Source: Fischerella sp. CENA71 (GTDB lineage Bacteria > Cyanobacteriota > Cyanobacteriia > Cyanobacteriales > Nostocaceae). Taken from it: a DNA stretch of 64,000 nt. The stretch is taken from assembly GCA_024239075.1 (NCBI GenBank), contig JANBVI010000028.1, positions 1 to 64,000 on the forward strand, given 5' to 3'. Shown piece by piece: positions 1-64,000 of the stretch; position 1 is the stretch's first letter, and every line of letters begins with the position of its first letter. The notes below the pieces were generated by a model. The model searched no databases. It saw nothing but the letters and a program-made list of their open reading frames with translations, and had not been told where the DNA came from. Both the position numbers and the translations under genes were made by a program.

Positions 1-83
1 GAGACTATGAGTTATTACCCGAAACATCAGAGACGTTTATCTACCTTGCCATGATTCGCATCATGCTGAGGCGATTAGCATAA
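1..83 (+). CDS. transposase, C-terminal end (partial)
   Basis: The frame beginning at base 3 reads DYELLPETSETFIYLAMIRI and then MLRRLA before TAA at 81-83. The ending with a hydrophobic Ile/Met-Ile-Arg helix is typical of DDE transposases of the IS5 group in cyanobacteria. Only 26 residues are visible, so subfamily and activity cannot be judged. It belongs to the insertion sequence whose right end follows within about 35 bases. Confidence 0.6.
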   Translation, partial: DYELLPETSETFIYLAMIRIMLRRLA

Positions 84-116
84 ATTTTGACCCATCAAAA
101 CTTTTCAAACACCCTC
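1..116 (+). mobile_element. right end of an IS5-like insertion sequence (cut by window edge)
   Basis: The window opens inside the last codons of a transposase and then reaches ACCCTCTTAA. The reverse complement of bases 100-116 reads GAGGGTGTTTGAAAAG, which resembles the terminal inverted repeat of cyanobacterial IS5-family elements. The left end lies outside the window, so neither completeness nor the target duplication can be judged. The exact right boundary near 116 is an inference from the repeat-like sequence. Confidence 0.5.
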
Positions 117-485
117 TTAACCGAAGCGTATAGAACTTAGATGCGTGAATATTTGAAATGTAGCCTCAGCCAACGCAGCCAACGCAACCAAGTTTTCGCA
201 GGTTGGTCAAAAAATGTGAAAATATCGCCGTAGCCTAAGAGGCTGTTTGATGATGCTGCCAGTGTAATTCGGGAGTTGTGATAAATAAAACTTGGCATAA
301 ACTGGTCACAAATTTAGGAGTTTGCCAATTCATGACACTGGTATGTCTCCACCATACATGAAACTGACCAAACAACAGCCCACAGATAACATTGTAGATT
401 CATATACATCTAAAAATCTATAAACTTACCGTATTTTACTACAGCGATCGCACTGCTTCATCTCTGAATCCTTATCCCTTATCCC
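117..485. other. intergenic, no gene seen
   Basis: About 370 bases between the insertion-sequence end and the histidine kinase stop codon. No convincing reading frame is visible on either strand. It contains a short imperfect repeat (AACGCAGCC, AACGCAACC) near 175 and ends in a tandem CCTTATC/CCCCGAT heptamer run (about 467-508) that reaches into the kinase 3-prime end. Confidence 0.6.
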
Positions 486-1619
486 TTATCCCCGATCCCC
501 GATCTCTGATAAAGGTAGGCAAAAACGAAAGATGCTTCCTACTCCAAGTTCACTTTCTACTTCCATGTAACCTCCTTGCAGTTCTACTAAGCGATGGGAG
601 ATGGTTAAACCGATACCAGTACCACCGGAGTGGCGGTCGCGAGATTTGTCCGCTCGCCAAAAGCGTTCAAATATATGTGGTAAATCTTCTGGTGCTATGC
701 CCATACCTGTGTCGATGACTGCTATCCAGAGTTTTGAATTATCAACCCAAGCTTGGATAGTAATTTTGCCTTGATTTGTGTAGCGTACTGCATTACCAAC
801 TAAATTTACTAACACCTGTTCTGTGCGATCAATATCTGCCAAGACAAGAGGTAGCTCGGTGGGACACTTCAGTTGCAGAACCGGTCCATCTTCGAGCAAT
901 TGATCAGCGAACCTAGTTACTAATGACTCTAATAAAGGGCGTATATTTACAGGTTTGATGTGAATTGGTAAATAGCCAGCTTCTGCTTTAGAAAGTTCTT
1001 GTAAATCATTTACTAATCGCTCTAAACGCTTAGTTTCTCGCACTAACCGCAGATAAATTTCTGGGGAAGGTTCGATGCTTCCATCAGCTAGTTCTTCTAA
1101 ATAACCACGTACTACCGTCAGAGGTGTCCGCAATTCATGAGTCATATCTCCAATTAATTCCCGTCGCCGCTTTTCTACTCCTTCTAAGCTTGCAGCCATA
1201 CGGTTGAAACTTGTCCCCAATCTATTGAGTTCTGGAATGTCTGACATCGGTAGTCGAGCATTCAGTTTACCTGTAGCAAACTCTTGAGTAACTTTTTCCA
1301 TCTGAGTCAAACCTTGCATAATCCGCCTAGAAACCCAGAAACTCAAACCTCCTGCTGCTGTACCACCAACAATCACTGACCAGATAGTACTGTTTCTCCA
1401 AGCGCCTTCAAATCCGTCAACTAATTCTGTACGGATATGAAATAATCTGTAACCTCGTTTTTCTAATTGCTCCAAGTGCAGGACAAAAAAACGTGGAGAA
1501 GAAAGCTTGCTGATGATTACAAGGGCGAATACCCCCACAATCATCACTACTAAGTGGGAGAAAAACAAGCGAGTTGCCAAAGGTAAGGACTTTGTCGATC
1601 GCCAACCCTTGTTAATCAT
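486..1619 (-). CDS. two-component sensor histidine kinase (HAMP, HisKA, HATPase)
   Basis: An integral-membrane sensor kinase expected to phosphorylate the regulator encoded just upstream. Residues about 18-37 and 78-97 are two membrane segments flanking a short periplasmic loop of about 40 residues. A HAMP linker follows (about 98-150), then the phospho-acceptor His161 in the HELRTP motif, and an ATPase domain with an N box (NLVGNAVRYT), a G1 box (DTGMGI) and a G2 box (GGTGIGL). At 377 residues it has the normal size of a minimal BaeS/PhoR-like kinase. The regulator stop lies 9 bases upstream, so the pair is almost certainly one transcript. The last residues (EIGDRG) are read from a CCCCGAT tandem repeat, so the tail is probably not functional. 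The signal sensed is unknown because the loop is too short to assign. Confidence 0.93.
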   Translation of the reverse strand: MINKGWRSTKSLPLATRLFFSHLVVMIVGVFALVIISKLSSPRFFVLHLEQLEKRGYRLFHIRTELVDGFEGAWRNSTIWSVIVGGTAAGGLSFWVSRRIMQGLTQMEKVTQEFATGKLNARLPMSDIPELNRLGTSFNRMAASLEGVEKRRRELIGDMTHELRTPLTVVRGYLEELADGSIEPSPEIYLRLVRETKRLERLVNDLQELSKAEAGYLPIHIKPVNIRPLLESLVTRFADQLLEDGPVLQLKCPTELPLVLADIDRTEQVLVNLVGNAVRYTNQGKITIQAWVDNSKLWIAVIDTGMGIAPEDLPHIFERFWRADKSRDRHSGGTGIGLTISHRLVELQGGYMEVESELGVGSIFRFCLPLSEIGDRG

Positions 1620-1628
1620 GTTAAAACT

Positions 1629-2339
1629 TTAAACTACATTAGGGTCTTCAAATTTATAGCCAACGCCTACAACAGTTTTAACAAAAGTGGGGTTAGCAGG
1701 ATCTGGTTCTATTTTTTTCCGCAACCGCGCTACATGAGTATCTACCACCCGTTCATCACCATAAAAGTTATCACCCCAAAGCTTGTCAATTAGCTGGGTG
1801 CGGTTCCAAACTCGACCAGGACTGCTAACAAAAGTACTCAACAAATTAAATTCTAGAGTTGTCAACTCCAAAATTTCTGGTGGACGAGAATCTATCTGGC
1901 GACTGATAGTACGCTGTTCTACATCTACTGTAAAATGTTGCGTACGATAAATTTGATGTTGACCCCCGCCCCGTAGACTACGTCGCAAAAGAGCGCGGAC
2001 TCTAGCAACTAACTCTCTAGGGCTAAAAGGTTTAACCATATAATCATCAGCACCAGTAGATAAGCCAATCACTCGGTCTATCTCCTCGCCTTTGGCTGTC
2101 AGCATCAATATATATGGGTCTTTCATCCCTGGTTTTTGGCGAATTCTGGCACAAACTTCCAGTCCATCCAAGCCAGGAATCATTAAATCTAGAATGATTA
2201 AGTCTGGTGCTTGCTCCTGAAACATCCGCAAAGCAGTATTTCCATCGCGAGAAGTACGACAGACAAATCCTTCTTTTTCTAGAGAGTGTTGGATCAACTG
2301 AGCAATTTCCGATTCATCCTCAACGATTAAAATATCCAT
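1629..2339 (-). CDS. OmpR/PhoB-family response regulator
   Basis: A DNA-binding response regulator and partner of the kinase that follows 9 bases downstream. The receiver domain (residues 1-120) has the acidic pair EDE at 7-9, phospho-acceptor Asp51 in LIILDLMIPGLDG, and the conserved Lys in MVKPFSPREL. A winged-helix output domain (about 135-236) shows the usual TTLEFNLL start and GVGYKF ending. I chose the start at 2339 because MDILIVEDE is the standard N-terminus. An in-frame start 33 bases upstream (2372) would add an atypical LCAFYSSLTQ leader. No strong ribosome site marks either start. Target genes are not evident; autoregulation of this two-gene unit is usual for the family but is inferred. 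Confidence 0.93.
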   Translation of the reverse strand: MDILIVEDESEIAQLIQHSLEKEGFVCRTSRDGNTALRMFQEQAPDLIILDLMIPGLDGLEVCARIRQKPGMKDPYILMLTAKGEEIDRVIGLSTGADDYMVKPFSPRELVARVRALLRRSLRGGGQHQIYRTQHFTVDVEQRTISRQIDSRPPEILELTTLEFNLLSTFVSSPGRVWNRTQLIDKLWGDNFYGDERVVDTHVARLRKKIEPDPANPTFVKTVVGVGYKFEDPNVV

Positions 2340-2455
2340 TTGAGTTAGAGACGAGTAAAATGCACATAACAAACTAAGAGCAGTTTACTCCACAAAATAT
2401 CTACTGCTCTGGCAAGATACCAGTATAGATGAGAATGAATTGATCAGGAAATTGT

Positions 2456-3145
2456 CTACTGTACGCTGGTGTTGGATAAGGGACGATAGTTATAAGCAGA
2501 ATTAGGATCTTTTTGGATATGTTGTTTGATTGTGTCCAAATCAATGAAGCAGTCAGCAACATCGATTAAGCTATCACTAGCCATTGAGCGAACGCTGACA
2601 ATTTCTACTCGTACTCCTTTGTAGGCGATCGCATTGACAGCATAAGCCAAGTCTCCATCCCCACTCACTAACACCGCAGTATCGTAATAGGGGACTAAAT
2701 TGATCATATCTACCGCCATTTCTACATCTAGATTGGCTTTTTTAGAACCATCTGGAAATTGGACTAATTCTTTGGTAACTACCCGATAACCGTTGCGACG
2801 CATCCACAACAGAAAACCTTGCTGTTTTTCATTATTGCGATCAACACCTGTGTAGAAGAATGCACGTAATAGCTTTGCACCTTCTGTTAAACAATAAAGT
2901 AATTTGGCATAGTCGATTTCAATTCCTAGTTGTAAAGCCGTATAAAATAGACTGGAACCATCAATAAAAATAGCCACACGACCACGATTTGTTTGACTGA
3001 AAATGCCTGTATCTACTGAAGAATCTGGTATTGTTAAATCTTCAGTTTCAATACCGCTGTCCATCATATTCTCTCCGTGCCATTGTGGTCTTTGTTTCAG
3101 TAATGTGTATGGATTTGTCTGTTTGCTAAAAGAAGTAAAATTCAT
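2456..3145 (-). CDS. LabA-like NYN domain protein
   Basis: A soluble NYN (PIN-like) domain protein of the LabA/DUF88 family. The domain runs from about residue 55 to 205, beginning with the strand VAIFIDGSSLFYTA, where Asp is a predicted metal ligand. Further acidic motifs are NLDVEMAVDMI and VLVSGDGDLAYAV, which together make the usual metal-binding nuclease pocket. In Synechococcus elongatus LabA acts in circadian output; other family members are predicted or shown RNases. The first 50 residues are polar and probably disordered. The start at 3145 is supported by an AGAGG ribosome site six bases upstream. It stands alone, followed after 83 bases by the response regulator on the same strand. 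The circadian role is transferred from the family and is not shown here. Confidence 0.85.
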   Translation of the reverse strand: MNFTSFSKQTNPYTLLKQRPQWHGENMMDSGIETEDLTIPDSSVDTGIFSQTNRGRVAIFIDGSSLFYTALQLGIEIDYAKLLYCLTEGAKLLRAFFYTGVDRNNEKQQGFLLWMRRNGYRVVTKELVQFPDGSKKANLDVEMAVDMINLVPYYDTAVLVSGDGDLAYAVNAIAYKGVRVEIVSVRSMASDSLIDVADCFIDLDTIKQHIQKDPNSAYNYRPLSNTSVQ

Positions 3146-4056
3146 TGATACCTCTAGATTTTAAATCTGAAAAGTTTTTCCTTGTAATTCGTCAATAGAA
3201 AAACTTTATTCATTTGTAACTGTGACAGCACAGCATATTTGTTCAATTTAGACTCCACATCAATATCTGCTCGCTTTGAAAGCAGCGTAATTTTTGAGGA
3301 GAGAATCAAGTCAGCCATCAGCACATAATCCTATTTTAACGAGGCTATGAAACTTCGCTTCATCACATTATCTATCTGATGAAAATAAATGGCTGACATT
3401 ACAATAAATTAATATCAAGCCTTGTAGTTAAATATGCAACAAAGGAATATAAATATATTGTTATATCTTTACATTTCCTAGACAACAGCAATATAAAAAC
3501 TTACTTATACTCCAAACTTTTTAGAGAAAGTTTTTCAACAATATAATATGCATTTGTCAAAATTAATCTTGGAACTATTATCTTGCACTAGATCAATCCG
3601 ATTTGACTTGTGAATTTACTTTCTGAGGCTCTTAACAGGAAGCAGAGAACAGGGAACAGTAAAGAAATAGGTAAAGCTGTACTGAAAATGCTAAAAATAA
3701 GCGATTAAAACTAGTTCGTCCCTTAAAATGATTTTTCATAAATAACATAGGGCTGCTATAAAAACCGAATTCTAGCAGTACTGAGGTAAATTTTGACTTC
3801 CAAAACAGCAGCAATATCAAAACTATTATTTTATAAATTTCTATAATACTCAATTTTATTGATGGTATATTGTTATTTAGTCAACATTGTTATAAAAATA
3901 AAAATAAGTTTGTATAATGATAAATATTTTGAAGTTTTATAATCATTTTTTAAAAGCAATGAAAATGGGTGTGTGAGTATAAGAATGTAAGGGTATAAGG
4001 CTGTAAGGGTTTAGAGGCTTGTACCGATGATTCAGGCAAAGCAGGATTTTACTACT
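3146..4056. other. long AT-rich intergenic region
   Basis: About 900 bases of low-GC sequence between the LabA-like gene and the phospholipase D-like gene, both on the minus strand. A 73-codon frame at 3632-3853 lacks any family resemblance and has skewed hydrophobic composition, so I do not call it. The last 100 bases contain degenerate GTAAGGGTATAAGG repeats. It may hold the LabA-like promoter near 3146-3250, but no clear -10/-35 pair was recognised. Confidence 0.5.
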
Positions 4057-4135
4057 ATTGCCTATTGCCTATTGCCTATTGCCTATTGCCTATTGCCTGT
4101 TGCCTGTTGCTATTGCCTATTGCCTATTGCCTATT
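4057..4135. repeat. heptameric tandem repeat (CCTATTG)n
   Basis: About eleven copies of the heptamer CCTATTG, with two variant CCTGTTG units in the middle. This is the short tandemly repeated repetitive sequence type known from heterocystous cyanobacteria. The run overlaps the 3-prime end of the phospholipase D-like gene on the minus strand and supplies its last codons (Asn-Arg-Gln) and its TAG stop at 4124-4126. Confidence 0.9.
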
Positions 4136-5536
4136 ACATTCTTTTGATTGTGCTTTCATTTTCTGCTGAATTCTGGCTGGAATACCTAATCTAGAATTAG
4201 CATAAAGTCTGTCAAATTCTCGCTGGTAATGAGCAGCAACAATGGAATTTTTAATTACTAAAAGTGTCTCATCATTCCCATTATTGGCTGCTCTTGTCCA
4301 GTTGTGAGAACCTGTAATCACTGTATTATGATCAATAATGGCAAATTTGTGATGCAATAAATCACCTTTTGCTAAAAGAGGTACACCTACGGAAGTAATG
4401 GGATTTCTCCAAGGATGATTATCAATTTGACTTTGGCATTTTTTACTCAGAGCTATGCCCATCATATCTAATGCTTCGCTGTAGGGACGATAGGCAAACC
4501 CTGATTCAATTAAAGCGCGAATTTTCACATTGTTGTTGTGGCGAATTTCAAGTATATTTGCTAAACGCTGTTCCGAAAAGACAAATAATGCCATATCTAT
4601 AGATTGACTAGCTGAACTTAAAGTGTTGCCAATCAAACCATTACTGCTTTGCAGCCAAGCTTGTGTGGGGGAGTTGGGTGAAAATTTGACTGTGATCTGA
4701 TTATTACCTAAGATAATTTGGTGAGAATTTTGTAGAGGTTTTTGTAAACCAAACTTACTGTCTAATTTACCTGCTACTCCATCACCCCACATCAAATTAA
4801 ATTCTTGGGTAAATAAATCTGCTAATTCGGGGCTGTCAATTTTTAATAAGTTATTAGCATTACCCAAACTATTAGTATTAGTAAAATCACCATGTATATC
4901 ACTCATGGTAAAATTTGCGGAGGTGACGATCACAAAGCGATTGTCCACAACTACAAATTTATGATGCATCAAGCTGCTACCTTGAGAACCATCAGCCTGA
5001 TCATCAAGTAAAGGTATTTTTGCTTGATTTAAAATCACTAAAGCATCTGTTTTGTTAATTTCCTCTATACTCAGTTTTCCATCTTTATTACTATCTGCAA
5101 ATAATCGATAATCTTGATAGCGTTGCTGTTCCCTTTTATCTAATTTGTTCACCTCGTTAACAGTAAAACTACTCCAAGGACGACTATAAATATTTTCTAC
5201 AATAACTCTGACTTTGACCCCCGATTTTTGTTTATCTACAAGTGCTTGCGCTATCTTAGGTAAACGTAATTCTTGAACTGCTATATCAATTGTTGATTTT
5301 GCTTGGGAAATAGTCTCAACAATTAATTTTTCTAAATCATCTCCTTGATGAATTTGGTGACGATAAGGTTCTAAATATTGGGAAGATTGAGAATGGTTGA
5401 AGTAAACTTGTACAAATGGATCTTGTGGTAATGGTTGTAAACGCTTACTGTCAGAATGGACTCGTTGACAAGCAGATAAGATTAGTATTACTGAAAATAT
5501 AGAAGATAAACGCCATTGGATAGATAAAAAAGACAC
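4124..5536 (-). CDS. phospholipase D-like lipoprotein with an EF-hand loop
   Basis: A two-HKD phospholipase D superfamily protein predicted to be a lipoprotein outside the cytoplasmic membrane. The N-terminal signal ends in a lipobox (LSAC, Cys23). The first catalytic motif is HHKFVVVD (His191, Lys193, Asp198) followed by SAN. The second is HHKFAIID (His395, Lys397, Asp402) followed by GSHN. Between the first strand region and the first HKD, residues 148-159 read DSNKDGKLSIEE, a textbook 12-residue EF-hand calcium loop (Asp1, Asn3, Asp5, Ser9, Glu12). The family includes phospholipases, nucleases (Nuc/BfiI) and transphosphatidylases, so the substrate is open. The tail and stop codon lie in a heptamer repeat. 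It is divergent from the cysteine desulfurase gene. Confidence 0.9.
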   Translation of the reverse strand: MSFLSIQWRLSSIFSVILILSACQRVHSDSKRLQPLPQDPFVQVYFNHSQSSQYLEPYRHQIHQGDDLEKLIVETISQAKSTIDIAVQELRLPKIAQALVDKQKSGVKVRVIVENIYSRPWSSFTVNEVNKLDKREQQRYQDYRLFADSNKDGKLSIEEINKTDALVILNQAKIPLLDDQADGSQGSSLMHHKFVVVDNRFVIVTSANFTMSDIHGDFTNTNSLGNANNLLKIDSPELADLFTQEFNLMWGDGVAGKLDSKFGLQKPLQNSHQIILGNNQITVKFSPNSPTQAWLQSSNGLIGNTLSSASQSIDMALFVFSEQRLANILEIRHNNNVKIRALIESGFAYRPYSEALDMMGIALSKKCQSQIDNHPWRNPITSVGVPLLAKGDLLHHKFAIIDHNTVITGSHNWTRAANNGNDETLLVIKNSIVAAHYQREFDRLYANSRLGIPARIQQKMKAQSKECNRQ

Positions 5537-5573
5537 AGTGGTTTGATAAAAGTTTACTTAGCTGAACAAATTT

Positions 5574-5620
5574 ATAATTCCCAAACTATGAGGTTATTAA
5601 ACGCACAGCTTGGGAATTAT
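5574..5620. other. perfect inverted repeat, 11-bp arms, 25-base loop
   Basis: ATAATTCCCAA at 5574-5584 is repeated as its exact reverse complement at 5610-5620. It lies in the divergent spacer between the phospholipase D-like and cysteine desulfurase genes. It could be a stem-loop in a leader or a decayed small element. No poly-T tract follows either arm, so it is not a standard terminator. Confidence 0.6.
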
Positions 5621-5733
5621 CAACCAACCTTTCACTTTTCACTCTTATCCTTACCTTTGATTTCTGTAAGAAGCCTACTATATTAGCTGAAAATATAAAT
5701 AGCCCGTTTCCCAGTGTATTGACTGGAGAGTCT

Positions 5734-6900
5734 ATGCAAATTTATTTAGATTACAGTGCTACTACACCTACTCGCCAAGAAGCGATCGCAGCAATACAAA
5801 CAGTCCTCACTCAACAGTGGGGTAATCCCTCTAGCTTGCATGAGTGGGGACAACGGGCAGCAACTGTCTTAGAACAGGCTAGAATGCAGGTGGCTGGACT
5901 TATGAATGCACCTGCGGAATCAATTATTTTTACTTCTGGGGGTACAGAAGCAGATAATCTCGCAATTATGGGTGTTGCTCGTTTGTATCGCCAACCCCAG
6001 CATATAATTATTTCTAGTGTTGAACATTCCGCTATTTCTGAACCTGCGCGGTTATTAGAACAATGGGGTTGGGAAGTAACTCGTCTCAGAGTAAATCATG
6101 AAGGTAGAGTTAATCCTTTAGATTTAAAAGCTGCATTGCAAGACAACACTGTATTAGTGTCAATAATTTACGGACAAAGCGAAGTTGGTACAGTCCAACC
6201 AATCGCCGAATTGGGAAATATTGCCCGTAGTGCTGGTATTTTATTCCACACAGATGCAGTTCAATTAGCAGGGCGCTTACCTATAGATGTACAAAATTTG
6301 CCTGTAGATTTACTGAGTATTTCTAGTCATAAAATTTATGGGCCACAAGGTGCTGGGGCGTTGTATGTGCGTCCGGGTGTAGAATTGATTCCCCTAGTGG
6401 GTGGTGGAGGACAAGAACAGCGATCGCGTTCCGGTACGCAAGCAGTACCGATAATTGCTGGATTTGGTGTCGCCGCCGAATTAGCAGCCCAAGAAATGGC
6501 GACAGAAACACCGAGATTGATGCAGTTACGCGATCGCCTGTTTTCCCAATTAACAGATGTTCCCGGTTTAATACCCACGGGTGATTTAGTTCATCGCCTC
6601 CCCCACCACGTCAGCTTTTGTTTAGAATACGCAGATGGCGAAATAGTTAGTGGTAGAAGTTTAGTACGAGAATTAAATCGTGCTGGGATTGGGGTGAGTG
6701 CTGGGGCTGCTTGTAATAGTGGTAAACTCAGCCCTAGCCCAATTTTGTTAGCAATGGGTTATTCAGAACAAGCAGCTTTCGCTAGTGTACGAATGACGCT
6801 CGGACGAGACACCACCGCAGCAGATGTAGATTGGGTGGCGATGGTATTTAAGCAGGTTTTGCAGCGACTATCACCTGTAGAATTGGTTTTTAGTCATTAG
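5734..6900 (+). CDS. cysteine desulfurase (NifS/IscS family)
   Basis: A PLP-dependent enzyme that takes sulfur from L-cysteine and passes it as a persulfide to iron-sulfur or thiolation pathways. The N-terminus has the family signature YLDYSATTPT. The PLP aldimine Lys lies in SISSHKIYGPQG, and the catalytic Cys lies in a flexible loop AGAACNSGKLSPS. The fold-type I aspartate is in FHTDAVQ. I place the start at ATG 5734, preceded by GGAGAG at 5725-5730; an upstream in-frame TTG at 5719 would overlap that ribosome site. The length (388 residues) is normal. No isc, suf or nif genes are adjacent, so it is probably a housekeeping IscS-type enzyme; NifS cannot be excluded. The stop abuts a mobile hairpin repeat at 6901. 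Confidence 0.95.
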   Translation: MQIYLDYSATTPTRQEAIAAIQTVLTQQWGNPSSLHEWGQRAATVLEQARMQVAGLMNAPAESIIFTSGGTEADNLAIMGVARLYRQPQHIIISSVEHSAISEPARLLEQWGWEVTRLRVNHEGRVNPLDLKAALQDNTVLVSIIYGQSEVGTVQPIAELGNIARSAGILFHTDAVQLAGRLPIDVQNLPVDLLSISSHKIYGPQGAGALYVRPGVELIPLVGGGGQEQRSRSGTQAVPIIAGFGVAAELAAQEMATETPRLMQLRDRLFSQLTDVPGLIPTGDLVHRLPHHVSFCLEYADGEIVSGRSLVRELNRAGIGVSAGAACNSGKLSPSPILLAMGYSEQAAFASVRMTLGRDTTAADVDWVAMVFKQVLQRLSPVELVFSH

Positions 6901-6960
6901 TAGAGACGCGATTATACTCTTACCTTGAAGCCCCTCTTACGAGCGTCTACGCGTCTGTAC
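6901..6960. repeat. 60-bp hairpin repeat (GAGACGCG type), copy 1
   Basis: The sequence starts TAGAGACGCGATTATACTCT and ends GCGTCTACGCGTCTGTAC. A near-identical 60-bp copy lies at 63707-63766. A related inverted copy is nested inside the small element at 61804-61933. The ends pair as GAGACGCG/CGCGTCT. It begins immediately after the cysteine desulfurase stop codon and could act as a transcript-end hairpin. Confidence 0.75.
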
Positions 6961-7027
6961 AATGGTCATTAGTCATTGCTAATGAAATATGGCAAAATCC
7001 AAAATCTAAAATCTAAAATTTTTTAAA

Positions 7028-7780
7028 ATGGCTGAATTACCAAACTCTTTAGAAGATGCGATCGCCCAAGCGCGTACAGCTACCCAAGCAGCAATAGCAG
7101 ATGGCTATACTCGGCTACAAGTTGAGTTATTGTTTCCCGAATTGAAATTGATCGAGGTAGCACAGCAATTTCTACCTACCTTTGCACAATACAACGACAA
7201 ACTAAAAGTTTTCTTTGCTGATGCGGGTAGTGCTGGTCTTGCTCGTCGCGACTGGACAGATATATCATTCAAAATTACTGACATTGGTACTGGTAGAGCT
7301 GCCTCTATTGAGTCAAAAGTTCAACCAGAGGATGAAATTTTTCTGTTTATCGCCCCTGGCTCCCCAGAAGTCCCACAATTGGAAAAAATTTGTGATATTA
7401 TAGGCGGTCGCCCCTTAGTAATGCTAAATCCTTTTTTAGAAGATGCCGGTAAGATAGGGATTGGTTATGCTGCTAGACAAACCCGGATTCGTTTTCTCAG
7501 CACAATAGAATCTTGTTACTACTTACGTCCTGTATACGAAGATGTAGCATTGTTCCGTTGCTATCCTGGAGCGTGGGAAATTTTGGTAGAAAATAACGGA
7601 GAATACCAAAAAATCGCCGAATTAGCACAAAAACCCTCCGGCGACGACTTAGATATAATTCTTGCTAAAGGACAAGCCTCGACAGCAACAACACAAGGAG
7701 ATTCTGTCGCAGCAGTACCAGGGAAAAAGCCAAATGTTTTCAGAGGTTTGCAAAGGTTTATCAACGCACTGAGGAATTAG
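7028..7780 (+). CDS. DUF1995 family protein
   Basis: A conserved protein of oxygenic phototrophs matching the DUF1995 family. Plant relatives include the chloroplast factor LPA3, linked to photosystem II accumulation. Visible hallmarks are the start ELPNSLEDAIAQA, the segment LQVELLFPELK, a central FADAGSAGLARRDW block and the motif LVMLNPFLED. The C-terminal 45 residues are polar and basic and are probably a linker-like tail. No membrane segment or signal peptide is seen, so it should be soluble. The start is supported by the conserved MxxLPxSLE beginning. It stands alone with 127 bases upstream. A photosystem assembly role is only inferred from plant relatives. Confidence 0.85.
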   Translation: MAELPNSLEDAIAQARTATQAAIADGYTRLQVELLFPELKLIEVAQQFLPTFAQYNDKLKVFFADAGSAGLARRDWTDISFKITDIGTGRAASIESKVQPEDEIFLFIAPGSPEVPQLEKICDIIGGRPLVMLNPFLEDAGKIGIGYAARQTRIRFLSTIESCYYLRPVYEDVALFRCYPGAWEILVENNGEYQKIAELAQKPSGDDLDIILAKGQASTATTQGDSVAAVPGKKPNVFRGLQRFINALRN

Positions 7781-7879
7781 GATCAGTCGTTTCAAGGTGT
7801 AAATTTGAAAAATGAAAATTTCTTGGTGTCTACCCTGTGGGTAGGCGCGTAACGACTTCTGCAAGTAGCTGCTATCGCG

Positions 7880-7932
7880 TCTAAGTGTCTTGGTGATTAA
7901 ATAATTATTTTTTCACCACTAAGACACTAAGA
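7880..7932. repeat. imperfect inverted repeat (AAGTGTCTTGGTGA)
   Basis: CTAAGTGTCTTGGTGA on the left pairs with TCACCACTAAGACACTAAG on the right around an AT-rich loop. It lies in the spacer after the DUF1995 gene. The unit resembles CACCAAGACACC-type repeats common between genes in cyanobacteria. It may form a transcript-end hairpin, but no T-run follows. Confidence 0.5.
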
Positions 7933-8089
7933 TACAAAGAGGAAATATGACTTTTTAACTTAGATAATGCTTCTTTTTCTATCTACCTTGAAAGGGGTAT
8001 TACGCATTGACAAATTAAACTTAATGATCTAAAAAATGGACTTATTACAACAGTCCAAAACTTTATTCTGCTTGGATTTTGAATTGCTT

Positions 8090-8455
8090 ATGTCTAATTT
8101 ACCACCACTCAATACAGATACTATTTGGGCAATTCTCAATGAAGAAATAGATGACGCCGCGGTTAATCAATTAGTATGGCACTGCTTGGGTTATCGCTAC
8201 GACCCAGTGACTGCAAAGTGGGATAATCAGGAAGTATCTCCCGAATGGCAAGATGAATATCCAGAACCGCCCGATTTTATTGAGAGTCGTCCAGCAACAG
8301 TTAAATTAACTCGTTCTATTCCAACACAGTACAAACAAATAGTAAAAGAAAAGCTGGGTTTTAAGGGTTATAAAATTGGCGAATTTGGCCCTCGACAAAC
8401 TCGTAGAGCAACTGCTGCTAATTGGTTATTGAGTTACATGGAACAAAGCAAATAA
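8090..8455 (+). CDS. DUF1823 family protein
   Basis: A small soluble protein conserved across cyanobacteria and plastids (DUF1823), with no known function. The start at 8090 gives the family N-terminus MSNLPPLNTDTIWAILN; an upstream in-frame ATG at 8036 would add 18 unrelated residues. Diagnostic blocks are LVWHCLGYRYDP, SPEWQDEYPEPPDFIESRPA, and the C-terminal FKGYKIGEFGPRQTRRA. The length of 121 residues is typical. It is monocistronic, and a long stem-loop follows 22 bases after its stop. The strong conservation of the GEFGPRQTRRA segment suggests a binding surface, but that is inference. Confidence 0.9.
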   Translation: MSNLPPLNTDTIWAILNEEIDDAAVNQLVWHCLGYRYDPVTAKWDNQEVSPEWQDEYPEPPDFIESRPATVKLTRSIPTQYKQIVKEKLGFKGYKIGEFGPRQTRRATAANWLLSYMEQSK

Positions 8456-8476
8456 AAAACAGGGTGTAGTTAGAAA

Positions 8477-8524
8477 TAACACTGTGCTAGTTTTTGTAAC
8501 TGTATTGTGATTAGCACAGTGTTA
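8477..8524. other. stem-loop with perfect 13-bp arms after the DUF1823 gene
   Basis: TAACACTGTGCTA at 8477-8489 is matched by its exact reverse complement at 8512-8524 around a 22-base loop. It lies just 3-prime of the DUF1823 stop. It is not followed by a T tract, so it is more likely an RNA-stabilising hairpin or a palindromic repeat than a simple intrinsic terminator. Confidence 0.6.
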
Positions 8525-8540
8525 ATGTGGTTAAAGTAAT

Positions 8541-8681
8541 TTAATCCTTTTTAGTTTTTTCTAAGTCTGTATTATCATTTGGTAGTTTTAAATATTTTCT
8601 TACTAATGCATCAAAAACGCTATTAACAAAACGATCACTAAAGCCTATTAAAAAGCAAAGAGCAAGTATTAGCGATCGCAC
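8541..8681 (-). pseudogene. short membrane-protein remnant or 46-aa membrane peptide
   Basis: A minus-strand frame closed by TAA at 8541-8543 encodes a hydrophobic helix LILALCFLIGFSDRFVNSVF and then a charged tail ending LEKTKKD. The GFSDRF segment resembles the C-terminal membrane helix of larger cyanobacterial proteins that often read GFSERF. A stop lies about nine codons upstream of the only possible start (GTG at 8679-8681), so this is either a tiny protein or the end of a decayed gene. No ribosome site is evident. It precedes nothing obvious and follows the RHH gene on the same strand by about 50 bases. Confidence 0.3.
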
Positions 8682-8730
8682 ACTACGTTTTTTGACTGTA
8701 AACAGTTATCACTCTTACTTTTCTGCTAGT

Positions 8731-8928
8731 TTATTCATTTAATTTATTTTTATCTCTATCTAGCTTTTCCCTAATAGCTTCTCTACAATATTCCGGTGGA
8801 TTATCTTTTTCATATAATTCATCTTTCATGCTTTTAGGAATACGTAAATTAATTCTTTCAGTTAACGGTTCTTCTCTATCAGTAGTAAATGGTTTAAGGC
8901 TTTTGGGATTACCTTTAGGATTGGGCAT
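8731..8928 (-). CDS. small ribbon-helix-helix-like protein
   Basis: A 65-residue basic protein. After a Pro/Lys-rich start (PNPKGNPKSLKPF), the segment ERINLRIPKSMKDELYEK and then YCREAIREKLDRDKNK fits a short beta strand plus two helices, as in CopG/Arc-type ribbon-helix-helix repressors. Such proteins often act as DNA-binding antitoxins or copy-control repressors that bind their own promoter. A perfect palindrome (8955-8976) lies 27 bases upstream of the start, consistent with autoregulation. No toxin-like partner is adjacent; the downstream minus-strand frame is a membrane remnant. The assignment rests on pattern only and the target is unknown. Confidence 0.6.
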   Translation of the reverse strand: MPNPKGNPKSLKPFTTDREEPLTERINLRIPKSMKDELYEKDNPPEYCREAIREKLDRDKNKLNE

Positions 8929-8954
8929 TGTATATAAATGTAAATATAGTTATG

Positions 8955-8976
8955 AAACACGTGGCACCACGTGTTT
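8955..8976. promoter_or_regulatory. palindrome AAACACGTGG-CA-CCACGTGTTT, candidate operator
   Basis: A perfect 10-bp inverted repeat separated by two bases. It sits between the divergent small RHH-like gene (start 8928, minus) and the SAP-like gene (start 9052, plus). The size and symmetry suit a dimeric or tetrameric RHH repressor. Function is inferred from position only. Confidence 0.5.
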
Positions 8977-8986
8977 AATGATTAAT

Positions 8987-9022
8987 TGGTGGATGCTTTA
9001 CCTGGTAAGTTTTCATCCACCA
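8987..9022. other. inverted repeat TGGTGGATG / CATCCACCA
   Basis: Perfect 9-bp arms at 8987-8995 and 9014-9022 with an 18-base loop. They lie 30 bases upstream of the SAP-like gene. If transcribed, this would form a hairpin in its leader. It may be a second regulatory element beside the adjacent palindrome. Confidence 0.45.
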
Positions 9023-9051
9023 TATCCACTTTATAAGAGTAGACAATCATT

Positions 9052-9432
9052 ATGCTATCAAGAGAACAGCTTGAATTGCTATCACTAGAAGACTTGCAAG
9101 CAATAGGCAGAGATTATGGTATCCAGCCAGTTGGAAACTATAGTAAAAGAGAATTATGGATTAGAGCGATCGCACGATTTCCATACAAAGCCATTGATCA
9201 GATGAGAGACGGCATAGGAATACATCATCCAGGAATTAACGCTTATCATCTGCTGACACAGGTACTCGATAGGATTGGAGAACCTACAGATAGCCAAAAA
9301 TCACTGCTTAAAGCTAGCGATCGCGAAGAATGGTTAGAACATGAGCAGTGGCGATTTTATCAGGAAAAAATGCAGGACTTACATCGCACCGAAATTCTGA
9401 TTCGCAACGCCATCAAATTGCTAGTTGGCTAG
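9052..9432 (+). CDS. hypothetical protein with SAP-like N-terminus
   Basis: I do not recognise a named family. Residues 1-40 (LSREQLELLSLEDLQAIGRD and following YGIQPVGNYSKRELWIRAI) look like a SAP/Rho-N-type helix-extension-helix fold, used by other proteins to bind DNA or RNA. The rest is helical and charged, rich in Trp and Glu (EEWLEHEQWRFYQEKMQ), with no membrane segment. The length is 126 residues. It is divergent from the small RHH-like protein, and the spacer holds two inverted repeats, so the two may be co-regulated. A nucleic-acid role is plausible but not shown. Confidence 0.55.
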   Translation: MLSREQLELLSLEDLQAIGRDYGIQPVGNYSKRELWIRAIARFPYKAIDQMRDGIGIHHPGINAYHLLTQVLDRIGEPTDSQKSLLKASDREEWLEHEQWRFYQEKMQDLHRTEILIRNAIKLLVG

Positions 9433-9540
9433 ATATCATCACAAAAATTTCTGCAAATCTCCAAAATTAGTGCGCGATCTACCGAAATGAGTAAGCAAAA
9501 TGGCATTTTGAGAAGGCATTCTGGCAAAATGAGTAAGTAA

Positions 9541-9640
9541 TACCAATTTGAAAAAAGAATGCGACAAATAGACCATCTGTAGAGACGCGATAAATCGCGT
9601 CTCTACCAAGGATATGTTGCAATCATTAATTGAATTGGTA
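9541..9640. mobile_element. 100-bp MITE, TACCAATT ends, TAA target duplication
   Basis: The ends are TACCAATT (9541-9548) and AATTGGTA (9633-9640). TAA flanks both sides (9538-9540 and 9641-9643), as expected for a 3-bp target duplication. The centre is a 28-base palindrome, GTAGAGACGCG...CGCGTCTCTAC. A second copy with the same flanks and duplication lies at 61804-61933. No coding capacity. The 116-codon minus-strand frame spanning this site is therefore not a gene. Confidence 0.75.
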
Positions 9641-9809
9641 TAATCGAGCTTTTTGTTTACTAAAATCGACCTTGTATGTTTATTTGATGTTTTTTTGATG
9701 AAGTGACAAGTTATGGCGATTCTCCCAAAAAGGGGACGAGACGCTACGCGATCGCCTCTGTTAAAAGCGCCAAGCATAATAAAAACCACCTAGCCTTATC
9801 TGTATGTAA

Positions 9810-10940
9810 TTAAGCTCGGTAAGCATGAAGAGACTGAAAATTGTTACTGATTACTGAACCCATTACCTGCATAAAAGTATTGCGAAGTCCCACAGCTACC
9901 GGGTTTTTCAATTCGCCCATCTTGGCAGATTGCAAAGATTGCTCAACTATTGCCTTGGTGCGTGGAAAACGCACAGACTCATACTGTTGAAAAGCAATAC
10001 TTGGATCTGGTTGTGCTTGCAAGCATTGAGCAACAACATAAGCATCTTCCAAGGCTGTACAAGCACCTTGTCCCATTGTCGGTAACATAGGATGGGCAGC
10101 ATCACCGAGTAGCGTAATATTTTGCTGACTCCAAGGCTGTTTTGGCGGACGATCATATAAATCTGTGGTCAAAATATTGGCTTCGTCCGTAGCAGCGATT
10201 AACTCAGGAATAGCTTTTGACCAATCCTGGTACATCGTCTCAAGCTCTTTTTTGCGACCAATGGCAGCATCTGGTTGTAATTCTGGCGCGCTTGCTGCTG
10301 CATACCAATACATTTTTCCCTTGCCAAGCATCATAAAACCAAATCCCTTACCACATCCTAAAAATTCTTGAATGTAACCAGGACGGTATGCACTTGGAAT
10401 ATAATCGGTCAAACCACGCCAAGTCTTAAAATTACGGTAAATGGGAGGTTCGTCACCTAAAATAGCGGTTCTGACTTGCGATCGCAAGCCATCTGCGCCG
10501 ATCATCGCATCCCCTTCAACGCTCAAACCTGAAGCAAAATAGGCATGAACCTGATTATCCTGGCGCTCAAATCGCTCAAAGGTTTCTCCCAAAATGAATT
10601 TCTCACCAGGTACACTGCGCCACAATAGCTGATGCAATTCGGCACGATGAATTCCGATTACGGGTAATTCAAAGCGATCAACAGGCACATTGACTAATTG
10701 CTTACCCCGTTGCGAATTAAATTGATAATTCGTCGTTAGGCAACCAACCCGAATCGCATCTTCGAGTAAATCTAATTGCTTCAAGATATGGGTGGCATTT
10801 GCCCAAAGCGCAATTCCAGCCCCAACTTCTCGCAACTGTTTAGTTCGCTCGTAGACAACAGGCTCTATACCAGCACGACTTAGAGCGAGTGCAGTTGCAG
10901 CACCGCCAATCCCGCCACCAATGATGATTACTTTGTCCAT
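9810..10940 (-). CDS. FAD-dependent monooxygenase (group A)
   Basis: A flavoprotein hydroxylase of the salicylate hydroxylase/UbiH/zeaxanthin epoxidase superfamily, using NAD(P)H and O2 on an unknown substrate. All three family motifs are present: the dinucleotide fold IIGGGIGGAATALAL at the N-terminus, the DG motif MIGADGLRSQVR, and the GD motif TLLGDAAHPMLPTMGQGA that binds FAD ribityl-phosphate. The length (376 residues) is normal. I start at ATG 10940; a GTG one codon upstream is also open. The gene begins 16 bases after the 3-prime end of tRNA-Ser on the same strand, so it may be expressed from the tRNA promoter after processing. The substrate cannot be read from sequence. Confidence 0.88.
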   Translation of the reverse strand: MDKVIIIGGGIGGAATALALSRAGIEPVVYERTKQLREVGAGIALWANATHILKQLDLLEDAIRVGCLTTNYQFNSQRGKQLVNVPVDRFELPVIGIHRAELHQLLWRSVPGEKFILGETFERFERQDNQVHAYFASGLSVEGDAMIGADGLRSQVRTAILGDEPPIYRNFKTWRGLTDYIPSAYRPGYIQEFLGCGKGFGFMMLGKGKMYWYAAASAPELQPDAAIGRKKELETMYQDWSKAIPELIAATDEANILTTDLYDRPPKQPWSQQNITLLGDAAHPMLPTMGQGACTALEDAYVVAQCLQAQPDPSIAFQQYESVRFPRTKAIVEQSLQSAKMGELKNPVAVGLRNTFMQVMGSVISNNFQSLHAYRA

Positions 10941-10956
10941 CACTGTAAAGTAATAA

Positions 10957-11043
10957 CGGAGAGAGTGGGATTCGAACCCACGTTGAAGTTGCCCCCAAAC
11001 AGCATTTCCAGTGCTGCGCCTTCAACCACTCGGCCATCTCTCC
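10957..11043 (-). tRNA. tRNA-Ser (anticodon GGA)
   Basis: The minus strand folds as a class II tRNA of 87 bases. It starts GGAGAGATGGCCGAGTGGTT, has the anticodon stem CAGCA/TGCTG with loop CTGGAAA (anticodon GGA), a long variable arm around TTTGGGGGCAAC, and a T arm GTGGGTTCGAATCCCAC. The acceptor stem GGAGAGA/TCTCTCC pairs fully, and the discriminator base is G, as usual for serine tRNAs. CCA is not encoded. The FAD monooxygenase gene begins 16 bases downstream. Confidence 0.97.
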
Positions 11044-11124
11044 AGAGGTCACGATTTGCAATTGTACAATATACTTCTATAAAGTGCAATCAAATTGCTC
11101 AAAAATCTTAAATTCAAAACCAAC

Positions 11125-11493
11125 ATGTCCCGGACATATAAAATCACAGTTCACGATCGCGCCAAAAACATAAAACATACTTTAGAAGTACCTGATGACC
11201 GCTACATCCTGCATAGTTGTGAAAAACAAGGGAAAGAACTGCCTTTTTCTTGCCGCAATGGTGCTTGTACCACATGCGCTGTCAGGGTGTTAAAGGGAGA
11301 CATTTACCAACCAGAAGCAGTGGGACTATCCCTAGAGTTACGTCAGCAAGGCTACGCATTATTGTGCGTGAGTTACGCCCGTTCTGACTTAGAAGTAGAG
11401 ACACAAGACGAAGATGAAGTTTATGAACTCCAGTTTGGGCGATATTTTGGTAAAGGAAGAGTGCGGGCAGGTTTACCGTTAGACGAGGAGTAG
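11125..11493 (+). CDS. plant-type [2Fe-2S] ferredoxin with C-terminal extension
   Basis: A soluble one-electron carrier. The four cluster ligands are visible in SCRNGACTTCAVRV and then LLCVSYA, matching the CX4CX2C...C plant-type spacing. The start at 11125 (MSRTYKITVHD) is chosen over an in-frame start 30 bases upstream, which would add LKNLKFKTN. After the ordinary fold the protein carries about 25 extra residues (VYELQFGRYFGKGRVRAGLP and an acidic end), a feature of the ferredoxin C2 (FdC2) group of cyanobacteria and plastids rather than photosynthetic PetF. FdC2 proteins are linked in plants to chlorophyll synthesis and have altered redox properties. The partner enzyme is not evident; the neighbouring FAD monooxygenase is divergent. 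Confidence 0.88.
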   Translation: MSRTYKITVHDRAKNIKHTLEVPDDRYILHSCEKQGKELPFSCRNGACTTCAVRVLKGDIYQPEAVGLSLELRQQGYALLCVSYARSDLEVETQDEDEVYELQFGRYFGKGRVRAGLPLDEE

Positions 11494-11496
11494 GAA

Positions 11497-11615
11497 TTGG
11501 AGATTGGGGATTAGGGGTAATGGGGATTGGGGACAAAACAATTAAAAATTAAGAACTTGTTGATTCATGCCCATTGACAAATGACCAATGACCAATGACC
11601 AATGACAAATAACAA
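11497..11615. repeat. two short tandem repeat blocks (GGGGATT, ATGACCA)
   Basis: The block at 11497-11535 holds degenerate GGGGATT heptamers. The block at 11566-11619 holds ATGACCA/ATGACAA units. The second block runs into the next gene, so its ATG (11616-11618) is one of the repeated ATGACAA units. Confidence 0.75.
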
Positions 11616-12137
11616 ATGACAAAAATTGTAATTTTATCTTGCCTGTTATTCTTAGTAGTTGCTTGTCAACCTCGAAGCAAATCTCTAGAGAATGCACAGG
11701 TACAAGTCAAACTTGCACAGGTGGTAAGTGGACAAACCTTGGAAGTGCTGGGGATGGGTGATCAACCCAATTTAATTTCCCAAGTGCGCTTACTGGGTAT
11801 TGATGCACCGGATTTACAACAACGTCCTTGGGGAGATGCAGCAAAAGAACGCTTGCAAGCACTAATTAAAGGAGACTCTGTAACGCTGGAGTTTGATGTG
11901 GAAGGGCAAGATAAATTTGGGCGGACTCTGGCTTATGTGTGGCAAGATAAAGTGTTGTTGAATGAAGAGTTAGTCAAAGAAGGTCAGGCGTTGTTTATTG
12001 GGCGATCGCCTAACCACAAATATGACCAACGCTTAGAACGCGCCCAACAATGGGCTAGAATCATGGGACTGGGCATTTGGAACCCAGAAAAACCCATGCG
12101 TTTCACCCCTGCTGAATTTCGTCGTCAAAATCGATAG
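11616..12137 (+). CDS. thermonuclease-fold (SNase) lipoprotein with degenerate active site
   Basis: A secreted lipoprotein of the staphylococcal nuclease fold. The signal ends in a lipobox (VVAC, Cys17). The OB-fold core is clear: VRLLGIDAPD, DKFGRTLAYV and LGIWNPEKP. Compared with staphylococcal nuclease, the catalytic arginines are kept (Arg58 and Arg103), but the calcium-binding DGDT motif reads SGQT (Gln40 in place of Asp) and the general base Glu is Asp66. The fold is therefore intact but the calcium site looks impaired. The start ATG lies within a tandem repeat and has no clear ribosome site. A second SNase lipoprotein at 25779-26351 keeps all these residues. Activity is doubtful. Confidence 0.85.
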   Translation: MTKIVILSCLLFLVVACQPRSKSLENAQVQVKLAQVVSGQTLEVLGMGDQPNLISQVRLLGIDAPDLQQRPWGDAAKERLQALIKGDSVTLEFDVEGQDKFGRTLAYVWQDKVLLNEELVKEGQALFIGRSPNHKYDQRLERAQQWARIMGLGIWNPEKPMRFTPAEFRRQNR

Positions 12138-12155
12138 GTGCGAGTTGAGCAACTA

Positions 12156-13046
12156 TTAAGCACTAACACCACCAATTGATAATCGCAAAATTGACAACCC
12201 TAAAATGATCAAAAACAGTACTAGCCCAATCGTACAAGCATAGCTAATTTCTAAATTATTAAATGCTTGTTCATAGAGGTAATAGACTATTGTTTTTGAA
12301 CTATTTCTAGGGCCACCTTGAGTCATTATATATACTTCTTCAAATACTTTAGTTGCGGAAATTGCTGAGATGACACCAACTAAAGCTAGATATGGTTTCA
12401 TCAAAGGTACTGTGATATCCCAGTGTTTGCTAATGCCATCAGAACCATCTATTGCTGCGGCTTCGTAAACATCATTCGGTATTGATTGCAACCCAGCTAG
12501 ATAAATTACCATGTAGTAGCCTAATCCTTTCCAGACAGTCACAGCCATGACGCTGAAAAGCGCGAAACTGGGACTAGTCAACCAAGGAATTCCCTCTGGT
12601 AAAATGCCTTTGAGTAACTGGTTAAGCAAACCGTTTTCGGCATACAACCATCGCCAAGCAATTCCTGCTACCACCATTGAAATTACCACAGGGGTATAAT
12701 AAGCAGCTCGAAACCAATGCATTCCTTGCAATTTTTGATTCACTAAAATTGCCAGTCCTAAAGGAGCGATTACCAAAATCGGCACGACAACCACAAGATA
12801 CAGCAGAGTATTCACCAAGGTTTGCCAAAAAACAGGATCAACCCATAAGCGGCGGAAATTAGCAAAACCAATCCATGCAGGTGTTTGGGTTAAATCGTAT
12901 TCGTAACGGGTAAAGCTGAGGTAGAAAGCTTGTAGCGCCGGCCAAAAGACAGTAAGTACTAAAATTACCAAAGCAGGTAGTAAAAATAAATAAGGTGTCA
13001 GTCGCTGATTGATAAAAACCCAATTTTTTGATGTCAATTTATCCAT
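12156..13046 (-). CDS. sugar-type ABC transporter permease (MalF/UgpA class)
   Basis: An inner-membrane subunit of a carbohydrate-uptake ABC importer. The protein has six predicted membrane helices, starting with LTPYLFLLPALVILVLTVFW. The EAA loop that contacts the ATPase reads YEAAAIDGSDGISKHWDITV and then PLMKP. I start at ATG 13046 (MDKLTSKNW); a longer TTG-initiated version would add a 19-residue hydrophilic leader. Usually a MalG-type permease, a binding protein and an ATPase complete such systems, but none is nearby, so this is an orphan subunit in this window. The substrate may be a glucoside, sugar or glycerol-3-phosphate. It is divergent from the DUF3891 gene. Confidence 0.88.
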   Translation of the reverse strand: MDKLTSKNWVFINQRLTPYLFLLPALVILVLTVFWPALQAFYLSFTRYEYDLTQTPAWIGFANFRRLWVDPVFWQTLVNTLLYLVVVVPILVIAPLGLAILVNQKLQGMHWFRAAYYTPVVISMVVAGIAWRWLYAENGLLNQLLKGILPEGIPWLTSPSFALFSVMAVTVWKGLGYYMVIYLAGLQSIPNDVYEAAAIDGSDGISKHWDITVPLMKPYLALVGVISAISATKVFEEVYIMTQGGPRNSSKTIVYYLYEQAFNNLEISYACTIGLVLFLIILGLSILRLSIGGVSA

Positions 13047-13148
13047 AGTGACACTTGATCTTCGTGCTGTTGGCAGATGAGTGAACAGTCTTTGCTCACT
13101 CAATATAGAGAAGCAAACTCATATTACACGAAGGATCAAGGCTGATTC

Positions 13149-13883
13149 ATGATAGTGAATCAACACCAAAAAGGTTGGGAAATTATTTATCATCGCGCCC
13201 ATGCTTTGTTGGCGGCTGAAATTGCGGGACATTGGAATGCGAAAGAACGTCCTATGCGTTGGCTAGAGACAATTGCAGCAATTTCCCATCACGATGATTT
13301 GGAAAAAGAATGGGAAGGAAAACATATTACAGATGCTGGTGCGCCCCTAGATTTTACTTTGATTAAAGATACTAAAGCGAGTGATGTGGCAAGTTTACGG
13401 GAATTAGCAAACAATGCTCGCTATCGAGGACGGTGGGTTGCGATGCTGATTTCTATGCACATGAGTTTTTTAAATGAAGGTAATCGCGGCAAATTACCAG
13501 AATTGGATGAATTTCTAGATGAACAGTTAAAGAATCAAGAACAATGGCGTAAAGAATTAAATATTACAAAAGATGATGCTGTGAAAGCTTATGATTTTTT
13601 TCAGTGGTGCGATCGCCTTTCACTCATTCTTTGTAACCGGATGATACCTGCAGGCGAACGTGCTTTAGAGATTGCAACTTTATCGGATCGTAAGCGTTAT
13701 GATGTAATGCAGCGCAGCGACGGTAATTTAACTGTCACTCCTTGGCCTTTTCAGGAGAAGGAATTTACTGTGAATGTGGAAGCTTGCTATGTGGAACAGT
13801 TGCAATTTGCAAGTAGTGCTGAACTCTCTCAAGCCCTGCAAACAGCACCGATAGAGACTTTAGAGTGGACTTTTGTGAAGTAG
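13149..13883 (+). CDS. DUF3891 family protein
   Basis: A 244-residue soluble protein that matches DUF3891, of unknown function. Visible features are the start MIVNQHQKGWEIIYHRAHAL, the His/Asp cluster ISHHDDLEKEW, the segment RGRWVAMLISMHMSFL, and DFFQWCDRLSLILC. The ordered His and Asp residues (HRAHALLAAEIA, SHHDD, SMHMS, WCDRLSL) recall metal-dependent HD-type hydrolases, but this is only a visual similarity. It is divergent from the sugar permease with about 100 bases between starts. A 114-bp MITE lies 39 bases after its stop. Confidence 0.85.
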   Translation: MIVNQHQKGWEIIYHRAHALLAAEIAGHWNAKERPMRWLETIAAISHHDDLEKEWEGKHITDAGAPLDFTLIKDTKASDVASLRELANNARYRGRWVAMLISMHMSFLNEGNRGKLPELDEFLDEQLKNQEQWRKELNITKDDAVKAYDFFQWCDRLSLILCNRMIPAGERALEIATLSDRKRYDVMQRSDGNLTVTPWPFQEKEFTVNVEACYVEQLQFASSAELSQALQTAPIETLEWTFVK

Positions 13884-13922
13884 TAGTTGAAAATAACCTC
13901 ACCCTTGAGGCTGGAGGGTGGG

Positions 13923-14036
13923 CAATACGGTTCGGATAAGACAAATCGATTAGACATCTAATACCCTGTAGAGACGTGCCATGGCACGTCTCTACATCCC
14001 AAAGCATGACGAAAAATGCTTAACCGAACCGTATTG
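13923..14036. mobile_element. 114-bp MITE, subfamily A, copy 1 (no target duplication)
   Basis: Terminal inverted repeats CAATACGGTTCGGATAAG and the matching right end ACCGAACCGTATTG. The centre is the palindrome GTAGAGACGTG-CCATGG-CACGTCTCTAC. Near-identical copies lie at 26387-26500 (inverted) and 51337-51450. Unlike those two, the flanking 10-mers here (GGAGGGTGGG and GGATTCCTCC) do not match, suggesting decay or recombination between copies. Confidence 0.85.
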
Positions 14037-14147
14037 GGATTCCTCCTACGCCCCTATACCCTTACACCCCTACACCCTCTCTCAAGCTAGAGTTTTTCCC
14101 TACCGCGTAGACTGATAAAATTAGCTGGAGCTTATTGGGTAAAATCG

Positions 14148-15176
14148 GTGCTAGCAGCCTTACTGTACGGTAAAGAGAATTTGCGTTTAGAAACAGTCCC
14201 CGATCCTACTCCTCGAAAAGGAGAGGTAGTGATCCAAGTGGGAGCAGCAACAACTTGTGGTACAGATTTAAAAGTGTGGCGTCGTGGCGGTCATGCTAAG
14301 ATGCTCAAACCTCCCACTCTTTTTGGTCATGAGGCTGCTGGACAAATCGTAGCTATAGGTGAGGGTGTTACAGATTGGCAAATAGGCGATCGCGTGGTTG
14401 CCAATAATTCGGCTCCTTGCATGAATTGCTTTTTTTGTCAACGTCAAGAATATTCTTTATGTCCAAATTTGACATGGAATAACGGTACTTTTGCCGAATA
14501 TCTGAAAATTCCTGCCCCGATTGTACAGCATAATTTATTGCCAATCCCTGAAGATTTACCTTATGAATTGGCAGCCATGACAGAACCTTTGGCTTGCGTA
14601 CTACATGGAGCCGCTCGTTCCAACGTCAAGAGTGGAGATAAAGTGGTAGTCTTGGGAGATGGGGCCATTGGGTTGATGTTTGTAGCCAAGTTGGCTCATG
14701 ATTTGAAAGTGGAAGTACTGCTATTCGGTGGTAATGACGATAGGCTAGAAATTGGAAAAAAACTCGGTGCAGCCCAGACGTTTAATTATCGGCAATTACC
14801 AGACATACCCACTGTAGTCAAAGAATTTACGGATGGCTGGGGTGCAGATATAGTCATTGAAGCAACTGGCTTACCTAGTGTTTGGGAAACAGCGATCGTC
14901 TGTGCCCGTCCCGGTGCAACGGTGAATTTATTCGGTGGTTGTCCACGAGATACGACAATTACCGTCAACACAGAACAACTCCACTACAGTGAACTTACGC
15001 TCAAAGGAGTATTTCATAATACCCCTGAGTTTGTCAGAGCAGCCTTATCATTGATTGCTAGTCGCAGAATTCCCTTCGAGTTATTAATTAGTGAACAGCG
15101 TCCTTTACAAGATTTGGAAACGGTATTTTGTGATATGCGATCGCGCAAAGTGATCAAAGTTGCTATGATTCCGTAA
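14148..15176 (+). CDS. zinc-dependent alcohol dehydrogenase family protein
   Basis: A medium-chain dehydrogenase/reductase that oxidises an alcohol or polyol with NAD(P)+. Catalytic zinc ligands are Cys in TTCGTDLKVW and His-Glu in LFGHEAAG. The structural zinc site is the four-cysteine lobe CMNCFFCQRQEYSLC. The nucleotide-binding fold begins KVVVLGDGAIGLMFVAKLA. The length of 342 residues fits threonine or sorbitol dehydrogenase-like members. The start is GTG at 14148, directly before LAALLYGKENL, which matches the usual beginning; no ATG is available close by. It is monocistronic. Substrate identity is not readable. Confidence 0.9.
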   Translation: MLAALLYGKENLRLETVPDPTPRKGEVVIQVGAATTCGTDLKVWRRGGHAKMLKPPTLFGHEAAGQIVAIGEGVTDWQIGDRVVANNSAPCMNCFFCQRQEYSLCPNLTWNNGTFAEYLKIPAPIVQHNLLPIPEDLPYELAAMTEPLACVLHGAARSNVKSGDKVVVLGDGAIGLMFVAKLAHDLKVEVLLFGGNDDRLEIGKKLGAAQTFNYRQLPDIPTVVKEFTDGWGADIVIEATGLPSVWETAIVCARPGATVNLFGGCPRDTTITVNTEQLHYSELTLKGVFHNTPEFVRAALSLIASRRIPFELLISEQRPLQDLETVFCDMRSRKVIKVAMIP

Positions 15177-15253
15177 TTTTACTTTTAAACAAATAAAGGC
15201 AGTAGGGGAAAACTAAAATTACCCTTTTTAATCAAGTAGGTTGGTATAAACAA

Positions 15254-15865
15254 ATGCGAAAAAATCCCCTGCTGCAAGTTTTGATATTGCCTTTTTCTCT
15301 CGTTCCCTATATCTGCGGGGGAACATTTTTTGCTGATCAAGCCAAAGCTTTACCAGGACAATCGACAGAAGAAGTTGGCGCTTGGATACAAGCACACCCA
15401 ACGCTGCGTCCCAATAGTAACGAGCAATTTTTTATACAGAAAAGCGATACAGCAGCCCAGCGATTCACTTTTCAAGCATCAGTATTTGCTCCTGGTAAAG
15501 TAGAGTTTATTCAAGACCGCAGCCATATTCGGAGCGAAAGACTGAGTATGTATGATGCCATTAATGGCATGAGTTTTGAGCGTTTACAAGAATCTTTACG
15601 AGTAGTATATGGCGTGGATATTTACCAAGATTTTAAACGCGCTCAGGTAGTGTATGAATATCCAACTCAAAGCACTGTTAATTCGGCTCGTTTTGCCAAA
15701 ACTCCCATCCTGGAAGCCTTGCAGGGAGAATTACGTCTAGGCGATCGCTACGCATATTGGGTAGAAATTGCCCAACCCAAGAACGGAAAAGCTTTCACTG
15801 GTCAGATGACGGTTTTACTCAAATCTGACTTAGATAAGCTAAAAGCGCAATTGCAAAAAAGATAG
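15254..15865 (+). CDS. exported hypothetical protein
   Basis: Not a family I can name. Residues 1-33 form a signal peptide (LLQVLILPFSLVPYICGGTF with a likely cleavage after AKA). The mature part is about 170 residues, with alternating strands (FTFQASVFAPGKVEF, YAYWVEIAQPKNGKAF) that suggest a beta-rich extracytoplasmic fold. No cysteines remain in the mature chain. It follows the dehydrogenase by 77 bases on the same strand and could be co-transcribed, though no functional link is apparent. Confidence 0.65.
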   Translation: MRKNPLLQVLILPFSLVPYICGGTFFADQAKALPGQSTEEVGAWIQAHPTLRPNSNEQFFIQKSDTAAQRFTFQASVFAPGKVEFIQDRSHIRSERLSMYDAINGMSFERLQESLRVVYGVDIYQDFKRAQVVYEYPTQSTVNSARFAKTPILEALQGELRLGDRYAYWVEIAQPKNGKAFTGQMTVLLKSDLDKLKAQLQKR

Positions 15866-15934
15866 TTTTTGGTCATTTGTCATTGGTTATTGGTCATTGG
15901 GGAAGAGACTTGTTAAATAATTCTCCCCACATTC

Positions 15935-16048
15935 CAATACTGCTCCGATAAGACAAATCGATTAACATTTAAACCCACCAGAGACGTGCCATGGCGCGTC
16001 TCTACATGGCCCAAATTATGACGAAAAATCCTTAACCGAGAAATATTA
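15935..16048. mobile_element. 114-bp MITE, subfamily B, copy 1
   Basis: The same architecture as subfamily A, with diverged ends (CAATACTGCTCCGATAAG and TTAACCGAGAAATATTA) and a different arm sequence (AACCCACC instead of ACCCTG). Flanking 10-mers are CCCCACATTC and CCCCACACTC, a 9 of 10 match, consistent with a 10-bp target duplication. The sister copy is at 48966-49079. Confidence 0.85.
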
Positions 16049-16084
16049 CCCCACACTCCCCGATCCCCGATCCCCTATCCCTAA

Positions 16085-16432
16085 CTAATGTAAATTTTGC
16101 CAGTTACCAGAAAAGATACTTTCAGTAGCGATCGCGATTCTCAATAAGTCTTCCTTCAGCAGAGGAGGCCAGTCAACCCCTGCTTTGCGTCCTGCTGCAA
16201 ACAGCATTTGAGTTTTGATCGTTAGTTCATATAAGGCGTAGGCGAGTTCTCTTTCAATAGTAGTAGCTTCTTTAAGACCTTCAAATACCACTTTCAACGC
16301 CAGTAAAGTAGAGGTAATCTGACCTGGAACTGGTGGTTTTCCCTGTTGCAAGCGGCTGAGTAGCGCATCCGGGTTTTCTTCAGAAGTGATTGTTTGATCT
16401 ATGAGGAATTTGCAAGCAGTTTCGTAGTTCAT
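16085..16432 (-). CDS. conserved cyanobacterial helical protein
   Basis: A 115-residue soluble, mostly helical protein of a group found in many cyanobacteria, sometimes loosely labelled as dethiobiotin synthetase-related; no such motif (no P-loop) is visible here. Recognisable blocks are NPDALLSRLQQGKPPVPGQI, LALKVVFEGLK, ELAYALYELTIKTQML and RKAGVDWPPLLKEDLLRIA. The length is standard for the group. It stands alone on the minus strand, 163 bases from the acetyltransferase gene. Function is unknown. Confidence 0.75.
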   Translation of the reverse strand: MNYETACKFLIDQTITSEENPDALLSRLQQGKPPVPGQITSTLLALKVVFEGLKEATTIERELAYALYELTIKTQMLFAAGRKAGVDWPPLLKEDLLRIAIATESIFSGNWQNLH

Positions 16433-16594
16433 AGCTGTCAGCAGCTTGTCTATAGAATAAGTAAATCCGTGGGAATAAACATAATGCGAGTAAAATTAAA
16501 CATACCTGAAACCCTTACCAATGACTAATGGCTAATGACGACTCCGTTCACCCACCGGTAGTGGACTTTCAATCTCAGCCAATCATCCTTTCCT

Positions 16595-17092
16595 TTATAC
16601 TGCGCTAATTTCCCATCTCCACACTTCTCCATCTTCAGGATCGATAATCTCTGAGACCTTGGTCATTCCACACTTTTCTAATACTCTAGCCGATGCGTTA
16701 CGCTCTGCTAGTGTATGAGCGCAAACACAGTCAACTAAGTTTGATGCGAATGCAATCTCAATCAGTTGACGCGCCGCAGAAGTTGCAAAACCTCTGTTTT
16801 GATAACTTGGGGCGACGGAGTAGCCAATCTCAACTGTGCGCTGAGAATCAGGAATTGATTTAAAGCCTCCAAGCCCAACCAATACATGTTCAGGACGAAA
16901 CACAAACAGATACGGTAGCCACGGATGCCAAATTTGTGAAGATTGCATCTGGTTGAGACTGTATTGAAGTACCCCCCTAAAAGGCAAGTATCCATCGACT
17001 ACCTGAAACCCGTAAGCAACCTGGAAAGCGTTTGAACCCTCAATTAGCTTTTGAATGTATTCAACAGAGCAAGGAATAATTTCTACATCCAT
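16595..17092 (-). CDS. GNAT-family N-acetyltransferase
   Basis: A cytosolic acetyl-CoA-dependent acyltransferase of the RimJ/RimL-like GNAT class. The beta-bulge strand VEIGYSVAPSYQNRGFATSA contains the acetyl-CoA pyrophosphate loop (Gln-Asn-Arg-Gly-Phe-Ala). The later segment CAHTLAERNASARVLEKCGM is the conserved motif B with Asn and the Gly-Met turn. The length of 165 residues is normal. The acceptor (protein N-terminus, small molecule or antibiotic) cannot be predicted. It is monocistronic. Confidence 0.88.
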   Translation of the reverse strand: MDVEIIPCSVEYIQKLIEGSNAFQVAYGFQVVDGYLPFRGVLQYSLNQMQSSQIWHPWLPYLFVFRPEHVLVGLGGFKSIPDSQRTVEIGYSVAPSYQNRGFATSAARQLIEIAFASNLVDCVCAHTLAERNASARVLEKCGMTKVSEIIDPEDGEVWRWEISAV

Positions 17093-17263
17093 AGAACCTA
17101 GTGTTTATAGTATGAGCGATCGCGCATTGCTGTGAGCATAAGCTGTAGCCTAGCTTTGGTAAACCTCAGTCATCAATCCACTGTAACGATTTGTGATACC
17201 GCCGCTTACAACGACAATAAGTTTTAGGCAATTTGCAGTGTGATATGGCGTGATCATTATTAC

Positions 17264-17737
17264 TCACCGAGTAAGACTAGGCTCAATCTCCTTTAAATAA
17301 TTCTGAAAAATTTGACGTGCTGTTTGATGATCGCCTTCAGGAGTCATATTACATAACCACCATATAGGGCTACTCTGATAACATCTTGGTTGATCTGTTG
17401 CAATTAACCGACCAAAGTGTTCACAATTCCAGCCAGTAAAAGTGTATTCCCAATGAGCAAAAACATGAAGAGCGTGTTTGAGCCGCTCAACTGTTTGCTT
17501 TGGTTCAAAAGCTATATGATCAATGCCAACAACTAGTTTTGCTTCACTTTTTTCAAAAGGACATAAACCACGACCTGTATCGAAGATATGCATATCTGAC
17601 AAACCGATTCCATAATGCCAAAACGGGTCGGGTGGATTTTGCCAGTTGAGCAATCGTCCATATCGCTGACTTGAAGGGTTGGTAAGGCGATCAATTTCTT
17701 CTATTGTCTTGTCAATTTGGTCTGGAAATAACGGCAT
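17264..17737 (-). CDS. LRAT-like (NlpC/P60-fold) protein
   Basis: A small protein with the sequence signature of the lecithin retinol acyltransferase superfamily, a circularly permuted papain-like fold. The two key motifs are HYGIGLSDMHIF (His41, probable second His50) and GWNCEHFGRLIAT (Cys105 in the characteristic Asn-Cys-Glu-His-Phe motif). These supply the His-His-Cys catalytic set used in lipid acyl transfer or thioester chemistry in known members. No signal peptide or membrane helix is visible. The length is 157 residues. Neighbours give no hint of substrate. Bacterial members are poorly characterised, so enzymatic function is inferred. Confidence 0.72.
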   Translation of the reverse strand: MPLFPDQIDKTIEEIDRLTNPSSQRYGRLLNWQNPPDPFWHYGIGLSDMHIFDTGRGLCPFEKSEAKLVVGIDHIAFEPKQTVERLKHALHVFAHWEYTFTGWNCEHFGRLIATDQPRCYQSSPIWWLCNMTPEGDHQTARQIFQNYLKEIEPSLTR

Positions 17738-18019
17738 AGGTCAACATAATGCTTATTATTTAGGACGGATATTTGCATTGACTGCATCTAAGCAAGGGTA
17801 AAGCGATCGCCACACACCAGAGTTGATATAACATGCATGGATACAGATAGATTATTCGTTTAGATTCAGTAACACCCAGATTTAGTCCTAAGTTGATTAA
17901 AATATTTGCAAAAGTTAACAAAAATAGAGGCGATTTGCTAACACAGTATAAAAAATTGGCAACATTAAGAAAATAAAGACAACAATAGCGATAGCTAGAC
18001 CTGGAGTTCTGCTAAACCT

Positions 18020-20596
18020 ATGCAGCCAATTCGTACATTCAACGTCTCACCTTCTTTGCCTGCGCGACTCGAACCATTACGCAAGCTGGCTTACAACTTA
18101 CTTTGGGATTGGAACGTAGAAACCAAAGATGTATTTCGCCGTTTAGATCCTGATTTATGGGAGTCTAGCCATCATAATCCTGTTTTGATGCTAGGAACTA
18201 TAAGCCAAGCACGGTTGACGGAAGTAGTAGAAGATGAAGGCTTTTTGGCACAAATGGATCGTGCCGCTTTGCAGATAGAAGATTATCTCAAAGAACGCAC
18301 TTGGTATGAAAAACAACGTTCTAGTCATTCGCCTGATGATAAAGGACGAGAATGCTACGCCTATTTTTCTGCCGAGTTTGGGCTTGTGGACTGTTTGCCC
18401 ATCTATTCAGGGGGCTTGGGTGTACTAGCTGGGGACCATCTGAAATCTGCTAGTGATTTAGGGCTTCCCCTCGTCGGTGTGGGTTTATTGTACCAGCAAG
18501 GCTATTTTGCCCAGTATTTGAATGCTGATGGCTGGCAGCAAGAGCGTTATCCAATTAACGACTTTTATAACATGCCTTTGCATCTAGAACGTAATCCGGA
18601 TGGCTCAGAACTGCGAATTACAGTAGATTATCCAGGGCGTACCGTTTATGCTAGGGTTTGGCGGGTACAAGTGGGAAGAGTGCCATTGTACATGCTTGAC
18701 ACCAATATTGAACCCAACAATCCTTACGACCACGACATTACAGATCAACTGTATGGTGGTGATATTGACATGCGTATCCACCAGGAAATCATGTTGGGTA
18801 TTGGTGGCGTGAGGATGTTGAAAGCATTGGGGTATAACGTCACTGCCTACCACATGAATGAAGGACACGCAGCATTTTCTGCGCTAGAGCGTATCCGCAT
18901 CCTAATTCAAGAGCAAGGGCTGAGTTACATCGAAGCTAGGCAAGTGGTAGCATCTACAAATATATTTACCACCCATACACCAGTCCCAGCCGGCATCGAC
19001 TTGTTCCCACCAGATAAAATTTTGTACTACCTGGGACACTATGCAGAAATTTTTGGTTTAAGTAAAGACCAATTTTTAGCCTTGGGACGGGAGAGTACAG
19101 GTGATTTATCCTCACCTTTTAGTATGGCAGTCCTAGCGTTGAAGATGGCAACATTCTCTAATGGTGTGGCGCAGTTGCATGGTTCAGTTTCACGACAAAT
19201 GTTTCACGGTTTGTGGACTGATGTACCAACCCAAGAAGTACCAATTTCTGCGATTACGAACGGCGTTCATGCCCGTAGTTGTGTAGCGAAATCAACTCAG
19301 GAGTTGTACGATCGCTATTTAGGCCCGAATTGGTCATCAGCACCAGTTGATCATCCTCTGTGGGATCGGATGAATGCAATTCCCGATGAGGAGTTGTGGC
19401 GGAACCACGAACGCTGCCGCTTAGATATGATTTTGTATGTGCGGGAGCATTTAGTCAAACATTTACGCGATCGCGGTGCATCTCCGATTGAAATTGACCA
19501 AGCCCAAGAAGTCCTCGATCCCCATATTTTAACAATAGGTTTTGCCCGTCGCTTTGCCACCTACAAACGTGCTACTCTCTGGATGCGTGATCTAGAGCGC
19601 GTGAAGCGGATTTTATTTGGCAATAAAGACCGCAAGTTACAATTTGTGATTGCTGGTAAGGCACATCCTAAAGATATCCCTGGCAAAGAACTCATTCGCG
19701 AAATAAATCATTTCATCCGCGAAAATCATTTGGAAAAACAGGTGGTGTTTGTTCCAAATTACGATATTCATATTTCCCGATTGATGGTGGCGGGTTGTGA
19801 TGTGTGGTTAAATACACCCCGTCGTCCCCGTGAAGCCTCTGGTACTAGTGGCATGAAAGCAGCAATGAACGGATTGCCAAATTTAAGTGTACTAGATGGT
19901 TGGTGGGATGAAGCTGATTATGTCCGCACAGGTTGGGCAATTGGACATGGAGAAATGTATGATGATCCGACTTATCAGGATGAAATAGAAGCAAATGCTC
20001 TGTATGACATCTTAGAAAAAGAAGTTGTACCGTTGTTTTATGATCACGATGCCGATGGTTTGCCTAGACACTGGATTGCCAAAATGAAAGACGCCATCCG
20101 GTTAAATTGTCCCTTCTTTAACACCGCGCGGATGGTGAGAGAGTATGCCCAAAGAGCATATTTCCCCGCGAGCGATCGCTATACTATCCTGACTAGTGAT
20201 AATTATGCCCCTGCTAAAGAACTAGCAGCTTGGAAATTAAATCTCGGTGAACACTGGTACAACATCACAATTAAAGATATTGATGTCTCTGTAGGGCCTG
20301 ATATTGAGGTTAACCAAACCGTTGCTGTTAAAGCCAAAGTTGACTTGGCAACTCTCACAAACAATGATGTACAGGTAGAACTGTATCAAGGTGCAGTAGA
20401 TGCCAATGGCGAGATTGTCAATGGTGTGCCACTAGTCATGGAATACCAAGGAGAAGATAGTCAAGGCTTAAGTATTTACACGGCTGATATTCTGTATACT
20501 ACTTCTGGTTTACAAGGATTATCTTTACGTGTATTGCCCAAACATAAGTATCTTTCGACTCCTTATGAGCCAAGGTTGATTTTGTGGGCGGAGTAA
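18020..20596 (+). CDS. glgP: alpha-glucan (glycogen) phosphorylase
   Basis: A PLP-dependent glycosyltransferase family 35 enzyme releasing glucose-1-phosphate from glycogen. It is the long form that starts with an extra domain (DUF3417-like: LPARLEPLRKLAYNLLWDWN). The catalytic core shows AEFGLVDCLPIYSGGLGVLAG, the TTHTPVPAGIDLF segment, and the PLP site REASGTSGMKAAMNG with its Lys. The length of 858 residues matches this group. It lies alone, about 280 bases after the divergent LRAT-like gene. Filamentous cyanobacteria often have two phosphorylase isoforms; which one this is cannot be told here. Role: glycogen breakdown in the dark. Confidence 0.95.
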   Translation: MQPIRTFNVSPSLPARLEPLRKLAYNLLWDWNVETKDVFRRLDPDLWESSHHNPVLMLGTISQARLTEVVEDEGFLAQMDRAALQIEDYLKERTWYEKQRSSHSPDDKGRECYAYFSAEFGLVDCLPIYSGGLGVLAGDHLKSASDLGLPLVGVGLLYQQGYFAQYLNADGWQQERYPINDFYNMPLHLERNPDGSELRITVDYPGRTVYARVWRVQVGRVPLYMLDTNIEPNNPYDHDITDQLYGGDIDMRIHQEIMLGIGGVRMLKALGYNVTAYHMNEGHAAFSALERIRILIQEQGLSYIEARQVVASTNIFTTHTPVPAGIDLFPPDKILYYLGHYAEIFGLSKDQFLALGRESTGDLSSPFSMAVLALKMATFSNGVAQLHGSVSRQMFHGLWTDVPTQEVPISAITNGVHARSCVAKSTQELYDRYLGPNWSSAPVDHPLWDRMNAIPDEELWRNHERCRLDMILYVREHLVKHLRDRGASPIEIDQAQEVLDPHILTIGFARRFATYKRATLWMRDLERVKRILFGNKDRKLQFVIAGKAHPKDIPGKELIREINHFIRENHLEKQVVFVPNYDIHISRLMVAGCDVWLNTPRRPREASGTSGMKAAMNGLPNLSVLDGWWDEADYVRTGWAIGHGEMYDDPTYQDEIEANALYDILEKEVVPLFYDHDADGLPRHWIAKMKDAIRLNCPFFNTARMVREYAQRAYFPASDRYTILTSDNYAPAKELAAWKLNLGEHWYNITIKDIDVSVGPDIEVNQTVAVKAKVDLATLTNNDVQVELYQGAVDANGEIVNGVPLVMEYQGEDSQGLSIYTADILYTTSGLQGLSLRVLPKHKYLSTPYEPRLILWAE

Positions 20597-20600
20597 ATAG

Positions 20601-20640
20601 TTAGGGATTGGGGATTGGCGATTGGGGATTGGGGATTGGT
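20601..20640. repeat. heptameric tandem repeat (GGGGATT)n
   Basis: About six GGGGATT heptamers between the glgP stop and the DUF429 stop. The repeat region abuts the 3-prime end of the DUF429 gene, whose last residues (GSGQGGQGRE) are read from related low-complexity sequence. Confidence 0.8.
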
Positions 20641-20642
20641 GT

Positions 20643-21416
20643 TTATTCTCTTCCTTGTCCTCCTTGTCCCGATCCCCTTTCCCCTATCTTTTGCGGAACA
20701 ACTATGTAGCCTGTGGTGCGATCGCCTAGTACAAGGTTACGTTGTTCTCCCCAATACCACCAGTATGCTGCTACGTAAGCACAGATGAGGCTATCGAGTT
20801 TGTCTTCGACTGCTTTGAGTTGTGCGCCTGTGATGGGAATTTCCGGGACAAATGAATCGCAAAGGCGCAAAGTATACGCAGAAGGTTCTAAGGTGGGTAA
20901 GATTTGTGTAATGTAATTGCAGAGTTTGGTTAGTTCTAGACGGCGATCGCTCAGGCGTCCTTTTTTATATTTCAGAATACGTTCTAAGCTGAAAAGATGG
21001 ACTATGGCGGGGTGGGGAAAGACTTCGATTTGATATCTACCGGGTTTTTGTGGTTCGATGGTGGGTGCGTGGGCAAAACCACGTGATTCTAGTTCTAAGC
21101 CGAAGTTAACGGTGCGTTCGGCGAAGGGAAGATTAAGATTTGCTGGGTAGCAACCAGCGTGATATTTACCAAAATATTTATGAGTCAGTTTGTCGGGGAG
21201 ACGACTACCTGTAGTGTTGGGGATAAGAGTCGGGGCGTCTACTGCAATTACGGCACTTTCACCTGGTGGAACACAAGTATCAACCCAGTTGAGGATATCT
21301 GCAATTGCTTCTTTGCGATCTAAGTCGAGTATTTGTAGTTGATTCTCTGCCCATTCTAAGCAGCACAGTCCGCTTGGTTGCGATTTCCAGCCTAAATCGA
21401 TACCGATAAATTTCAT
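20643..21416 (-). CDS. DUF429 family protein
   Basis: A soluble protein of the DUF429 family with a predicted RNase H-like fold. The start MKFIGIDLGWKSQPSG is the hallmark, with Asp7 in the first strand. Further acidic residues lie in SAVIAVDAPTLIP and in AVEDKLDSLICAYVAA. Other blocks are FPHPAIVHLF and LSDRRLELTKLC. The fold is shared with nucleases and resolvases, and the acidic residues could bind metal, but no activity is established for the family. The final ten residues (Gly/Gln/Arg-rich) come from a tandem repeat and are probably without function. It lies convergent to glgP, 46 bases away. Confidence 0.85.
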   Translation of the reverse strand: MKFIGIDLGWKSQPSGLCCLEWAENQLQILDLDRKEAIADILNWVDTCVPPGESAVIAVDAPTLIPNTTGSRLPDKLTHKYFGKYHAGCYPANLNLPFAERTVNFGLELESRGFAHAPTIEPQKPGRYQIEVFPHPAIVHLFSLERILKYKKGRLSDRRLELTKLCNYITQILPTLEPSAYTLRLCDSFVPEIPITGAQLKAVEDKLDSLICAYVAAYWWYWGEQRNLVLGDRTTGYIVVPQKIGERGSGQGGQGRE

Positions 21417-21496
21417 TTTTGTTTAGTTTAGCAATGGAGAGAATAAAAGAGCGATCGCACTCTTAATAAGCAAAGCAATGCGATCGCTCACTTCGT

Positions 21497-22435
21497 TTAT
21501 ATTGCTACCATTTGATTAACTGGTGCAATACCAGCCATCTCTAAAATTTGCGGAATCAAATCTTCGCGCTTAACTGCCATCATATGTACACCCTGACACA
21601 ATTGCTGTGCAGTCTGCACTTGTTCGGCAGCAATTTTCATGCCTTCTTCTAGAGGATCTTTGGCTTTTGCTAATCTATCAATAATGTGTTCGGGAATATT
21701 TACGCCCGGAACACACCTATTAATAAATTGAGCATTTTTTGCCGACTTCAACAAGAAAATTCCGGCTAAAATTGGCTTACCACAATCAGCAGCAATTTTA
21801 TCCATGAACTTTTCTAGTATTTCAAAATCGGTAATTAATTGACTTTGAAAAAATTGCGCTCCTGCTTCTAATTTGCGTTCAAATCGTTTTTGCAAACTCG
21901 ACAAACTCGGACATTGGGGATCGACTGCTGCACCAGGAAATAAATCTAGCATCCCATCAGTTAGGGGTTGATTATTGCAATCAAAGCCATGATTCAGCTT
22001 TTCTATGACTTGTAATAGCCGCACAGATTCTAAGTCAAATACACCTTTGCAGTCAGGATGATCGCCTGCTTTTACAGGATCACCAGTCAAAGCTAAGATG
22101 TTTCTGATACCGATCGCATGAGCGCCCATTAAATCAGCTTGTAAACCAATCCGGTTGCGATCGCGACAAGCAATCTGACAAATTGGTTCAATGCCATGTT
22201 GGATTAAAATTGCCGATGCAATCACTGGCGACATCCGTAAAACTGCCCGGCTACCATCGGTAATATTGACAGCATGAACCCTTCCCTTAAGAGTCGCTGC
22301 CATTTTGAGCATGTGTTCTGGATTACCGCCTTTTGGTGGTGCTACCTCGGCGGTAATCAGGAATTTACCAGCTTTTGCAGCTGTGCGAAAAGATAAACAA
22401 GTTGGATTTTGAGTATCCAGCATAAAAATGAGCAT
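21497..22435 (-). CDS. metF: methylenetetrahydrofolate reductase family protein
   Basis: A TIM-barrel flavoprotein that reduces 5,10-methylenetetrahydrofolate to 5-methyltetrahydrofolate for methionine synthesis. Family blocks are FLITAEVAPPKGGNPEHML, AVNITDGSRAVLRMSPV, QIACRDRNRIGLQADLMGAH, ILALTGDP, and AGAQFFQSQLITD. At 312 residues it is the bacterial size. A second in-frame ATG four codons in (22423) is an equally good start; neither has a clear ribosome site. It belongs to the shorter, divergent MetF group common in cyanobacteria, so the exact electron donor is uncertain. trpS lies 50 bases upstream on the same strand, so both may share a transcript. Confidence 0.88.
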   Translation of the reverse strand: MLIFMLDTQNPTCLSFRTAAKAGKFLITAEVAPPKGGNPEHMLKMAATLKGRVHAVNITDGSRAVLRMSPVIASAILIQHGIEPICQIACRDRNRIGLQADLMGAHAIGIRNILALTGDPVKAGDHPDCKGVFDLESVRLLQVIEKLNHGFDCNNQPLTDGMLDLFPGAAVDPQCPSLSSLQKRFERKLEAGAQFFQSQLITDFEILEKFMDKIAADCGKPILAGIFLLKSAKNAQFINRCVPGVNIPEHIIDRLAKAKDPLEEGMKIAAEQVQTAQQLCQGVHMMAVKREDLIPQILEMAGIAPVNQMVAI

Positions 22436-22484
22436 TTCTGTCTTTGGGTACAGCTATAACACAAGTCACCCTACACAGAAAACC

Positions 22485-23498
22485 TCATAATGGTGTGGAG
22501 TATCCCATCGCAGTTTTAACTTTTGCTAAAGTTTGGTTAGCAACAGCCTCTGCTTTATGTTTTCCATGGCGTAAAACAGACTCTAAATAACCTTTGTCGT
22601 TCATTACCGCTTGATATTTCTCTTGAATGGGTTTGAGGGCGTTTATGACTGTTTCTGTCAGTAAAGGCTTAAATTGTCCCCAGCCCATATCTTGACACTC
22701 AGCAGCGACTTCTTCTTTGGTTTTACCAGACAGCACCATATACAGAGTTAACAAATTATTACTTTCTGGGCGTTCTGGATTGTCAAACTCTAAACCGCGA
22801 GTCGGGTCAGTTTTACATTTCTTAATCTTTTTGGCAATTTCATCCGGTGAATCTAACAAATTGATCCGACTTAATTCTGAAGGATCAGATTTAGACATTT
22901 TCTTTGTCCCATCTGTCAAACTCATTACCCTGGCCCCTTCTTTACGAATCAGAGGCTCCGGTAACTTTAATACTGGTTGATCTGGTTTGGCAAATAAGTG
23001 ATTAAACCGATTGACAATATCTCGTGTTAATTCTAAATGCTGCTTTTGGTCTTCTCCTACTGGCACTTTATCAGGTTCGTAGAGCAAAATATCAGATGCC
23101 ATCAGCACAGGATAGTCTAACAAACCAACACCCACGTTTTCACCTTGCTTGACAGCTTTTTCCTTAAACTGAATCATATCTGTCAGCCAGTTGAGGGGTG
23201 TAATGCAGTTGAGTAACCAAGTCAGTTCAGTATGTGCAGGGACGTGAGATTGTACAAAGATCGTGGAATAGGTTAAATCAAGACCACAAGCCAAATATAG
23301 AGCAGCTAAGGTATAAGTATTTGTGGCTAGTTCTGCTGGGTTGTGTGGCAAAGTCACAGCGTGTAAATCAGCTATAAAAAGGAAATTATCGTACTGGCTT
23401 TGTCCTTCTACCCAGTTGCGAATGGCACCTAAGTAGTTACCCAAATGTAAGTTACCAGTTGGTTGAACACCAGAAAGAACACGTTGCCTAACGGACAT
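22485..23498 (-). CDS. trpS: tryptophan-tRNA ligase
   Basis: A class I aminoacyl-tRNA synthetase that charges tRNA-Trp. The HIGH-like motif is in GVQPTGNLHLGNYLGA, and the KMSKS loop is exact in DGTKKMSKSDPSEL. FLFIADLHAVTLPHNP and PVLMASDILLYEPDKVPVG are the usual substrate-pocket segments. The length of 337 residues is normal and the start MSVRQRVLSG matches relatives. It is upstream of metF on the same strand. Confidence 0.97.
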   Translation of the reverse strand: MSVRQRVLSGVQPTGNLHLGNYLGAIRNWVEGQSQYDNFLFIADLHAVTLPHNPAELATNTYTLAALYLACGLDLTYSTIFVQSHVPAHTELTWLLNCITPLNWLTDMIQFKEKAVKQGENVGVGLLDYPVLMASDILLYEPDKVPVGEDQKQHLELTRDIVNRFNHLFAKPDQPVLKLPEPLIRKEGARVMSLTDGTKKMSKSDPSELSRINLLDSPDEIAKKIKKCKTDPTRGLEFDNPERPESNNLLTLYMVLSGKTKEEVAAECQDMGWGQFKPLLTETVINALKPIQEKYQAVMNDKGYLESVLRHGKHKAEAVANQTLAKVKTAMGYSTPL

Positions 23499-23680
23499 AA
23501 GGTAGGATATATAGTTTTAACTTTATTTAACGATACTTAAAAATGAGCAAAAATGGGACACGGGAGACAAGGGGGATGCAGGGAGAATTTCAGATGATTT
23601 CTCCTTTGTCACCGCGTCTCCCTTGTCTTCTCCTAATCTTTTGCGCGATCGCTACTTTAGCAGAGTTAGTGTGTCCTGAA
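23499..23680. other. intergenic with degenerate repeats
   Basis: No supported gene. Contains purine-rich GGGACACGGGAGACAAGGGG low-complexity sequence. A 72-codon plus-strand frame from 23543 is built from it and is not called. Confidence 0.5.
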
Positions 23681-23911
23681 TCAAGTGACGTATGTACCAA
23701 AGACGAAACATCTGGGAGCGTATCTCTCCCTCAGCAAAAAACGGTTCACACTATCATGTGAAACATCCCCCAGTATTTCTGCTAACCTACTGCATCCTCC
23801 ATCCTTTGGTTCGGATAGCAAGAACAGGGTGTAATGTTCTAAATTGCATTGTGCTGTCGAGGGTTTACTGATTTCTCTAATTGTCCGATACCTTGAATGT
23901 AGACGACACAT
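23681..23911 (-). pseudogene. transposase N-terminal fragment (IS4/IS701-like)
   Basis: The minus-strand frame reads CNLEHYTLFLLSEPKDGGCS, RLAEILGDVSHDSVNRFLL and RERYAPR. This matches the start of cyanobacterial transposases of the IS4/IS701 kind, whose N-termini commonly read YTxYLLSEP...LAE...SHDSVNRFL..ERY.PKDLF. After RERYAPR the frame continues with unrelated residues (CFVFGTYVT) and stops. The catalytic DDE domain is absent. It is a remnant of a former insertion. The next small element (23954-24065) lies 43 bases away. Confidence 0.65.
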
Positions 23912-23953
23912 TTTTTCAATGCACTATTTTACCATCCTGTCAATTCGTAAGTC

Positions 23954-24065
23954 GGCGTTGCTGAATAAGGGGATGATTTAGGCTGACACGGAGACGGGGA
24001 GATGCGATGACACGGTGATTATTTTTTATGCAAATTCCAAAATCATCCCGCAATTATGCAACGCC
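23954..24065. mobile_element. 112-bp MITE with 26-bp inverted repeats and 8-bp target duplication
   Basis: The left end begins GGCGTTGCTGAATAAGGGGA and the right end, read on the minus strand, begins GGCGTTGCATAATTGCGGGA; both continue TGATTT. CGTAAGTC flanks both sides (23946-23953 and 24066-24073), a perfect 8-bp target duplication. The interior is low-complexity GACACGGAGACGGGGAG sequence with no coding capacity. The ends resemble inverted repeats of known cyanobacterial insertion sequences, but no transposase for it is in the window. Confidence 0.85.
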
Positions 24066-24363
24066 CGTAAGTCCTATAGCCAATTTTTGCTTCACGTAAA
24101 GACATGAATGCATCTTTTGTGTCGTTGCATGAATTTGTAGATAAATAACAACGAAATATATTAAGAATGTTCACAATTTTGATTGAACGATCGCTTTACT
24201 ATAGCAGAATAAAATATACAGTTAAAAAAGATTGAGCATTTTTTAAGTAAACAAAGCTTCATCAAATCAAACATCTGCTAATTACGCATTTAGTAATTTA
24301 AATATTATTGCTCATTAATTGCGTATTTAGTAATTTGGAATCAAAAATTGGAGGGTAAGAATT
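24066..24363. other. AT-rich spacer upstream of a small membrane protein
   Basis: No gene seen. Two direct AATTACGCATTTAGTAATTT-like units near 24280 and 24318 (GCATTTAGTAATTT, GCGTATTTAGTAATTT) are separated by 37 bases and may be regulatory or decayed repeats. It probably contains the promoter of the small gene at 24364. Confidence 0.4.
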
Positions 24364-24501
24364 ATGGCAACTCCCAATAATTCGGAAAGTAGTTTCTGGC
24401 AAAAAATACAACAGGATTCTGTTAGCTGGGGAGCTTTAATCCTTTGGGTTTTTGGCTTGGCTGTTATGTTAATTTTGGTGACTATGTTTGCTTCTGCTTA
24501 A
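24364..24501 (+). CDS. small single-pass membrane protein (45 aa)
   Basis: A short gene with a strong ribosome site (GGAGG nine bases upstream of ATG). It encodes MATPNNSESSFWQKIQQDSV, then SWGALILWVFGLAVMLILV and TMFASA. The first 20 residues are polar and the rest is one confident membrane helix. The shape resembles small subunits of thylakoid complexes or small stress membrane proteins, but I recognise no specific family. It lies 113 bases upstream of the SLH-like protein on the same strand. Codon use and the ribosome site support it being real. Confidence 0.65.
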   Translation: MATPNNSESSFWQKIQQDSVSWGALILWVFGLAVMLILVTMFASA

Positions 24502-24614
24502 GTTTCAGGGATGTTGGTGAGTTTCTGTAAATTAGTTCATTAACTAGATAGTAGACGCTCCTTTCTCTAAAAATTTAAACTAGAGGAGTGCGAACAGATA
24601 ACTGCCCACAACTT

Positions 24615-24917
24615 ATGAACATTAAATTTTTGGCAACAGTTCTTGTATTAGCTACAAATAGTTTAGCTGTTACTGTACAAGCTCAAGAGCCTGATGCTCA
24701 ATTACCAGCTAAATCATCCAACCAAGTTCTGAATGCCTGTGTTCAGAATAAAGCAGAGACTTTGCCAAACCCTTTTAGTGATGTACCAAACGATCACTGG
24801 GCTTTTAAAGCAGTGATGACAATGTATTACTGTGGCCCCTACCGCCAAGCAACACCGCCTGCTTTATTAAAACAGTCTTCCCCAACTCAAAATCAACAGC
24901 AACCTTTACAGAAATAG
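24615..24917 (+). CDS. exported protein with a single partial SLH motif
   Basis: A 100-residue exported protein. The signal peptide is MNIKFLATVLVLATNSLAVT followed by cleavage after VQAQ. The mature part contains NPFSDVPNDHWAFKAVMTMY, which is the first half of an S-layer homology motif (FSDVPxxHWA). It has two cysteines (one in NACVQNK, one in YYCGPYRQ) that could form a disulfide. An in-frame GTG at 24588 right behind GAGGA is an alternative, less likely start. The 3-prime end overlaps a decayed kinase frame on the other strand. Cell-envelope location is likely; the function is unknown. Confidence 0.6.
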   Translation: MNIKFLATVLVLATNSLAVTVQAQEPDAQLPAKSSNQVLNACVQNKAETLPNPFSDVPNDHWAFKAVMTMYYCGPYRQATPPALLKQSSPTQNQQQPLQK

Positions 24918-25117
24918 CAATGTTGTTGGTGGGCGATCGCCAACTTTTCTCGACTTTGCCTTTCTGCTAATAAAGCATTGATCAGCAACAAGACAAATAC
25001 CAACACCAACGCAAACATCAATCCCGAACGAAACGTTAAACTCCAAAGAATGTTTTTTGCTTCATCTTGTGTTAGTGTTTCAATTTTCGTACGTACACGT
25101 GCATAGCCATTTACCCC
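24893..25117 (-). pseudogene. histidine kinase fragment (decayed)
   Basis: A minus-strand frame without a start codon reads GYARVRTKIETLTQDEAKN, ILWSLTFRSGLMFALVLVFV and LLLINALLAERQSREKLA. This is the membrane-proximal segment of LiaS-like sensor kinases common in cyanobacteria: a membrane helix, then the coiled lead-in to the dimerisation domain. It is bounded by stops on both sides (25118-25120 upstream and 24893-24895 downstream), so only about 70 codons of a much larger gene remain. It overlaps the 3-prime end of the SLH-like gene. Confidence 0.6.
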
Positions 25118-25165
25118 TCAAATAATTCTACTGAAAACCAATCAAAATTTCAGTAATTATCCATT

Positions 25166-25468
25166 TCAAAAACTAGGATCATGTTCATAATCCCAACAAT
25201 GACTGTCACGCCAAACTCTACCAGGATTATGTTCACATTCAGATTTATTTGTTAACCAAGGAATAGATGTTGGATAAGAAGAGTTAGATGAGGGACTAAA
25301 TTTATCAGTAATGAAAGTTAACAATAAAGGACAAATAGTGTAAAGACAAGTTGAGATAACAACACAAAAAATTATGACAAACACTAGATTGCGATACACC
25401 CAATAAACCTTGTTAGAGTAATACTGTAAAGATTGCCTTGATGTTTTTGTTGGACGTGATAATAACAT
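25166..25468 (-). CDS. hypothetical membrane protein
   Basis: A 100-residue frame with one strong membrane segment (LVFVIIFCVVISTCLYTICP) after a basic N-terminus, and a Ser/Pro-rich, Cys-containing tail (ECEHNPGRVWRDSHCWDYEH) predicted outside. I recognise no family. Two cysteines flank the tail and may pair. It is flanked by a kinase remnant and AT-rich sequence, with no obvious ribosome site, so a lone small gene or chance frame are both possible. Confidence 0.4.
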   Translation of the reverse strand: MLLSRPTKTSRQSLQYYSNKVYWVYRNLVFVIIFCVVISTCLYTICPLLLTFITDKFSPSSNSSYPTSIPWLTNKSECEHNPGRVWRDSHCWDYEHDPSF

Positions 25469-25778
25469 AAAAAACTAAAAACAAAAATTCTGCATTAATT
25501 ATTTATTACAGCAATTTTTCTAATATTTTGCCTCAGCAATCATACTATTCTTATTTTTCAGTAAAGTTAGTAATATTTGATTAAAGTTTTTATGAACTCT
25601 GTATTTTAAAATGAAAATGAGTAATATGCTGAATTTAAATTTAAAAATTTGATGAATTACTTAAATAATAGCCCAAGCTCTGATTCTCAGGTAGGTAATT
25701 CATGAATTGCCCTTGCAGTATGTAGTTTTGTGTATGCTATTATCATGTATCAGAAAATAAGTATATTAATTTTATCTT
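25469..25778. other. AT-rich intergenic, nothing recognised
   Basis: About 310 bases of low-GC sequence between a minus-strand membrane protein and the nuclease lipoprotein. No frame or repeat of note. It should contain the promoter for the gene at 25779; TGTATGCTATTATC near 25731 has a possible extended -10 form but is unsupported otherwise. Confidence 0.4.
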
Positions 25779-26351
25779 GTGAACATCACTAAAAAAACTT
25801 TGCTTTGGCTTTGTGCGTCTATCTTAATTTTTGCAGTCATGGGATGCGATCGCCTGTTTCCATCAGGCGACACAGTAGAAAGAGTCAGCGATGGTGATAC
25901 TCTCAGAATCAAGAACACAAAAGGTAATGAATTTACCATCCGCTTTGCTTGTGTTGATGCGCCGGAAATACCTCATTCCGTAAAAGAAAGACAAAGTAAA
26001 GCTGCAAGCGATCGCAACCAATTTGCTTGGGGAGCCAAAGCACAAGCACGAGTCCAAGAACTAGTCAATCAAGGAAGTGATCGCGTTAAATTAACAATTA
26101 CAGATAGCGATCGCTATGGACGCAAAATAGCAGAAGTAAGGCTACAGAATGGTACTTTTGTCCAAGAAATGTTAGTTCGTGAAGGGTTAGCATTAGTTTA
26201 TCGCCCTTATTTAAATAAATGTCCTAGTAAAGAGATTATTCAACAAGCCGAAACTGAAGCGAAAGCAAATCGAAGAGGTATTTGGAGTGATACTAAGTTT
26301 GTAAAGCCTTGGGAATACAGAAGTCTTTACAAGTTAAAAGCTAAAAGCTAA
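25779..26351 (+). CDS. thermonuclease-family lipoprotein (complete active site)
   Basis: A secreted calcium-dependent nuclease of the staphylococcal nuclease fold. It starts at GTG 25779. The lipobox is VMGC (Cys23). The active site is complete relative to the staphylococcal enzyme: DGDT (Asp38, Asp40), IRFACVDAPE (Arg55, Asp60, Glu63) and DRYGRKIAEV (Arg115). The C-terminus has the standard ANRRGIWSD motif. It probably degrades extracellular nucleic acid at the envelope for nutrient scavenging. A paralogue at 11616-12137 has a degraded calcium site. The C-terminal KLKAKS and downstream AAAGCTA repeats form a short tandem block just after the stop. Confidence 0.9.
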   Translation: MNITKKTLLWLCASILIFAVMGCDRLFPSGDTVERVSDGDTLRIKNTKGNEFTIRFACVDAPEIPHSVKERQSKAASDRNQFAWGAKAQARVQELVNQGSDRVKLTITDSDRYGRKIAEVRLQNGTFVQEMLVREGLALVYRPYLNKCPSKEIIQQAETEAKANRRGIWSDTKFVKPWEYRSLYKLKAKS

Positions 26352-26386
26352 AAGCTAAAAGATTTAATATACTTCTCGTAATCATC

Positions 26387-26500
26387 CAATACGGTTCGGT
26401 TAAGAATTTTTCGTCATGCTTTGGGATGTAGAGACGTGCCATGGCACGTCTCTACAGGGTATTAGATGTCTAATCGATTTGTCTTATCCGAACCGTATTG
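26387..26500. mobile_element. 114-bp MITE, subfamily A, copy 2 (inverted)
   Basis: Inverted relative to copies at 13923 and 51337. Ends CAATACGGTTCGGTTAAG and CTTATCCGAACCGTATTG. The 10-mer CGTAATCATC flanks both sides exactly (26377-26386 and 26501-26510), a clear 10-bp target-site duplication. Central palindrome GTAGAGACGTG...CACGTCTCTAC. Confidence 0.92.
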
Positions 26501-26585
26501 CGTAATCATCAGGTTTTAGGTGATAACAAAAACTAAGGGTGCAGGAGTTTATAAAACTATGTATGCATCTATGGATTTTTATAAT

Positions 26586-28091
26586 TCATAATTTTCTTAC
26601 AGGACTCATCCAAGTTTCTAATTTACTAAATGCTTGAGAAGAAAGTAATGTTAAACATAAATATATTAAAGCGACAGCCGTATAAATTTCAAAAGCGCGG
26701 TAATTATCTGCAACTATTAATTGTCCTTTGCGAAATAATTCTTCAAAACCAATCACAGATACTAAACTCGTATCTTTCAGCAAACTAATAAACTCATTAC
26801 CCAAAGGTGGTAACATGCGCCGAAAAGCTTGGGGAAAAATGATATAACGCATAGTTTGTAAAGGACTTAAACCCAAAGATTGTGAAGCTTCTGATTGTCC
26901 TATTTCTATAGATTGAATCCCAGCACGAACAATCTCTGCTATGTAAGCAGCAGAATTTAAACTTAATGCGATGACTGCTGCTACTAGGCGATTAAGATTA
27001 AATGTAAAACCAAGCTCTTGTGTAATCGCAGGTATACCAAAATAAATCATAAAAATTTGCACTAATAACGGCGTTCCTCGAAAAAAATCGATATATCCTC
27101 GTGCTATCCAACGTAAAGGTTTAATCTGAGAATTGCGGATAATTCCAATTAAAGAACCGCCAACTAAACCTAAAATTACAGTCATTATTGTTAGTTGTAA
27201 TGTTACTAAAGCACCTTGTAACAAAATTGGAAGAAACTTTAAAATTACGCCTACAGAAGAAGCTAGTGCAAATACTCCAGTCCCAGCATCATTAGTAAAG
27301 GGTGATTTTTCAGGTAAATTAGGTGGCGTTGCTTTAAACCATTTTTGATAAATTTGGGCATATTCACCATTTTTTAGCACACTTGTTAAACCTTGATTAA
27401 TTAATGTTAAATTTGGTGATTTTTTTGCCGTAGCAATACCGTAATACTCCTCTGTTAATAATTGCTGAACAACTTTAATTCCTTGGAGATTAGCAGTATT
27501 AATTGCATATAAAGTCACTGGTGCATCATTAATAACCGCATCCACATTACCATTTGCTAACTCTTGCAATGCTAATGGTGCAGAATCAAAGCTGCGAATT
27601 TGCGCTCCAGGAATACTCTGAGCTTTTTTCGCGCCAGTAGTACCAATTTGAACAGCAATTTTTTTATTCTGCAAACTTATAAAATTAGTAATATCTTGAT
27701 TGTTAGTACGCACAGCGATCGCTAACCCCGCCTTAAAATAAGGACGTGAAAAAGAAACTACTTTCGCTCGCTCTTCTGTGATAGTAATCGAACTAATCGC
27801 CGCATCCACAGTTTTTGCTTGTAACGCCGGAATAATTCCATCAAACGGTATACTCTGAAAATCAACTTTAAAATTAGCCGCGCGAGCGATCGCTCTCATC
27901 AAATCGTAAGAAAAACCTTGGAGTTGACCGCCTTCTCCTATAAACTCAAAAGGTGGAAATGCTGGTTCTGTCGCTACCTTCAAAGTTTTTCCCGTACCAC
28001 CCACATTTTCGTTAAAATTGCAACCACCAAGCAATAACAAACAACACAAACCCGCAACTAAACCAAACCGCAACCTACCTAAAACCCTCAT
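26586..28091 (-). CDS. bgtB: amino-acid ABC transporter, fused binding protein and permease (BgtB type)
   Basis: A single polypeptide that joins a family 3 solute-binding protein to a His/Glu/Gln-type permease. The start is ATG 28091, preceded by GGAAG; a longer frame would run into the divergent gene. The lipobox is LLGGC. The binding domain (about 25-260) has the signature ATEPAFPPFEFIGEGGQLQG and then FSYDLMRAIA. The permease domain (about 285-500) has GTPLLVQIFMIYFG and the EAA loop ASQSLGLSPLQTMRYIIFPQ. In Synechocystis and Anabaena this fusion is BgtB of the basic amino acid and glutamine transporter, which works with ATPase BgtA. The divergent neighbour encodes just such an ATPase. The symbol is assigned by analogy. 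Confidence 0.88.
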   Translation of the reverse strand: MRVLGRLRFGLVAGLCCLLLLGGCNFNENVGGTGKTLKVATEPAFPPFEFIGEGGQLQGFSYDLMRAIARAANFKVDFQSIPFDGIIPALQAKTVDAAISSITITEERAKVVSFSRPYFKAGLAIAVRTNNQDITNFISLQNKKIAVQIGTTGAKKAQSIPGAQIRSFDSAPLALQELANGNVDAVINDAPVTLYAINTANLQGIKVVQQLLTEEYYGIATAKKSPNLTLINQGLTSVLKNGEYAQIYQKWFKATPPNLPEKSPFTNDAGTGVFALASSVGVILKFLPILLQGALVTLQLTIMTVILGLVGGSLIGIIRNSQIKPLRWIARGYIDFFRGTPLLVQIFMIYFGIPAITQELGFTFNLNRLVAAVIALSLNSAAYIAEIVRAGIQSIEIGQSEASQSLGLSPLQTMRYIIFPQAFRRMLPPLGNEFISLLKDTSLVSVIGFEELFRKGQLIVADNYRAFEIYTAVALIYLCLTLLSSQAFSKLETWMSPVRKL

Positions 28092-28166
28092 ATTGTCTTC
28101 CTTTGCGTTCTCTACATCTCTGTGGTTTTTTAAATAAACTAAACCTAACACCAATCGTTTTACCCC

Positions 28167-28925
28167 ATGACTTCTTTTACTCCTGCGATCGCATTTCATA
28201 ACATCGAAAAAAACTTTGGTTCCCTCAAAGTCCTCAGAGGTATTAGTGGTGAAATTTATCGGGGTGAAGTAGTTGCTGTGATTGGTTCCTCTGGTTGCGG
28301 AAAAAGTACCCTACTGCGTTGCTTCAACCGCTTAGAAAAAATTGATAACGGACATTTAACAGTCAATGGTATTAATTTATCCCATCCCCAATTCAATCAA
28401 AAGCAATTGCGACAATTACGCACCCAAGTTGGTATGGTTTTCCAACAATTCAACTTGTTTCCCCACCTGACAGTTTTGGAAAATTTAATACTAGCGCCTT
28501 GCAAAGTTTTAGGTAAAAGCCGCAAAGAGAGCAGCCAACAAGCAGGGTTTTATCTCGAAAAAGTCGGACTATTTGACAAAGCATCAGCTTATCCCGAACA
28601 GCTTTCTGGTGGACAAAAACAACGGGTAGCTATTGCTCGAAGTTTATGCATGAATCCTCAAATTATGCTATTCGATGAACCCACCAGCGCCCTAGATCCG
28701 GAACTGGTAGGCGAAGTTTTGCAAGTCATGCAGCAACTAGCAACCGAGGGAATGACAATGATAGTCGTCACCCACGAAATGCAATTTGCTCGTGAAGTTG
28801 CTCACCGTGTCATTTTTATGGATAAAGGCATTGTGGCAGAACAAGGCCCTGCTAGTGAAGTGATTTCCAACCCTCAAAGCGATCGCCTGCGTAATTTTCT
28901 CAGTCGCTTGAATGCGGAAGTTTGA
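28167..28925 (+). CDS. bgtA: amino-acid ABC transporter ATP-binding protein (BgtA type)
   Basis: A cytoplasmic ATPase of the GlnQ/HisP class. Walker A is GSSGCGKST, the Q-loop is [16 protein letters not shown], the ABC signature is [15 protein letters not shown], Walker B is [14 protein letters not shown], and the switch His is in [15 protein letters not shown]. The length of 252 residues is standard. It starts 75 bases from the divergently oriented fused binding-protein/permease gene, with which it can form a complete importer (two fused proteins plus two ATPases). In some cyanobacteria one such ATPase serves several transporters; whether that holds here is inference. Confidence 0.92.
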
Positions 28926-28966
28926 GGAAGTGACGCGGTGACGCGGTGAGTGGGAGACGCGGTGAA

Positions 28967-29677
28967 TCAATCAAAAATATTCTCCTTTGTCCCCGTGTCA
29001 CCGTTCCCCGTTCCCTGATAACTAAATTCGACATCAAATACTTCAGCAAACGACTGGGCTACAGTAACGCGTACTTGCTGGCAAGTTATGTCAGGTATCC
29101 AATCGGCTAAACTAGCTACAGGTTTATCAGCTATGCCACAAGGTATAATTTTCTCGAAGCCTGTCATGTCAGGACAAACATTTAATGCAAAGCCATGCAT
29201 GGTAATCCAACGGCTGACTTTAATACCAATCGCAGCTACTTTGCGTCCTTCCACCCAAACACCAGTGAAGCCAGAAATCCGCTCTCCTACTAAACCATAT
29301 TTTGCCAGTGCGCGAATTAATACTTCTTCTAATTGTCGCAAGTACCAATGCAAGTCTTTTTGATAACGATGCAAATTTAAAATTGGATACCCTACCAGTT
29401 GACCGGGACAATGGTAAGTAACCTCTCCACCTCGTTCAACTCTATACACATCATACGTATTTTTGTCAAGGTCAAATTTGATAAATTCTGGGGTAGCTCC
29501 TTGCCCCAAAGTGTATACAGGCGGATGTTCTAGCAGGATTAACACGTCGTCTAGGTTGGGGTTTTTGATGCGCTCTTGGAGAAGCGATCGCTGCCACTCC
29601 AAGGCATCCAAGTATGGCAATAACCTTTGGTCATATAGTAAACATCGGTGTCTGTGTAAAGGAAAACTACAGTTCAT
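28967..29677 (-). CDS. lipB: lipoyl(octanoyl) transferase
   Basis: Transfers octanoate from acyl-carrier protein to lipoyl domains of 2-oxoacid dehydrogenases and the glycine cleavage system. Signature blocks are [31 protein letters not shown], the catalytic Lys in [17 protein letters not shown], and the catalytic Cys in [17 protein letters not shown] 29677 is chosen; an upstream TTG would add four residues. The last dozen residues ([12 protein letters not shown]) come from the same GACACGGGG-type low-complexity sequence found around 28930-29010, so the tail was acquired from a repeat. It is convergent with the bgtA-like gene. Confidence 0.94.
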
Positions 29678-30246
29678 ACCAAAAAACAACTAATGTTCAG
29701 ATGGAAACGTATAGAAAATTACAAATTAAGGAGATAAATTTCAAGCTATGCAAAGGATCTTAAAGGAAAGTAAAGGGAAGCGGTTTTGTAAAATACAAAG
29801 TGCTAGTTTGAATATATAACCTAGATTTAACCTCAATGCTGTTAGGAGGAATTCTCTACAATCACCATCACGCCAAGAGAAAGAAAAATAAATGTACTGG
29901 CTGATGGGTTCTAACTCAATTGTTTTCCGTTGAAAAAAGGGATAAAACTAACAATAAGACGCCTATTGTCTATGAAAAGCGAATGCAGCCCATGTTGGAG
30001 AAGCAAAGCTAACGATATCTGCGTGAATATCCATGAGCCTTTTTTACACTTGGAGCTATTGCAGAGATTCCTAAATTGATTAAGACTAGGCATGAGTAAG
30101 TACTCACCTAAAATTTGGCTTAGGGTAGTCGCATCACCAGTACGTTAGGAATTTCCCAATTTCGGCGGCAGTATATAGACCTTAACCGCAATACCTTTAT
30201 TCTCCAAAACAAATACAAATCAAAAGCTTTGAGCGGGAGAGTTTAC
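29678..30246. promoter_or_regulatory. long leader region of the HPF/LrtA gene
   Basis: About 570 bases between divergent lipB and the hibernation factor gene, with no supported coding frame. In Synechococcus the lrtA transcript is known to carry a long 5-prime untranslated region that affects its stability in light and dark. The size of this spacer suits such a leader. No hairpin stands out by eye, so promoter and RNA structure remain unplaced. Confidence 0.45.
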
Positions 30247-30906
30247 ATGAAGCTTGTCATCCACGGCAAAAATATTGAAATCACCGATGCAATCAGAGAA
30301 TATGTACATCAAAAAATTGAAAAGGCGGTGAGTCATTTTCAAAACATCACAAATGAAGTGGATGTACACTTGAGCGTAGCTCGCAATCCCCGAATTAATC
30401 CGAAGCAGGCAGCAGAAGTTACAATTTATGCCAACGGAAATGTCATCCGTGCCGAGGAGAGCAGCGAGAACTTGTACGCCAGTATAGATTTAGTAGCAGA
30501 CAAAATTGCTCGTCAATTGCGTAAATATAAAGAACGGCGACATGAGAAGAAAACTCATGCCCAAACAACCATTGAAGGAGCAGTACAACAGACAGTAGTC
30601 ACAGATTTAATTGGCGATCGCGCACCCGAATTACCTGAAGAAGTGGTTCGGACAAAATATTTTGCCATGCCGCCAATGACTGTTTCAGAGGCTTTGGAAC
30701 AGTTGCAAATGGTGGGACACGATTTTTACATGTTCCACAACAGCGAAACTGGTGAAATTAATGTGATTTACGAGCGCAACCACGGTGGTTACGGTGTAAT
30801 TCAACCCCGCCACAGTAATGGTCATGTAAATCATACCAATGGTAAGAACGGCAAAACTGCTCATGGCAACACTGGCGTTACGGAGGCTTCACACGCGCAT
30901 AAATAA
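30247..30906 (+). CDS. hpf: long-form ribosome hibernation promoting factor (LrtA)
   Basis: Binds the 30S subunit and, in its long form, dimerises 70S ribosomes into inactive 100S particles in darkness or starvation. The N-terminal S30AE domain (residues 1-105) begins [20 protein letters not shown]. The C-terminal dimerisation domain (about 145-200) reads [19 protein letters not shown] and then [20 protein letters not shown]. The start ATG 30247 is preceded by GGGAGAG; an upstream TTG would be non-standard. In cyanobacteria this protein is LrtA (light-repressed transcript A). The C-terminal tail is His/Asn/Gly-rich and unusually long. The long upstream spacer fits the known long lrtA leader. 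Confidence 0.93.
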
Positions 30907-31000
30907 AGCTATTGGTTAGTAATTAATGGTTAGTGGTTGGTTGTTAAAGATTTCCTCCCTCTCTGCTCCAACCACACCGTGAATAATTTGATTGAATTTT

Positions 31001-31036
31001 GGGGTAGGCGTTTCGTCTGCCCTATTTTATTTAGTG
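31001..31036 (+). terminator. probable intrinsic terminator after hpf
   Basis: GGGGTAGGCG TTTCGT CTGCCC forms a GC-rich hairpin with a G-T pair, directly followed by TATTTTATTT. It lies about 95 bases after the hpf stop. The T-rich run is interrupted, so efficiency is uncertain. Confidence 0.45.
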
Positions 31037-31315
31037 GATATGTAATTTTCTGACAATTTAGTTATCTTAGGATTAAGTGGGTCGGCATCAGTCAAAACAT
31101 AGTCGCAATGATTATGTTTAAAACCGCTAATTACCTCAAAACTACCCAGATACAGCCGATTTAAGCCATATTTTTATCAGTAGAGAAATCTTTATGTCTA
31201 GATAAACTTATCGCTACGCCAAAATCTCATATCAAAGTCTATTTCTTCAAGAAACAAAAATTAATAAGAAAACTGTCTAAAAAGCAAGAGCGAAGAGTCC
31301 AAGGGATAAAAAAAG
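31037..31315. other. spacer upstream of the TM2 gene
   Basis: No gene seen. Contains a GTGGGTCGGCATC stretch near 31077-31090 that resembles the inverted-repeat ends of the IS630 element at 62501. Otherwise AT-rich. Confidence 0.35.
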
Positions 31316-31822
31316 ATGAAGGCAGAAAATCATACCGACAAGGATCACCAAGAACGTCTTGTTGTCTCCTATATCTTAAGTGCAGCTTGGTTTTTCGGAT
31401 TGGGAGGACTACATCGTTTATATAATGGTAAAATTGGCACAGGCTTGTTATGGTTAGTAACCGGCGGTGTTTTTGGCATTGGTCAGTTTATAGATTTGTT
31501 TTTTATCCCCAACATGGTAGATGAACATGAACTCAGGCTCAGATTAAAAGCGGGTGTGTCACCCTTTGGTGTACCTATGGAACAAGCAGTAGTGGCTTCC
31601 GAAGTATACCGTCCTACTGGTAATCAACTCGTCCTCAAACTCATCGAAACAGCAGAAAGCCGAGGTGGGATGATCACCGTCACTCAAGGTGTGAAAGCAA
31701 CTGGAGCCAGCTTTGCAGAAGTTGAAACAGCTTTAAAAGATTTACTAAAATCAGGTTATGTAAGGATAGATAACGACCCCATGACTGGAGCTGTTACCTA
31801 CCATTTTTATGAACTGGGTTAA
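31316..31822 (+). CDS. TM2 domain-containing membrane protein
   Basis: Residues about 14-75 form a TM2 domain, two membrane helices with the typical short turn: [20 protein letters not shown] then [20 protein letters not shown] and [14 protein letters not shown]. The rest (about 95-168) is a soluble region ([40 protein letters not shown]) that looks like a winged-helix fold exposed to the cytoplasm. The combination is common in cyanobacteria but uncharacterised. Its stop codon overlaps that of the convergent DUF2996 gene. Confidence 0.82.
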
Positions 31823-32484
31823 TTTCTTCCCAGCCACTTTTGACCATTCAAACGCTGCATCAAACCATACACCAGCAAATCTAGTGTGATTTTGCGCTCA
31901 TCAATTAAGAATGATTCTAGAGTACTGGGCTGTTTCCCTTCATTGCAGGAAAAGGCTTTTTTCCCTTGAATATCTTCATCAGGAAAATATAAGTTGAAGT
32001 GGCGCACACCATCTGGAAAGTTGCCAACTACTTGCCAACAATCACCGAGTTGTTCCAACCCTTTGATAGGAATCTGCTGTTTTACAAAAGAAATTTGTAA
32101 GTTTTTTACCCCTTCTTGGGCTACAGCTTTTTCGACAGCAGGCAAGTAATATTGTTGGATAAACTCTGAAAATGGCTTATCTTCAACTGCTGGTGGTTTT
32201 TCTTTCTTTGCTGTTTTCGCTGCTGCGGCTGGTTTTTCTCCATCTGCGGCTTTATCTGCGGCGGTGGGTTTTTCCCGCTTGGGTGGTGCAGTTTTAGTTT
32301 TAGCTGCATTTGGGTTGGTTTCTGGGTTTACCGCTTTTGGATCTGGCGCGTTGGAAGTGGGAATATCTGTCGCTTCAGGAGAATCGGTGCTGGGAGCGTT
32401 TTGTTCTGCGACAGTGGGAGCCTGTTTGTCAACAGTGCTGGGAGCCACCTCTCCCGCTTCATTGTGATTGGTTTCTTCTGCCAT
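31819..32484 (-). CDS. DUF2996 family protein
   Basis: A cyanobacterial DUF2996 protein of unknown function. Residues 1-105 are a long Ala/Pro/Lys/Glu-rich disordered region. The conserved domain (about 106-221) begins [19 protein letters not shown] and includes [40 protein letters not shown] and [20 protein letters not shown]. It has no membrane helix. The convergent TM2 gene ends on the same TTAA, so the two stops overlap by four bases. Long disordered N-termini in this family vary in length, consistent with linker function. Confidence 0.82.
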
Positions 32485-32584
32485 TGCTCAGATCAATCCT
32501 TATGTATAGCTTTAGGGGAGCTTTGGGAGCGATCGCTCACAAGATTGTTAGTCATCTTCATTTTGACACAGCACAGCCTATCTA

Positions 32585-32622
32585 TTAAGTAGGTCGGCAC
32601 AAATAAAGCTAAGTAGGAACAG
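32585..32622. repeat. IS630-end-like repeat (TTAAGTAGGTCGGCACAAAT)
   Basis: The stretch TTAAGTAGGTCGGC resembles the terminal inverted repeat of the IS630 element at 62501-63672. It is followed by GCACAAATAAAGCTAAGTA, which occurs identically at 62487-62505 at the left edge of that element. It is likely a decayed end or a target-like repeat. Confidence 0.4.
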
Positions 32623-32651
32623 TCGTCAGCAGTTCAGTAAGTAAAACTATA

Positions 32652-33923
32652 CTAATCTCTGGCAATCCTAATAAATGGCAGAATTTTCTGAGCAGGATCA
32701 CTAGCCATTTGTACCCAAACACTCATCAGTCCCGACTCACTATCAAATTTGAACTCCGGTCTGTTGAGTGTATAGCCCAGCTGTTCTATATTTTCAGAAT
32801 GTTCATTCAGGTCTTTCGCTGTAATTAAACGTTTATTTCGATCAATGTGAAAATATAAAGTTGCTTGCCACTTCTCAGAATCATTGTGAGCGCGATCTAG
32901 GACAATTCCTAATTGTTCAAAATAACCAATAATAATATTTGCTAACCATTGGTCATCACGAGTTGGTGTAGACCAATATTGGGGACGTTTGAGAGCTTTG
33001 ATTTCTTCTTCTTTCTGAGCTAGTCGCTCCATAGCTTTTTCCAGTTCTGCAATGACATTTTTGATATATTGCTCATTCTTGGCAGCTAATCGCTCAGATT
33101 CTTCTAGTTTTGCTAAGACATCGGTATAGCTGTGTTGTTGAAACTCTGCTATTTTTGACAAGGCGTTTTTGGCTTTTTCCTGCTTGATAGCATTTTGAAA
33201 TTGCAGGCGTTCGCTAACACTTAAACTTTTGATAAATTTAACTTTTAAACATGCTAAATCTGCATGAATTTGATTATAAATTTCTATGGTTTTGTTGACA
33301 AAAACAAGATCCTCATTCCGTTCAATTTGTGCTATCAAGTTTTTGTAATTAACAGATTTTATTTCAAGATCGGTTTTAAATTTATTCAATCTTTTGATAA
33401 TTCTTTCATCTTTAATTTGTTTGATTTTGGTATCTATGGATTTTTTCAGCTTGTCAATACATTCTTCAATATGAGAATTTAAAATTTCTTTGATATTGAA
33501 TAAAAATTTATCTATAACAGCATCGGCAAATAGTTTTTCTTCCTCTGCTTTCCCTTGATAAACTTCTAGTTCAGCCTTAAGATTTGCAATTGTATCTAAC
33601 AATTTTTTGTTCACTGACTGCTCTAGTCGTAATCGGTTTTCAACTCCGAGTTTTATCTCTACTTCCTTAGTCAATTCTGCAATTTTCTGCTCTCTAGGTT
33701 TAATAAAAGCTTCTATCTGATTATTGGCGTTGTCTTCATACAAATGAGAACTGGCTTCATTGACTATACCGATCGCAGCACTGCTGACAGCTACAATCCA
33801 AGCAAGTGTTTTTGCATTTGGATTTTCGCTTTGTACAGCCACTACAGCAGCTAAGAAGGTTAAACACCCTGCGATCGCGTTGATGATATTCCTGGGCTGT
33901 CTTAAAGAGATTTTATGTGTCAT
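32652..33923 (-). CDS. membrane-anchored coiled-coil protein, unknown family
   Basis: I do not recognise the family. Residues about 10-30 and 39-54 are two short membrane segments (INAIAGCLTFLAAVVAV, LAWIVAVSSAAIGIV). Residues about 70-320 are a long, highly charged helical region with heptad-like spacing (repeated EELAKLK-type patterns, many Lys/Glu), predicted as coiled coil. The last 100 residues form a compact domain (WSTPTRDDQWLANIIIGYFE, FHIDRNKRLITAKDLNEHSE, LMSVWVQMASDPAQKILPFI). The layout suggests a membrane-tethered scaffold. Start at 33923 has a weak GGAT ribosome site. AT-rich codon use differs somewhat from the neighbouring housekeeping genes, hinting at accessory origin. Confidence 0.6.
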   Translation of the reverse strand: MTHKISLRQPRNIINAIAGCLTFLAAVVAVQSENPNAKTLAWIVAVSSAAIGIVNEASSHLYEDNANNQIEAFIKPREQKIAELTKEVEIKLGVENRLRLEQSVNKKLLDTIANLKAELEVYQGKAEEEKLFADAVIDKFLFNIKEILNSHIEECIDKLKKSIDTKIKQIKDERIIKRLNKFKTDLEIKSVNYKNLIAQIERNEDLVFVNKTIEIYNQIHADLACLKVKFIKSLSVSERLQFQNAIKQEKAKNALSKIAEFQQHSYTDVLAKLEESERLAAKNEQYIKNVIAELEKAMERLAQKEEEIKALKRPQYWSTPTRDDQWLANIIIGYFEQLGIVLDRAHNDSEKWQATLYFHIDRNKRLITAKDLNEHSENIEQLGYTLNRPEFKFDSESGLMSVWVQMASDPAQKILPFIRIARD

Positions 33924-34551
33924 AATAATATCCTTAATCTTCTGTTTCGCCTACACACCAAACAGCTTGAAACAGATCGTAGCTAAATATATACCTTTTT
34001 TTAGGTATATAAAAATACTACAATTTTCAGTATTTTGGTTTTATTCTAAATTATCTTGAATGATTTTCTCCTCAAAAACCAAATTATATTCTATTAAATC
34101 CTAAACGATAGTCATTGCATCAGCTTGAGGGGAATTGCCCCTCTATTACCTGTCAAGCAATCAAATTAAATAGCGATCGCTCATTATGAGCCAAGCCAGT
34201 ATTTTCAACTGTGCGGCTGCTGACATTTTCTGTTTTTTCACTTATCTCAAAACTGACTTAAACAAGGGGTGTAAGGGTATAGGGATATAGGGGTGTAGGA
34301 AGAGTCATATTTTTTTATTCACTTTGGTGTATGCACCTTATGACGACTACTGCTGAGATATGTGTTAAATCATCTTGATTGATCTGGTATTGCGCCCCTG
34401 ATTGAGCAGCTTAGAGTGACAAGCGTACTACATCATAAGAGAATGAATGTATTGAAACAGCCGTAATGCCGCAGTTCAGCAATCTAATTAGGCAGTTTGA
34501 GAAATTTACTGCCGTTTTGAGCGAATCTCTAACACCAAGTTTTTCATCATT
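33924..34551. other. intergenic, nothing coding recognised
   Basis: About 630 bases between two minus-strand hypothetical genes. A plus-strand frame across 33760-34059 is a shadow of the coiled-coil gene. Contains one HIP1 site (34173) and a degenerate GGGGTGTAAGGGTATAGGG repeat near 34266. No RNA gene or clear terminator seen. Confidence 0.5.
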
Positions 34552-35574
34552 CTATTTTTTCTTTAAAATAGGTTTTTGGCTTGGTTTTTGCTGACGGTTG
34601 CTGCGCTCATCAGAATTATTTTTTGGAGTAGGCTGCTGTACTTGCTGTACTCTAGGCTTATCTTTCTGAGATGCTTGCAGGGCGGTAGCTTTATCCTTTT
34701 TGGATGCTTTGAGAAATCTGGGTGCAGTCTCTTGCGGTGGAGCTAAGAGTGCCACAAAACCAAAAACATCACGCCCAGGCAGAAATTTCGCCTTCAAGGT
34801 GACAAATGTTGGTTGTCCTTGATCTTCTTTAGGAGCTTTGGGATTAAATCTAAAAGGCCTGACTGGTGCATCCTTCCAAAGCAAGGGTAAATGACTAGCC
34901 TTCATGAATTTCACCTTTTGAGCAGGCTCGGCTTGCTTAATATATTCGAGTCTTTCACGAGTAAAGTTACGAAAAACGGAGATACAAGGAGTAGGACAAA
35001 CAGGAATAAACTGCCATAGTCCTGAGAATTTAAACTCCAAGTCCATTAACTCTGCTGAAACTGCTTCTTCAAATCGCCCTTTGTCAAAGCCAACTAGCTG
35101 AAAAGCAATGCGATGTGGTTGATCTTTGCGTGGAAAATGAATTGCTTTTGGATAAACAACCAGACGTTGAGTTCGATTACCTGTTGCTTCGATTTCTTTT
35201 TGGAGGGCTTCAAATACTTTGCGCTTTCGGGGAACATAGAAAAGTGGGTATTGAGAGCGACCGATGGTAACAGTGTTTTTACCATCCTCAGTTAAGTTTA
35301 CCTCCCCAGTAATCACCCCAACTGCTTGAAAGATCGCTCCTGAATCTTCAATTTCTGGTTGTGCTTCAGTATTCTGATTAACTTGCTCGTCAGCAGATGG
35401 GGTTTGAAGTGGAGGAGCAGCCTCATACGAATTTGTGGAATCTTGTAGAGACTGATCTGGGGAGTCTGGGGAAGTTTTTTCTTCTTCCCCAGCTACCCCT
35501 GCTTGCCCAAAATGCATCAAGGAATGCAACTTAGTATCAGTAGGCTCATTGGGGTTTGGTTCGGCAAATGCCAT
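34552..35574 (-). CDS. hypothetical protein with acidic head and basic tail
   Basis: Not a family I recognise. Residues 1-80 are acidic, Pro/Ser/Thr-rich and likely disordered. Residues about 80-290 form a folded, beta-rich core (IFQAVGVITGEVNLTEDGKN, QRLVVYPKAIHFPRKDQPHR, FKFSGLWQFIPVCPTPCISV, FVTLKAKFLPGRDVFGFVAL). The last 50 residues are strongly basic (KKDKATALQASQKDKPR ... ILKKK), a composition typical of nucleic-acid binders. It is divergent from an RHH protein, and the spacer has several ordered inverted repeats, so the two are probably co-regulated. A role in nucleic-acid binding is inferred from charge only. Confidence 0.6.
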   Translation of the reverse strand: MAFAEPNPNEPTDTKLHSLMHFGQAGVAGEEEKTSPDSPDQSLQDSTNSYEAAPPLQTPSADEQVNQNTEAQPEIEDSGAIFQAVGVITGEVNLTEDGKNTVTIGRSQYPLFYVPRKRKVFEALQKEIEATGNRTQRLVVYPKAIHFPRKDQPHRIAFQLVGFDKGRFEEAVSAELMDLEFKFSGLWQFIPVCPTPCISVFRNFTRERLEYIKQAEPAQKVKFMKASHLPLLWKDAPVRPFRFNPKAPKEDQGQPTFVTLKAKFLPGRDVFGFVALLAPPQETAPRFLKASKKDKATALQASQKDKPRVQQVQQPTPKNNSDERSNRQQKPSQKPILKKK

Positions 35575-35617
35575 AATTGTTGTTTTTTTTTGAAATCGCT
35601 AATTATTCTATTTTATG

Positions 35618-35702
35618 GTATACAAATTGTCTACAATTTGTTGTAGACGACAACGTAGACAATTTATAATTAAGACTTTACCATGTATACAACTACGTAT
35701 AC
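35618..35702. promoter_or_regulatory. cluster of inverted repeats between divergent genes, candidate RHH operator
   Basis: AAATTGTCTAC (35624-35634) is matched by GTAGACAATTT (35655-35665), with another GTAGAC at 35643. The 6-bp palindrome GTATAC occurs three times (35618, 35685, 35697). All lie in the spacer between the minus-strand hypothetical gene (start 35574) and the RHH gene (start 35716). Repeated half-sites are typical for cooperative RHH binding. Confidence 0.55.
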
Positions 35703-35715
35703 ATCAGTCTACAGA

Positions 35716-36021
35716 ATGCCTAGTAAAGTCATCTCGTTTCGGTTAAGTGAAGTCGAAATTCAAGCACTGTCAGCACTACAAACTTCTGAAGATGAGTCAC
35801 TAAACCAAACTGCGGCTAGGTTGCTCAGGAATATTCTTGGTACATCTACAGTCTCATCTCAAGCGTCTATGAGTGTAGATATCAGAGAGATAGTTAGACA
35901 GGAAGTAGAAGCGATCGCTTTGTCTACACCATCTATTGTTATGGATATGAGAGAAATGGTCAAACAGGAAGTAGAAGTTGCGATCTCTGAGTTAAGTAGG
36001 GTAGGCTCTGGAGAACAGTAA
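35716..36021 (+). CDS. ribbon-helix-helix (CopG-like) protein
   Basis: The start ATG 35716 gives MPSKVISFRLSEVEIQALSA and then LQTSEDESLNQTAARLLRNI, a beta strand followed by two helices as in CopG/MetJ DNA-binding domains. An upstream frame start at 35683 lies inside the repeat cluster and would add a Thr/Tyr-rich leader. The C-terminal half has two similar segments (DIREIVRQEVEAIALS and DMREMVKQEVEVAISEL), an internal duplication that may serve oligomerisation. The divergent partner and the array of GTAGAC/GTATAC half-sites upstream suggest autoregulation of both genes. No toxin partner is evident. Confidence 0.7.
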   Translation: MPSKVISFRLSEVEIQALSALQTSEDESLNQTAARLLRNILGTSTVSSQASMSVDIREIVRQEVEAIALSTPSIVMDMREMVKQEVEVAISELSRVGSGEQ

Positions 36022-36298
36022 GCAAAGAACCATTAAATTTTAAATTTTTTATGTTATTTTCTGCCAAATCTGGTTTTCAAGCAGATACTGGTTGCGCTAG
36101 TTCATTTTTGGCTGACATGAATTAAATATTACAGTTCATTGCAATTCCTGTTTCAAGCCTAATAACTCACAGTCATTCCGACTACAATAATTAAAACGAA
36201 CTCATAACGACTATGTATAAGTCGCTGTTTCTGCTCAACCTCGACCTCATGATCACAAACAGCAACATCTAAACGAAATTGATGGAGATATCACCCAC
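36022..36298. other. spacer upstream of catalase
   Basis: No gene seen in about 280 bases. A GGAG ribosome site precedes the catalase start. No PerR/Fur box was recognised by eye. Confidence 0.4.
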
Positions 36299-37789
36299 AT
36301 GGCTGATCCCAAAACATTGACAACCGCTGATGGTATTCCAGTTGCAGATAATCAGAATTCTTTGACAGCAGGTGAGCGTGGTCCTGTGTTGATGCAGGAT
36401 TTTCACCTAATGGAGAAGCTAGCTCACTTTAACCGAGAGCGGATTCCTGAGCGTGTTGTTCATGCCAAAGGAGCCGCTGCATTTGGCACATTCACTGTTA
36501 CTCAGGACATCACTCGTTACAGTAAAGCCAAAGTTTTTTCCGAGATTGGCAAACAAACCCAGGTTCTGCTGAGATTTTCTACTGTGGGAGGCGAAAAAGG
36601 TTCAGCTGATGCCGAACGTGACCCTAGAGGCTTTGCAGTCAAATTCTATACCGAAGAAGGCAACTGGGACTTAGCAGGGAATAACACACCAGTCTTTTTC
36701 ATCCGTGATCCACTCAAATTTCCTGATTTTATTCATACACAAAAACGTAATCCACAAACTAACTACAAAGATGCCAACGCCATGTGGGATTTCTGGTCAC
36801 TCAGCCCAGAAGCTCTACATCAAGTAACGATTTTATTCAGCGATCGCGGTACTCCCAAAACCTATCGGCACATGAACGGCTATGGTAGCCATACATTTAG
36901 CTTGATCAATGCTCAAGGTCAACGAGTGTGGTGCAAGTTTCATTTCAAAACCATCCAAGGAATTGAAAACTTTACCGCAGAAGAAGCAATTCGGGTTAAG
37001 GGAGAAGATCCAGATCATGCAACCCGTGATTTATTTGAAGCGATCGCCCGCGGCGACTATCCTAAATGGCGAGTCTGCATTCAGGTAATGACTGAAGAAC
37101 AAGCAGCACACCATCAGGATAATCCTTTTGATCTGACCAAGGTTTGGAAGCATTCCGAATATCCCTTAATTGACGTGGGTATTCTTGAACTCAACCGCAA
37201 TCCGCAAAACTACTTTGCAGAAGTCGAGCAGGCGGCGTTTTCTCCTTCTAATGTCGTTCCTGGGATTAGCTTCTCTCCCGATAAGGTATTGCAAGCCCGC
37301 ATTATGTCTTATCCCGATGCTCATCGTTATCGTATCGGTGCGAACTATCAACAATTACCCGTCAATCAACCGAAGTGTCCGGTGATGCACTACCAGCGTG
37401 ATGGCGCGATGGCATTGGGCAACAATGGAGGTAACACACCGAACTATGAACCCAACAGCTACGAGGATACACCGAAGCAAAATTGTGCCTATGCAGAGCC
37501 AGCTTTGGATTTAGGGAATGTCAAAGTTGATCGCTATGACCACCGTGCAGGTAACGACGATTATACCCAAGCTGGAGACCTCTATCGGCTCATGACACCC
37601 GACCAACAACAGCGTCTGATCCAAAACATTGTAGGCAGTTTGAGTCAAGCAAGAAGTGAAATTCAGATGCGCCAACTTTGCCATTTCTTCCGAGCAGATG
37701 TAAATTACGGTCGTCGTGTGGCAGAAGGATTGGGAATTACCATTGATCCAGCGATGATTCCAACCTCAGCTCAACCCATCGGGGCATAA
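36299..37789 (+). CDS. katA: monofunctional haem catalase
   Basis: Disproportionates hydrogen peroxide in the cytoplasm. The distal His is in [13 protein letters not shown] (His55), the conserved Asn region is [19 protein letters not shown], and the proximal haem-ligand Tyr lies in [16 protein letters not shown]. The length of 496 residues is that of a small-subunit (clade 3-like) catalase with an NADPH-binding-type core. Typical cyanobacteria rely on KatG or manganese catalases, so a haem catalase of this type is less common, though known in some Nostocales. It stands alone. The letter in the symbol (katA or katE) is not settled by sequence. Confidence 0.96.
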
Positions 37790-37990
37790 AAATTGGGCAT
37801 TGGACATCGGGAAGAGACTTGTTAAATAATTCTCTCTTGTCTCCCTTGTCTCCCTTGTCTCCAATCCTCGATCCCCGATCTCCGATCCCTGCTCCCTGGT
37901 AATAAATTTTAAATCCCCATAAATTCTGACTTCCAGAATCTATGGGGATTAGGGTTAGGGGGTTAGGGGTTATGTTTTTATTATACTCGA

Positions 37991-38623
37991 TTAAATTACT
38001 TTCAGCTTCTCAATTAAGATTTTTTGAACTTGTTTTTGGACTATTTCTACATCGGCGTTGGCATCTATACGTACAATTCTGTGTGGGTGGGTTTTAGCTA
38101 ACTCGGCATATCCTTGTTGAATGCGACGATGAAAGGCGATCGCTTCTTGTTCGATGCGATCTAGGGTTGTGGATGTTCCGCGTTTACGGGCTAATCCGAC
38201 CTCAACATCAAGATCAAGCCATAGGGTAATATCACTTTCTAAGCCATTGGTAGCAATGCTGTTGAGGCGATCAATTAAACTCATGTCTAAACCACGACCA
38301 TAACTCTGGTAAGCAATAGTAGAGTCGGTATAGCGATCGCACAGTATAGTTTTACCAGCTGCAAGATTTGGTTTGAGTTCTTCTTCTACGTGTTGCGCTC
38401 GGTCAGCAGCGTATAACAATAATTCTGTTCTATCAGCAATTGGCTGATCTGGTGATTTTTCCAGTAACAAGCGCCTTAAATGCAAGCCTAAAGAAGTTCC
38501 TCCCGGTTCACGAGTCACTAAAACAGAGATTCCCAGGCTTTGCAACCACTCACTACAAAGTTGTATCTGAGTTGTTTTGCCGCAACCTTCCACCCCTTCA
38601 AATACAATCAATTTGCCATTCAT
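37991..38623 (-). CDS. tmk: thymidylate kinase
   Basis: Phosphorylates dTMP to dTDP. The P-loop is FEGVEGCGKTTQ, the DR(Y/H) motif is ILCDRYTDSTIAYQSYGRGL, and TREPGGTSLGLHLRRLLLE is the conserved substrate segment. I use ATG 38623, which has GGAG nine bases upstream; an in-frame GTG at 38638 lies on top of that ribosome site. The length of 210 residues is normal. It stands alone on the minus strand, divergent from a GNAT gene. Confidence 0.95.
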   Translation of the reverse strand: MNGKLIVFEGVEGCGKTTQIQLCSEWLQSLGISVLVTREPGGTSLGLHLRRLLLEKSPDQPIADRTELLLYAADRAQHVEEELKPNLAAGKTILCDRYTDSTIAYQSYGRGLDMSLIDRLNSIATNGLESDITLWLDLDVEVGLARKRGTSTTLDRIEQEAIAFHRRIQQGYAELAKTHPHRIVRIDANADVEIVQKQVQKILIEKLKVI

Positions 38624-38749
38624 CCTAAGGAACTCCACGTATCAATTAAAAATAAAAAATTAAAAGTCTGAGTATTACCAAAGATATTTATGTCTTTAAT
38701 TGAAAATAAGAAATAATAAGACGGAAAGCAACTGTATGTTTTTGCAATA

Positions 38750-39232
38750 ATGTCAGCAGTACCAACAATCAATTTTCGGGAAGCTACTACCCAAGAAGAT
38801 TATTTGATTGCTCAACACTTCTATCTTCTGTGGCGAGATAATAATGTTGCAGCAGCATCGCTTCGTTCTGACTGGCTAGAAACTGTTCTTGAATTTACCC
38901 AACAAGCACGTCAAAATTTATACTATAAAGCCTTTGTGGCAGAAGTTGATGACAAGGTGGTTGGTTCTGCCAGTAGTCAGCTTTTTGCCGGTCTTTATCC
39001 CCATATTTTGACAGATGATCACCGCAAATATGGTTATGTTTGGGGTGTTTATGTTGACGCAGCTTATCGAGGTCAAGGTATTGCCAAGCAACTCACGAGT
39101 ATGGCTATTGATTACCTCAAGGCGATCGCTTGTACACGAGTAATTCTTCACGCCTCACCTTTAGGTAAACCAGTTTATGATCGGCTAGGTTTTTTGCCAA
39201 GCAATGAAATGCGGTTGGATATTATAGATTAG
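38750..39232 (+). CDS. GNAT-family N-acetyltransferase
   Basis: A 160-residue acetyl-CoA-dependent acyltransferase. The core strand and pyrophosphate loop read YGYVWGVYVDAAYRGQGIAK (Arg-Gly-Gln-Gly-Ile-Ala), followed by RVILHASPLGKPVYDRLGFL, the usual final motif. The start region (INFREATTQEDYLIAQHFYL) is a normal GNAT N-terminus. Its last four bases overlap the stop of the convergent ArsR gene. The substrate is unknown; proximity to the redox cluster may be coincidental. Confidence 0.87.
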   Translation: MSAVPTINFREATTQEDYLIAQHFYLLWRDNNVAAASLRSDWLETVLEFTQQARQNLYYKAFVAEVDDKVVGSASSQLFAGLYPHILTDDHRKYGYVWGVYVDAAYRGQGIAKQLTSMAIDYLKAIACTRVILHASPLGKPVYDRLGFLPSNEMRLDIID

Positions 39233-39567
39233 TTACTCTTGACCATCGACTCTTGACTCATCAATGGTTGTGCTGATCGCAGTACTACATCTAGCAACCC
39301 CGGAAACAATTCTTCTAAATCTTCTCGCCTGAGTGAATTTATGTGTTGTGTTCCCTCTTTGCGAGTCCAAACCACGCCAGACTCCCTTAAAATTTTAAAA
39401 TGGTTGGACATGGTAGACTTGGCGATCGCAAAATCAAAGTCGGCGCAACATTGCTCTCCTTTTGCCGCCAATTGCCGCACAACCTCCAAGCGCACAGGAT
39501 CGCCTAAAGCATATAACACTCCTGCCAATGATATATGTTGTTGTTCAGGGTGATACAGAAATCTCAT
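39229..39567 (-). CDS. ArsR-family transcriptional repressor with a Cys-Cys pair
   Basis: A winged-helix dimeric repressor. The helix-turn-helix core is [19 protein letters not shown] followed by [20 protein letters not shown] and the wing [16 protein letters not shown]. The only cysteines are Cys40-Cys41 in GEQCCADFD, adjacent to the recognition region; they could sense thiol oxidation, electrophiles or a metal. It is divergent from trxA. A perfect 11-3-11 palindrome and a strong promoter lie in the 80-base spacer. It therefore most likely represses itself and the trxA-led defence cluster. Inducer identity is inferred from the gene set downstream. Its stop overlaps the convergent GNAT gene by four bases. 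Confidence 0.9.
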
Positions 39568-39569
39568 AC

Positions 39570-39598
39570 TTGCACAATCGCATAAATTAGACTATATT
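39570..39598 (+). promoter_or_regulatory. sigma70-type promoter for trxA (TTGCAC-17-TATATT)
   Basis: TTGCAC at 39570-39575 and TATATT at 39593-39598 are separated by 17 bases, an ideal housekeeping spacing. Transcription would start near 39605, inside the palindromic operator. The -35 box begins three bases from the arsR start codon, so occupancy should also affect arsR. Confidence 0.65.
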
Positions 39599-39600
39599 TT

Positions 39601-39625
39601 ATTTATTCGATTTTATCGAATAAAT
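39601..39625. promoter_or_regulatory. perfect 11-3-11 palindrome, ArsR operator
   Basis: ATTTATTCGAT TTT ATCGAATAAAT is a perfect inverted repeat directly after the trxA -10 box. ArsR-family operators are AT-rich 12-2-12-type dyads of this size. Its position over the start site fits repression by steric blocking. Confidence 0.75.
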
Positions 39626-39646
39626 GAATTAAATAGGAGGGCAAGA

Positions 39647-39970
39647 ATGTCATCCATTACTAATGTGACAGAAGCCACATTCAAACAAGAAGTCCTGGAA
39701 AGTGATACGCCCGTATTAGTGGACTTTTGGGCGCCGTGGTGTGGTCCTTGTCGCATGGTGGCTCCCGTGGTAGATGAAGTGGCTGCTGAATACGTGGGGC
39801 AGGTAAAAGTTGTCAAGCTAAATACAGATCAGAATCCAACTGTTGCCAGTCATTATGGGATTCGTAGTATCCCCACACTCATGGTATTTAAAGGCGGTCG
39901 GCAAGTCGATACGGTTGTGGGCGCCGTGCCAAAAACAACCCTAGCTAAAACTTTAGCACAGTATCTGTAA
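39647..39970 (+). CDS. trxA: thioredoxin
   Basis: A 107-residue dithiol-disulfide oxidoreductase with the classical active site [10 protein letters not shown] (Cys32, Cys35), the cis-Pro loop [10 protein letters not shown] and [19 protein letters not shown]. The AGGAGGG ribosome site six bases upstream is one of the strongest in the window. It is the first gene behind the ArsR operator and should be inducible. A hairpin 14 bases after the stop may attenuate read-through into the next genes. It is m-type-like in length; the redox donor would be thioredoxin reductase encoded elsewhere. Confidence 0.96.
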
Positions 39971-39983
39971 TCAAGGTTGCAGC

Positions 39984-40006
39984 AAGGTAGGCGATTTGCC
40001 CACCTT
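39984..40006 (+). terminator. hairpin after trxA (AAGGTAGGC / GCCCACCTT)
   Basis: Nine-base arms with one mismatch and a five-base loop, 14 bases after the trxA stop. Only a short ATCT follows, so it may be a partial terminator or an RNA-stabilising element that raises trxA over the downstream genes. Confidence 0.45.
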
Positions 40007-40159
40007 ATCTGACTAGAGAAAGGGGAATGAACTGTGGGGAATGGGGAAAATAGGTAGTTGGTAACGGGAAATGGGGTATGGTAATGAATTTTTCCAATCA
40101 CCAATAGCCAAGAATAAATCACCTATTCCCTACTTTTTGAGTTATGAGGGGTTAGCTCA

Positions 40160-40954
40160 ATGGACTTAAAATTAGATAGAAAATCTGCACTAGTAAGCGG
40201 TTCAACGACAGGTATTGGCTTTGCAATTGCTCAAACTTTAGCTCAAGAGGGTGCGTCGTTAATTATCAATGGTCGATCTGAGCAGAGAGTTGCAGAGGCA
40301 ATAGATAAAATTAAACAGAGCAACCCTGAAGCCCAAGTTTCTGCGATTGTTGCCGATTTAGCAACAAAAGCAGGAGTCGAACAACTTTTTCAACAAGTTT
40401 CTAGCGTTGATATATTAGTTAACAATCTTGGTATTTACGAGCCAAAACCATTTGTAGAAATTACTGATGCAGATTGGTTGAACATTTTTGAAACGAATGT
40501 ACTCAGTGGAGTCCGCTTGAGTCGCCAATACCTGCAAAACATGCTCAACCAAAACTGGGGGCGGATAATTTTTATCTCTAGTGAATCTGCAATCCAAATT
40601 CCCGTGGAAATGATTCATTATGGCATGACCAAGACAGCACAACTAGCCATTTCTCGTGGTTTAGCAGAAATGACTGTGGGTACTGGAGTTACAGTCAACG
40701 CTGTTTTAGTAGGGCCTACTCGTTCTGAAGGGGTGGACGAGTTTGTCAAAAATATGGCTAAGGAACGCGGTGTTAATTCCAGCAAGGTTGAGGCTGAATT
40801 TTTCCAGACAGTTCGCCCAAGTTCTCTACTCAAACGTTTTATTAGCACTGATGAAGTAGCAGCAATGGTGGTTTATCTATGTAGCCCTCTGGCTTCAGCT
40901 ACTAACGGTGCTGCTTTAAGAGTAGATGGTGGTGTGATTAGGTCAATTATTTAG
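40160..40954 (+). CDS. short-chain dehydrogenase/reductase
   Basis: A classical SDR using NAD(P)H. The cofactor motif is SGSTTGIGFAIAQTLA, the NNAG-like motif is ILVNNLGIYEPKP, and the catalytic residues are Ser in IFISSESA, Tyr154 and Lys158 (HYGMTKTA). The length is 264 residues. It follows trxA by 190 bases and precedes the GST gene by 33 bases, so SDR and GST are very likely one transcript. In this setting it probably reduces a carbonyl or quinone product. The substrate is not fixed by sequence. Confidence 0.9.
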   Translation: MDLKLDRKSALVSGSTTGIGFAIAQTLAQEGASLIINGRSEQRVAEAIDKIKQSNPEAQVSAIVADLATKAGVEQLFQQVSSVDILVNNLGIYEPKPFVEITDADWLNIFETNVLSGVRLSRQYLQNMLNQNWGRIIFISSESAIQIPVEMIHYGMTKTAQLAISRGLAEMTVGTGVTVNAVLVGPTRSEGVDEFVKNMAKERGVNSSKVEAEFFQTVRPSSLLKRFISTDEVAAMVVYLCSPLASATNGAALRVDGGVIRSII

Positions 40955-40987
40955 CAGCGAAAGCACAGCAGAATCGGAGGATAATTC

Positions 40988-41692
40988 ATGATTGAGCTTT
41001 ACTATTGGACAACACCCAACGGTCACAAAATAACGATGTTCCTAGAGGAAGCCGAACTTCCTTACACAATTATTCCTGTAAACATAGGTGCAGGCGATCA
41101 GTTTAAACCGGAATTTTTGAAGATTGCACCTAATAATCGCATTCCTGCAATTATTGATCGCGAACCTGCTGATAGTGGTGAACCGATTTCAGTGTTCGAG
41201 TCTGGAGCTATTTTGCTATATTTGGCAGAAAAAACTGGAAAATTAATTCCAAATAATATACGCGATCGCGTTGAAGTCCTGCAATGGTTATTCTGGCAGA
41301 TGGGAGGTCTGGGGCCAATGGCAGGTCAAAATCACCACTTCAGCCAATACGCGCCAGAAAAAATTCCCTACGCCATCAACCGTTATGTAAATGAAACAGC
41401 AAGATTATACGCTGTGCTGAATAAACGCTTGAGCGATCGCGAATTTGTTGCTGGTAATAACTATTCGATTGCTGATATCGCCATCTATCCCTGGATTGTT
41501 CCTTATGAACGCCAAGGTCAAAAACTAGAAGATTTTCCTCACCTCAAGCGCTGGTTTGAAACTATTCAAGCACGTCCAGCAACTATCCGCGCCTACGAAA
41601 AAGCAGAAGCATTCAAAAATCAGACACTAGACGTCGAAAAATCTCGGTCATTGTTGTTTAACCAATCAGCACAAACAGTGCAACCTTCTTGA
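40988..41692 (+). CDS. glutathione S-transferase, nu-class (YfcG/Ure2p-like)
   Basis: Thioredoxin-fold N-terminal domain with the signature YYWTTPNGHKITMFLEEAEL, where Thr-Pro-Asn-Gly-His-Lys matches the nu-class disulfide-bond reductases, and KIAPNNRIPAIID with its cis-Pro. The all-alpha C-terminal domain includes NYSIADIAIYPWIVPYERQG. Nu-class enzymes reduce disulfides or conjugate electrophiles with glutathione. A strong GGAGG ribosome site precedes ATG. It lies 33 bases after the SDR gene in the ArsR-linked cluster, which agrees with an electrophile or thiol-stress role. Confidence 0.9.
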   Translation: MIELYYWTTPNGHKITMFLEEAELPYTIIPVNIGAGDQFKPEFLKIAPNNRIPAIIDREPADSGEPISVFESGAILLYLAEKTGKLIPNNIRDRVEVLQWLFWQMGGLGPMAGQNHHFSQYAPEKIPYAINRYVNETARLYAVLNKRLSDREFVAGNNYSIADIAIYPWIVPYERQGQKLEDFPHLKRWFETIQARPATIRAYEKAEAFKNQTLDVEKSRSLLFNQSAQTVQPS

Positions 41693-41780
41693 GATATTGA
41701 GCGTAATTTCACGCTCTACAGAAGTATTAAATATTTCCTTGTTACAGTATAAATAGTACTTGTCACCTAAAAATTAAACT

Positions 41781-41804
41781 GTTCGTAGTAAGCACTTTAG
41801 TGCT
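41781..41804. repeat. 24-bp hairpin repeat (GTTCGTAGTAAGC...)
   Basis: GTTCGTAGTAAGC followed by ACTTTAGTGCT. The same 24-mer with three changes occurs inverted inside the small element at 50401-50513 (50450-50473). The 3-prime half forms a small hairpin (AGCACTTTAGTGCT). It sits in the spacer between the GST and old yellow enzyme genes. Confidence 0.55.
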
Positions 41805-41921
41805 TAATTGAGTGCTGTACGCGCAGCTTTCCCTCAGGGTAGCGCCACAACAAACTCATCAAACTTAGTGACAGAGACTACTAATACTCAACTAAAGTGC
41901 AAAAATTTTGGAGATGATTTC

Positions 41922-43022
41922 ATGAACGAAAATATCAATTTATTCACCCCATACCAAATGGGTAATTTAGAATTGCCCAACCGTATTATTATGGCTCCCC
42001 TCACACGTAATCGTGCAGGTGAGGGAAACATACCACATGAACTCAATGCAGAGTATTACGCTCAACGTGCAACTGCGGGGCTAATTATTAGTGAAGCAAC
42101 TCAGATTTCACCCCAAGGACAGGGGTATCCTTATACACCAGGTATTCACTCATCTGAACAGATAGAGGGTTGGAAGTTGGTGACAAATGCAGTACATGAG
42201 CAAGGGGGAAGAATATTCCTGCAACTGTGGCACGTTGGACGTATTTCTCACCCTGATTTGCAACCCAATGGAGCCTTACCTTTAGCACCATCTGCGATCG
42301 CACCAAAAGGAGAAGCATCGACCTATGAGGGAATGAAACCTTTTGTTACACCTCGTGCTTTGGAAACTTGGGAAATTCCAGAGATTGTAGAACAGTATCG
42401 TCAAGGTGCAGCAAATGCTCTGGCTGCTGGATTTGATGGTGTGGAAATTCACGCAGCTAATGGTTATTTAATTGACCAATTTCTCCGGGATGGTACTAAT
42501 CAACGTACAGACAAATATGGTGGTTCTATAGAGAATCGTGTCAGACTGCTGCTAGAAGTGACACAAGCAATCACTGGTGTCTGGGATAGTAAACAGGTAG
42601 GAGTGCGTCTTTCTCCTAGTGGCACATTTAACGATATGCATGACTCTAACCCAGTGGAAACTTTTGGTTATGCAGCCCAAGCACTCAATCAGTTCGATTT
42701 AGCATATCTGCATATCTTTGAAGCTACAGAAGCAGATATCAGACACGGGGGGACAGTAGTACCTACTAGTATTCTTCGGCAAAAGTATCAAGGTACACTA
42801 ATGGTTAATGGTGATTACACTTTAGAGAAAGGCAATGCTGTCTTAGCAACAGGAGAAGCTGATTTAGTAGCTTTTGGCAGATTGTTTATATCCAATCCTG
42901 ACTTACCTCGACGCCTTGCAATAAATGCACCATTGAATCAGCCTGATCCATCTACATTTTATGGCGGTGGAGAGAAGGGATACACCGATTACCCAACATT
43001 AGAAGTGCAACCAACCTACTAA
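41922..43022 (+). CDS. old yellow enzyme family alkene reductase
   Basis: An FMN-dependent NADPH oxidoreductase that reduces activated C=C bonds of enones, maleimides and nitro-esters. The TIM-barrel begins LFTPYQMGNLELPNRIIMAP and LTRNRA; the substrate-binding pair is His in FDGVEIHAANGYLIDQFLRD; FMN contacts include GRLFISNPDLPRRL. ATG 41922 is chosen, with GGAG eight bases upstream; a longer open frame to 41808 lacks resemblance. At 366 residues it is a classical NemA/OYE-like member. It continues the ArsR-linked cluster and fits electrophile detoxification. Confidence 0.94.
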   Translation: MNENINLFTPYQMGNLELPNRIIMAPLTRNRAGEGNIPHELNAEYYAQRATAGLIISEATQISPQGQGYPYTPGIHSSEQIEGWKLVTNAVHEQGGRIFLQLWHVGRISHPDLQPNGALPLAPSAIAPKGEASTYEGMKPFVTPRALETWEIPEIVEQYRQGAANALAAGFDGVEIHAANGYLIDQFLRDGTNQRTDKYGGSIENRVRLLLEVTQAITGVWDSKQVGVRLSPSGTFNDMHDSNPVETFGYAAQALNQFDLAYLHIFEATEADIRHGGTVVPTSILRQKYQGTLMVNGDYTLEKGNAVLATGEADLVAFGRLFISNPDLPRRLAINAPLNQPDPSTFYGGGEKGYTDYPTLEVQPTY

Positions 43023-43140
43023 AACATGATTTGTGTAAAGACGCATTTGTTAATCATGTCTTTACTCAATTCCCACTAGTCATAATTTAATATTTTACTG
43101 TCAATCAATCACGCATTCGTCAAATTAGAGGGAAATTCCA

Positions 43141-43821
43141 ATGAATCCAATTACTCAAGAATTGAACTTATCAACTCAACCTCTAGATGTACCAAGTGCC
43201 ATTCTCCAACGTCGTTCCATCAAAACTTTCAAACCAGATCCCATCACCCCAGAACTGCTGAGACAATTGGTAGAGTTAACAGTTGCAGCACCAAGTAGCT
43301 ATAACATTCAGGACTGGCGGATTATCTTAGTACAAGATGAGGCGCAAAAAGCTGCTCTGTCAGAAGCAGCTTGGAATCAAAAACAAATTTTGGAAGCACC
43401 TGTAACTTTTGTCTTTGCAGCAGATGTAAAGGGTGGAGAAAAAGACTTGACACCGATTTATGAACAAGGTTTACAAACCGGTGCTTGGCCAGAGAATGTC
43501 ATTAACTACTTCAAAACAGCTATTCCCCAACATCAAACTAGTCTTGGAGATAAGCGACGGGAATATGCAGTTAAAGATGCGATGATTGCTGCAACTCACT
43601 TAGTATTAGCAGCAGAAAGTTTAGGTTTATCCACTTGCTTTATGAATGGTTGGATTGAGGATAAGGTCAAAGCAGTAATTGGTGCTGCGGATGATCCTGA
43701 TTTAGCGATCGCAGTTTTAGTACCTGTAGGATATTCAGCACAACCACGTCTAAATCCTGGTCGTTTGCCATTTTCCTACAATGTCTTTGTAGATAGAGTT
43801 GGAAATTCTTATCAAGCTTAG
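43141..43821 (+). CDS. nitroreductase family flavoprotein
   Basis: An FMN enzyme that reduces nitro groups or quinones with NAD(P)H. The FMN-binding start is ILQRRSIKTFKPDPITPELL and then VAAPSSYNIQDWR; the C-terminal motif is LGLSTCFMNGWIEDKVKAVI and VLVPVGYSAQPRLNPGRLPF. The length is 226 residues. A GAGGG ribosome site precedes ATG. It is the last gene of the cluster and follows the old yellow enzyme gene by 118 bases. Related enzymes (MhqN/YdfN) are part of quinone-stress regulons in Bacillus, which parallels the gene content here; that parallel is inference. A large hairpin follows the stop. Confidence 0.92.
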   Translation: MNPITQELNLSTQPLDVPSAILQRRSIKTFKPDPITPELLRQLVELTVAAPSSYNIQDWRIILVQDEAQKAALSEAAWNQKQILEAPVTFVFAADVKGGEKDLTPIYEQGLQTGAWPENVINYFKTAIPQHQTSLGDKRREYAVKDAMIAATHLVLAAESLGLSTCFMNGWIEDKVKAVIGAADDPDLAIAVLVPVGYSAQPRLNPGRLPFSYNVFVDRVGNSYQA

Positions 43822-43830
43822 ATTCAAGCA

Positions 43831-43882
43831 TCCCACGGCTTTTCATGAAACTGAGCCTAGCGACAGTTTAATAGCCGTGGGA
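43831..43882. terminator. two-tier hairpin between convergent genes
   Basis: Outer arms TCCCACGGCT (43831-43840) and AGCCGTGGGA (43873-43882); inner arms AAACTG (43848-43853) and CAGTTT (43864-43869). It fills the 63-base gap between the nitroreductase stop and the chemoreceptor stop. It probably ends both transcripts, although T tracts are short. Confidence 0.6.
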
Positions 43883-43884
43883 GT

Positions 43885-46851
43885 TCAATGCTGATTAACT
43901 TTAAACTTCTTCACTGCTGCTTGTAGTTCTTGAGAAATTTGTACAGTTTGTTGCAACGATTGAGAAATTTGGCGTGAGGAGTTACTTGTAATTTCTGACA
44001 CTTGGGAAATTTCTGTAACTAATTTAGTTACTGCTTGCGATGTTTCTACTTGAGATACTGTCGCTTGAGAAATTGATTGTACTAGTTCGTCTATTTCGCG
44101 AGAAACCCTGAAAATTTTGTTGAGCGAAGTTTTAGCATTTTCCACAATGCGAGAGCCTTCCATTACCTGAATAGTCCCTTGTTCCATGGCTTTAGCAACT
44201 TCATTCGTTTCTCGTTGAATGTTCTCTACAATCTGCTTGATTTCTTGAGTGGCGTCAGAACAACGTGCTGCGAGTTCAGCAACTTCAGTTGCAACCACGG
44301 TAAAACCTCGGCTTCCTTCTGTGGCTTTTGAGGCTTCTAGTCCCGCATTTACTGCTAACAAATTGGTTTGCACAGCAATATCGTTAATTAAGGAAATTAT
44401 GCGGGATATTTGTTGCGAAGATTCTCCCAGGCGCTTGACTTTTTTGCCTGTATCATCAATGGTTGAGCGTAAGCTAGATATTTTTTCTACCGTCGTATCT
44501 ATTGCGGTTTTACCTTCAGTGGCTGTACGAGAGGCTGTATGAGCGACTTCGGCAGCTTTTTTAGCGTTTTCTGCAACATCTACAATTGACAGTGTCATAC
44601 GCTCCATACTATTGAGGATAAGATTAATTTCAACAGCTTGTTTGATAGCTTCATCGCTAAGTTGGCTGATTGCACTTTCGTTTCCGGCGATCGCCACATT
44701 TACCTCAGTTGCATATGTTTTCACTTTGGTGACAATTTCTCTGAGATTCTCAACTATAAAGTTAAAAAACTCAGCGACAGTACCAAGTTCCCCTTGTGTA
44801 ACTTTCGCATGTACTGTCAAATCACCTTTTGATGCGCCTTCGATATCTCGCAACAGCTTGAAGATTTGTTGTTGTAATGCTTGTTTTTGTTGATTCTGCT
44901 CGCTCGCCATCATTTCTGCATGAGAACGAGACTTTTCTACCTGTGCAATGGTATGTGCTTGCTCTAGAGCATAGCCAATGGGAATTGCCAGCTGCTTAAA
45001 TAGATTTATTTCTGATTGTTGCCATTGACGAGGAGCAGAACACTGATGAGCGATTAATAAGCCGTATAACTTGTTGTTCAGCAATATTGGCGTGACTAAA
45101 TTCGCCTTGACTTCAAAAGCTTCTAGTTGAGCAATATGACATTCAGTCAAATCTGCTTCGTATATATTTTCTAGCGCTTGGATACGACCTTTTTGATATT
45201 TGTCTACATACTTTTTAGCAAAACAGGGATCAGCAATCTTTGCACCCAAAGCGCTTGGCCATTCATCACCAACGCATTCAGCTACAATTGTTCCTACCCA
45301 GTTTTCATCAAAGCGATAGACAATGATTCGATCTGCTTTGATTGCTTCTCGCAAATTTGTTACTGCTAAATCCAAAATTTGTGTGGTATTGAGCGAACCA
45401 TGAAGTTGAAAAGTAATGTTGTTGATTAACTCCATGAGTTTGGCATAATCTTCTTTTTGAAGAATTTGCTCTGTAAATTTGTCTGCCATGGCGTTAAAAC
45501 TAACAGCTAAATTGCCAATTTCATCATCAGCAAAAATCTCAGCACGCGCAGAGCGATCGCCTGAAGCCAATTTTTTAGCCGTTTGCTCTAGCTTCTGGAT
45601 AGGTGTAACAATTACCCTTCTAATAATCAGTATCCAAATGAAAGAAATTGCTAAGGCGACAACAAGAACAATAATTTCTATCCAAAGACTTTGTCCTGAC
45701 AATTGATTGAGAACAGTATCTGGAGTTCCCCGTACTAATATCGCGAGTGGCTTTTTGTCATATACAGGTTTTGCACCATTATTTGTTTCTATGATTTTAT
45801 TAGGTACGGCTTTTGCTGCCATTATGTAAGTCTGTTTACCTAATTTCAACCGTGCAGTTACTGTTTTTCCTTGAGCTAGGGTTGCTGCTTCGAGTAAAGA
45901 TTTACCTGCTTCGGGTAATGCTACATTCGGTATCCCTTGATTATTCTTCTGAGATTTATCTTGCTCTAGGGCTGTTGCTATAGTAAATCCTCCCGTTGGT
46001 TTATGTAGATAAACAGCACTGTAGCCTCCCCCAGTAGCTTCTAATGTTCCCCTGACAATGGTATCTTTGCCATTCACAATATCACCAGAGACTAATGCAC
46101 CGATGACTGCTTTTGTTTTTGGGTCTTTAACAGGTGTTACCGTGTAACGAATCAGAGCATCTTCTTGGTTAAAAACATTTGGTAAAGGAGGAGATTCTTT
46201 ACTCAGTTCCGACCAACTAATAATGCTGTTAGCTTTGATTTGTTGAGGTTTATTAAAAATCTCGCTGACTAAGTTATCAGGATTAAATATTTGTCCTTGA
46301 CGGTCAGTATTACCATTAACGACAATCTGCAAATTTTTACCGACAAGTGTAGCGTACTCAATTTTTCTTGCCTGAATTTCATTGATCAGAATTTGCTTAA
46401 CTTCTGCCTTCAAATTAGGGTTTAAGGTTTGACCTGCATTATGAGTAATGGCAGCTTCAATAATTGCCGGATTGTCTGATTGTTCACGAAAACCAAAGCC
46501 TATTTGATTGACCTTGGTATGATAAGCCATGTCTGTAACGGCTATTTCTGATTTTGCTTGTTCTAATGATAAAGCCTGTAAATTAGTAGTAATTAAGTAT
46601 CTTGCTACAAGACTAATTCCTAGAATAGATATTACTTCAGAAGCTATTAAAGCAACTACCTGCTTGCGGCTAATAGAAAGGTTACAAAACCATTGCCATA
46701 TAGAGTTTTTGACTTTTTTATTTCTAGTCAAATTATTTTTATATGACCTAATATTTTTTTGATAACTATCATTATAACTATTAGTTGATGATAGTTTTGT
46801 GGAAGCGTATCCTTGATGCAAATTTTGGTCTGTATTCGATTTATTTGCCAT
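43885..46851 (-). CDS. PixJ-like methyl-accepting chemoreceptor with DXCF cyanobacteriochrome GAF domain
   Basis: A 988-residue membrane chemoreceptor. In order: a basic, Asn/Ser-rich N-terminus; membrane helix 1 (about 64-87); a periplasmic double-Cache-like sensor of about 300 residues; membrane helix 2 (about 387-410); HAMP; a GAF domain (about 487-632); a second HAMP-like segment; and the signalling hairpin [20 protein letters not shown]. The GAF domain has DPCF (Cys543) and ECH (Cys571) plus [15 protein letters not shown], the full set of a bilin-binding DXCF cyanobacteriochrome, very close to the PixJ photoreceptor of blue/green phototaxis. ATG 46851 (MANKSNTDQ) is chosen. No che genes are adjacent, so it must use a pathway encoded elsewhere. 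Confidence 0.9.
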
Positions 46852-47756
46852 AAAATTTAGATGCAAATACTCGTCTGTATGAATGAGGAATAAAAAAACA
46901 ACCAGTTTTAGTAGCCAAACTAATAACTGATACAAGTGGACGAGCGCACCCAGATAAATTTACTTTTTCAATTAAGTAAATATAGTATAATTATTTTTGC
47001 TCATAAAAACAAAAAAGCCCTAATCATAAATCTTGAATCGGTTGCTCAAAATTTTAACCAATTCTCAAATTCTTACATTAATTTGTCACAAGTAACACCT
47101 ACTTACTATTACACTCCTGTTAAATACTTTTAGACTTACTCAGAAGCTTTTATTTTGCTGATTTTACAAATAAATTTTAGGTTATTTTTCATTATTTTAC
47201 GCTATTTTGTTGTTTTAAGCAAGATTTTTACCTAAGTTAGTTTTGATGATTTTTATGTAAAAAGTTTATATTATTAATCCTTCTTAAATGACAAATTTAT
47301 GTAATAGAAAAAGTTAATATCAAGCTATAAAGCGCTCATTTGCTTTATTTTGTTTGACTGTTAAATCTAGTTATTTTGATTGATTTTGTTTTCCTTAGTA
47401 ATGCCTGAGATTGTAGCAGAATATTTGATCCAGAGCATGTATAAATACCTGAATTTGAATCATTGCCAATCCCATAAATATGAATAAATTAAGTTCATCT
47501 CTTACTTAGTGGCAAACTGTAAAATTATCCTGTGTTTATAAATACAAATTAATTTAATATTTAACCTATCCTTAAATAGATGACAAACAAAAAATAAAGC
47601 ATAATTTTTTGCTGCTGCGATCGCGACTGCTAGATAGATTTTCACAGCGCTTTTTTTGTATCTAAAAGGTTGATATGACAAAGCTTTGCTAGCATCATCA
47701 TAGTATTGGTGTTGCCAAATACTCGTAACAGTGTCTAAATTATTGTAGGAAAGGCT
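46852..47756. other. long AT-rich divergent spacer
   Basis: About 900 bases between the chemoreceptor start and the aldolase start, both promoters pointing outward. A plus-strand frame (46936-47133) begins with a rare codon and has no family signal, so it is not called. One HIP1-like site at 47617. No RNA gene recognised. The length may reflect extended leaders. Confidence 0.5.
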
Positions 47757-48839
47757 ATGACTACAACGCTAGCAACGCCCGATTCTATAGAATCTCTTCT
47801 AGGTGATGAAGCCCAAGATTTACTGACTTATAAAGCGAAAGTTTCCAAAGATTTATTGCATTTACCAGGCCCCGATTTTGTAGATCGAGTCTGGCTAAAT
47901 AGCGATCGCAATCCCCAAGTTTTGCGTAATCTGCAAACACTGTACTCTACTGGTAGACTTGCTTATACTGGCTATCTTTCCATCTTGCCAGTAGACCAAG
48001 GGATTGAACATTCAGCAGGTGCGTCATTTGCACCCAACCCGATTTACTTCGATCCAGAAAATATTATTAGGTTGGCGATCGCTGCTGGTTGTAATGCTGT
48101 AGCTACAACTTTAGGAGTGTTGGGTGCGGTTTCACGCAAATATGCCCACAAAATTCCCTTCATTGTCAAACTCAATCACAATGAACTCCTAACTTATCCC
48201 AATCAATTTGACCAAATTATGTTCGCTTCCGTCGAACAAGCGTGGAATTTGGGTGCGATCGCAGTGGGTGCAACAATTTATTTTGGTTCCGAAAACTCTA
48301 CCAGACAAATTCAAGAAGTCAGCCAAGCTTTTAAACGCGCCCATGAATTGGGAATGGTGACAATCCTCTGGTGCTATCTGCGTAATAATGCATTTAAACA
48401 AGATCAAGATTATCACCTTGCTGCTGACTTGACAGGACAAGCCAATCATTTAGGTGTAACCATAGAAGCTGACATCATTAAACAAAAGTTGCCAGAAAAT
48501 AACAATGGTTACACAGCAGTAGCCCAAGCAACAGGTAAGAGTTATGGTAAAACCAACAAACGGGTTTACACAGATTTGACAACAGATCACCCCATTGATT
48601 TAACTCGTTACCAAGTCTTGAATTGTTATTGTGGACGCGCTGGTTTAATCAATTCTGGTGGCGCATCCGGAAAAAATGACTTTGCAGAAGCAATCCGCAC
48701 CGCAGTCATTAACAAACGTGCTGGTGGTACAGGCTTAATTTCTGGACGCAAAACATTCCAGCGCCCCTTCGAGGAAGGTGTGCAATTATTCCACGCCATC
48801 CAAGATGTTTATTTATCTAAAGAAATAACGATCGCTTGA
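47757..48839 (+). CDS. fbaB: class I fructose-bisphosphate aldolase (FbaB/DhnA type)
   Basis: Cleaves fructose-1,6-bisphosphate through a Schiff base. It is strikingly similar in layout to E. coli Fba[92 protein letters not shown] and [13 protein letters not shown]. The predicted Schiff-base lysine is in the strand EADIIKQKL. The length is 360 residues. A GTAGGAAAG ribosome site precedes ATG. Cyanobacteria normally carry a class II enzyme as well; this class I form may serve other conditions. It stands alone behind a long spacer. Confidence 0.94.
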
Positions 48840-48840
48840 A

Positions 48841-48898
48841 TTGGGGAAAGGGGGATTGGGGATTGGGGATCGGGGAAAGGGGAAAGGGGAAAGGGGAA
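48841..48898. repeat. tandem repeat (GGGGATT / GGGGAAA)n
   Basis: A run of GGGGATT and GGGGAAA heptamers immediately after the aldolase stop. The same motif family recurs at 20601 and 11497. Confidence 0.85.
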
Positions 48899-48965
48899 AT
48901 ATAAAACTTGAAAGGAAACAAGAAAAATCTCGATACGAAATAATTCTTCCTTGTCCCCCGTTTCC

Positions 48966-49079
48966 CAATACTGCTTGGATAAGACAAATCGATTGACATT
49001 TAAACCCACCAGAGACGCGCCATGGCGCGTCTCTACATGGCCCAAATTATGACGAAAAATCCTTAACTGAGAAATATTG
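48966..49079. mobile_element. 114-bp MITE, subfamily B, copy 2
   Basis: Ends CAATACTGCTTGGATAAG and CTTAACTGAGAAATATTG. The flanks CCCCGTTTCC at 48956-48965 and 49080-49089 are identical, a 10-bp target duplication. The centre is GAGACGCG-CCATGG-CGCGTCTC. It shares nearly all internal sequence with the copy at 15935-16048. Confidence 0.92.
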
Positions 49080-49166
49080 CCCCGTTTCCTCCTTGTCCCC
49101 GATCCCCAATCCCCGATCCCCGATCCCTATTTCTGGGATATTCTGGAAGAGGTGAGAATTGGCTGA

Positions 49167-50339
49167 ATGACGATGAAGCTGGCAGGAAGAGTAAGTCAAG
49201 TAACGCCCTCTATAACTTTAGCGATCGCAGCGAAAGCAAAAGCAATGAGGGGTGAAGGTATAGATGTTTGTAGTTTTAGCGCTGGTGAACCAGATTTTGA
49301 TACCCCAGTACATATTAAAGCTGCTGCCCAAAAAGCATTAGATGAAGGCAAAACTAAGTATGGGCCTGCTGCTGGGGAACCAAAGTTAAGAGAAGCGATC
49401 GCCCGCAAGCTGAAAAATGATAATGGTCTTGATTATAAAGCAGAAAATGTCATCGTCACCAATGGCGGTAAACATTCTTTGTTTAATTTGATGCTAGCAG
49501 CGATTGAAGCAGGTGATGAGGTTATTATCCCTGCTCCCTACTGGTTAAGCTACCCGGAAATGGTGACTTTGGCGGGTGGTGTTTCTGTAATTGTTCCTAC
49601 AGATGCCAGTACAGGATATAAAATTACTCCTGAACAATTACGTAAGTCTATCACTCCCAAGACCAAGTTATTTATCCTCAACTCACCATCTAATCCTACA
49701 GGTATGGTGTACACGCCAGAGGAAATTAAAGCCTTGGCGGAAGTCGTAGTTGAAGCAGATATCTTTGTTGTCTCTGACGAGATTTACGAAAAAATTCTCT
49801 ATGACGGTGCAACACATTTGTGTATTGGTTCGTTGGGAGAAGAAATATTTGCCCGTACAATTGTTAGTAATGGTTTTGCCAAAGGTTATTCGATGACGGG
49901 ATGGCGTATTGGTTATTTGGCAGGGCCAATAGATATTATTAAAGCTACAAGTACGATCCAGAGTCATAGTACTTCTAATGTATGTACCTTTGCTCAGTAT
50001 GGTGCGATCGCAGCTTTGGAAGGTTCCCAAGACTGTGTAGAAGAAATGCGCCAAGCTTTTGCGAAACGCCGTCAAGTCATGTTAGAACGACTCAACGCCA
50101 TACCGGGATTAACTTGTCCCCAACCAGATGGTGCGTTTTATCTGTTCCCTGATATCAGCAAAACCGGATTAAAATCTCTGCAATTTTCTGACGCTTTACT
50201 TGAGGAACAACAAGTAGCAGTCATTCCGGGAATTGCTTTTGGCGCAGATGACAACATTCGCCTCTCCTACGCTACAGATATGGCCACAATAGAAAAGGGT
50301 ATGGATCGGTTGGAGAAGTTTGTCAAATCACGGATTTAA
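49167..50339 (+). CDS. aspartate aminotransferase family, PLP-dependent
   Basis: A fold-type I class I aminotransferase, most like aspartate or prephenate aminotransferases of subgroup I-gamma. Features: [20 protein letters not shown], the substrate-loop [16 protein letters not shown], the cofactor Asp/Tyr block [10 protein letters not shown], and the PLP-lysine motif [20 protein letters not shown]. The arginine binding the alpha-carboxylate is in [11 protein letters not shown]. The length is 390 residues. A second ATG two codons in is an equally possible start. It lies alone. It probably supplies aspartate and arogenate; exact substrate range is not readable. Confidence 0.92.
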
Positions 50340-50400
50340 CTGAAACAAAGACTCATCCCATACTCGGCGATCGCTATGTGAATCACAAGGGATAATTATA

Positions 50401-50513
50401 GTAGTGGCGTGGCAGGACTATAATGTTGCATTAGATTTTTAGTTTTTTCAGCGCTGAAGCGCTTACTACGAACTTTTTTCTATTGCACTTTTTTAGCCTA
50501 GACACGCCACTAC
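50401..50513. mobile_element. 113-bp MITE with GTAGTGGCGTG ends
   Basis: GTAGTGGCGTG (50401-50411) pairs with CACGCCACTAC (50503-50513); weaker similarity extends inward for about 25 bp (GGACTATAA against GGCTAAAA). The interior holds the GTTCGTAGTAAGC-type hairpin (minus strand) also found at 41781. No target duplication was recognised. No coding capacity. Confidence 0.65.
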
Positions 50514-50602
50514 TTTAAATTTAAAAACAAATAGGTACTAAACGCCTTGCCCTTGGCATCGCTTATCCTAAAATTAAGAATTCTTTATTAATCCCAAAAA
50601 CT

Positions 50603-50848
50603 ATGAGTATCATCATCTCGGATGAAGTATTGCACACAGCGCAGATGTCAGAGGCTGAGTTACTGACTGAAATTGCAGTTATGCTGTTTCAAAAGGAAAA
50701 ATTTACTTTAGGTCAAGCAAGTCGTTTTGCAAAAATGAATCAACTCCAGTTTCAGCGATTACTTGCAAGTCGCCAAATTCCTCTCCATTACGATATTACC
50801 GAACTCAGAGAGGATGTAAAAAGTCTCGAAGCAAATAATTGGCGATGA
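50603..50848 (+). CDS. UPF0175 family antitoxin
   Basis: An 81-residue small protein of the UPF0175 family, the usual upstream partner of DUF3368/PIN-like toxins in cyanobacteria. Typical parts are the strand SIIISDEVLHTAQMSEAELL, ITELREDVKSLE at the C-terminus, and the helix-turn-helix-like FTLGQASRFAKMNQLQFQRL. Its TGA stop overlaps the toxin ATG (ATGA), so the two are translationally coupled. It should neutralise the toxin and autoregulate the operon, by family precedent. Confidence 0.88.
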   Translation: MSIIISDEVLHTAQMSEAELLTEIAVMLFQKEKFTLGQASRFAKMNQLQFQRLLASRQIPLHYDITELREDVKSLEANNWR

Positions 50849-51321
50849 TTGTAGTTAGTGACACATCGCCTATAAGTAATTTGGCTGCTATTGGTCAATT
50901 AGAATTATTGCAACAACTTTACGGCAGTGTAATTATTCCTACGGCAGTTTATCAGGAAATTCTCAATTCCGGCGATACAGACCCGGCTGTTTTGGCGATT
51001 CAAACTGTAAACTGGATTGAAACTCGTTCTGTCGCCAATATTACTTTGCTTCAAACTTTACAAAATAATTTAGACATTGGTGAAGCTGAAGCTATTACCC
51101 TTGCTGTCGAATTAAATGCTGATCGCCTGATTGTAGATGAACGAAGAGGTAGAAATGAAGCAATTAGGTTAGGTCTTCGGGTAACTGGAATATTGGGTAT
51201 ATTGCTAGCAGCAAAACAACAGGGATTAATTCCGTTGATACAGCCATTATTAGACGATTTGATTGGAAACGGCTTCTGGATTCGGGAACAATTGTACACA
51301 GAGCTATTACAATTAGCCTGA
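50845..51321 (+). CDS. DUF3368 PIN-like toxin
   Basis: A 158-residue PIN-fold predicted ribonuclease. The first acidic motif is VVSDTSPISNLAAIGQLELL, the second is NLDIGEAEAITLAVELNADR, and the third LIVDERRGRNEAIRLGL, together giving the three or four acidic residues that bind metal in PIN nucleases. ATG 50845 overlaps the antitoxin stop as ATGA; a TTG two codons upstream is also open but less likely. A 114-bp MITE was inserted 15 bases after its stop, duplicating ATGGGACGCC. Toxicity and the target RNA are not known. Confidence 0.88.
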   Translation: MIVVSDTSPISNLAAIGQLELLQQLYGSVIIPTAVYQEILNSGDTDPAVLAIQTVNWIETRSVANITLLQTLQNNLDIGEAEAITLAVELNADRLIVDERRGRNEAIRLGLRVTGILGILLAAKQQGLIPLIQPLLDDLIGNGFWIREQLYTELLQLA

Positions 51322-51336
51322 GAGTAATGGGACGCC

Positions 51337-51450
51337 CAATACGGTTCGGATAAGACAAATCGATTAGACATCTAATACCCTGTAGAGACGTGCCATGGCA
51401 CATCTCTACATCCCAAAGCATGACGAAAAATTCTTAACCGAACCGTATTG
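51337..51450. mobile_element. 114-bp MITE, subfamily A, copy 3
   Basis: Ends CAATACGGTTCGGATAAG and CTTAACCGAACCGTATTG. Identical flanks ATGGGACGCC at 51327-51336 and 51451-51460 give a perfect 10-bp target duplication. It matches copy 1 (13923) in the same orientation almost base for base, with one change in the central palindrome. Confidence 0.93.
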
Positions 51451-51460
51451 ATGGGACGCC

Positions 51461-51738
51461 CAAAATTCCAAAATCCATACAAACTAGATAGCAAAAGACT
51501 TTCCAGACCATATTGCCGAAAAACACGTATAAAGGCGCATTTCCAGGTGCAAGATATGAGAAATTAACGCCGACTTGAAAAGTATACTTTGCCAAGGGAA
51601 TTTTCGATAAAAAAATACAATTCTGAATATTGGCAAACTGAGTTATCCTAAGATACCGTAGCTTTTGACATTTATTCAGTGTCAGTTATTAGCTTGATAA
51701 CTGTTCCCTGTTCTCTGTTCCCTAAATAATAAATACAT
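51461..51738. other. spacer upstream of dnaE-N
   Basis: No gene seen. Ends in GTTCCCTGTTCTCTGTTCCC, a short tandem repeat near the start codon. No promoter assigned. Confidence 0.4.
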
Positions 51739-54369
51739 ATGTCTTTTGTTCCATTGCACATTCATAGTGACTACAGTCTGTTGGATGGTGCGAGTCAAAT
51801 ACCAAATTTAGTGGATCGTGCTATCGAACTGGATATTAAAGCGATCGCTCTGACGGATCATGGTGTGATGTATGGTGCGATCGAACTCATAAAAATTTGT
51901 CGCAACAAAAATATTAAGCCAATAATTGGCAATGAAATGTATATTATCAACGGCGATATTACTAAACAAGAACGCCGTCCTCGCTATCATCAAATTGTTT
52001 TAGCAAAAAATACTAAAGGCTATAAAAATTTAGTTAAATTAACAACTATCTCTCACCTCCAAGGTGTACAAGGCAAAGGCATTTTTTCTCGTCCTTGTAT
52101 TAGCAAAGAATTACTCAAAACATACCATGAAGATTTAATCGTTACTAGTGCTTGTTTGGGTGGGGAAGTACCCCAAGCAATTTTGGCTGGTAAACTAGAT
52201 GCAGCCCGCCGAGTTGCTCAATGGTATAAAGATGTATTTGGTGAAGATTATTATTTAGAAATTCAAGATCATGGTTCTCCCGAAGACCGAATTGTTAATG
52301 TTGAGATTGTCAAAATTGCGCGGGAATTAGGGATAAAAATTGTTGCTACAAATGATTCTCATTATATTTCCTGTTATGACGTTGAAGCACATGACGCCTT
52401 ATTGTGTATTCAAACAGGGAAATTAATAGTTGAAGATAACCGAATGCGTTATAGCGGTACAGAGTATTTAAAGTCCGCTGAAGAGATGAGACAGCTATTT
52501 CGTGATCATCTACCTGATGATGTCATTGAAGAAGCGATCGCCAATACTGTAGAAGTAGCAGAGAAAATAGAACCATACAATATTTTGGGTGAGCCTCGGA
52601 TTCCCAATTATCCAATTCCATCTGGCCATACTGCTGACACTTATGTCGAGGAAATTGCTTGGCAGGGATTATTACAAAAACTAAATCGCAAATCCCGCAA
52701 CGAAATCGATTTAAGTTACAAAGAAAGGCTGGAATATGAATTAAAAATGATTCAGCAAATGGGTTTTTCCACCTACTTTTTAGTTGTGTGGGACTACATC
52801 AAATTTGCGAGAGATAATGATATTCCGGTTGGACCGGGTCGTGGATCTGCCGCAGGTTCTTTGGTAGCTTATACTATGGGAATTACCAATATAGATCCTG
52901 TACATCACGGCTTACTTTTTGAAAGATTTCTCAATCCAGAACGGAAATCTATGCCAGATATTGACACGGATTTCTGTATTTCTCAAAGAGATAAAGTCAT
53001 AGAATATGTTACAGAAAAATACGGTACAGAAAGAGTAGCTCAAATTATTACTTTTAACCGTCTGACTTCCAAAGCAGTTTTAAAAGATGTCGCCAGAGTG
53101 TTAAATATTCCTTATGCAGAATCAGACAAAATGGCGAAACTAATTCCTGTTTCACGGGGTAAACCTGCCAAGTTAAAAGTGATGATTTCTGATGATACTC
53201 CTGAACCAGAATTTAAAGCTAGATATGATAATGATCCAAGAGTTCGCCATTGGATAGATATGGCAATCCGCATCGAAGGAACTAACAAAACTTTCGGCGT
53301 TCATGCAGCAGGTGTAGTCATTTCTGCTGATCCATTAGATGAAATTGTGCCACTTCAGAAAAATAACGATGGTTCTGTGATTACCCAGTATTTTATGGAA
53401 GATTTAGAATCACTGGGTTTGTTAAAAATGGATTTTCTCGGCTTGAAAAATCTGAGTATGATTCAGAAAACCATCGAATTAATTGAAAGTAATCATGGAT
53501 TTAAGATTGACCCTTATGTAATTACTGCTCAAGAAAGAAAAGCTCAGAAAATATTAGCCAAAGGTGGAGAAGGCGCAAAACTTCCCCCAGATGTCAAAAA
53601 GACCTACGAATTATTAGAAGCAGGTGAATTAGAAGGAGTATTTCAGTTAGAATCTTCTGGAATGCGTCAGATAGTACGTGATTTGAAGCCTTCTAATATA
53701 GAAGATATTTCTTCGATTTTAGCACTATATCGACCAGGTCCATTAGATGCGGGGCTAATTCCGAAATTTATTAACCGCAAACACGGGCGGGAAAATATTG
53801 ATTATGAACACACGATTTTAGAACCAATTTTAGATGAAACCTATGGAATTATGGTTTATCAAGAGCAAATTATGAAAATTGCTCAAGATATGGCTGGATA
53901 TTCTTTAGGTCAAGCTGACTTGCTGCGTCGGGCGATGGGTAAAAAGAAAGTTTCCGAGATGCAGAAGCAGCGAGAAAAATTCATGGATGGTGCAGCCAAA
54001 AACGGTGTTAAGCAACAAATTGCAGAAGCTTTATTTGATCAAATGTTAAAGTTTGCCGAATATTGCTTGAGTTATGACACTGAAGTTTTGACTGTAGAAT
54101 ACGGATTTGTGCCAATCGGAGAAATCGTCGAAAAAAGAATAGAGTGTAATGTTTACACAGTTGATAGTAATGGTTATGTGTATACACAACCTATTGCTCA
54201 GTGGCATAATCGTGGTGTTCAAGAAGTATTTGAATATGCTTTAGAAGATGGTTCGGTAATTCGAGCTACGAAAGATCATAAATTTATGACCAGTGAGGGG
54301 CAAATGTTACCTATTGATGAAATATTTGCAAAGGAATTAGATTTGCTACAAGTAATTGGTAATGGGTAA
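51739..54369 (+). CDS. dnaE-N: DNA polymerase III alpha subunit, N-terminal half with split intein
   Basis: The first part of replicative DNA polymerase fused to an N-intein. The PHP domain starts [20 protein letters not shown], and the catalytic carboxylates are in [20 protein letters not shown]. After 775 extein residues ending MLKFAEY, the intein begins at Cys776 ([20 protein letters not shown]) and runs 101 residues to the stop. Its block B His is in [11 protein letters not shown]. The C-intein and polymerase C-half must be encoded by a separate dnaE-C gene outside this window; the two proteins trans-splice to full DnaE. This arrangement is typical of many cyanobacteria, including Nostoc, whose DnaE intein is very similar. 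Confidence 0.97.
54064..54366 (+). other. DnaE split N-intein
   Basis: Codons 776-876 of dnaE-N. It begins with the nucleophile Cys after FAEY, contains the TKDHKFMT block B, and ends at LQVIGNG just before the stop. It matches the known Nostoc punctiforme DnaE N-intein in nearly every conserved position, with a few differences ([15 protein letters not shown]). The C-intein is not in this window. Confidence 0.95.
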
Positions 54370-54448
54370 TGGGATATTGCTATTCCCGATTCCCTATTCC
54401 CAAGCTTGATATCGTAATTAACTAGCCGAAATTAATGTAATTTGTAAA

Positions 54449-55099
54449 ATGTATTTACTTCGCTTGACTACTTACTTATTAACTATTTTTCTACTTGGTA
54501 CTGTTGATAATTTTGAACTCCATCTTCTGCCCAAATTTCAAGATAACTTCTCACATAATCAGGTATTTGCCAAGCAATATCTGAATACACAAGTTTCAAA
54601 AATTAGATTATCAGAAGTTCCAATTCCCAATGTCAATTTCCCAGAGGAGGTTTTTCCAGAAGTTAAACTCTCAGAAATTCGATGTTCAAAAATTCGGGTT
54701 CAGGAAAATCAAGACTTAACGATTATTACCTTGCCAGCTGATATTTTATTTGACTCTGGCAAATATCAAATTCGTCCACAAGCACAGAAAATCCTCAGTC
54801 AAGTTAGTCAAGCTATCAGCGATCGCTATCCTCATACTTGGCTACAAATTTTAGGACATACTGATTCTGTAGATAATGAAACTGATAATCTAAAACTATC
54901 AGAGCAACAAGCCTTAGCAGTACAACGTTGGTTGAGTGAAAAAGGCGGTATAGACATTTCTTTGATCACAAAACAAGGTTACGGCGAAACTCAACCGATC
55001 GCAGCCAATAGTAATTCTGATAGTTCAGAGAACTCAGTAGCAAGCCAAAATAACCGTCGGATTGAGATTGTAATCCAGAAAACATCAAATCACGTTTAA
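54449..55099 (+). CDS. OmpA-family peptidoglycan-binding protein
   Basis: An envelope protein with an N-terminal hydrophobic signal or anchor (LLRLTTYLLTIFLLGTVD), a variable middle of short repeated phrases (SEVPIPNVNFPEE, PEVKLSEIRCSKIR), and a C-terminal OmpA-like domain (about 100-213). The domain shows LPADILFDSGKYQIRPQAQK, LQILGHTDSVDNETDNLKLS and then a GYGETQPIAANS-type block with NNRRIEIVI. These bind meso-diaminopimelate in peptidoglycan. The length is 216 residues. Function may be anchoring of the cell envelope. It follows dnaE-N by 79 bases on the same strand. Confidence 0.88.
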   Translation: MYLLRLTTYLLTIFLLGTVDNFELHLLPKFQDNFSHNQVFAKQYLNTQVSKIRLSEVPIPNVNFPEEVFPEVKLSEIRCSKIRVQENQDLTIITLPADILFDSGKYQIRPQAQKILSQVSQAISDRYPHTWLQILGHTDSVDNETDNLKLSEQQALAVQRWLSEKGGIDISLITKQGYGETQPIAANSNSDSSENSVASQNNRRIEIVIQKTSNHV

Positions 55100-55235
55100 G
55101 AAGCGATAGATAGCGATCGCCACAGCACAACAGAAATTTGTCACAATAAAGACTTTAGTTTACTTTAAGGAATCCACTGCTACAAAGTTGAAGTGTAAGC
55201 GGTAGGATGTCAATGGCTTTTTTAAAAGTATAAAT

Positions 55236-56870
55236 ATGCCTCAAACTCTTTACGTAAATTCTGTTGTTGGCAATGATAGCGCTAGTGGTCTACCACAAGC
55301 ACCTTTAAAAACTATTACACAAGCACTCAAGAAAGCTACTTCTGGTACGCAAATCCAGCTCGCAGATGGTACTTACAATGCTGCTAGTGGTGAAATCTTT
55401 CCTTTGTCGATTCCCAGTGGAGTATCGATAGTAGGTAATGAAGCTAACAAGGGCAGTAGTATATTGATTGAAGGTAGTGGTCAATACCTCAGCCGTACTT
55501 TTGCTGGGCAGAATGTCACATTTGTACTAGATAATGGTGCAGAGATCAAGGGTGTTACTGTGATTAACTCTGCTACTCGTGGTAGTGGTGTCTGGGTAGA
55601 ATCTACTAGTCCTACGGTTGTAAATTGCACTTTTACAAAATGTAAGCGAGAAGGCGTGTTTGTTACTGGCGATGGGAATCCAGTAATCCGCAACAATCAA
55701 TTTATAGAAAATGCTGCCAATGGGATTGCGATCGCCAAGAATGCTAAAGGTGAGATTCAAGGTAATACATGCATTAATACGGGTTTTGGTATTGCCATTA
55801 GTGATACAGCTTCTCCTAAATTAATAGATAACAAAATTTCCGAAAATCGTTCTGGTATTGTCATCTCTGGTAGCGCCCGTCCTATATTACGTAATAATCT
55901 GTGCGAAAGAAATACCCAAGATGGTTTAACGGTGATCGCAAACGCTTTTCCAGATATTGGTATTACTAATAATCCAGGAGGTAATATATTCCGTGGTAAT
56001 GGTCAATTCGATCTCCAAAATGCCAGTTCTAACAAACTAATTTCTCTCGGAAATCAAATAGATCCAGCGAAAATCAAAGGTTTGATCGACTTTCTTGATA
56101 ACCAAGTTCCAACTCCAACTCCAACTCCTACTCCTACACCAACCCCTACTCCTATTCCTACTCCCACACCAGAACCAGAACCCGAACCATTTCCTGATCA
56201 GTCACCAACTCCACTACCCACACCCACACCCACACCCACACCCACACCCACACCCACACCCACACCTACACCCACACCCACACCTAGTTCCAGCAACTTA
56301 ACCGATATTAGCAATCATTGGGCAATTGCTTTTATTCGGGAATTAGTCGAATTAGAAATAATTAAGGGTTTCCCCGATCGCACATTTAGACCTGATGCGA
56401 CAATGACAAGAGCGCAGTATGCTGCGTTAATAGTCAAAGCTTTCAACCCAAGCGCCAAACGCCAAGCGATAAAATTTAAAGATGTCGCGCAGGATTTTTG
56501 GGCTAATAAAGTCATTCAACAAGCTTATCAAGGACAATTTCTCTCTGGTTATCCCGATAACACCTTCCGCCCCAACGATAATATCCAGCGTATACAAGTG
56601 ATCGTTTCGCTGGTGAATGGACTAGGGTTAACCGCCAGTGCTAATAAAGCTATTAAACCCTACGATGATCAAACAAAAATTCCTGACTATGCCAAAGATG
56701 AGGTAATTGTTGCTAGTGAAAAACAAATTATTGTCAACTATCCGAAAACAAAGCAACTTAACCCCACCCGCGAAGCTACACGCGCAGAGGTAGTTGCGAT
56801 GGTGTATCAAGCGTTAGTTGATGCTGATCGTGTGGCAGCGATTGACTCGCCTTATATCGTGGTGGCTTAG
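55236..56870 (+). CDS. beta-helix (DUF1565) protein with PT-repeat linker and SLH domains
   Basis: A modular surface-type protein. Residues about 1-285 form a DUF1565 right-handed beta-helix ([60 protein letters not shown]). Residues about 290-352 are a Pro-Thr linker of repeated PT units with one acidic [12 protein letters not shown] island. The C-terminus has S-layer homology repeats ([40 protein letters not shown] and a shorter third). No classical signal peptide is visible at the start, which is odd for an SLH protein; a longer upstream start is closed. SLH domains would attach it to the cell wall or outer membrane. Confidence 0.88.
56214..56285. repeat. hexanucleotide microsatellite (ACCCAC)n in coding sequence
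   Basis: About twelve ACCCAC units with a single ACCTAC variant encode the second half of the Pro-Thr linker in the beta-helix/SLH protein. Unit changes keep the frame because the unit is six bases, so linker length can vary by slippage. Confidence 0.9.
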
Positions 56871-56873
56871 TTT

Positions 56874-56906
56874 TTAGAGGGTGGACAAAGATTGCCCATC
56901 CTCTAA
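56874..56906 (+). terminator. hairpin after the SLH gene
   Basis: TTAGAGGGTGG pairs with CCATCCTCTAA (one G-T pair) around an 11-base loop, just after the stop. No T tract follows, so it is a weak terminator or processing hairpin. Confidence 0.5.
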
Positions 56907-57041
56907 GAAGTTGGGGATCTTGTCTCTCACGAAGGATTTAAGAATCCTGTAGCTGACAAACTTAAGATTAATTTTCTAATTTCCTGTAAATACTTGTGAT
57001 AAATGTAATAATAAAATGCCTGAAACTAGGTAAGATTATCT

Positions 57042-57563
57042 ATGTTAGCGAAAAAATCTATATATGTTTTTCTAGCTGTTCTGGGAGTGTTCTCTATCTC
57101 TGCATCAGCAGAAGCTGGATTTAATTATAAATATATCGTATTGGAAGGACAAGTAGAAAAAGCACTTAACACAAAAGTATTAGCACAAGCAAACACAAAA
57201 GCAACAAGTTGCGATAAACAAGACAAAAGCGATACAACTTTGCTATTTAATACCAATAATGGCAAAACAGTGAGAGTTTTCCGCACAAAAAATACTTCAC
57301 CGCAACAATTATTAATAAATATATACGATAGCAAAAATCGTAAGGAATTAGCTGCCTGTACTCCTGCGGCACGGTTAACCCAACCTAATCAAATTACTTA
57401 CAATACTAAAGTGCAAAATATTGTGTACTATGCCACTGTCTTGATTAATAAGCAATCCAAGATAGAAGGAAGCATAGTAGCAACCGATCAAAACGGAAAA
57501 AGAAGATTGTGGACAGAACCAGCTTCTGGTGAAGTGACATTAAAGCTGAGAATTTCTGATTGA
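57042..57563 (+). CDS. exported hypothetical protein
   Basis: I do not recognise the family. The N-terminal signal is KKSIYVFLAVLGVFSISASA with likely cleavage after AEA. The mature chain is about 150 residues, basic and beta-rich (TTLLFNTNNGKTVRVFRTKN, QQLLINIYDSKNRKELAACT, NIVYYATVLINKQSKIEGSI), with two cysteines that may pair. It appears to be a single small extracytoplasmic domain. It lies alone between the SLH gene and the U32 peptidase. Confidence 0.65.
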   Translation: MLAKKSIYVFLAVLGVFSISASAEAGFNYKYIVLEGQVEKALNTKVLAQANTKATSCDKQDKSDTTLLFNTNNGKTVRVFRTKNTSPQQLLINIYDSKNRKELAACTPAARLTQPNQITYNTKVQNIVYYATVLINKQSKIEGSIVATDQNGKRRLWTEPASGEVTLKLRISD

Positions 57564-57640
57564 TAATCATTCCTTGATGGTACAAGCCCCCTGGCAACGA
57601 TAAAATCACTAAGGTATCCCCTATCCTGCCTTAGTTAAAG

Positions 57641-60421
57641 ATGAAAGCCGATCGCCTACAAACTTCCGAAACCACCTTACCCAAACTCCAACTTCCCGAA
57701 CTCCTCGCCCCTGCTGGTAATTGGGAATGTGCAAAAGCTGCTGTAGAAAATGGTGCAGATGCAATATATTTCGGTTTGGATCGGTTCAATGCGCGGATGC
57801 GGGCGGAAAACTTTACTGAGGCTGAATTACCAGAATTAATGGAGTACCTGCATAGTCGTGGTGTCAAAGGTTATGTCACTCTCAATACACTGATTTTTCC
57901 CCAAGAACTGAGAGAAGCACAACAATATATTCGCTCGATTATTACTGCGGGTGTAGATGCAGTCATCGTCCAAGATATCGGTATTTGTCGTCTCATTCGT
58001 CACATCTCACCTGATTTTCCCATTCACGCCTCCACTCAAATGAGTATCACAAGTACTGCTGGTGTGGAATTTGCGGAATCACTAGGGTGTAATTTAGTTG
58101 TACTTGCCCGTGAATGTTCTCTCCACGAAATTAATAAAATTCAAAGCCAGTTAGCATACAGAGGTACTTCGCTACCTCTAGAAGTCTTTGTTCATGGTGC
58201 TTTATGTGTAGCTTACTCTGGACAATGTTTGACGAGTGAAGCATTAGGGGGACGTTCTGCTAACCGGGGTGAATGCGCCCAAGCTTGTCGAATGCCTTAT
58301 GAATTAATTGCAGATGGGGAAGTTATGAATTTAGGAGATCGAAAATATCTCCTTAGTCCCCAAGATTTGGCAGGGTTAGAGGTTTTGCCTGATTTAGTAA
58401 AGTCGGGTGTGGCGTGTCTCAAGATTGAAGGACGATTGAAATCTCCAGAGTATGTTGCTAATGTGACCCGTGTTTATCGGCAAGCCTTGGATCGGGTGAT
58501 GGTGGAATCGCAAGAGGAAGAGGAGACAAGGGGACAAGGACGCGGGGAAAACGGACACGGGGACAGAGAGACGCGGGGACACGGGGATGAAATTAAAAAC
58601 TTCTCCGAGTCTTCCACTCTCCGCTTCACCGCGTCTGCGGAGGAACGCTACAATTTGGAGATGGCTTTTTCGCGGGGAATTTATACTGGGTGGTTCCGTG
58701 GAATTAACAATCAGGAATTGGTTCATGCCCGTTTTGGCAAAAAGCGGGGGGTTTATTTAGGAGAGGTAATCCGTGTTAATAATGAAAAAGTGAGCCTCAA
58801 GTTAGAAGCACCTGTGAAACCAGGAGATGGTGTTGTGTTTGACTGCGGTCATCCAGAAGCAAAGGAGGAAGGCGGACGCATCTATGCAGTGGAACAAAAG
58901 GGAAAAGAAACCCTTTTAACCTTCGGGCGACGGGATTTGAATTGGCGACGAGTGTATGTAGGCGATAAGGTTTGGAAAACTAGTGATCCGGAGCTTGATA
59001 AGCAATTACGACAGAGTTTTGTAGGGGATGTACCGCAGTTTCAGCGCCCGATTAATATTGAAGTGCATGGGGAAGTGGGACAAAATTTAGTTGCGATCGC
59101 TCATGATGAATTTGGTCATGTTGCTCAGGTAGAATCTACAACTCCACTAGTAGCAGCACACACTAAACCCCTAACTACACAACGTTTACAAGAACAATTC
59201 GGCCGCCTTGGTAATACTCCTTTTTGTTTGGGCGACTTGAAAAATAACCTCACTGGTGAATTAATGCTACCCGTGAGTGAGTTAAATCAAATGCGACGGG
59301 AAATAGTCACCCAATTGGAGAAACTGCGAAGAAAACCCAAGCGTTGGCAAATCAATCCCAGCGCTTCCCTTTCAGATTTACTTCCTGCTTCTGGGCTTTC
59401 TCGCTTTAGTGCTTCCTCAACTCCTAGCTTAATTGTGTTAGTACGCAATCTTCAGCAACTACAAGCAGCACTTGCAGCAAATGTTAGTACTATCTACTGT
59501 GAATTTGAAGATCCTCGCAAGTATCGCGAGGCTGTGAAGATGGTACACCAACGAAGAGAGGAGATGGGGAGACACGGGGACACGGGTACGTGGAATCAAC
59601 AGGATGCGGGGACGCGGAGAGAGGGAGACACGGGGACGCGGAGTCAACAGAACACGGAGATGTGGAGTCAAGAAGACGCGGAGAATATTTTTAATACATT
59701 CCCCGCGTCTCCCCCTCCCGGTGTCCCTACCATCTGGGTTGCACCACCCCGAATTACTAAGCCTGGAGAAAATTGGATTTTGCAGCAAGTGCGTTCCTGT
59801 GAGGCGGATGGGTATCTGGTGCGGAATTATGACCACCTCGAATTTTTTGAGCGCGATCGCTGTATCGGAGATTTTTCTTTCAACGTTGCGAATCCTCTCA
59901 CGGCAGATTTATTAAAAAACCACTTTAATTTAGAACGCCTGACTGCTTCCTACGACTTAAATATCAATCAACTGGAAGATTTACTTAAAAGTAGTCCTCC
60001 TGATTGGTTTGAAGTGACGATTCATCAGCATATGCCAATGTTTCACATGGAACATTGTGTATTTTGTGCCTTTTTATCTACCGGGACAGATTTTCGTAAT
60101 TGTGGACGACCGTGTGAAAAACATGAAGTGAAACTGCGGGATCGCATTGGTACAGAACACATCCTTCATGCTGATGCTGGTTGTCGGAATACGGTATTTA
60201 ACGGGATAGCCCAAACAGGCGCAGAGTATGTGCAGCGTTTAATAGAGTTGGGCTTATCTCAATTCCGGATTGAATTTGTAAATGAGTCTGCTGAGTATGT
60301 AACTCGAACGGTACAACATTATCAACAATTACTGAAGGGTGAAATCACAGGTTCTCAACTTTGGCGTCAGTTGAAGTTACAAAATCAACTAGGTGTAACC
60401 CGTGGTTCTGTTATTCATTGA
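57641..60421 (+). CDS. U32-family peptidase-like protein (RlhA/YhbU related)
   Basis: A member of the U32 peptidase group. The TIM-barrel begins LPELLAPAGNWECAKAAVEN and GADAIYFGLDRFNARMRAEN; the family signature is EVFVHGALCVAYSGQCLTSE followed by GGRSANRGECAQACRMPYEL. A DUF3656-like middle and a second barrel half with HMPMFHMEHCVFCAFLSTG and conserved cysteines follow. In E. coli the related RlhA hydroxylates a 23S rRNA cytidine, so RNA modification is as likely as proteolysis. At 926 residues it is longer than relatives because two low-complexity inserts (residues about 290-316 and 637-683) come from in-frame tandem repeats. Cysteines probably bind an iron-sulfur cluster. Confidence 0.88.
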   Translation: MKADRLQTSETTLPKLQLPELLAPAGNWECAKAAVENGADAIYFGLDRFNARMRAENFTEAELPELMEYLHSRGVKGYVTLNTLIFPQELREAQQYIRSIITAGVDAVIVQDIGICRLIRHISPDFPIHASTQMSITSTAGVEFAESLGCNLVVLARECSLHEINKIQSQLAYRGTSLPLEVFVHGALCVAYSGQCLTSEALGGRSANRGECAQACRMPYELIADGEVMNLGDRKYLLSPQDLAGLEVLPDLVKSGVACLKIEGRLKSPEYVANVTRVYRQALDRVMVESQEEEETRGQGRGENGHGDRETRGHGDEIKNFSESSTLRFTASAEERYNLEMAFSRGIYTGWFRGINNQELVHARFGKKRGVYLGEVIRVNNEKVSLKLEAPVKPGDGVVFDCGHPEAKEEGGRIYAVEQKGKETLLTFGRRDLNWRRVYVGDKVWKTSDPELDKQLRQSFVGDVPQFQRPINIEVHGEVGQNLVAIAHDEFGHVAQVESTTPLVAAHTKPLTTQRLQEQFGRLGNTPFCLGDLKNNLTGELMLPVSELNQMRREIVTQLEKLRRKPKRWQINPSASLSDLLPASGLSRFSASSTPSLIVLVRNLQQLQAALAANVSTIYCEFEDPRKYREAVKMVHQRREEMGRHGDTGTWNQQDAGTRREGDTGTRSQQNTEMWSQEDAENIFNTFPASPPPGVPTIWVAPPRITKPGENWILQQVRSCEADGYLVRNYDHLEFFERDRCIGDFSFNVANPLTADLLKNHFNLERLTASYDLNINQLEDLLKSSPPDWFEVTIHQHMPMFHMEHCVFCAFLSTGTDFRNCGRPCEKHEVKLRDRIGTEHILHADAGCRNTVFNGIAQTGAEYVQRLIELGLSQFRIEFVNESAEYVTRTVQHYQQLLKGEITGSQLWRQLKLQNQLGVTRGSVIH
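58511..58588. repeat. in-frame GGGGACACG-type repeat in the U32 gene, block 1
   Basis: Low-complexity purine-rich units (GAGACAAGGGGACAAGG, GACGCGGGGACACGGGG) encode the ETRGQGRGENGHGDRETRG stretch between the signature domain and the middle domain. The same units occur in several intergenic spacers of the window. Confidence 0.75.
59552..59690. repeat. in-frame GGGGACACG-type repeat in the U32 gene, block 2
   Basis: About 140 bases of ACGGGGACACGG / ACGCGGAGTCAACAG units, divisible by three overall, encode the Gly/Asp/Thr/Gln-rich segment between residues 637 and 683. The flanking conserved domain resumes in frame with SPPPGVPTIWVAPPRI. Confidence 0.75.
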
Positions 60422-60692
60422 TAATCGTCACTAATGCAAAGGGTGTGGGAGGGTTTTAATTATGAAAGTTTAAGAGGTTTATTGTACAGTTTGCTTGTGG
60501 CAAACATGCAACACTGAATGTATTGCGAAAAACGAATGTTTATAAAATTTACTGACATAAACACCTAGTTTTAATCATCTAAGCAACTTCCTAAAGACTG
60601 ATTTTTTTCTTTTGATTCACAATCAATAACGAATTTAGCTATTAAGTTATGTTATTGTTTTTAAAAAATCAAAGAAAAAATCATTCTAAAGT
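60422..60692. other. AT-rich spacer upstream of the TPR gene
   Basis: About 270 bases, no gene or repeat recognised. It should hold the TPR promoter. Confidence 0.4.
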
Positions 60693-61628
60693 ATGATGCC
60701 AAACTCGTTTAAGCCGACTCTCAACGTAGAAGCAGAGTTTTTTTTCCAGCAAGGACTGCGACGCAATAAGGCTCAAGAATTTGAAGTCGCGCTCGCCATT
60801 CTCGACAACGCGCTCAAATGTAAGCCAGATTATCCAGAAGCTTGGTTTCAAAAGGGTTTTGCCTTCGGTTCGTTGGGTCGTCACGAAGATGCGATCGCTT
60901 GTTTTGATGAAATGCTGAAGTTACGCACTAATGATTGTTGGGTTTGGCATAATCGAGCTATTGCTTTAGGGAAGCTAGAACGACACCAAGAAGCACTCAA
61001 CAGCTTTGATCGTGCTATTGAGTTTAACCCTAATGCTGCCACTGTTTGGCACAATCGCGGTTTGACTTTGTGCGACTTACAGCAATACCAACAAGCAATT
61101 GTCAGCTTTAACCAATGTTTGAAGTTACAACCGGACGCTTATTGGGCCTGGAACAACAAAGGTAACGCTCAAAGAGAATTGAGACGCTATGAAGAAGCTC
61201 TCAATAGTTATGATCGCGCCATCGAATTTAACGTTGATAGTGTCATGGCTTGGTTTAACAGAGGCGTAACTTTGAATGAATGGAAAAATTATCAAAAAGC
61301 CATCAAGAGCTTTGATCGCGCCTTGTCTATTCAACCTAATTACTACAAAGCTTGGTTAAACAAGGGTATAGCTTGGGAAAATCTTGAAAATTATGATGAT
61401 GCGATCGCTAGCTACGATCAAGCTGCAAAATTGCAACCAAAAGACCCTGTGATTTGGTATAATAAAGCCCGTTGTTATGCTCAAATGGATAATATTTCAG
61501 TCGCGATTATCAAATTAGAGCAAGCAATTAACCTCTGTCCAGAATACTTAGAAATCATCAAAACTCACACAGATTTTGAAAATATTCGTTCTGATGAACG
61601 TTTTCAAGCTTTGTTCCAAAGTCCCTAG
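60693..61628 (+). CDS. tetratricopeptide repeat protein
   Basis: A soluble all-helical scaffold of about seven to eight TPR units of 34 residues covering nearly the whole 311-residue chain, for example PEAWFQKGFAFGSLGRHEDA, ATVWHNRGLTLCDLQQYQQA, YYKAWLNKGIAWENLENYDD. The Trp-x-Asn-Lys/Arg-Gly start of each unit is unusually regular. No enzymatic domain, signal or membrane helix is visible. Such proteins mediate protein-protein contacts; the partner is unknown. The final 35 residues (YLEIIKTHTDFENIRSDERF) resemble the capping segment of cyanobacterial TPR proteins. A hairpin follows the stop. Confidence 0.92.
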   Translation: MMPNSFKPTLNVEAEFFFQQGLRRNKAQEFEVALAILDNALKCKPDYPEAWFQKGFAFGSLGRHEDAIACFDEMLKLRTNDCWVWHNRAIALGKLERHQEALNSFDRAIEFNPNAATVWHNRGLTLCDLQQYQQAIVSFNQCLKLQPDAYWAWNNKGNAQRELRRYEEALNSYDRAIEFNVDSVMAWFNRGVTLNEWKNYQKAIKSFDRALSIQPNYYKAWLNKGIAWENLENYDDAIASYDQAAKLQPKDPVIWYNKARCYAQMDNISVAIIKLEQAINLCPEYLEIIKTHTDFENIRSDERFQALFQSP

Positions 61629-61653
61629 TCAGCGATGGTAAATTCAAATTCTA

Positions 61654-61677
61654 TTTTGAGGGCTTCAGCCCTCAAAA
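61654..61677. terminator. hairpin TTTTGAGGGCT / AGCCCTCAAAA
   Basis: A near-perfect stem 26 bases after the TPR stop, flanked by T and A runs on its arms. On the plus strand the A-rich arm is followed by TCACCTC rather than Ts, so this may terminate transcripts in either direction only weakly. Confidence 0.5.
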
Positions 61678-61803
61678 TCACCTCTTGTATATGATTAAAT
61701 AATATGATTTTTTACTCCATAATATCAGTTTTATACTGAAACTAAAATGATATTGAGAGCCGTGTGTATTTAGTTAAACTCAATACGTAATTTGCTATGT
61801 TAA

Positions 61804-61933
61804 AACCAATTTTAAAAAAATAATGCAACAGACCATATTGTAGAGATGCGTAGACGCTCGTAAGAGCTGCTTCTCTTAAGAGTATCATCGCGTCTTGAAC
61901 CAAGGATGTGTTGCAATCATTAATTGAATTGTA
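61804..61933. mobile_element. 130-bp MITE of the TACCAATT family, copy 2, enlarged centre
   Basis: Ends (A)ACCAATT and AATTGTA are decayed forms of those at 9541-9640. TAA flanks both sides (61801-61803, 61934-61936). Outer parts match copy 1 (GACCAT..TGTAGAGA and CAAGGAT.TGTTGCAATCATT). The centre differs: instead of a 28-base palindrome it has the longer hairpin with TCTTACGAGCGTCTACG-type sequence (minus strand) also seen at 6901 and 63707. Confidence 0.75.
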
Positions 61934-61959
61934 TAAGATGAGCAACAATCAATATATTT

Positions 61960-62481
61960 ATGCACAAGTTTGCTCTACTCTTAGGAACCTGGCTAACTAC
62001 AATTTCTTGCCTCTTTAACGAACCATTACTAGCAGAAATTCCGTTAATTCCCAAACCTTCTAATGCACCTTTAGAATTAGATTTGTTGACTAATCCTCAA
62101 GGTTCTGCGATTACAGCAAATACGATTGAGCAACAACAGTTAAGTGTTCCGAGTTTATGGTGGATTAAAGAAACTTCCGAAAATAAACTTCTGGATAACT
62201 GGATTGCTTATCCATTCAATAATCATCAACCTGCAAGAGTAGATGTGATTGTGAACCAACAAATCTGGAGTTTACTAGATTATCTTGAGCGTTACGATTT
62301 TGTAAATGGTTTGGGAGATATTGCTAGAACTTATGGTTACAACATCCGTGTTTTTAATTATCAACAAGAACGTTTAGCAAGCTATACATGTAATTTTAAA
62401 ATTAATCCATTCTTGTGTAGGATAGAAATAAATTCTCAAAACAACTTTGGGTTAGGAAACTCTTTTTATATAGGTAAGTAA
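61960..62481 (+). CDS. exported hypothetical protein
   Basis: Family not recognised. The signal peptide is HKFALLLGTWLTTISCLF with cleavage near PLLAEI. The mature part has one clear domain (LSVPSLWWIKETSENKLLDN, RVDVIVNQQIWSLLDYLERY, GDIARTYGYNIRVFNYQQER) and two cysteines near the C-terminus (YTCNFKINPFLCRIEI). It looks like a small periplasmic protein conserved in cyanobacteria, as judged by its regular composition. It lies between a MITE and the IS630 element; its stop is 18 bases before the insertion site. Confidence 0.65.
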   Translation: MHKFALLLGTWLTTISCLFNEPLLAEIPLIPKPSNAPLELDLLTNPQGSAITANTIEQQQLSVPSLWWIKETSENKLLDNWIAYPFNNHQPARVDVIVNQQIWSLLDYLERYDFVNGLGDIARTYGYNIRVFNYQQERLASYTCNFKINPFLCRIEINSQNNFGLGNSFYIGK

Positions 62482-62577
62482 ATTAGCACAAATAAAGCTA
62501 AGTAAGTAGGTAGGAAAAAACCAAACTATGTAAAGATAAGTAAATACGGAGAATGTATCTACCGAGGTAACAAAAAT

Positions 62578-63045
62578 ATGGGCGCTCGTTTAAGAGTATT
62601 CCTGACTGGTGAGCAAGACCAAACCCTGTTAACCCTAAGAACGGCAGATGTATCACAAAAAGTCAAAGACCGAGCAGAAGTAATCAGATTAAACGCACAT
62701 GGCTGGTATGTGGAAAAAATAGCGACTCATTTCAATTGGACTCCTCAAACGGTAAGAGAAATCTTACATAAATGGCGAAAACTTGGTTTAGAAGGGCTTT
62801 GGGATAACCCAGGTAGAGGAGGCAAAACCAAGTATAGCGAAGAGGATATAGTATTTTTGGAGGAATGTCTCAAAGAAGAACCACGTACATATAATAGTCG
62901 TCAACTAGCCCAAAAATTAGAGAGCGATCGCTCTATTAAACTGAGTCCCGACAGATTAAGACGGGTACTCAAAAAAAGGGGGTTATTTGGAAACGAGCCA
63001 GAAAGAGCCACAAAGGGAAACAAGACCCAAAAGTCAAACAAATAA
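62578..63045 (+). CDS. IS630 transposase, orfA (helix-turn-helix part)
   Basis: The N-terminal DNA-binding half. RVFLTGEQDQTLLTLRTADV opens the protein; DRAEVIRLNAHGWYVEKIAT and HFNWTPQTVREILHKWRKLG form the two helix-turn-helix units of the paired-like domain. Frame zero runs through CTC AAA AAA AGG GGG at 62968-62982 and ends with off-family residues (LFGNEPERATKGNKTQKSNK). A -1 slip in this A7G5 stretch instead yields VIWKRARKSHKGKQDPKVKQ, the normal continuation into the catalytic half. So orfA alone is a truncated product. Confidence 0.88.
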   Translation: MGARLRVFLTGEQDQTLLTLRTADVSQKVKDRAEVIRLNAHGWYVEKIATHFNWTPQTVREILHKWRKLGLEGLWDNPGRGGKTKYSEEDIVFLEECLKEEPRTYNSRQLAQKLESDRSIKLSPDRLRRVLKKRGLFGNEPERATKGNKTQKSNK

Positions 63046-63062
63046 AGCAAGCAGACCTGGAT

Positions 63063-63632
63063 ATGTTAGAACTGTCTGCTGCTCGTGGAGAAATAGACTT
63101 GAAGTATTTGGATGAATCAGGGTTTTGTGCATGGAGCGAACCGGGTTACACCTATTACTTCCGAGGTGAGCAAAAACGACTAGAACAAAGTAAACGTCGT
63201 GGTCGTAGATTAAGTATTATTGGATTTCTTCAACCAATAATAAGCTTTGTTTACGGTTTGGTTATTGGTAGTGTTGACAGAAAATCTTATATCCAGATGA
63301 TGGAGCAAGAAGCGGCTGATGCCCAAAAGATCGGGCGCATCAGAGTAATAGTGCAGGACAACGGGCCGATACATCGATGTCTTCAGGTGCAGCAGTTATG
63401 GTCAAAGTGGGAACAGATGGGTTTGTACATCTTCTTTTTGCCCAAATATTGCTCCGAAATGAATCCGATTGAATTGGAATGGCAACACCTAAAAAAGGAT
63501 GAACTGGCTCTTAAAATGTTTGACGACGAGTTAGAACTTGCCTATGCCGTAATTGATGGTGTTCAAGCCAGAGGAGAAAAAGGAAACTATAGTACACAAC
63601 GTATTAAATTTAACTCCAATCGCTCTGATTAA
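63063..63632 (+). CDS. IS630 transposase, orfB (DDE catalytic part)
   Basis: The catalytic half. The first Asp lies in EIDLKYLDESGFCAWSEPGY, the second in RVIVQDNGPIHRCLQVQQLW, and the Glu in FLPKYCSEMNPIELEWQHLK, the DDE triad of IS630/Tc1 transposases (the spacing in Tc1 is shorter in the last pair). The open frame continues upstream to the A7G5 run, so it is normally made as a fusion with orfA by -1 frameshifting; the ATG at 63063 may be internal. The C-terminal YSTQRIKFNSNRS is typical. Confidence 0.88.
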   Translation: MLELSAARGEIDLKYLDESGFCAWSEPGYTYYFRGEQKRLEQSKRRGRRLSIIGFLQPIISFVYGLVIGSVDRKSYIQMMEQEAADAQKIGRIRVIVQDNGPIHRCLQVQQLWSKWEQMGLYIFFLPKYCSEMNPIELEWQHLKKDELALKMFDDELELAYAVIDGVQARGEKGNYSTQRIKFNSNRSD

Positions 63633-63706
63633 CTTTTCGTTACATAGTTATAAATTTCCCCGCCGACTTACTTAACTTGTTGAGGTCGTCATTTGTCATT
63701 GGTCAT

Positions 63707-63766
63707 TAGAGACGCGATTATACTCTTACCTTGAAGCCGCTCTGACGAGCGTCTACGCGTTTGTAC
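63707..63766. repeat. 60-bp hairpin repeat (GAGACGCG type), copy 2
   Basis: Near-identical to 6901-6960: TAGAGACGCGATTATACTCT at the start and GTCTACGCGTTTGTAC at the end, with four substitutions overall. It lies between the IS630 element and the terminal minus-strand gene, eight bases before the stop of that gene. Confidence 0.75.
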
Positions 63767-63774
63767 TGAGGGTT

Positions 63775-64000
63775 TTAGCTCTTGATTTTCGCAAATAATG
63801 ATTTATATTGATCAGCTACTGCGAGAGGTAAAGGTAACAAAAACTCACTTTTAACGAGAACATCATCTTGATTTAATAAAAAATTTCGTAATTGTTCTGG
63901 GATACTAGATGGTTTAACTTTTACAGAAATTGGTGAATTGGTTTTAGTAAGAATCAAAATCTGTTCAGCAACCTTTGGTTCCCAGCAAAAATTAATCCAT
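63775..64000 (-). CDS. polyamine-type ABC transporter substrate-binding protein, C-terminal part (cut by window edge)
   Basis: An open minus-strand frame runs from the window edge to TAA at 63775-63777, about 74 codons. It reads INFCWEPKVAEQILILTKTN, SPISVKVKPSSIPEQLRNFL and FLLPLPLAVADQYKSLFAKI. The Trp-Ile-Asn-Phe start and the later FLLPLP motif are typical of the C-terminal lobe of PotD/PotF-like spermidine-putrescine binding proteins in cyanobacteria. The signal peptide and ligand site lie beyond the window. The TTG at 63955-63957 is not its start. Confidence 0.65.
   Translation of the reverse strand, partial: WINFCWEPKVAEQILILTKTNSPISVKVKPSSIPEQLRNFLLNQDDVLVKSEFLLPLPLAVADQYKSLFAKIKS

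Follow-up and report, generated by a model that had tools for sequence, protein, structure and literature searches.

PixJ-type receptors and the window gene

PixJ1 of Synechocystis is a membrane chemoreceptor of the MCP type that carries a cyanobacteriochrome (CBCR) GAF domain and switches between blue and green. It has two GAF domains, of which only the second binds bilin, and its gene lies in the tax1 cluster; PtxD (NpF2164) of Nostoc punctiforme, a CBCR chemoreceptor of hormogonia phototaxis, has seven GAF domains and is encoded in the ptx cluster (both from PMC5812497; papers are cited here from excerpts of their text, including PMC7690835, PMC9239167 and PMC6495340, on which we also drew). 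The nearest structurally characterized counterpart of the receptor described below is TePixJ, the PixJ protein of Thermosynechococcus (PDB 3vv4/4glq/6p58), with a length of 940 residues (PMC6955287). In one genome a frame of 941 codons encodes a GAF domain that shows 100% identity over the 148 residues taken from 3vv4, and because of this identity and the matching length we take that receptor to be TePixJ. Pfam finds dCache_1 at residues 87-320 of TePixJ (54.8 bits, cut-off 45), together with HAMP, GAF and MCPsignal.

The window, a stretch of 64,000 nucleotides from contig JANBVI010000028.1 of Fischerella sp. CENA71, encodes a receptor of the same layout (Table 1). The open reading frame given in the preliminary description, with its coordinates, Cys543 in a DPCF motif, Cys571 in an ECH motif and a further block of 15 residues, was recovered in every detail from the sequence. 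HAMP, GAF and MCPsignal are the only Pfam domains of the window protein at E≤0.01, the GAF domain standing alone without PAS or PHY neighbours, and no domain is matched before residue 410. Like PixJ1 it is a membrane MCP with a CBCR GAF, but it has one GAF domain where PixJ1 has two, and from PtxD it differs both in the number of GAF domains and in being encoded by an orphan gene. With TePixJ it shares the complete order of transmembrane helix, double Cache domain, transmembrane helix, HAMP, single DXCF GAF and MCP domain, as well as both cysteines and the D, F, R, H, Q and N residues at the compared positions, and from HAMP to the C-terminus (residues 417-985) the two proteins are 49% identical (E 1e-175). 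They differ in the periplasm, where TePixJ has dCache_1 and the window protein a domain that cannot be convincingly aligned with it, and in their setting, since the TePixJ gene belongs to a che operon.

Table 1. Features of the window receptor and the basis of their assignment.
Feature	Position in window	Strand	Basis
Orphan PixJ-like chemoreceptor P0001, 988 aa	43885..46851	-	ORF, Pfam, TePixJ identity
Transmembrane helix 1, residues 65-83	46603..46659	-	hydropathy 2.38
Periplasmic double Cache domain, residues 84-390	45682..46602	-	predicted model
Transmembrane helix 2, residues 391-409	45625..45681	-	hydropathy 2.98
HAMP, residues 410-458	45478..45624	-	Pfam PF00672, 57.6 bits
CBCR-type GAF, residues 490-629	44965..45384	-	Pfam
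DXCF motif D541-P-C543-F544 (TePixJ D492/C494/F495)	45220..45231	-	alignment
Canonical bilin-attachment Cys571-His572 (TePixJ C522/H523)	45136..45141	-	alignment
MCP signalling domain, residues 768-952	43996..44550	-	Pfam PF00015, 127.3 bits

The preliminary description implied that one chemoreceptor combining a light sensor with a ligand domain in the periplasm would be new, and for a time we also regarded the pairing with a Cache domain as unusual; this was abandoned, since TePixJ itself carries dCache_1 in the same place. A search for related loci in the genome contigs gave four, of which one (L024 from Bdellovibrionaceae, matching in the MCP part only) was set aside. The periplasmic family of the window protein also occurs with a single DPCF/CH GAF domain outside the window's family (L127, L128, L130-L133, L137), and two-GAF receptors (L145, L146, L152) are found among these relatives, while ten one-GAF relatives from other families (L134-L136, L138-L144) are missing the DXCF cysteine. 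Among open-licence PMC papers none contained PixJ and Cache as whole words, a search that passes over the spellings PixJ1 and TePixJ; cyanobacteriochrome combined with dCache, and likewise with Cache domain and chemotaxis, listed only one c-di-GMP review. Judged from its sequence, the window protein is an ordinary, well-preserved PixJ-like photoreceptor that carries its own kind of Cache domain. We consider it likely that it acts in the manner of TePixJ, as a membrane chemoreceptor in which a bilin-binding GAF domain would respond to blue and green light, the Cache domain would add a ligand input, and the MCP domain would pass the output to CheA/CheW.

Comparison of the window gene with four orthologs gave Ka/Ks values of 0.16-0.27 for the GAF domain, 0.17-0.21 for the MCP part and 0.22-0.31 for the periplasmic part, which points to purifying selection on all three; the N-terminal tail is relaxed (0.45-1.74).

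Cysteines and predicted bilin pocket of the GAF domain

The best PDB match of the window GAF in a phmmer search is TePixJ 3vv4 (E 3.3e-46), with a gapless alignment across both cysteines, which lie 28 residues apart in either protein. This alignment, which had been named beforehand as a comparison that could overturn the CBCR assignment, places the two cysteines at the DXCF (C494) and canonical (C522) positions. Both motifs, D541-P-C543-F544 and E570-C571-H572, fall within the domain, and the domain has the fold of a bilin GAF. Residues near the bilin in TePixJ were taken from those listed in the excerpts of PMC6955287, to which F495 was added as a member of the DXCF motif and not as a contact named there. 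Eight of the ten pocket and motif positions compared are identical (TePixJ/window: D492/D541, C494/C543, F495/F544, R507/R556, C522/C571, H523/H572, Q526/Q575 and N535/N584). The two that differ are H498 and W499, the residues with which TePixJ holds the B-ring propionate (PMC6955287); the window protein has K547 and Y548 there.

On the TePixJ model, phycocyanobilin would be bound at Cys571 and probably isomerised to phycoviolobilin, and Cys543 would make and break a second link at C10. With this link forming and breaking, the GAF domain should absorb blue light in its dark state and green light in the other state, and the light signal would travel along the coiled coil to reach the MCP domain and so the activity of CheA/CheW. 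One gene of the ferredoxin-dependent bilin reductase family is present in the genome. Blue/green switching is our best prediction for the window GAF; the assignment is not certain, because DXCF domains with other colour pairs exist. A bilin-binding GAF that retains phycocyanobilin, or that switches between blue and teal or blue and orange, is accordingly the alternative that survives best, and we regard it as a possible though clearly less probable outcome. It draws on these other colour pairs and on the pocket itself, which departs from that of TePixJ at the two propionate-binding positions; against it, D541, H572, Q575 and N584 are retained, as is the second cysteine, which has been tied to phycoviolobilin formation (PMC11284453, excerpted text).

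The preliminary description had further supposed that one or both cysteines are missing from most GAF domains of chemoreceptors. This does not hold in the present genome: by eye, 8 of the 11 GAF domains visible in those MCP-type ORFs that the window protein matches keep both, and five of the 11 have DPCF together with Cys-His.

Periplasmic domain, paralogues and GAF clades

The suggestion that the periplasmic part is Cache-like gained support from a confident structure model and from fold comparison. The modelled domain has two PAS-like lobes that follow a long helix at the N-terminus, as in dCache, and its Foldseek TM-scores to the best matches are moderate (about 0.4-0.6); all 44 references were used for this model, and 40 of the 103 GAF references for that of the GAF domain. 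By sequence the domain matched no Pfam family, dCache_1 included, and no PDB chain at E≤1, and in relatives of the window protein it is weakly dCache_3-like. Sequence homology to the periplasmic domain of TePixJ did not emerge convincingly (hhalign probability 0.9%, E 0.064, with a single TePixJ sequence). If the receptor works as proposed, a small periplasmic molecule would be the ligand of the double Cache domain, whose response would converge with the light signal on the HAMP and MCP parts.

Two paralogues on contig C64 belong to one receptor family with the window protein, which keeps both parts. Paralogue C64:280k is 67% identical to the window protein over residues 316-986 and retains DPCF and TECH; compared with the full-length relative L023, it lacks 168 residues, the missing stretch being periplasmic. 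Its counterparts in two more members of the genus are 232 and 247 residues shorter, and full-length copies are found in two others (G004 and G057), so that three of the five genus members have shortened copies, of three lengths and all in frame. The shortened loci (L054:11908-14304, L068 and L066, with losses of 168, 232 or 247 residues) have DPCF and Cys-His intact, and a receptor from another genus (G029) is also shortened. Paralogue C64:297k, 47% identical over residues 38-986, keeps the periplasmic domain, but its cysteine motifs are replaced by NPYF and SHSY.

These shortened copies lend some weight to a reading in which the window receptor responds effectively to light alone and its double Cache domain is a structural spacer that takes no ligand, and our analysis gave no ligand site for the domain. 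We think this unlikely. The window orthologs compared all have a full periplasmic part, which is under the purifying selection given above, and the cysteine-less paralogue C64:297k likewise keeps its periplasmic part, with Ka/Ks values of 0.25 and 0.31.

For the GAF domain, 150 matches were reduced to 103 distinct sequences, each covering at least 110 positions, and placed with two PDB chains in a quick tree without bootstrap (SH-aLRT 83 for the window clade, 100 for a cysteine-less clade). The window clade, the cysteine-less clade and a single row with DPCF/CH (L069) join at one unresolved fork (88), for which reason we call the cysteine-less clade neighbouring and not sister; the position of TePixJ, on a long branch, is unsure. 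In the window clade 27 of 28 rows have both cysteines, 25 of these with Cys-His and two with Cys-Tyr, the exception being L048 with neither, while none of the 18 rows of the neighbouring clade has either cysteine. Since the loci of the tree were picked by similarity to the window protein (loci from L125 onward are absent), both counts describe the fetched loci and not a random sample. Conservation is lower in the neighbouring clade than in the window clade by 0.33 at the ten pocket and motif positions and by 0.11 at other positions, and the difference at the ten is reached by 0.12% of random ten-column draws. The test was first run with seven positions (F495, H498 and W499 omitted) and then with ten, nine, eight and seven, the last three subsets giving 1.44%, 0.04% and 0.91%. 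Identity to TePixJ at pocket and motif positions is 75% in the window clade and 13% in the neighbouring clade, against 45% and 35% at the 138 others. We read this pattern as a bilin pocket that is apparently maintained by selection in the window clade. Counting against this reading are the loss of both cysteines in L048, the two Cys-Tyr rows, the departure from TePixJ at K547 and Y548, and the constraint found on the cysteine-less GAF of C64:297k.

That the window GAF is a former photoreceptor which no longer binds bilin, making the protein a plain chemoreceptor like C64:297k, is very improbable: the neighbouring clade and the ten one-GAF relatives without the DXCF cysteine indicate that cysteine loss is common in this receptor family, and Ka/Ks does not single out bilin binding, as values of 0.20 and 0.37 show constraint on the cysteine-less GAF of C64:297k too, but nearly all members of the window clade have both cysteines, and this clade, unlike the cysteine-less one, conserves the pocket positions compared.

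Returning to the TePixJ-like reading, a more far-reaching and tentative proposal is that the window protein is a dual sensor, in which the double-Cache ligand and blue/green light would be summed on one MCP array. Duplication may then have split the inputs into light-only receptors (by in-frame periplasmic deletion), chemical-only receptors (by loss of the cysteines) and dual receptors, and a hormogonium could weigh light against chemical cues by changing the proportions of the paralogues that share an array. How moving cyanobacteria combine light and chemical cues is a poorly known field, and the apparent natural set in this genome, with receptors for light only, for a chemical only and for both built on a common signalling chassis, would open signal integration to testing. 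The paralogue set thereby adds interest to an otherwise known type of receptor.

Genomic setting and che genes

As had been stated from the sequence, no che genes lie beside the receptor: none of the 11 CheW-family matches of the genome is on the window contig (C28), and the ORFs on either side appear, by eye, to be metabolic. Because the gene lies away from CheY-, CheW- and CheA-type genes, we call it PixJ-like and not pixJ. The genes upstream, at 47757 and 49167, are aldolase- and aminotransferase-like by eye; this pair is common to L106, L107 and L109 and absent from the remaining loci whose flanks were compared. In Fischerella sp. PCC 9431 (L021) the window ortholog is divergent to a multi-GAF ORF and one further ORF, and these two have close relatives on contig C32 of the window genome, namely a three-GAF MCP and a CheW-REC protein. 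In the C32 arrangement (L105:8255-11314), all three GAF domains of the MCP are of the DPCF/CH type, and its gene adjoins that of the CheW-REC protein.

The preliminary description had advised looking for che operons elsewhere in the genome, and on contig C64 we found one resembling that of TePixJ, together with the close paralogues. A single stretch encodes DUF4388-REC, REC, CheW, an MCP whose GAF is of the DPCF/Cys-Tyr type, CheA and a second MCP; a third MCP, the shortened C64:280k, is located about 20 kb from this stretch. CheW-family domains also occur on four further contigs (C53, C88, C26 and C32). Among the clusters compared, that of C64 is nearest to the TePixJ operon (L161), with 47% identity for CheA, 68% for REC and 42% for CheW, as compared with 39%, 47% and 31% for the C26 cluster, the MCP of which has no GAF by Pfam. 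The DUF4388-REC protein of the TePixJ operon is matched slightly better on contig C4 (35%) than on C64 (33%). An assignment of the C64 cluster as the hmp locus, based on gene order, was dropped, since CheA, REC and CheW of the TePixJ operon all match C64 best. In G029, where the same type of cluster is found (L124), a DPCF/TECH receptor is encoded by the second gene downstream of cheA.

The CheA/CheW pair served by the window receptor would most likely be that of the C64 operon, the home of its close paralogues; the separation of the gene from these supposed partners and the CheW-family domains on the four further contigs speak against it. Downstream, the signal would be passed to CheY-type regulators and then to type IV pili.

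The receptor encoded between CheW and CheA (L004 on C64, and L124:1351-4239) has a GAF domain with DPCF in which Cys-Tyr replaces Cys-His. Of its fetched relatives 6/8 have both cysteines and 0/8 have Cys-His; the L124 copy carries dCache_1.

Elsewhere in the window, positions 51739-54369 of the plus strand encode the N-terminal part of DNA polymerase III alpha, the end of which resembles the N half of a split intein (Pfam Intein_splicing 21.1 bits, below the cut-off of 35.8), which we take to be the known cyanobacterial DnaE split intein. At 50603-51321, also on the plus strand, a UPF0175 protein overlaps a DUF3368 protein in a layout like that of a toxin-antitoxin pair.
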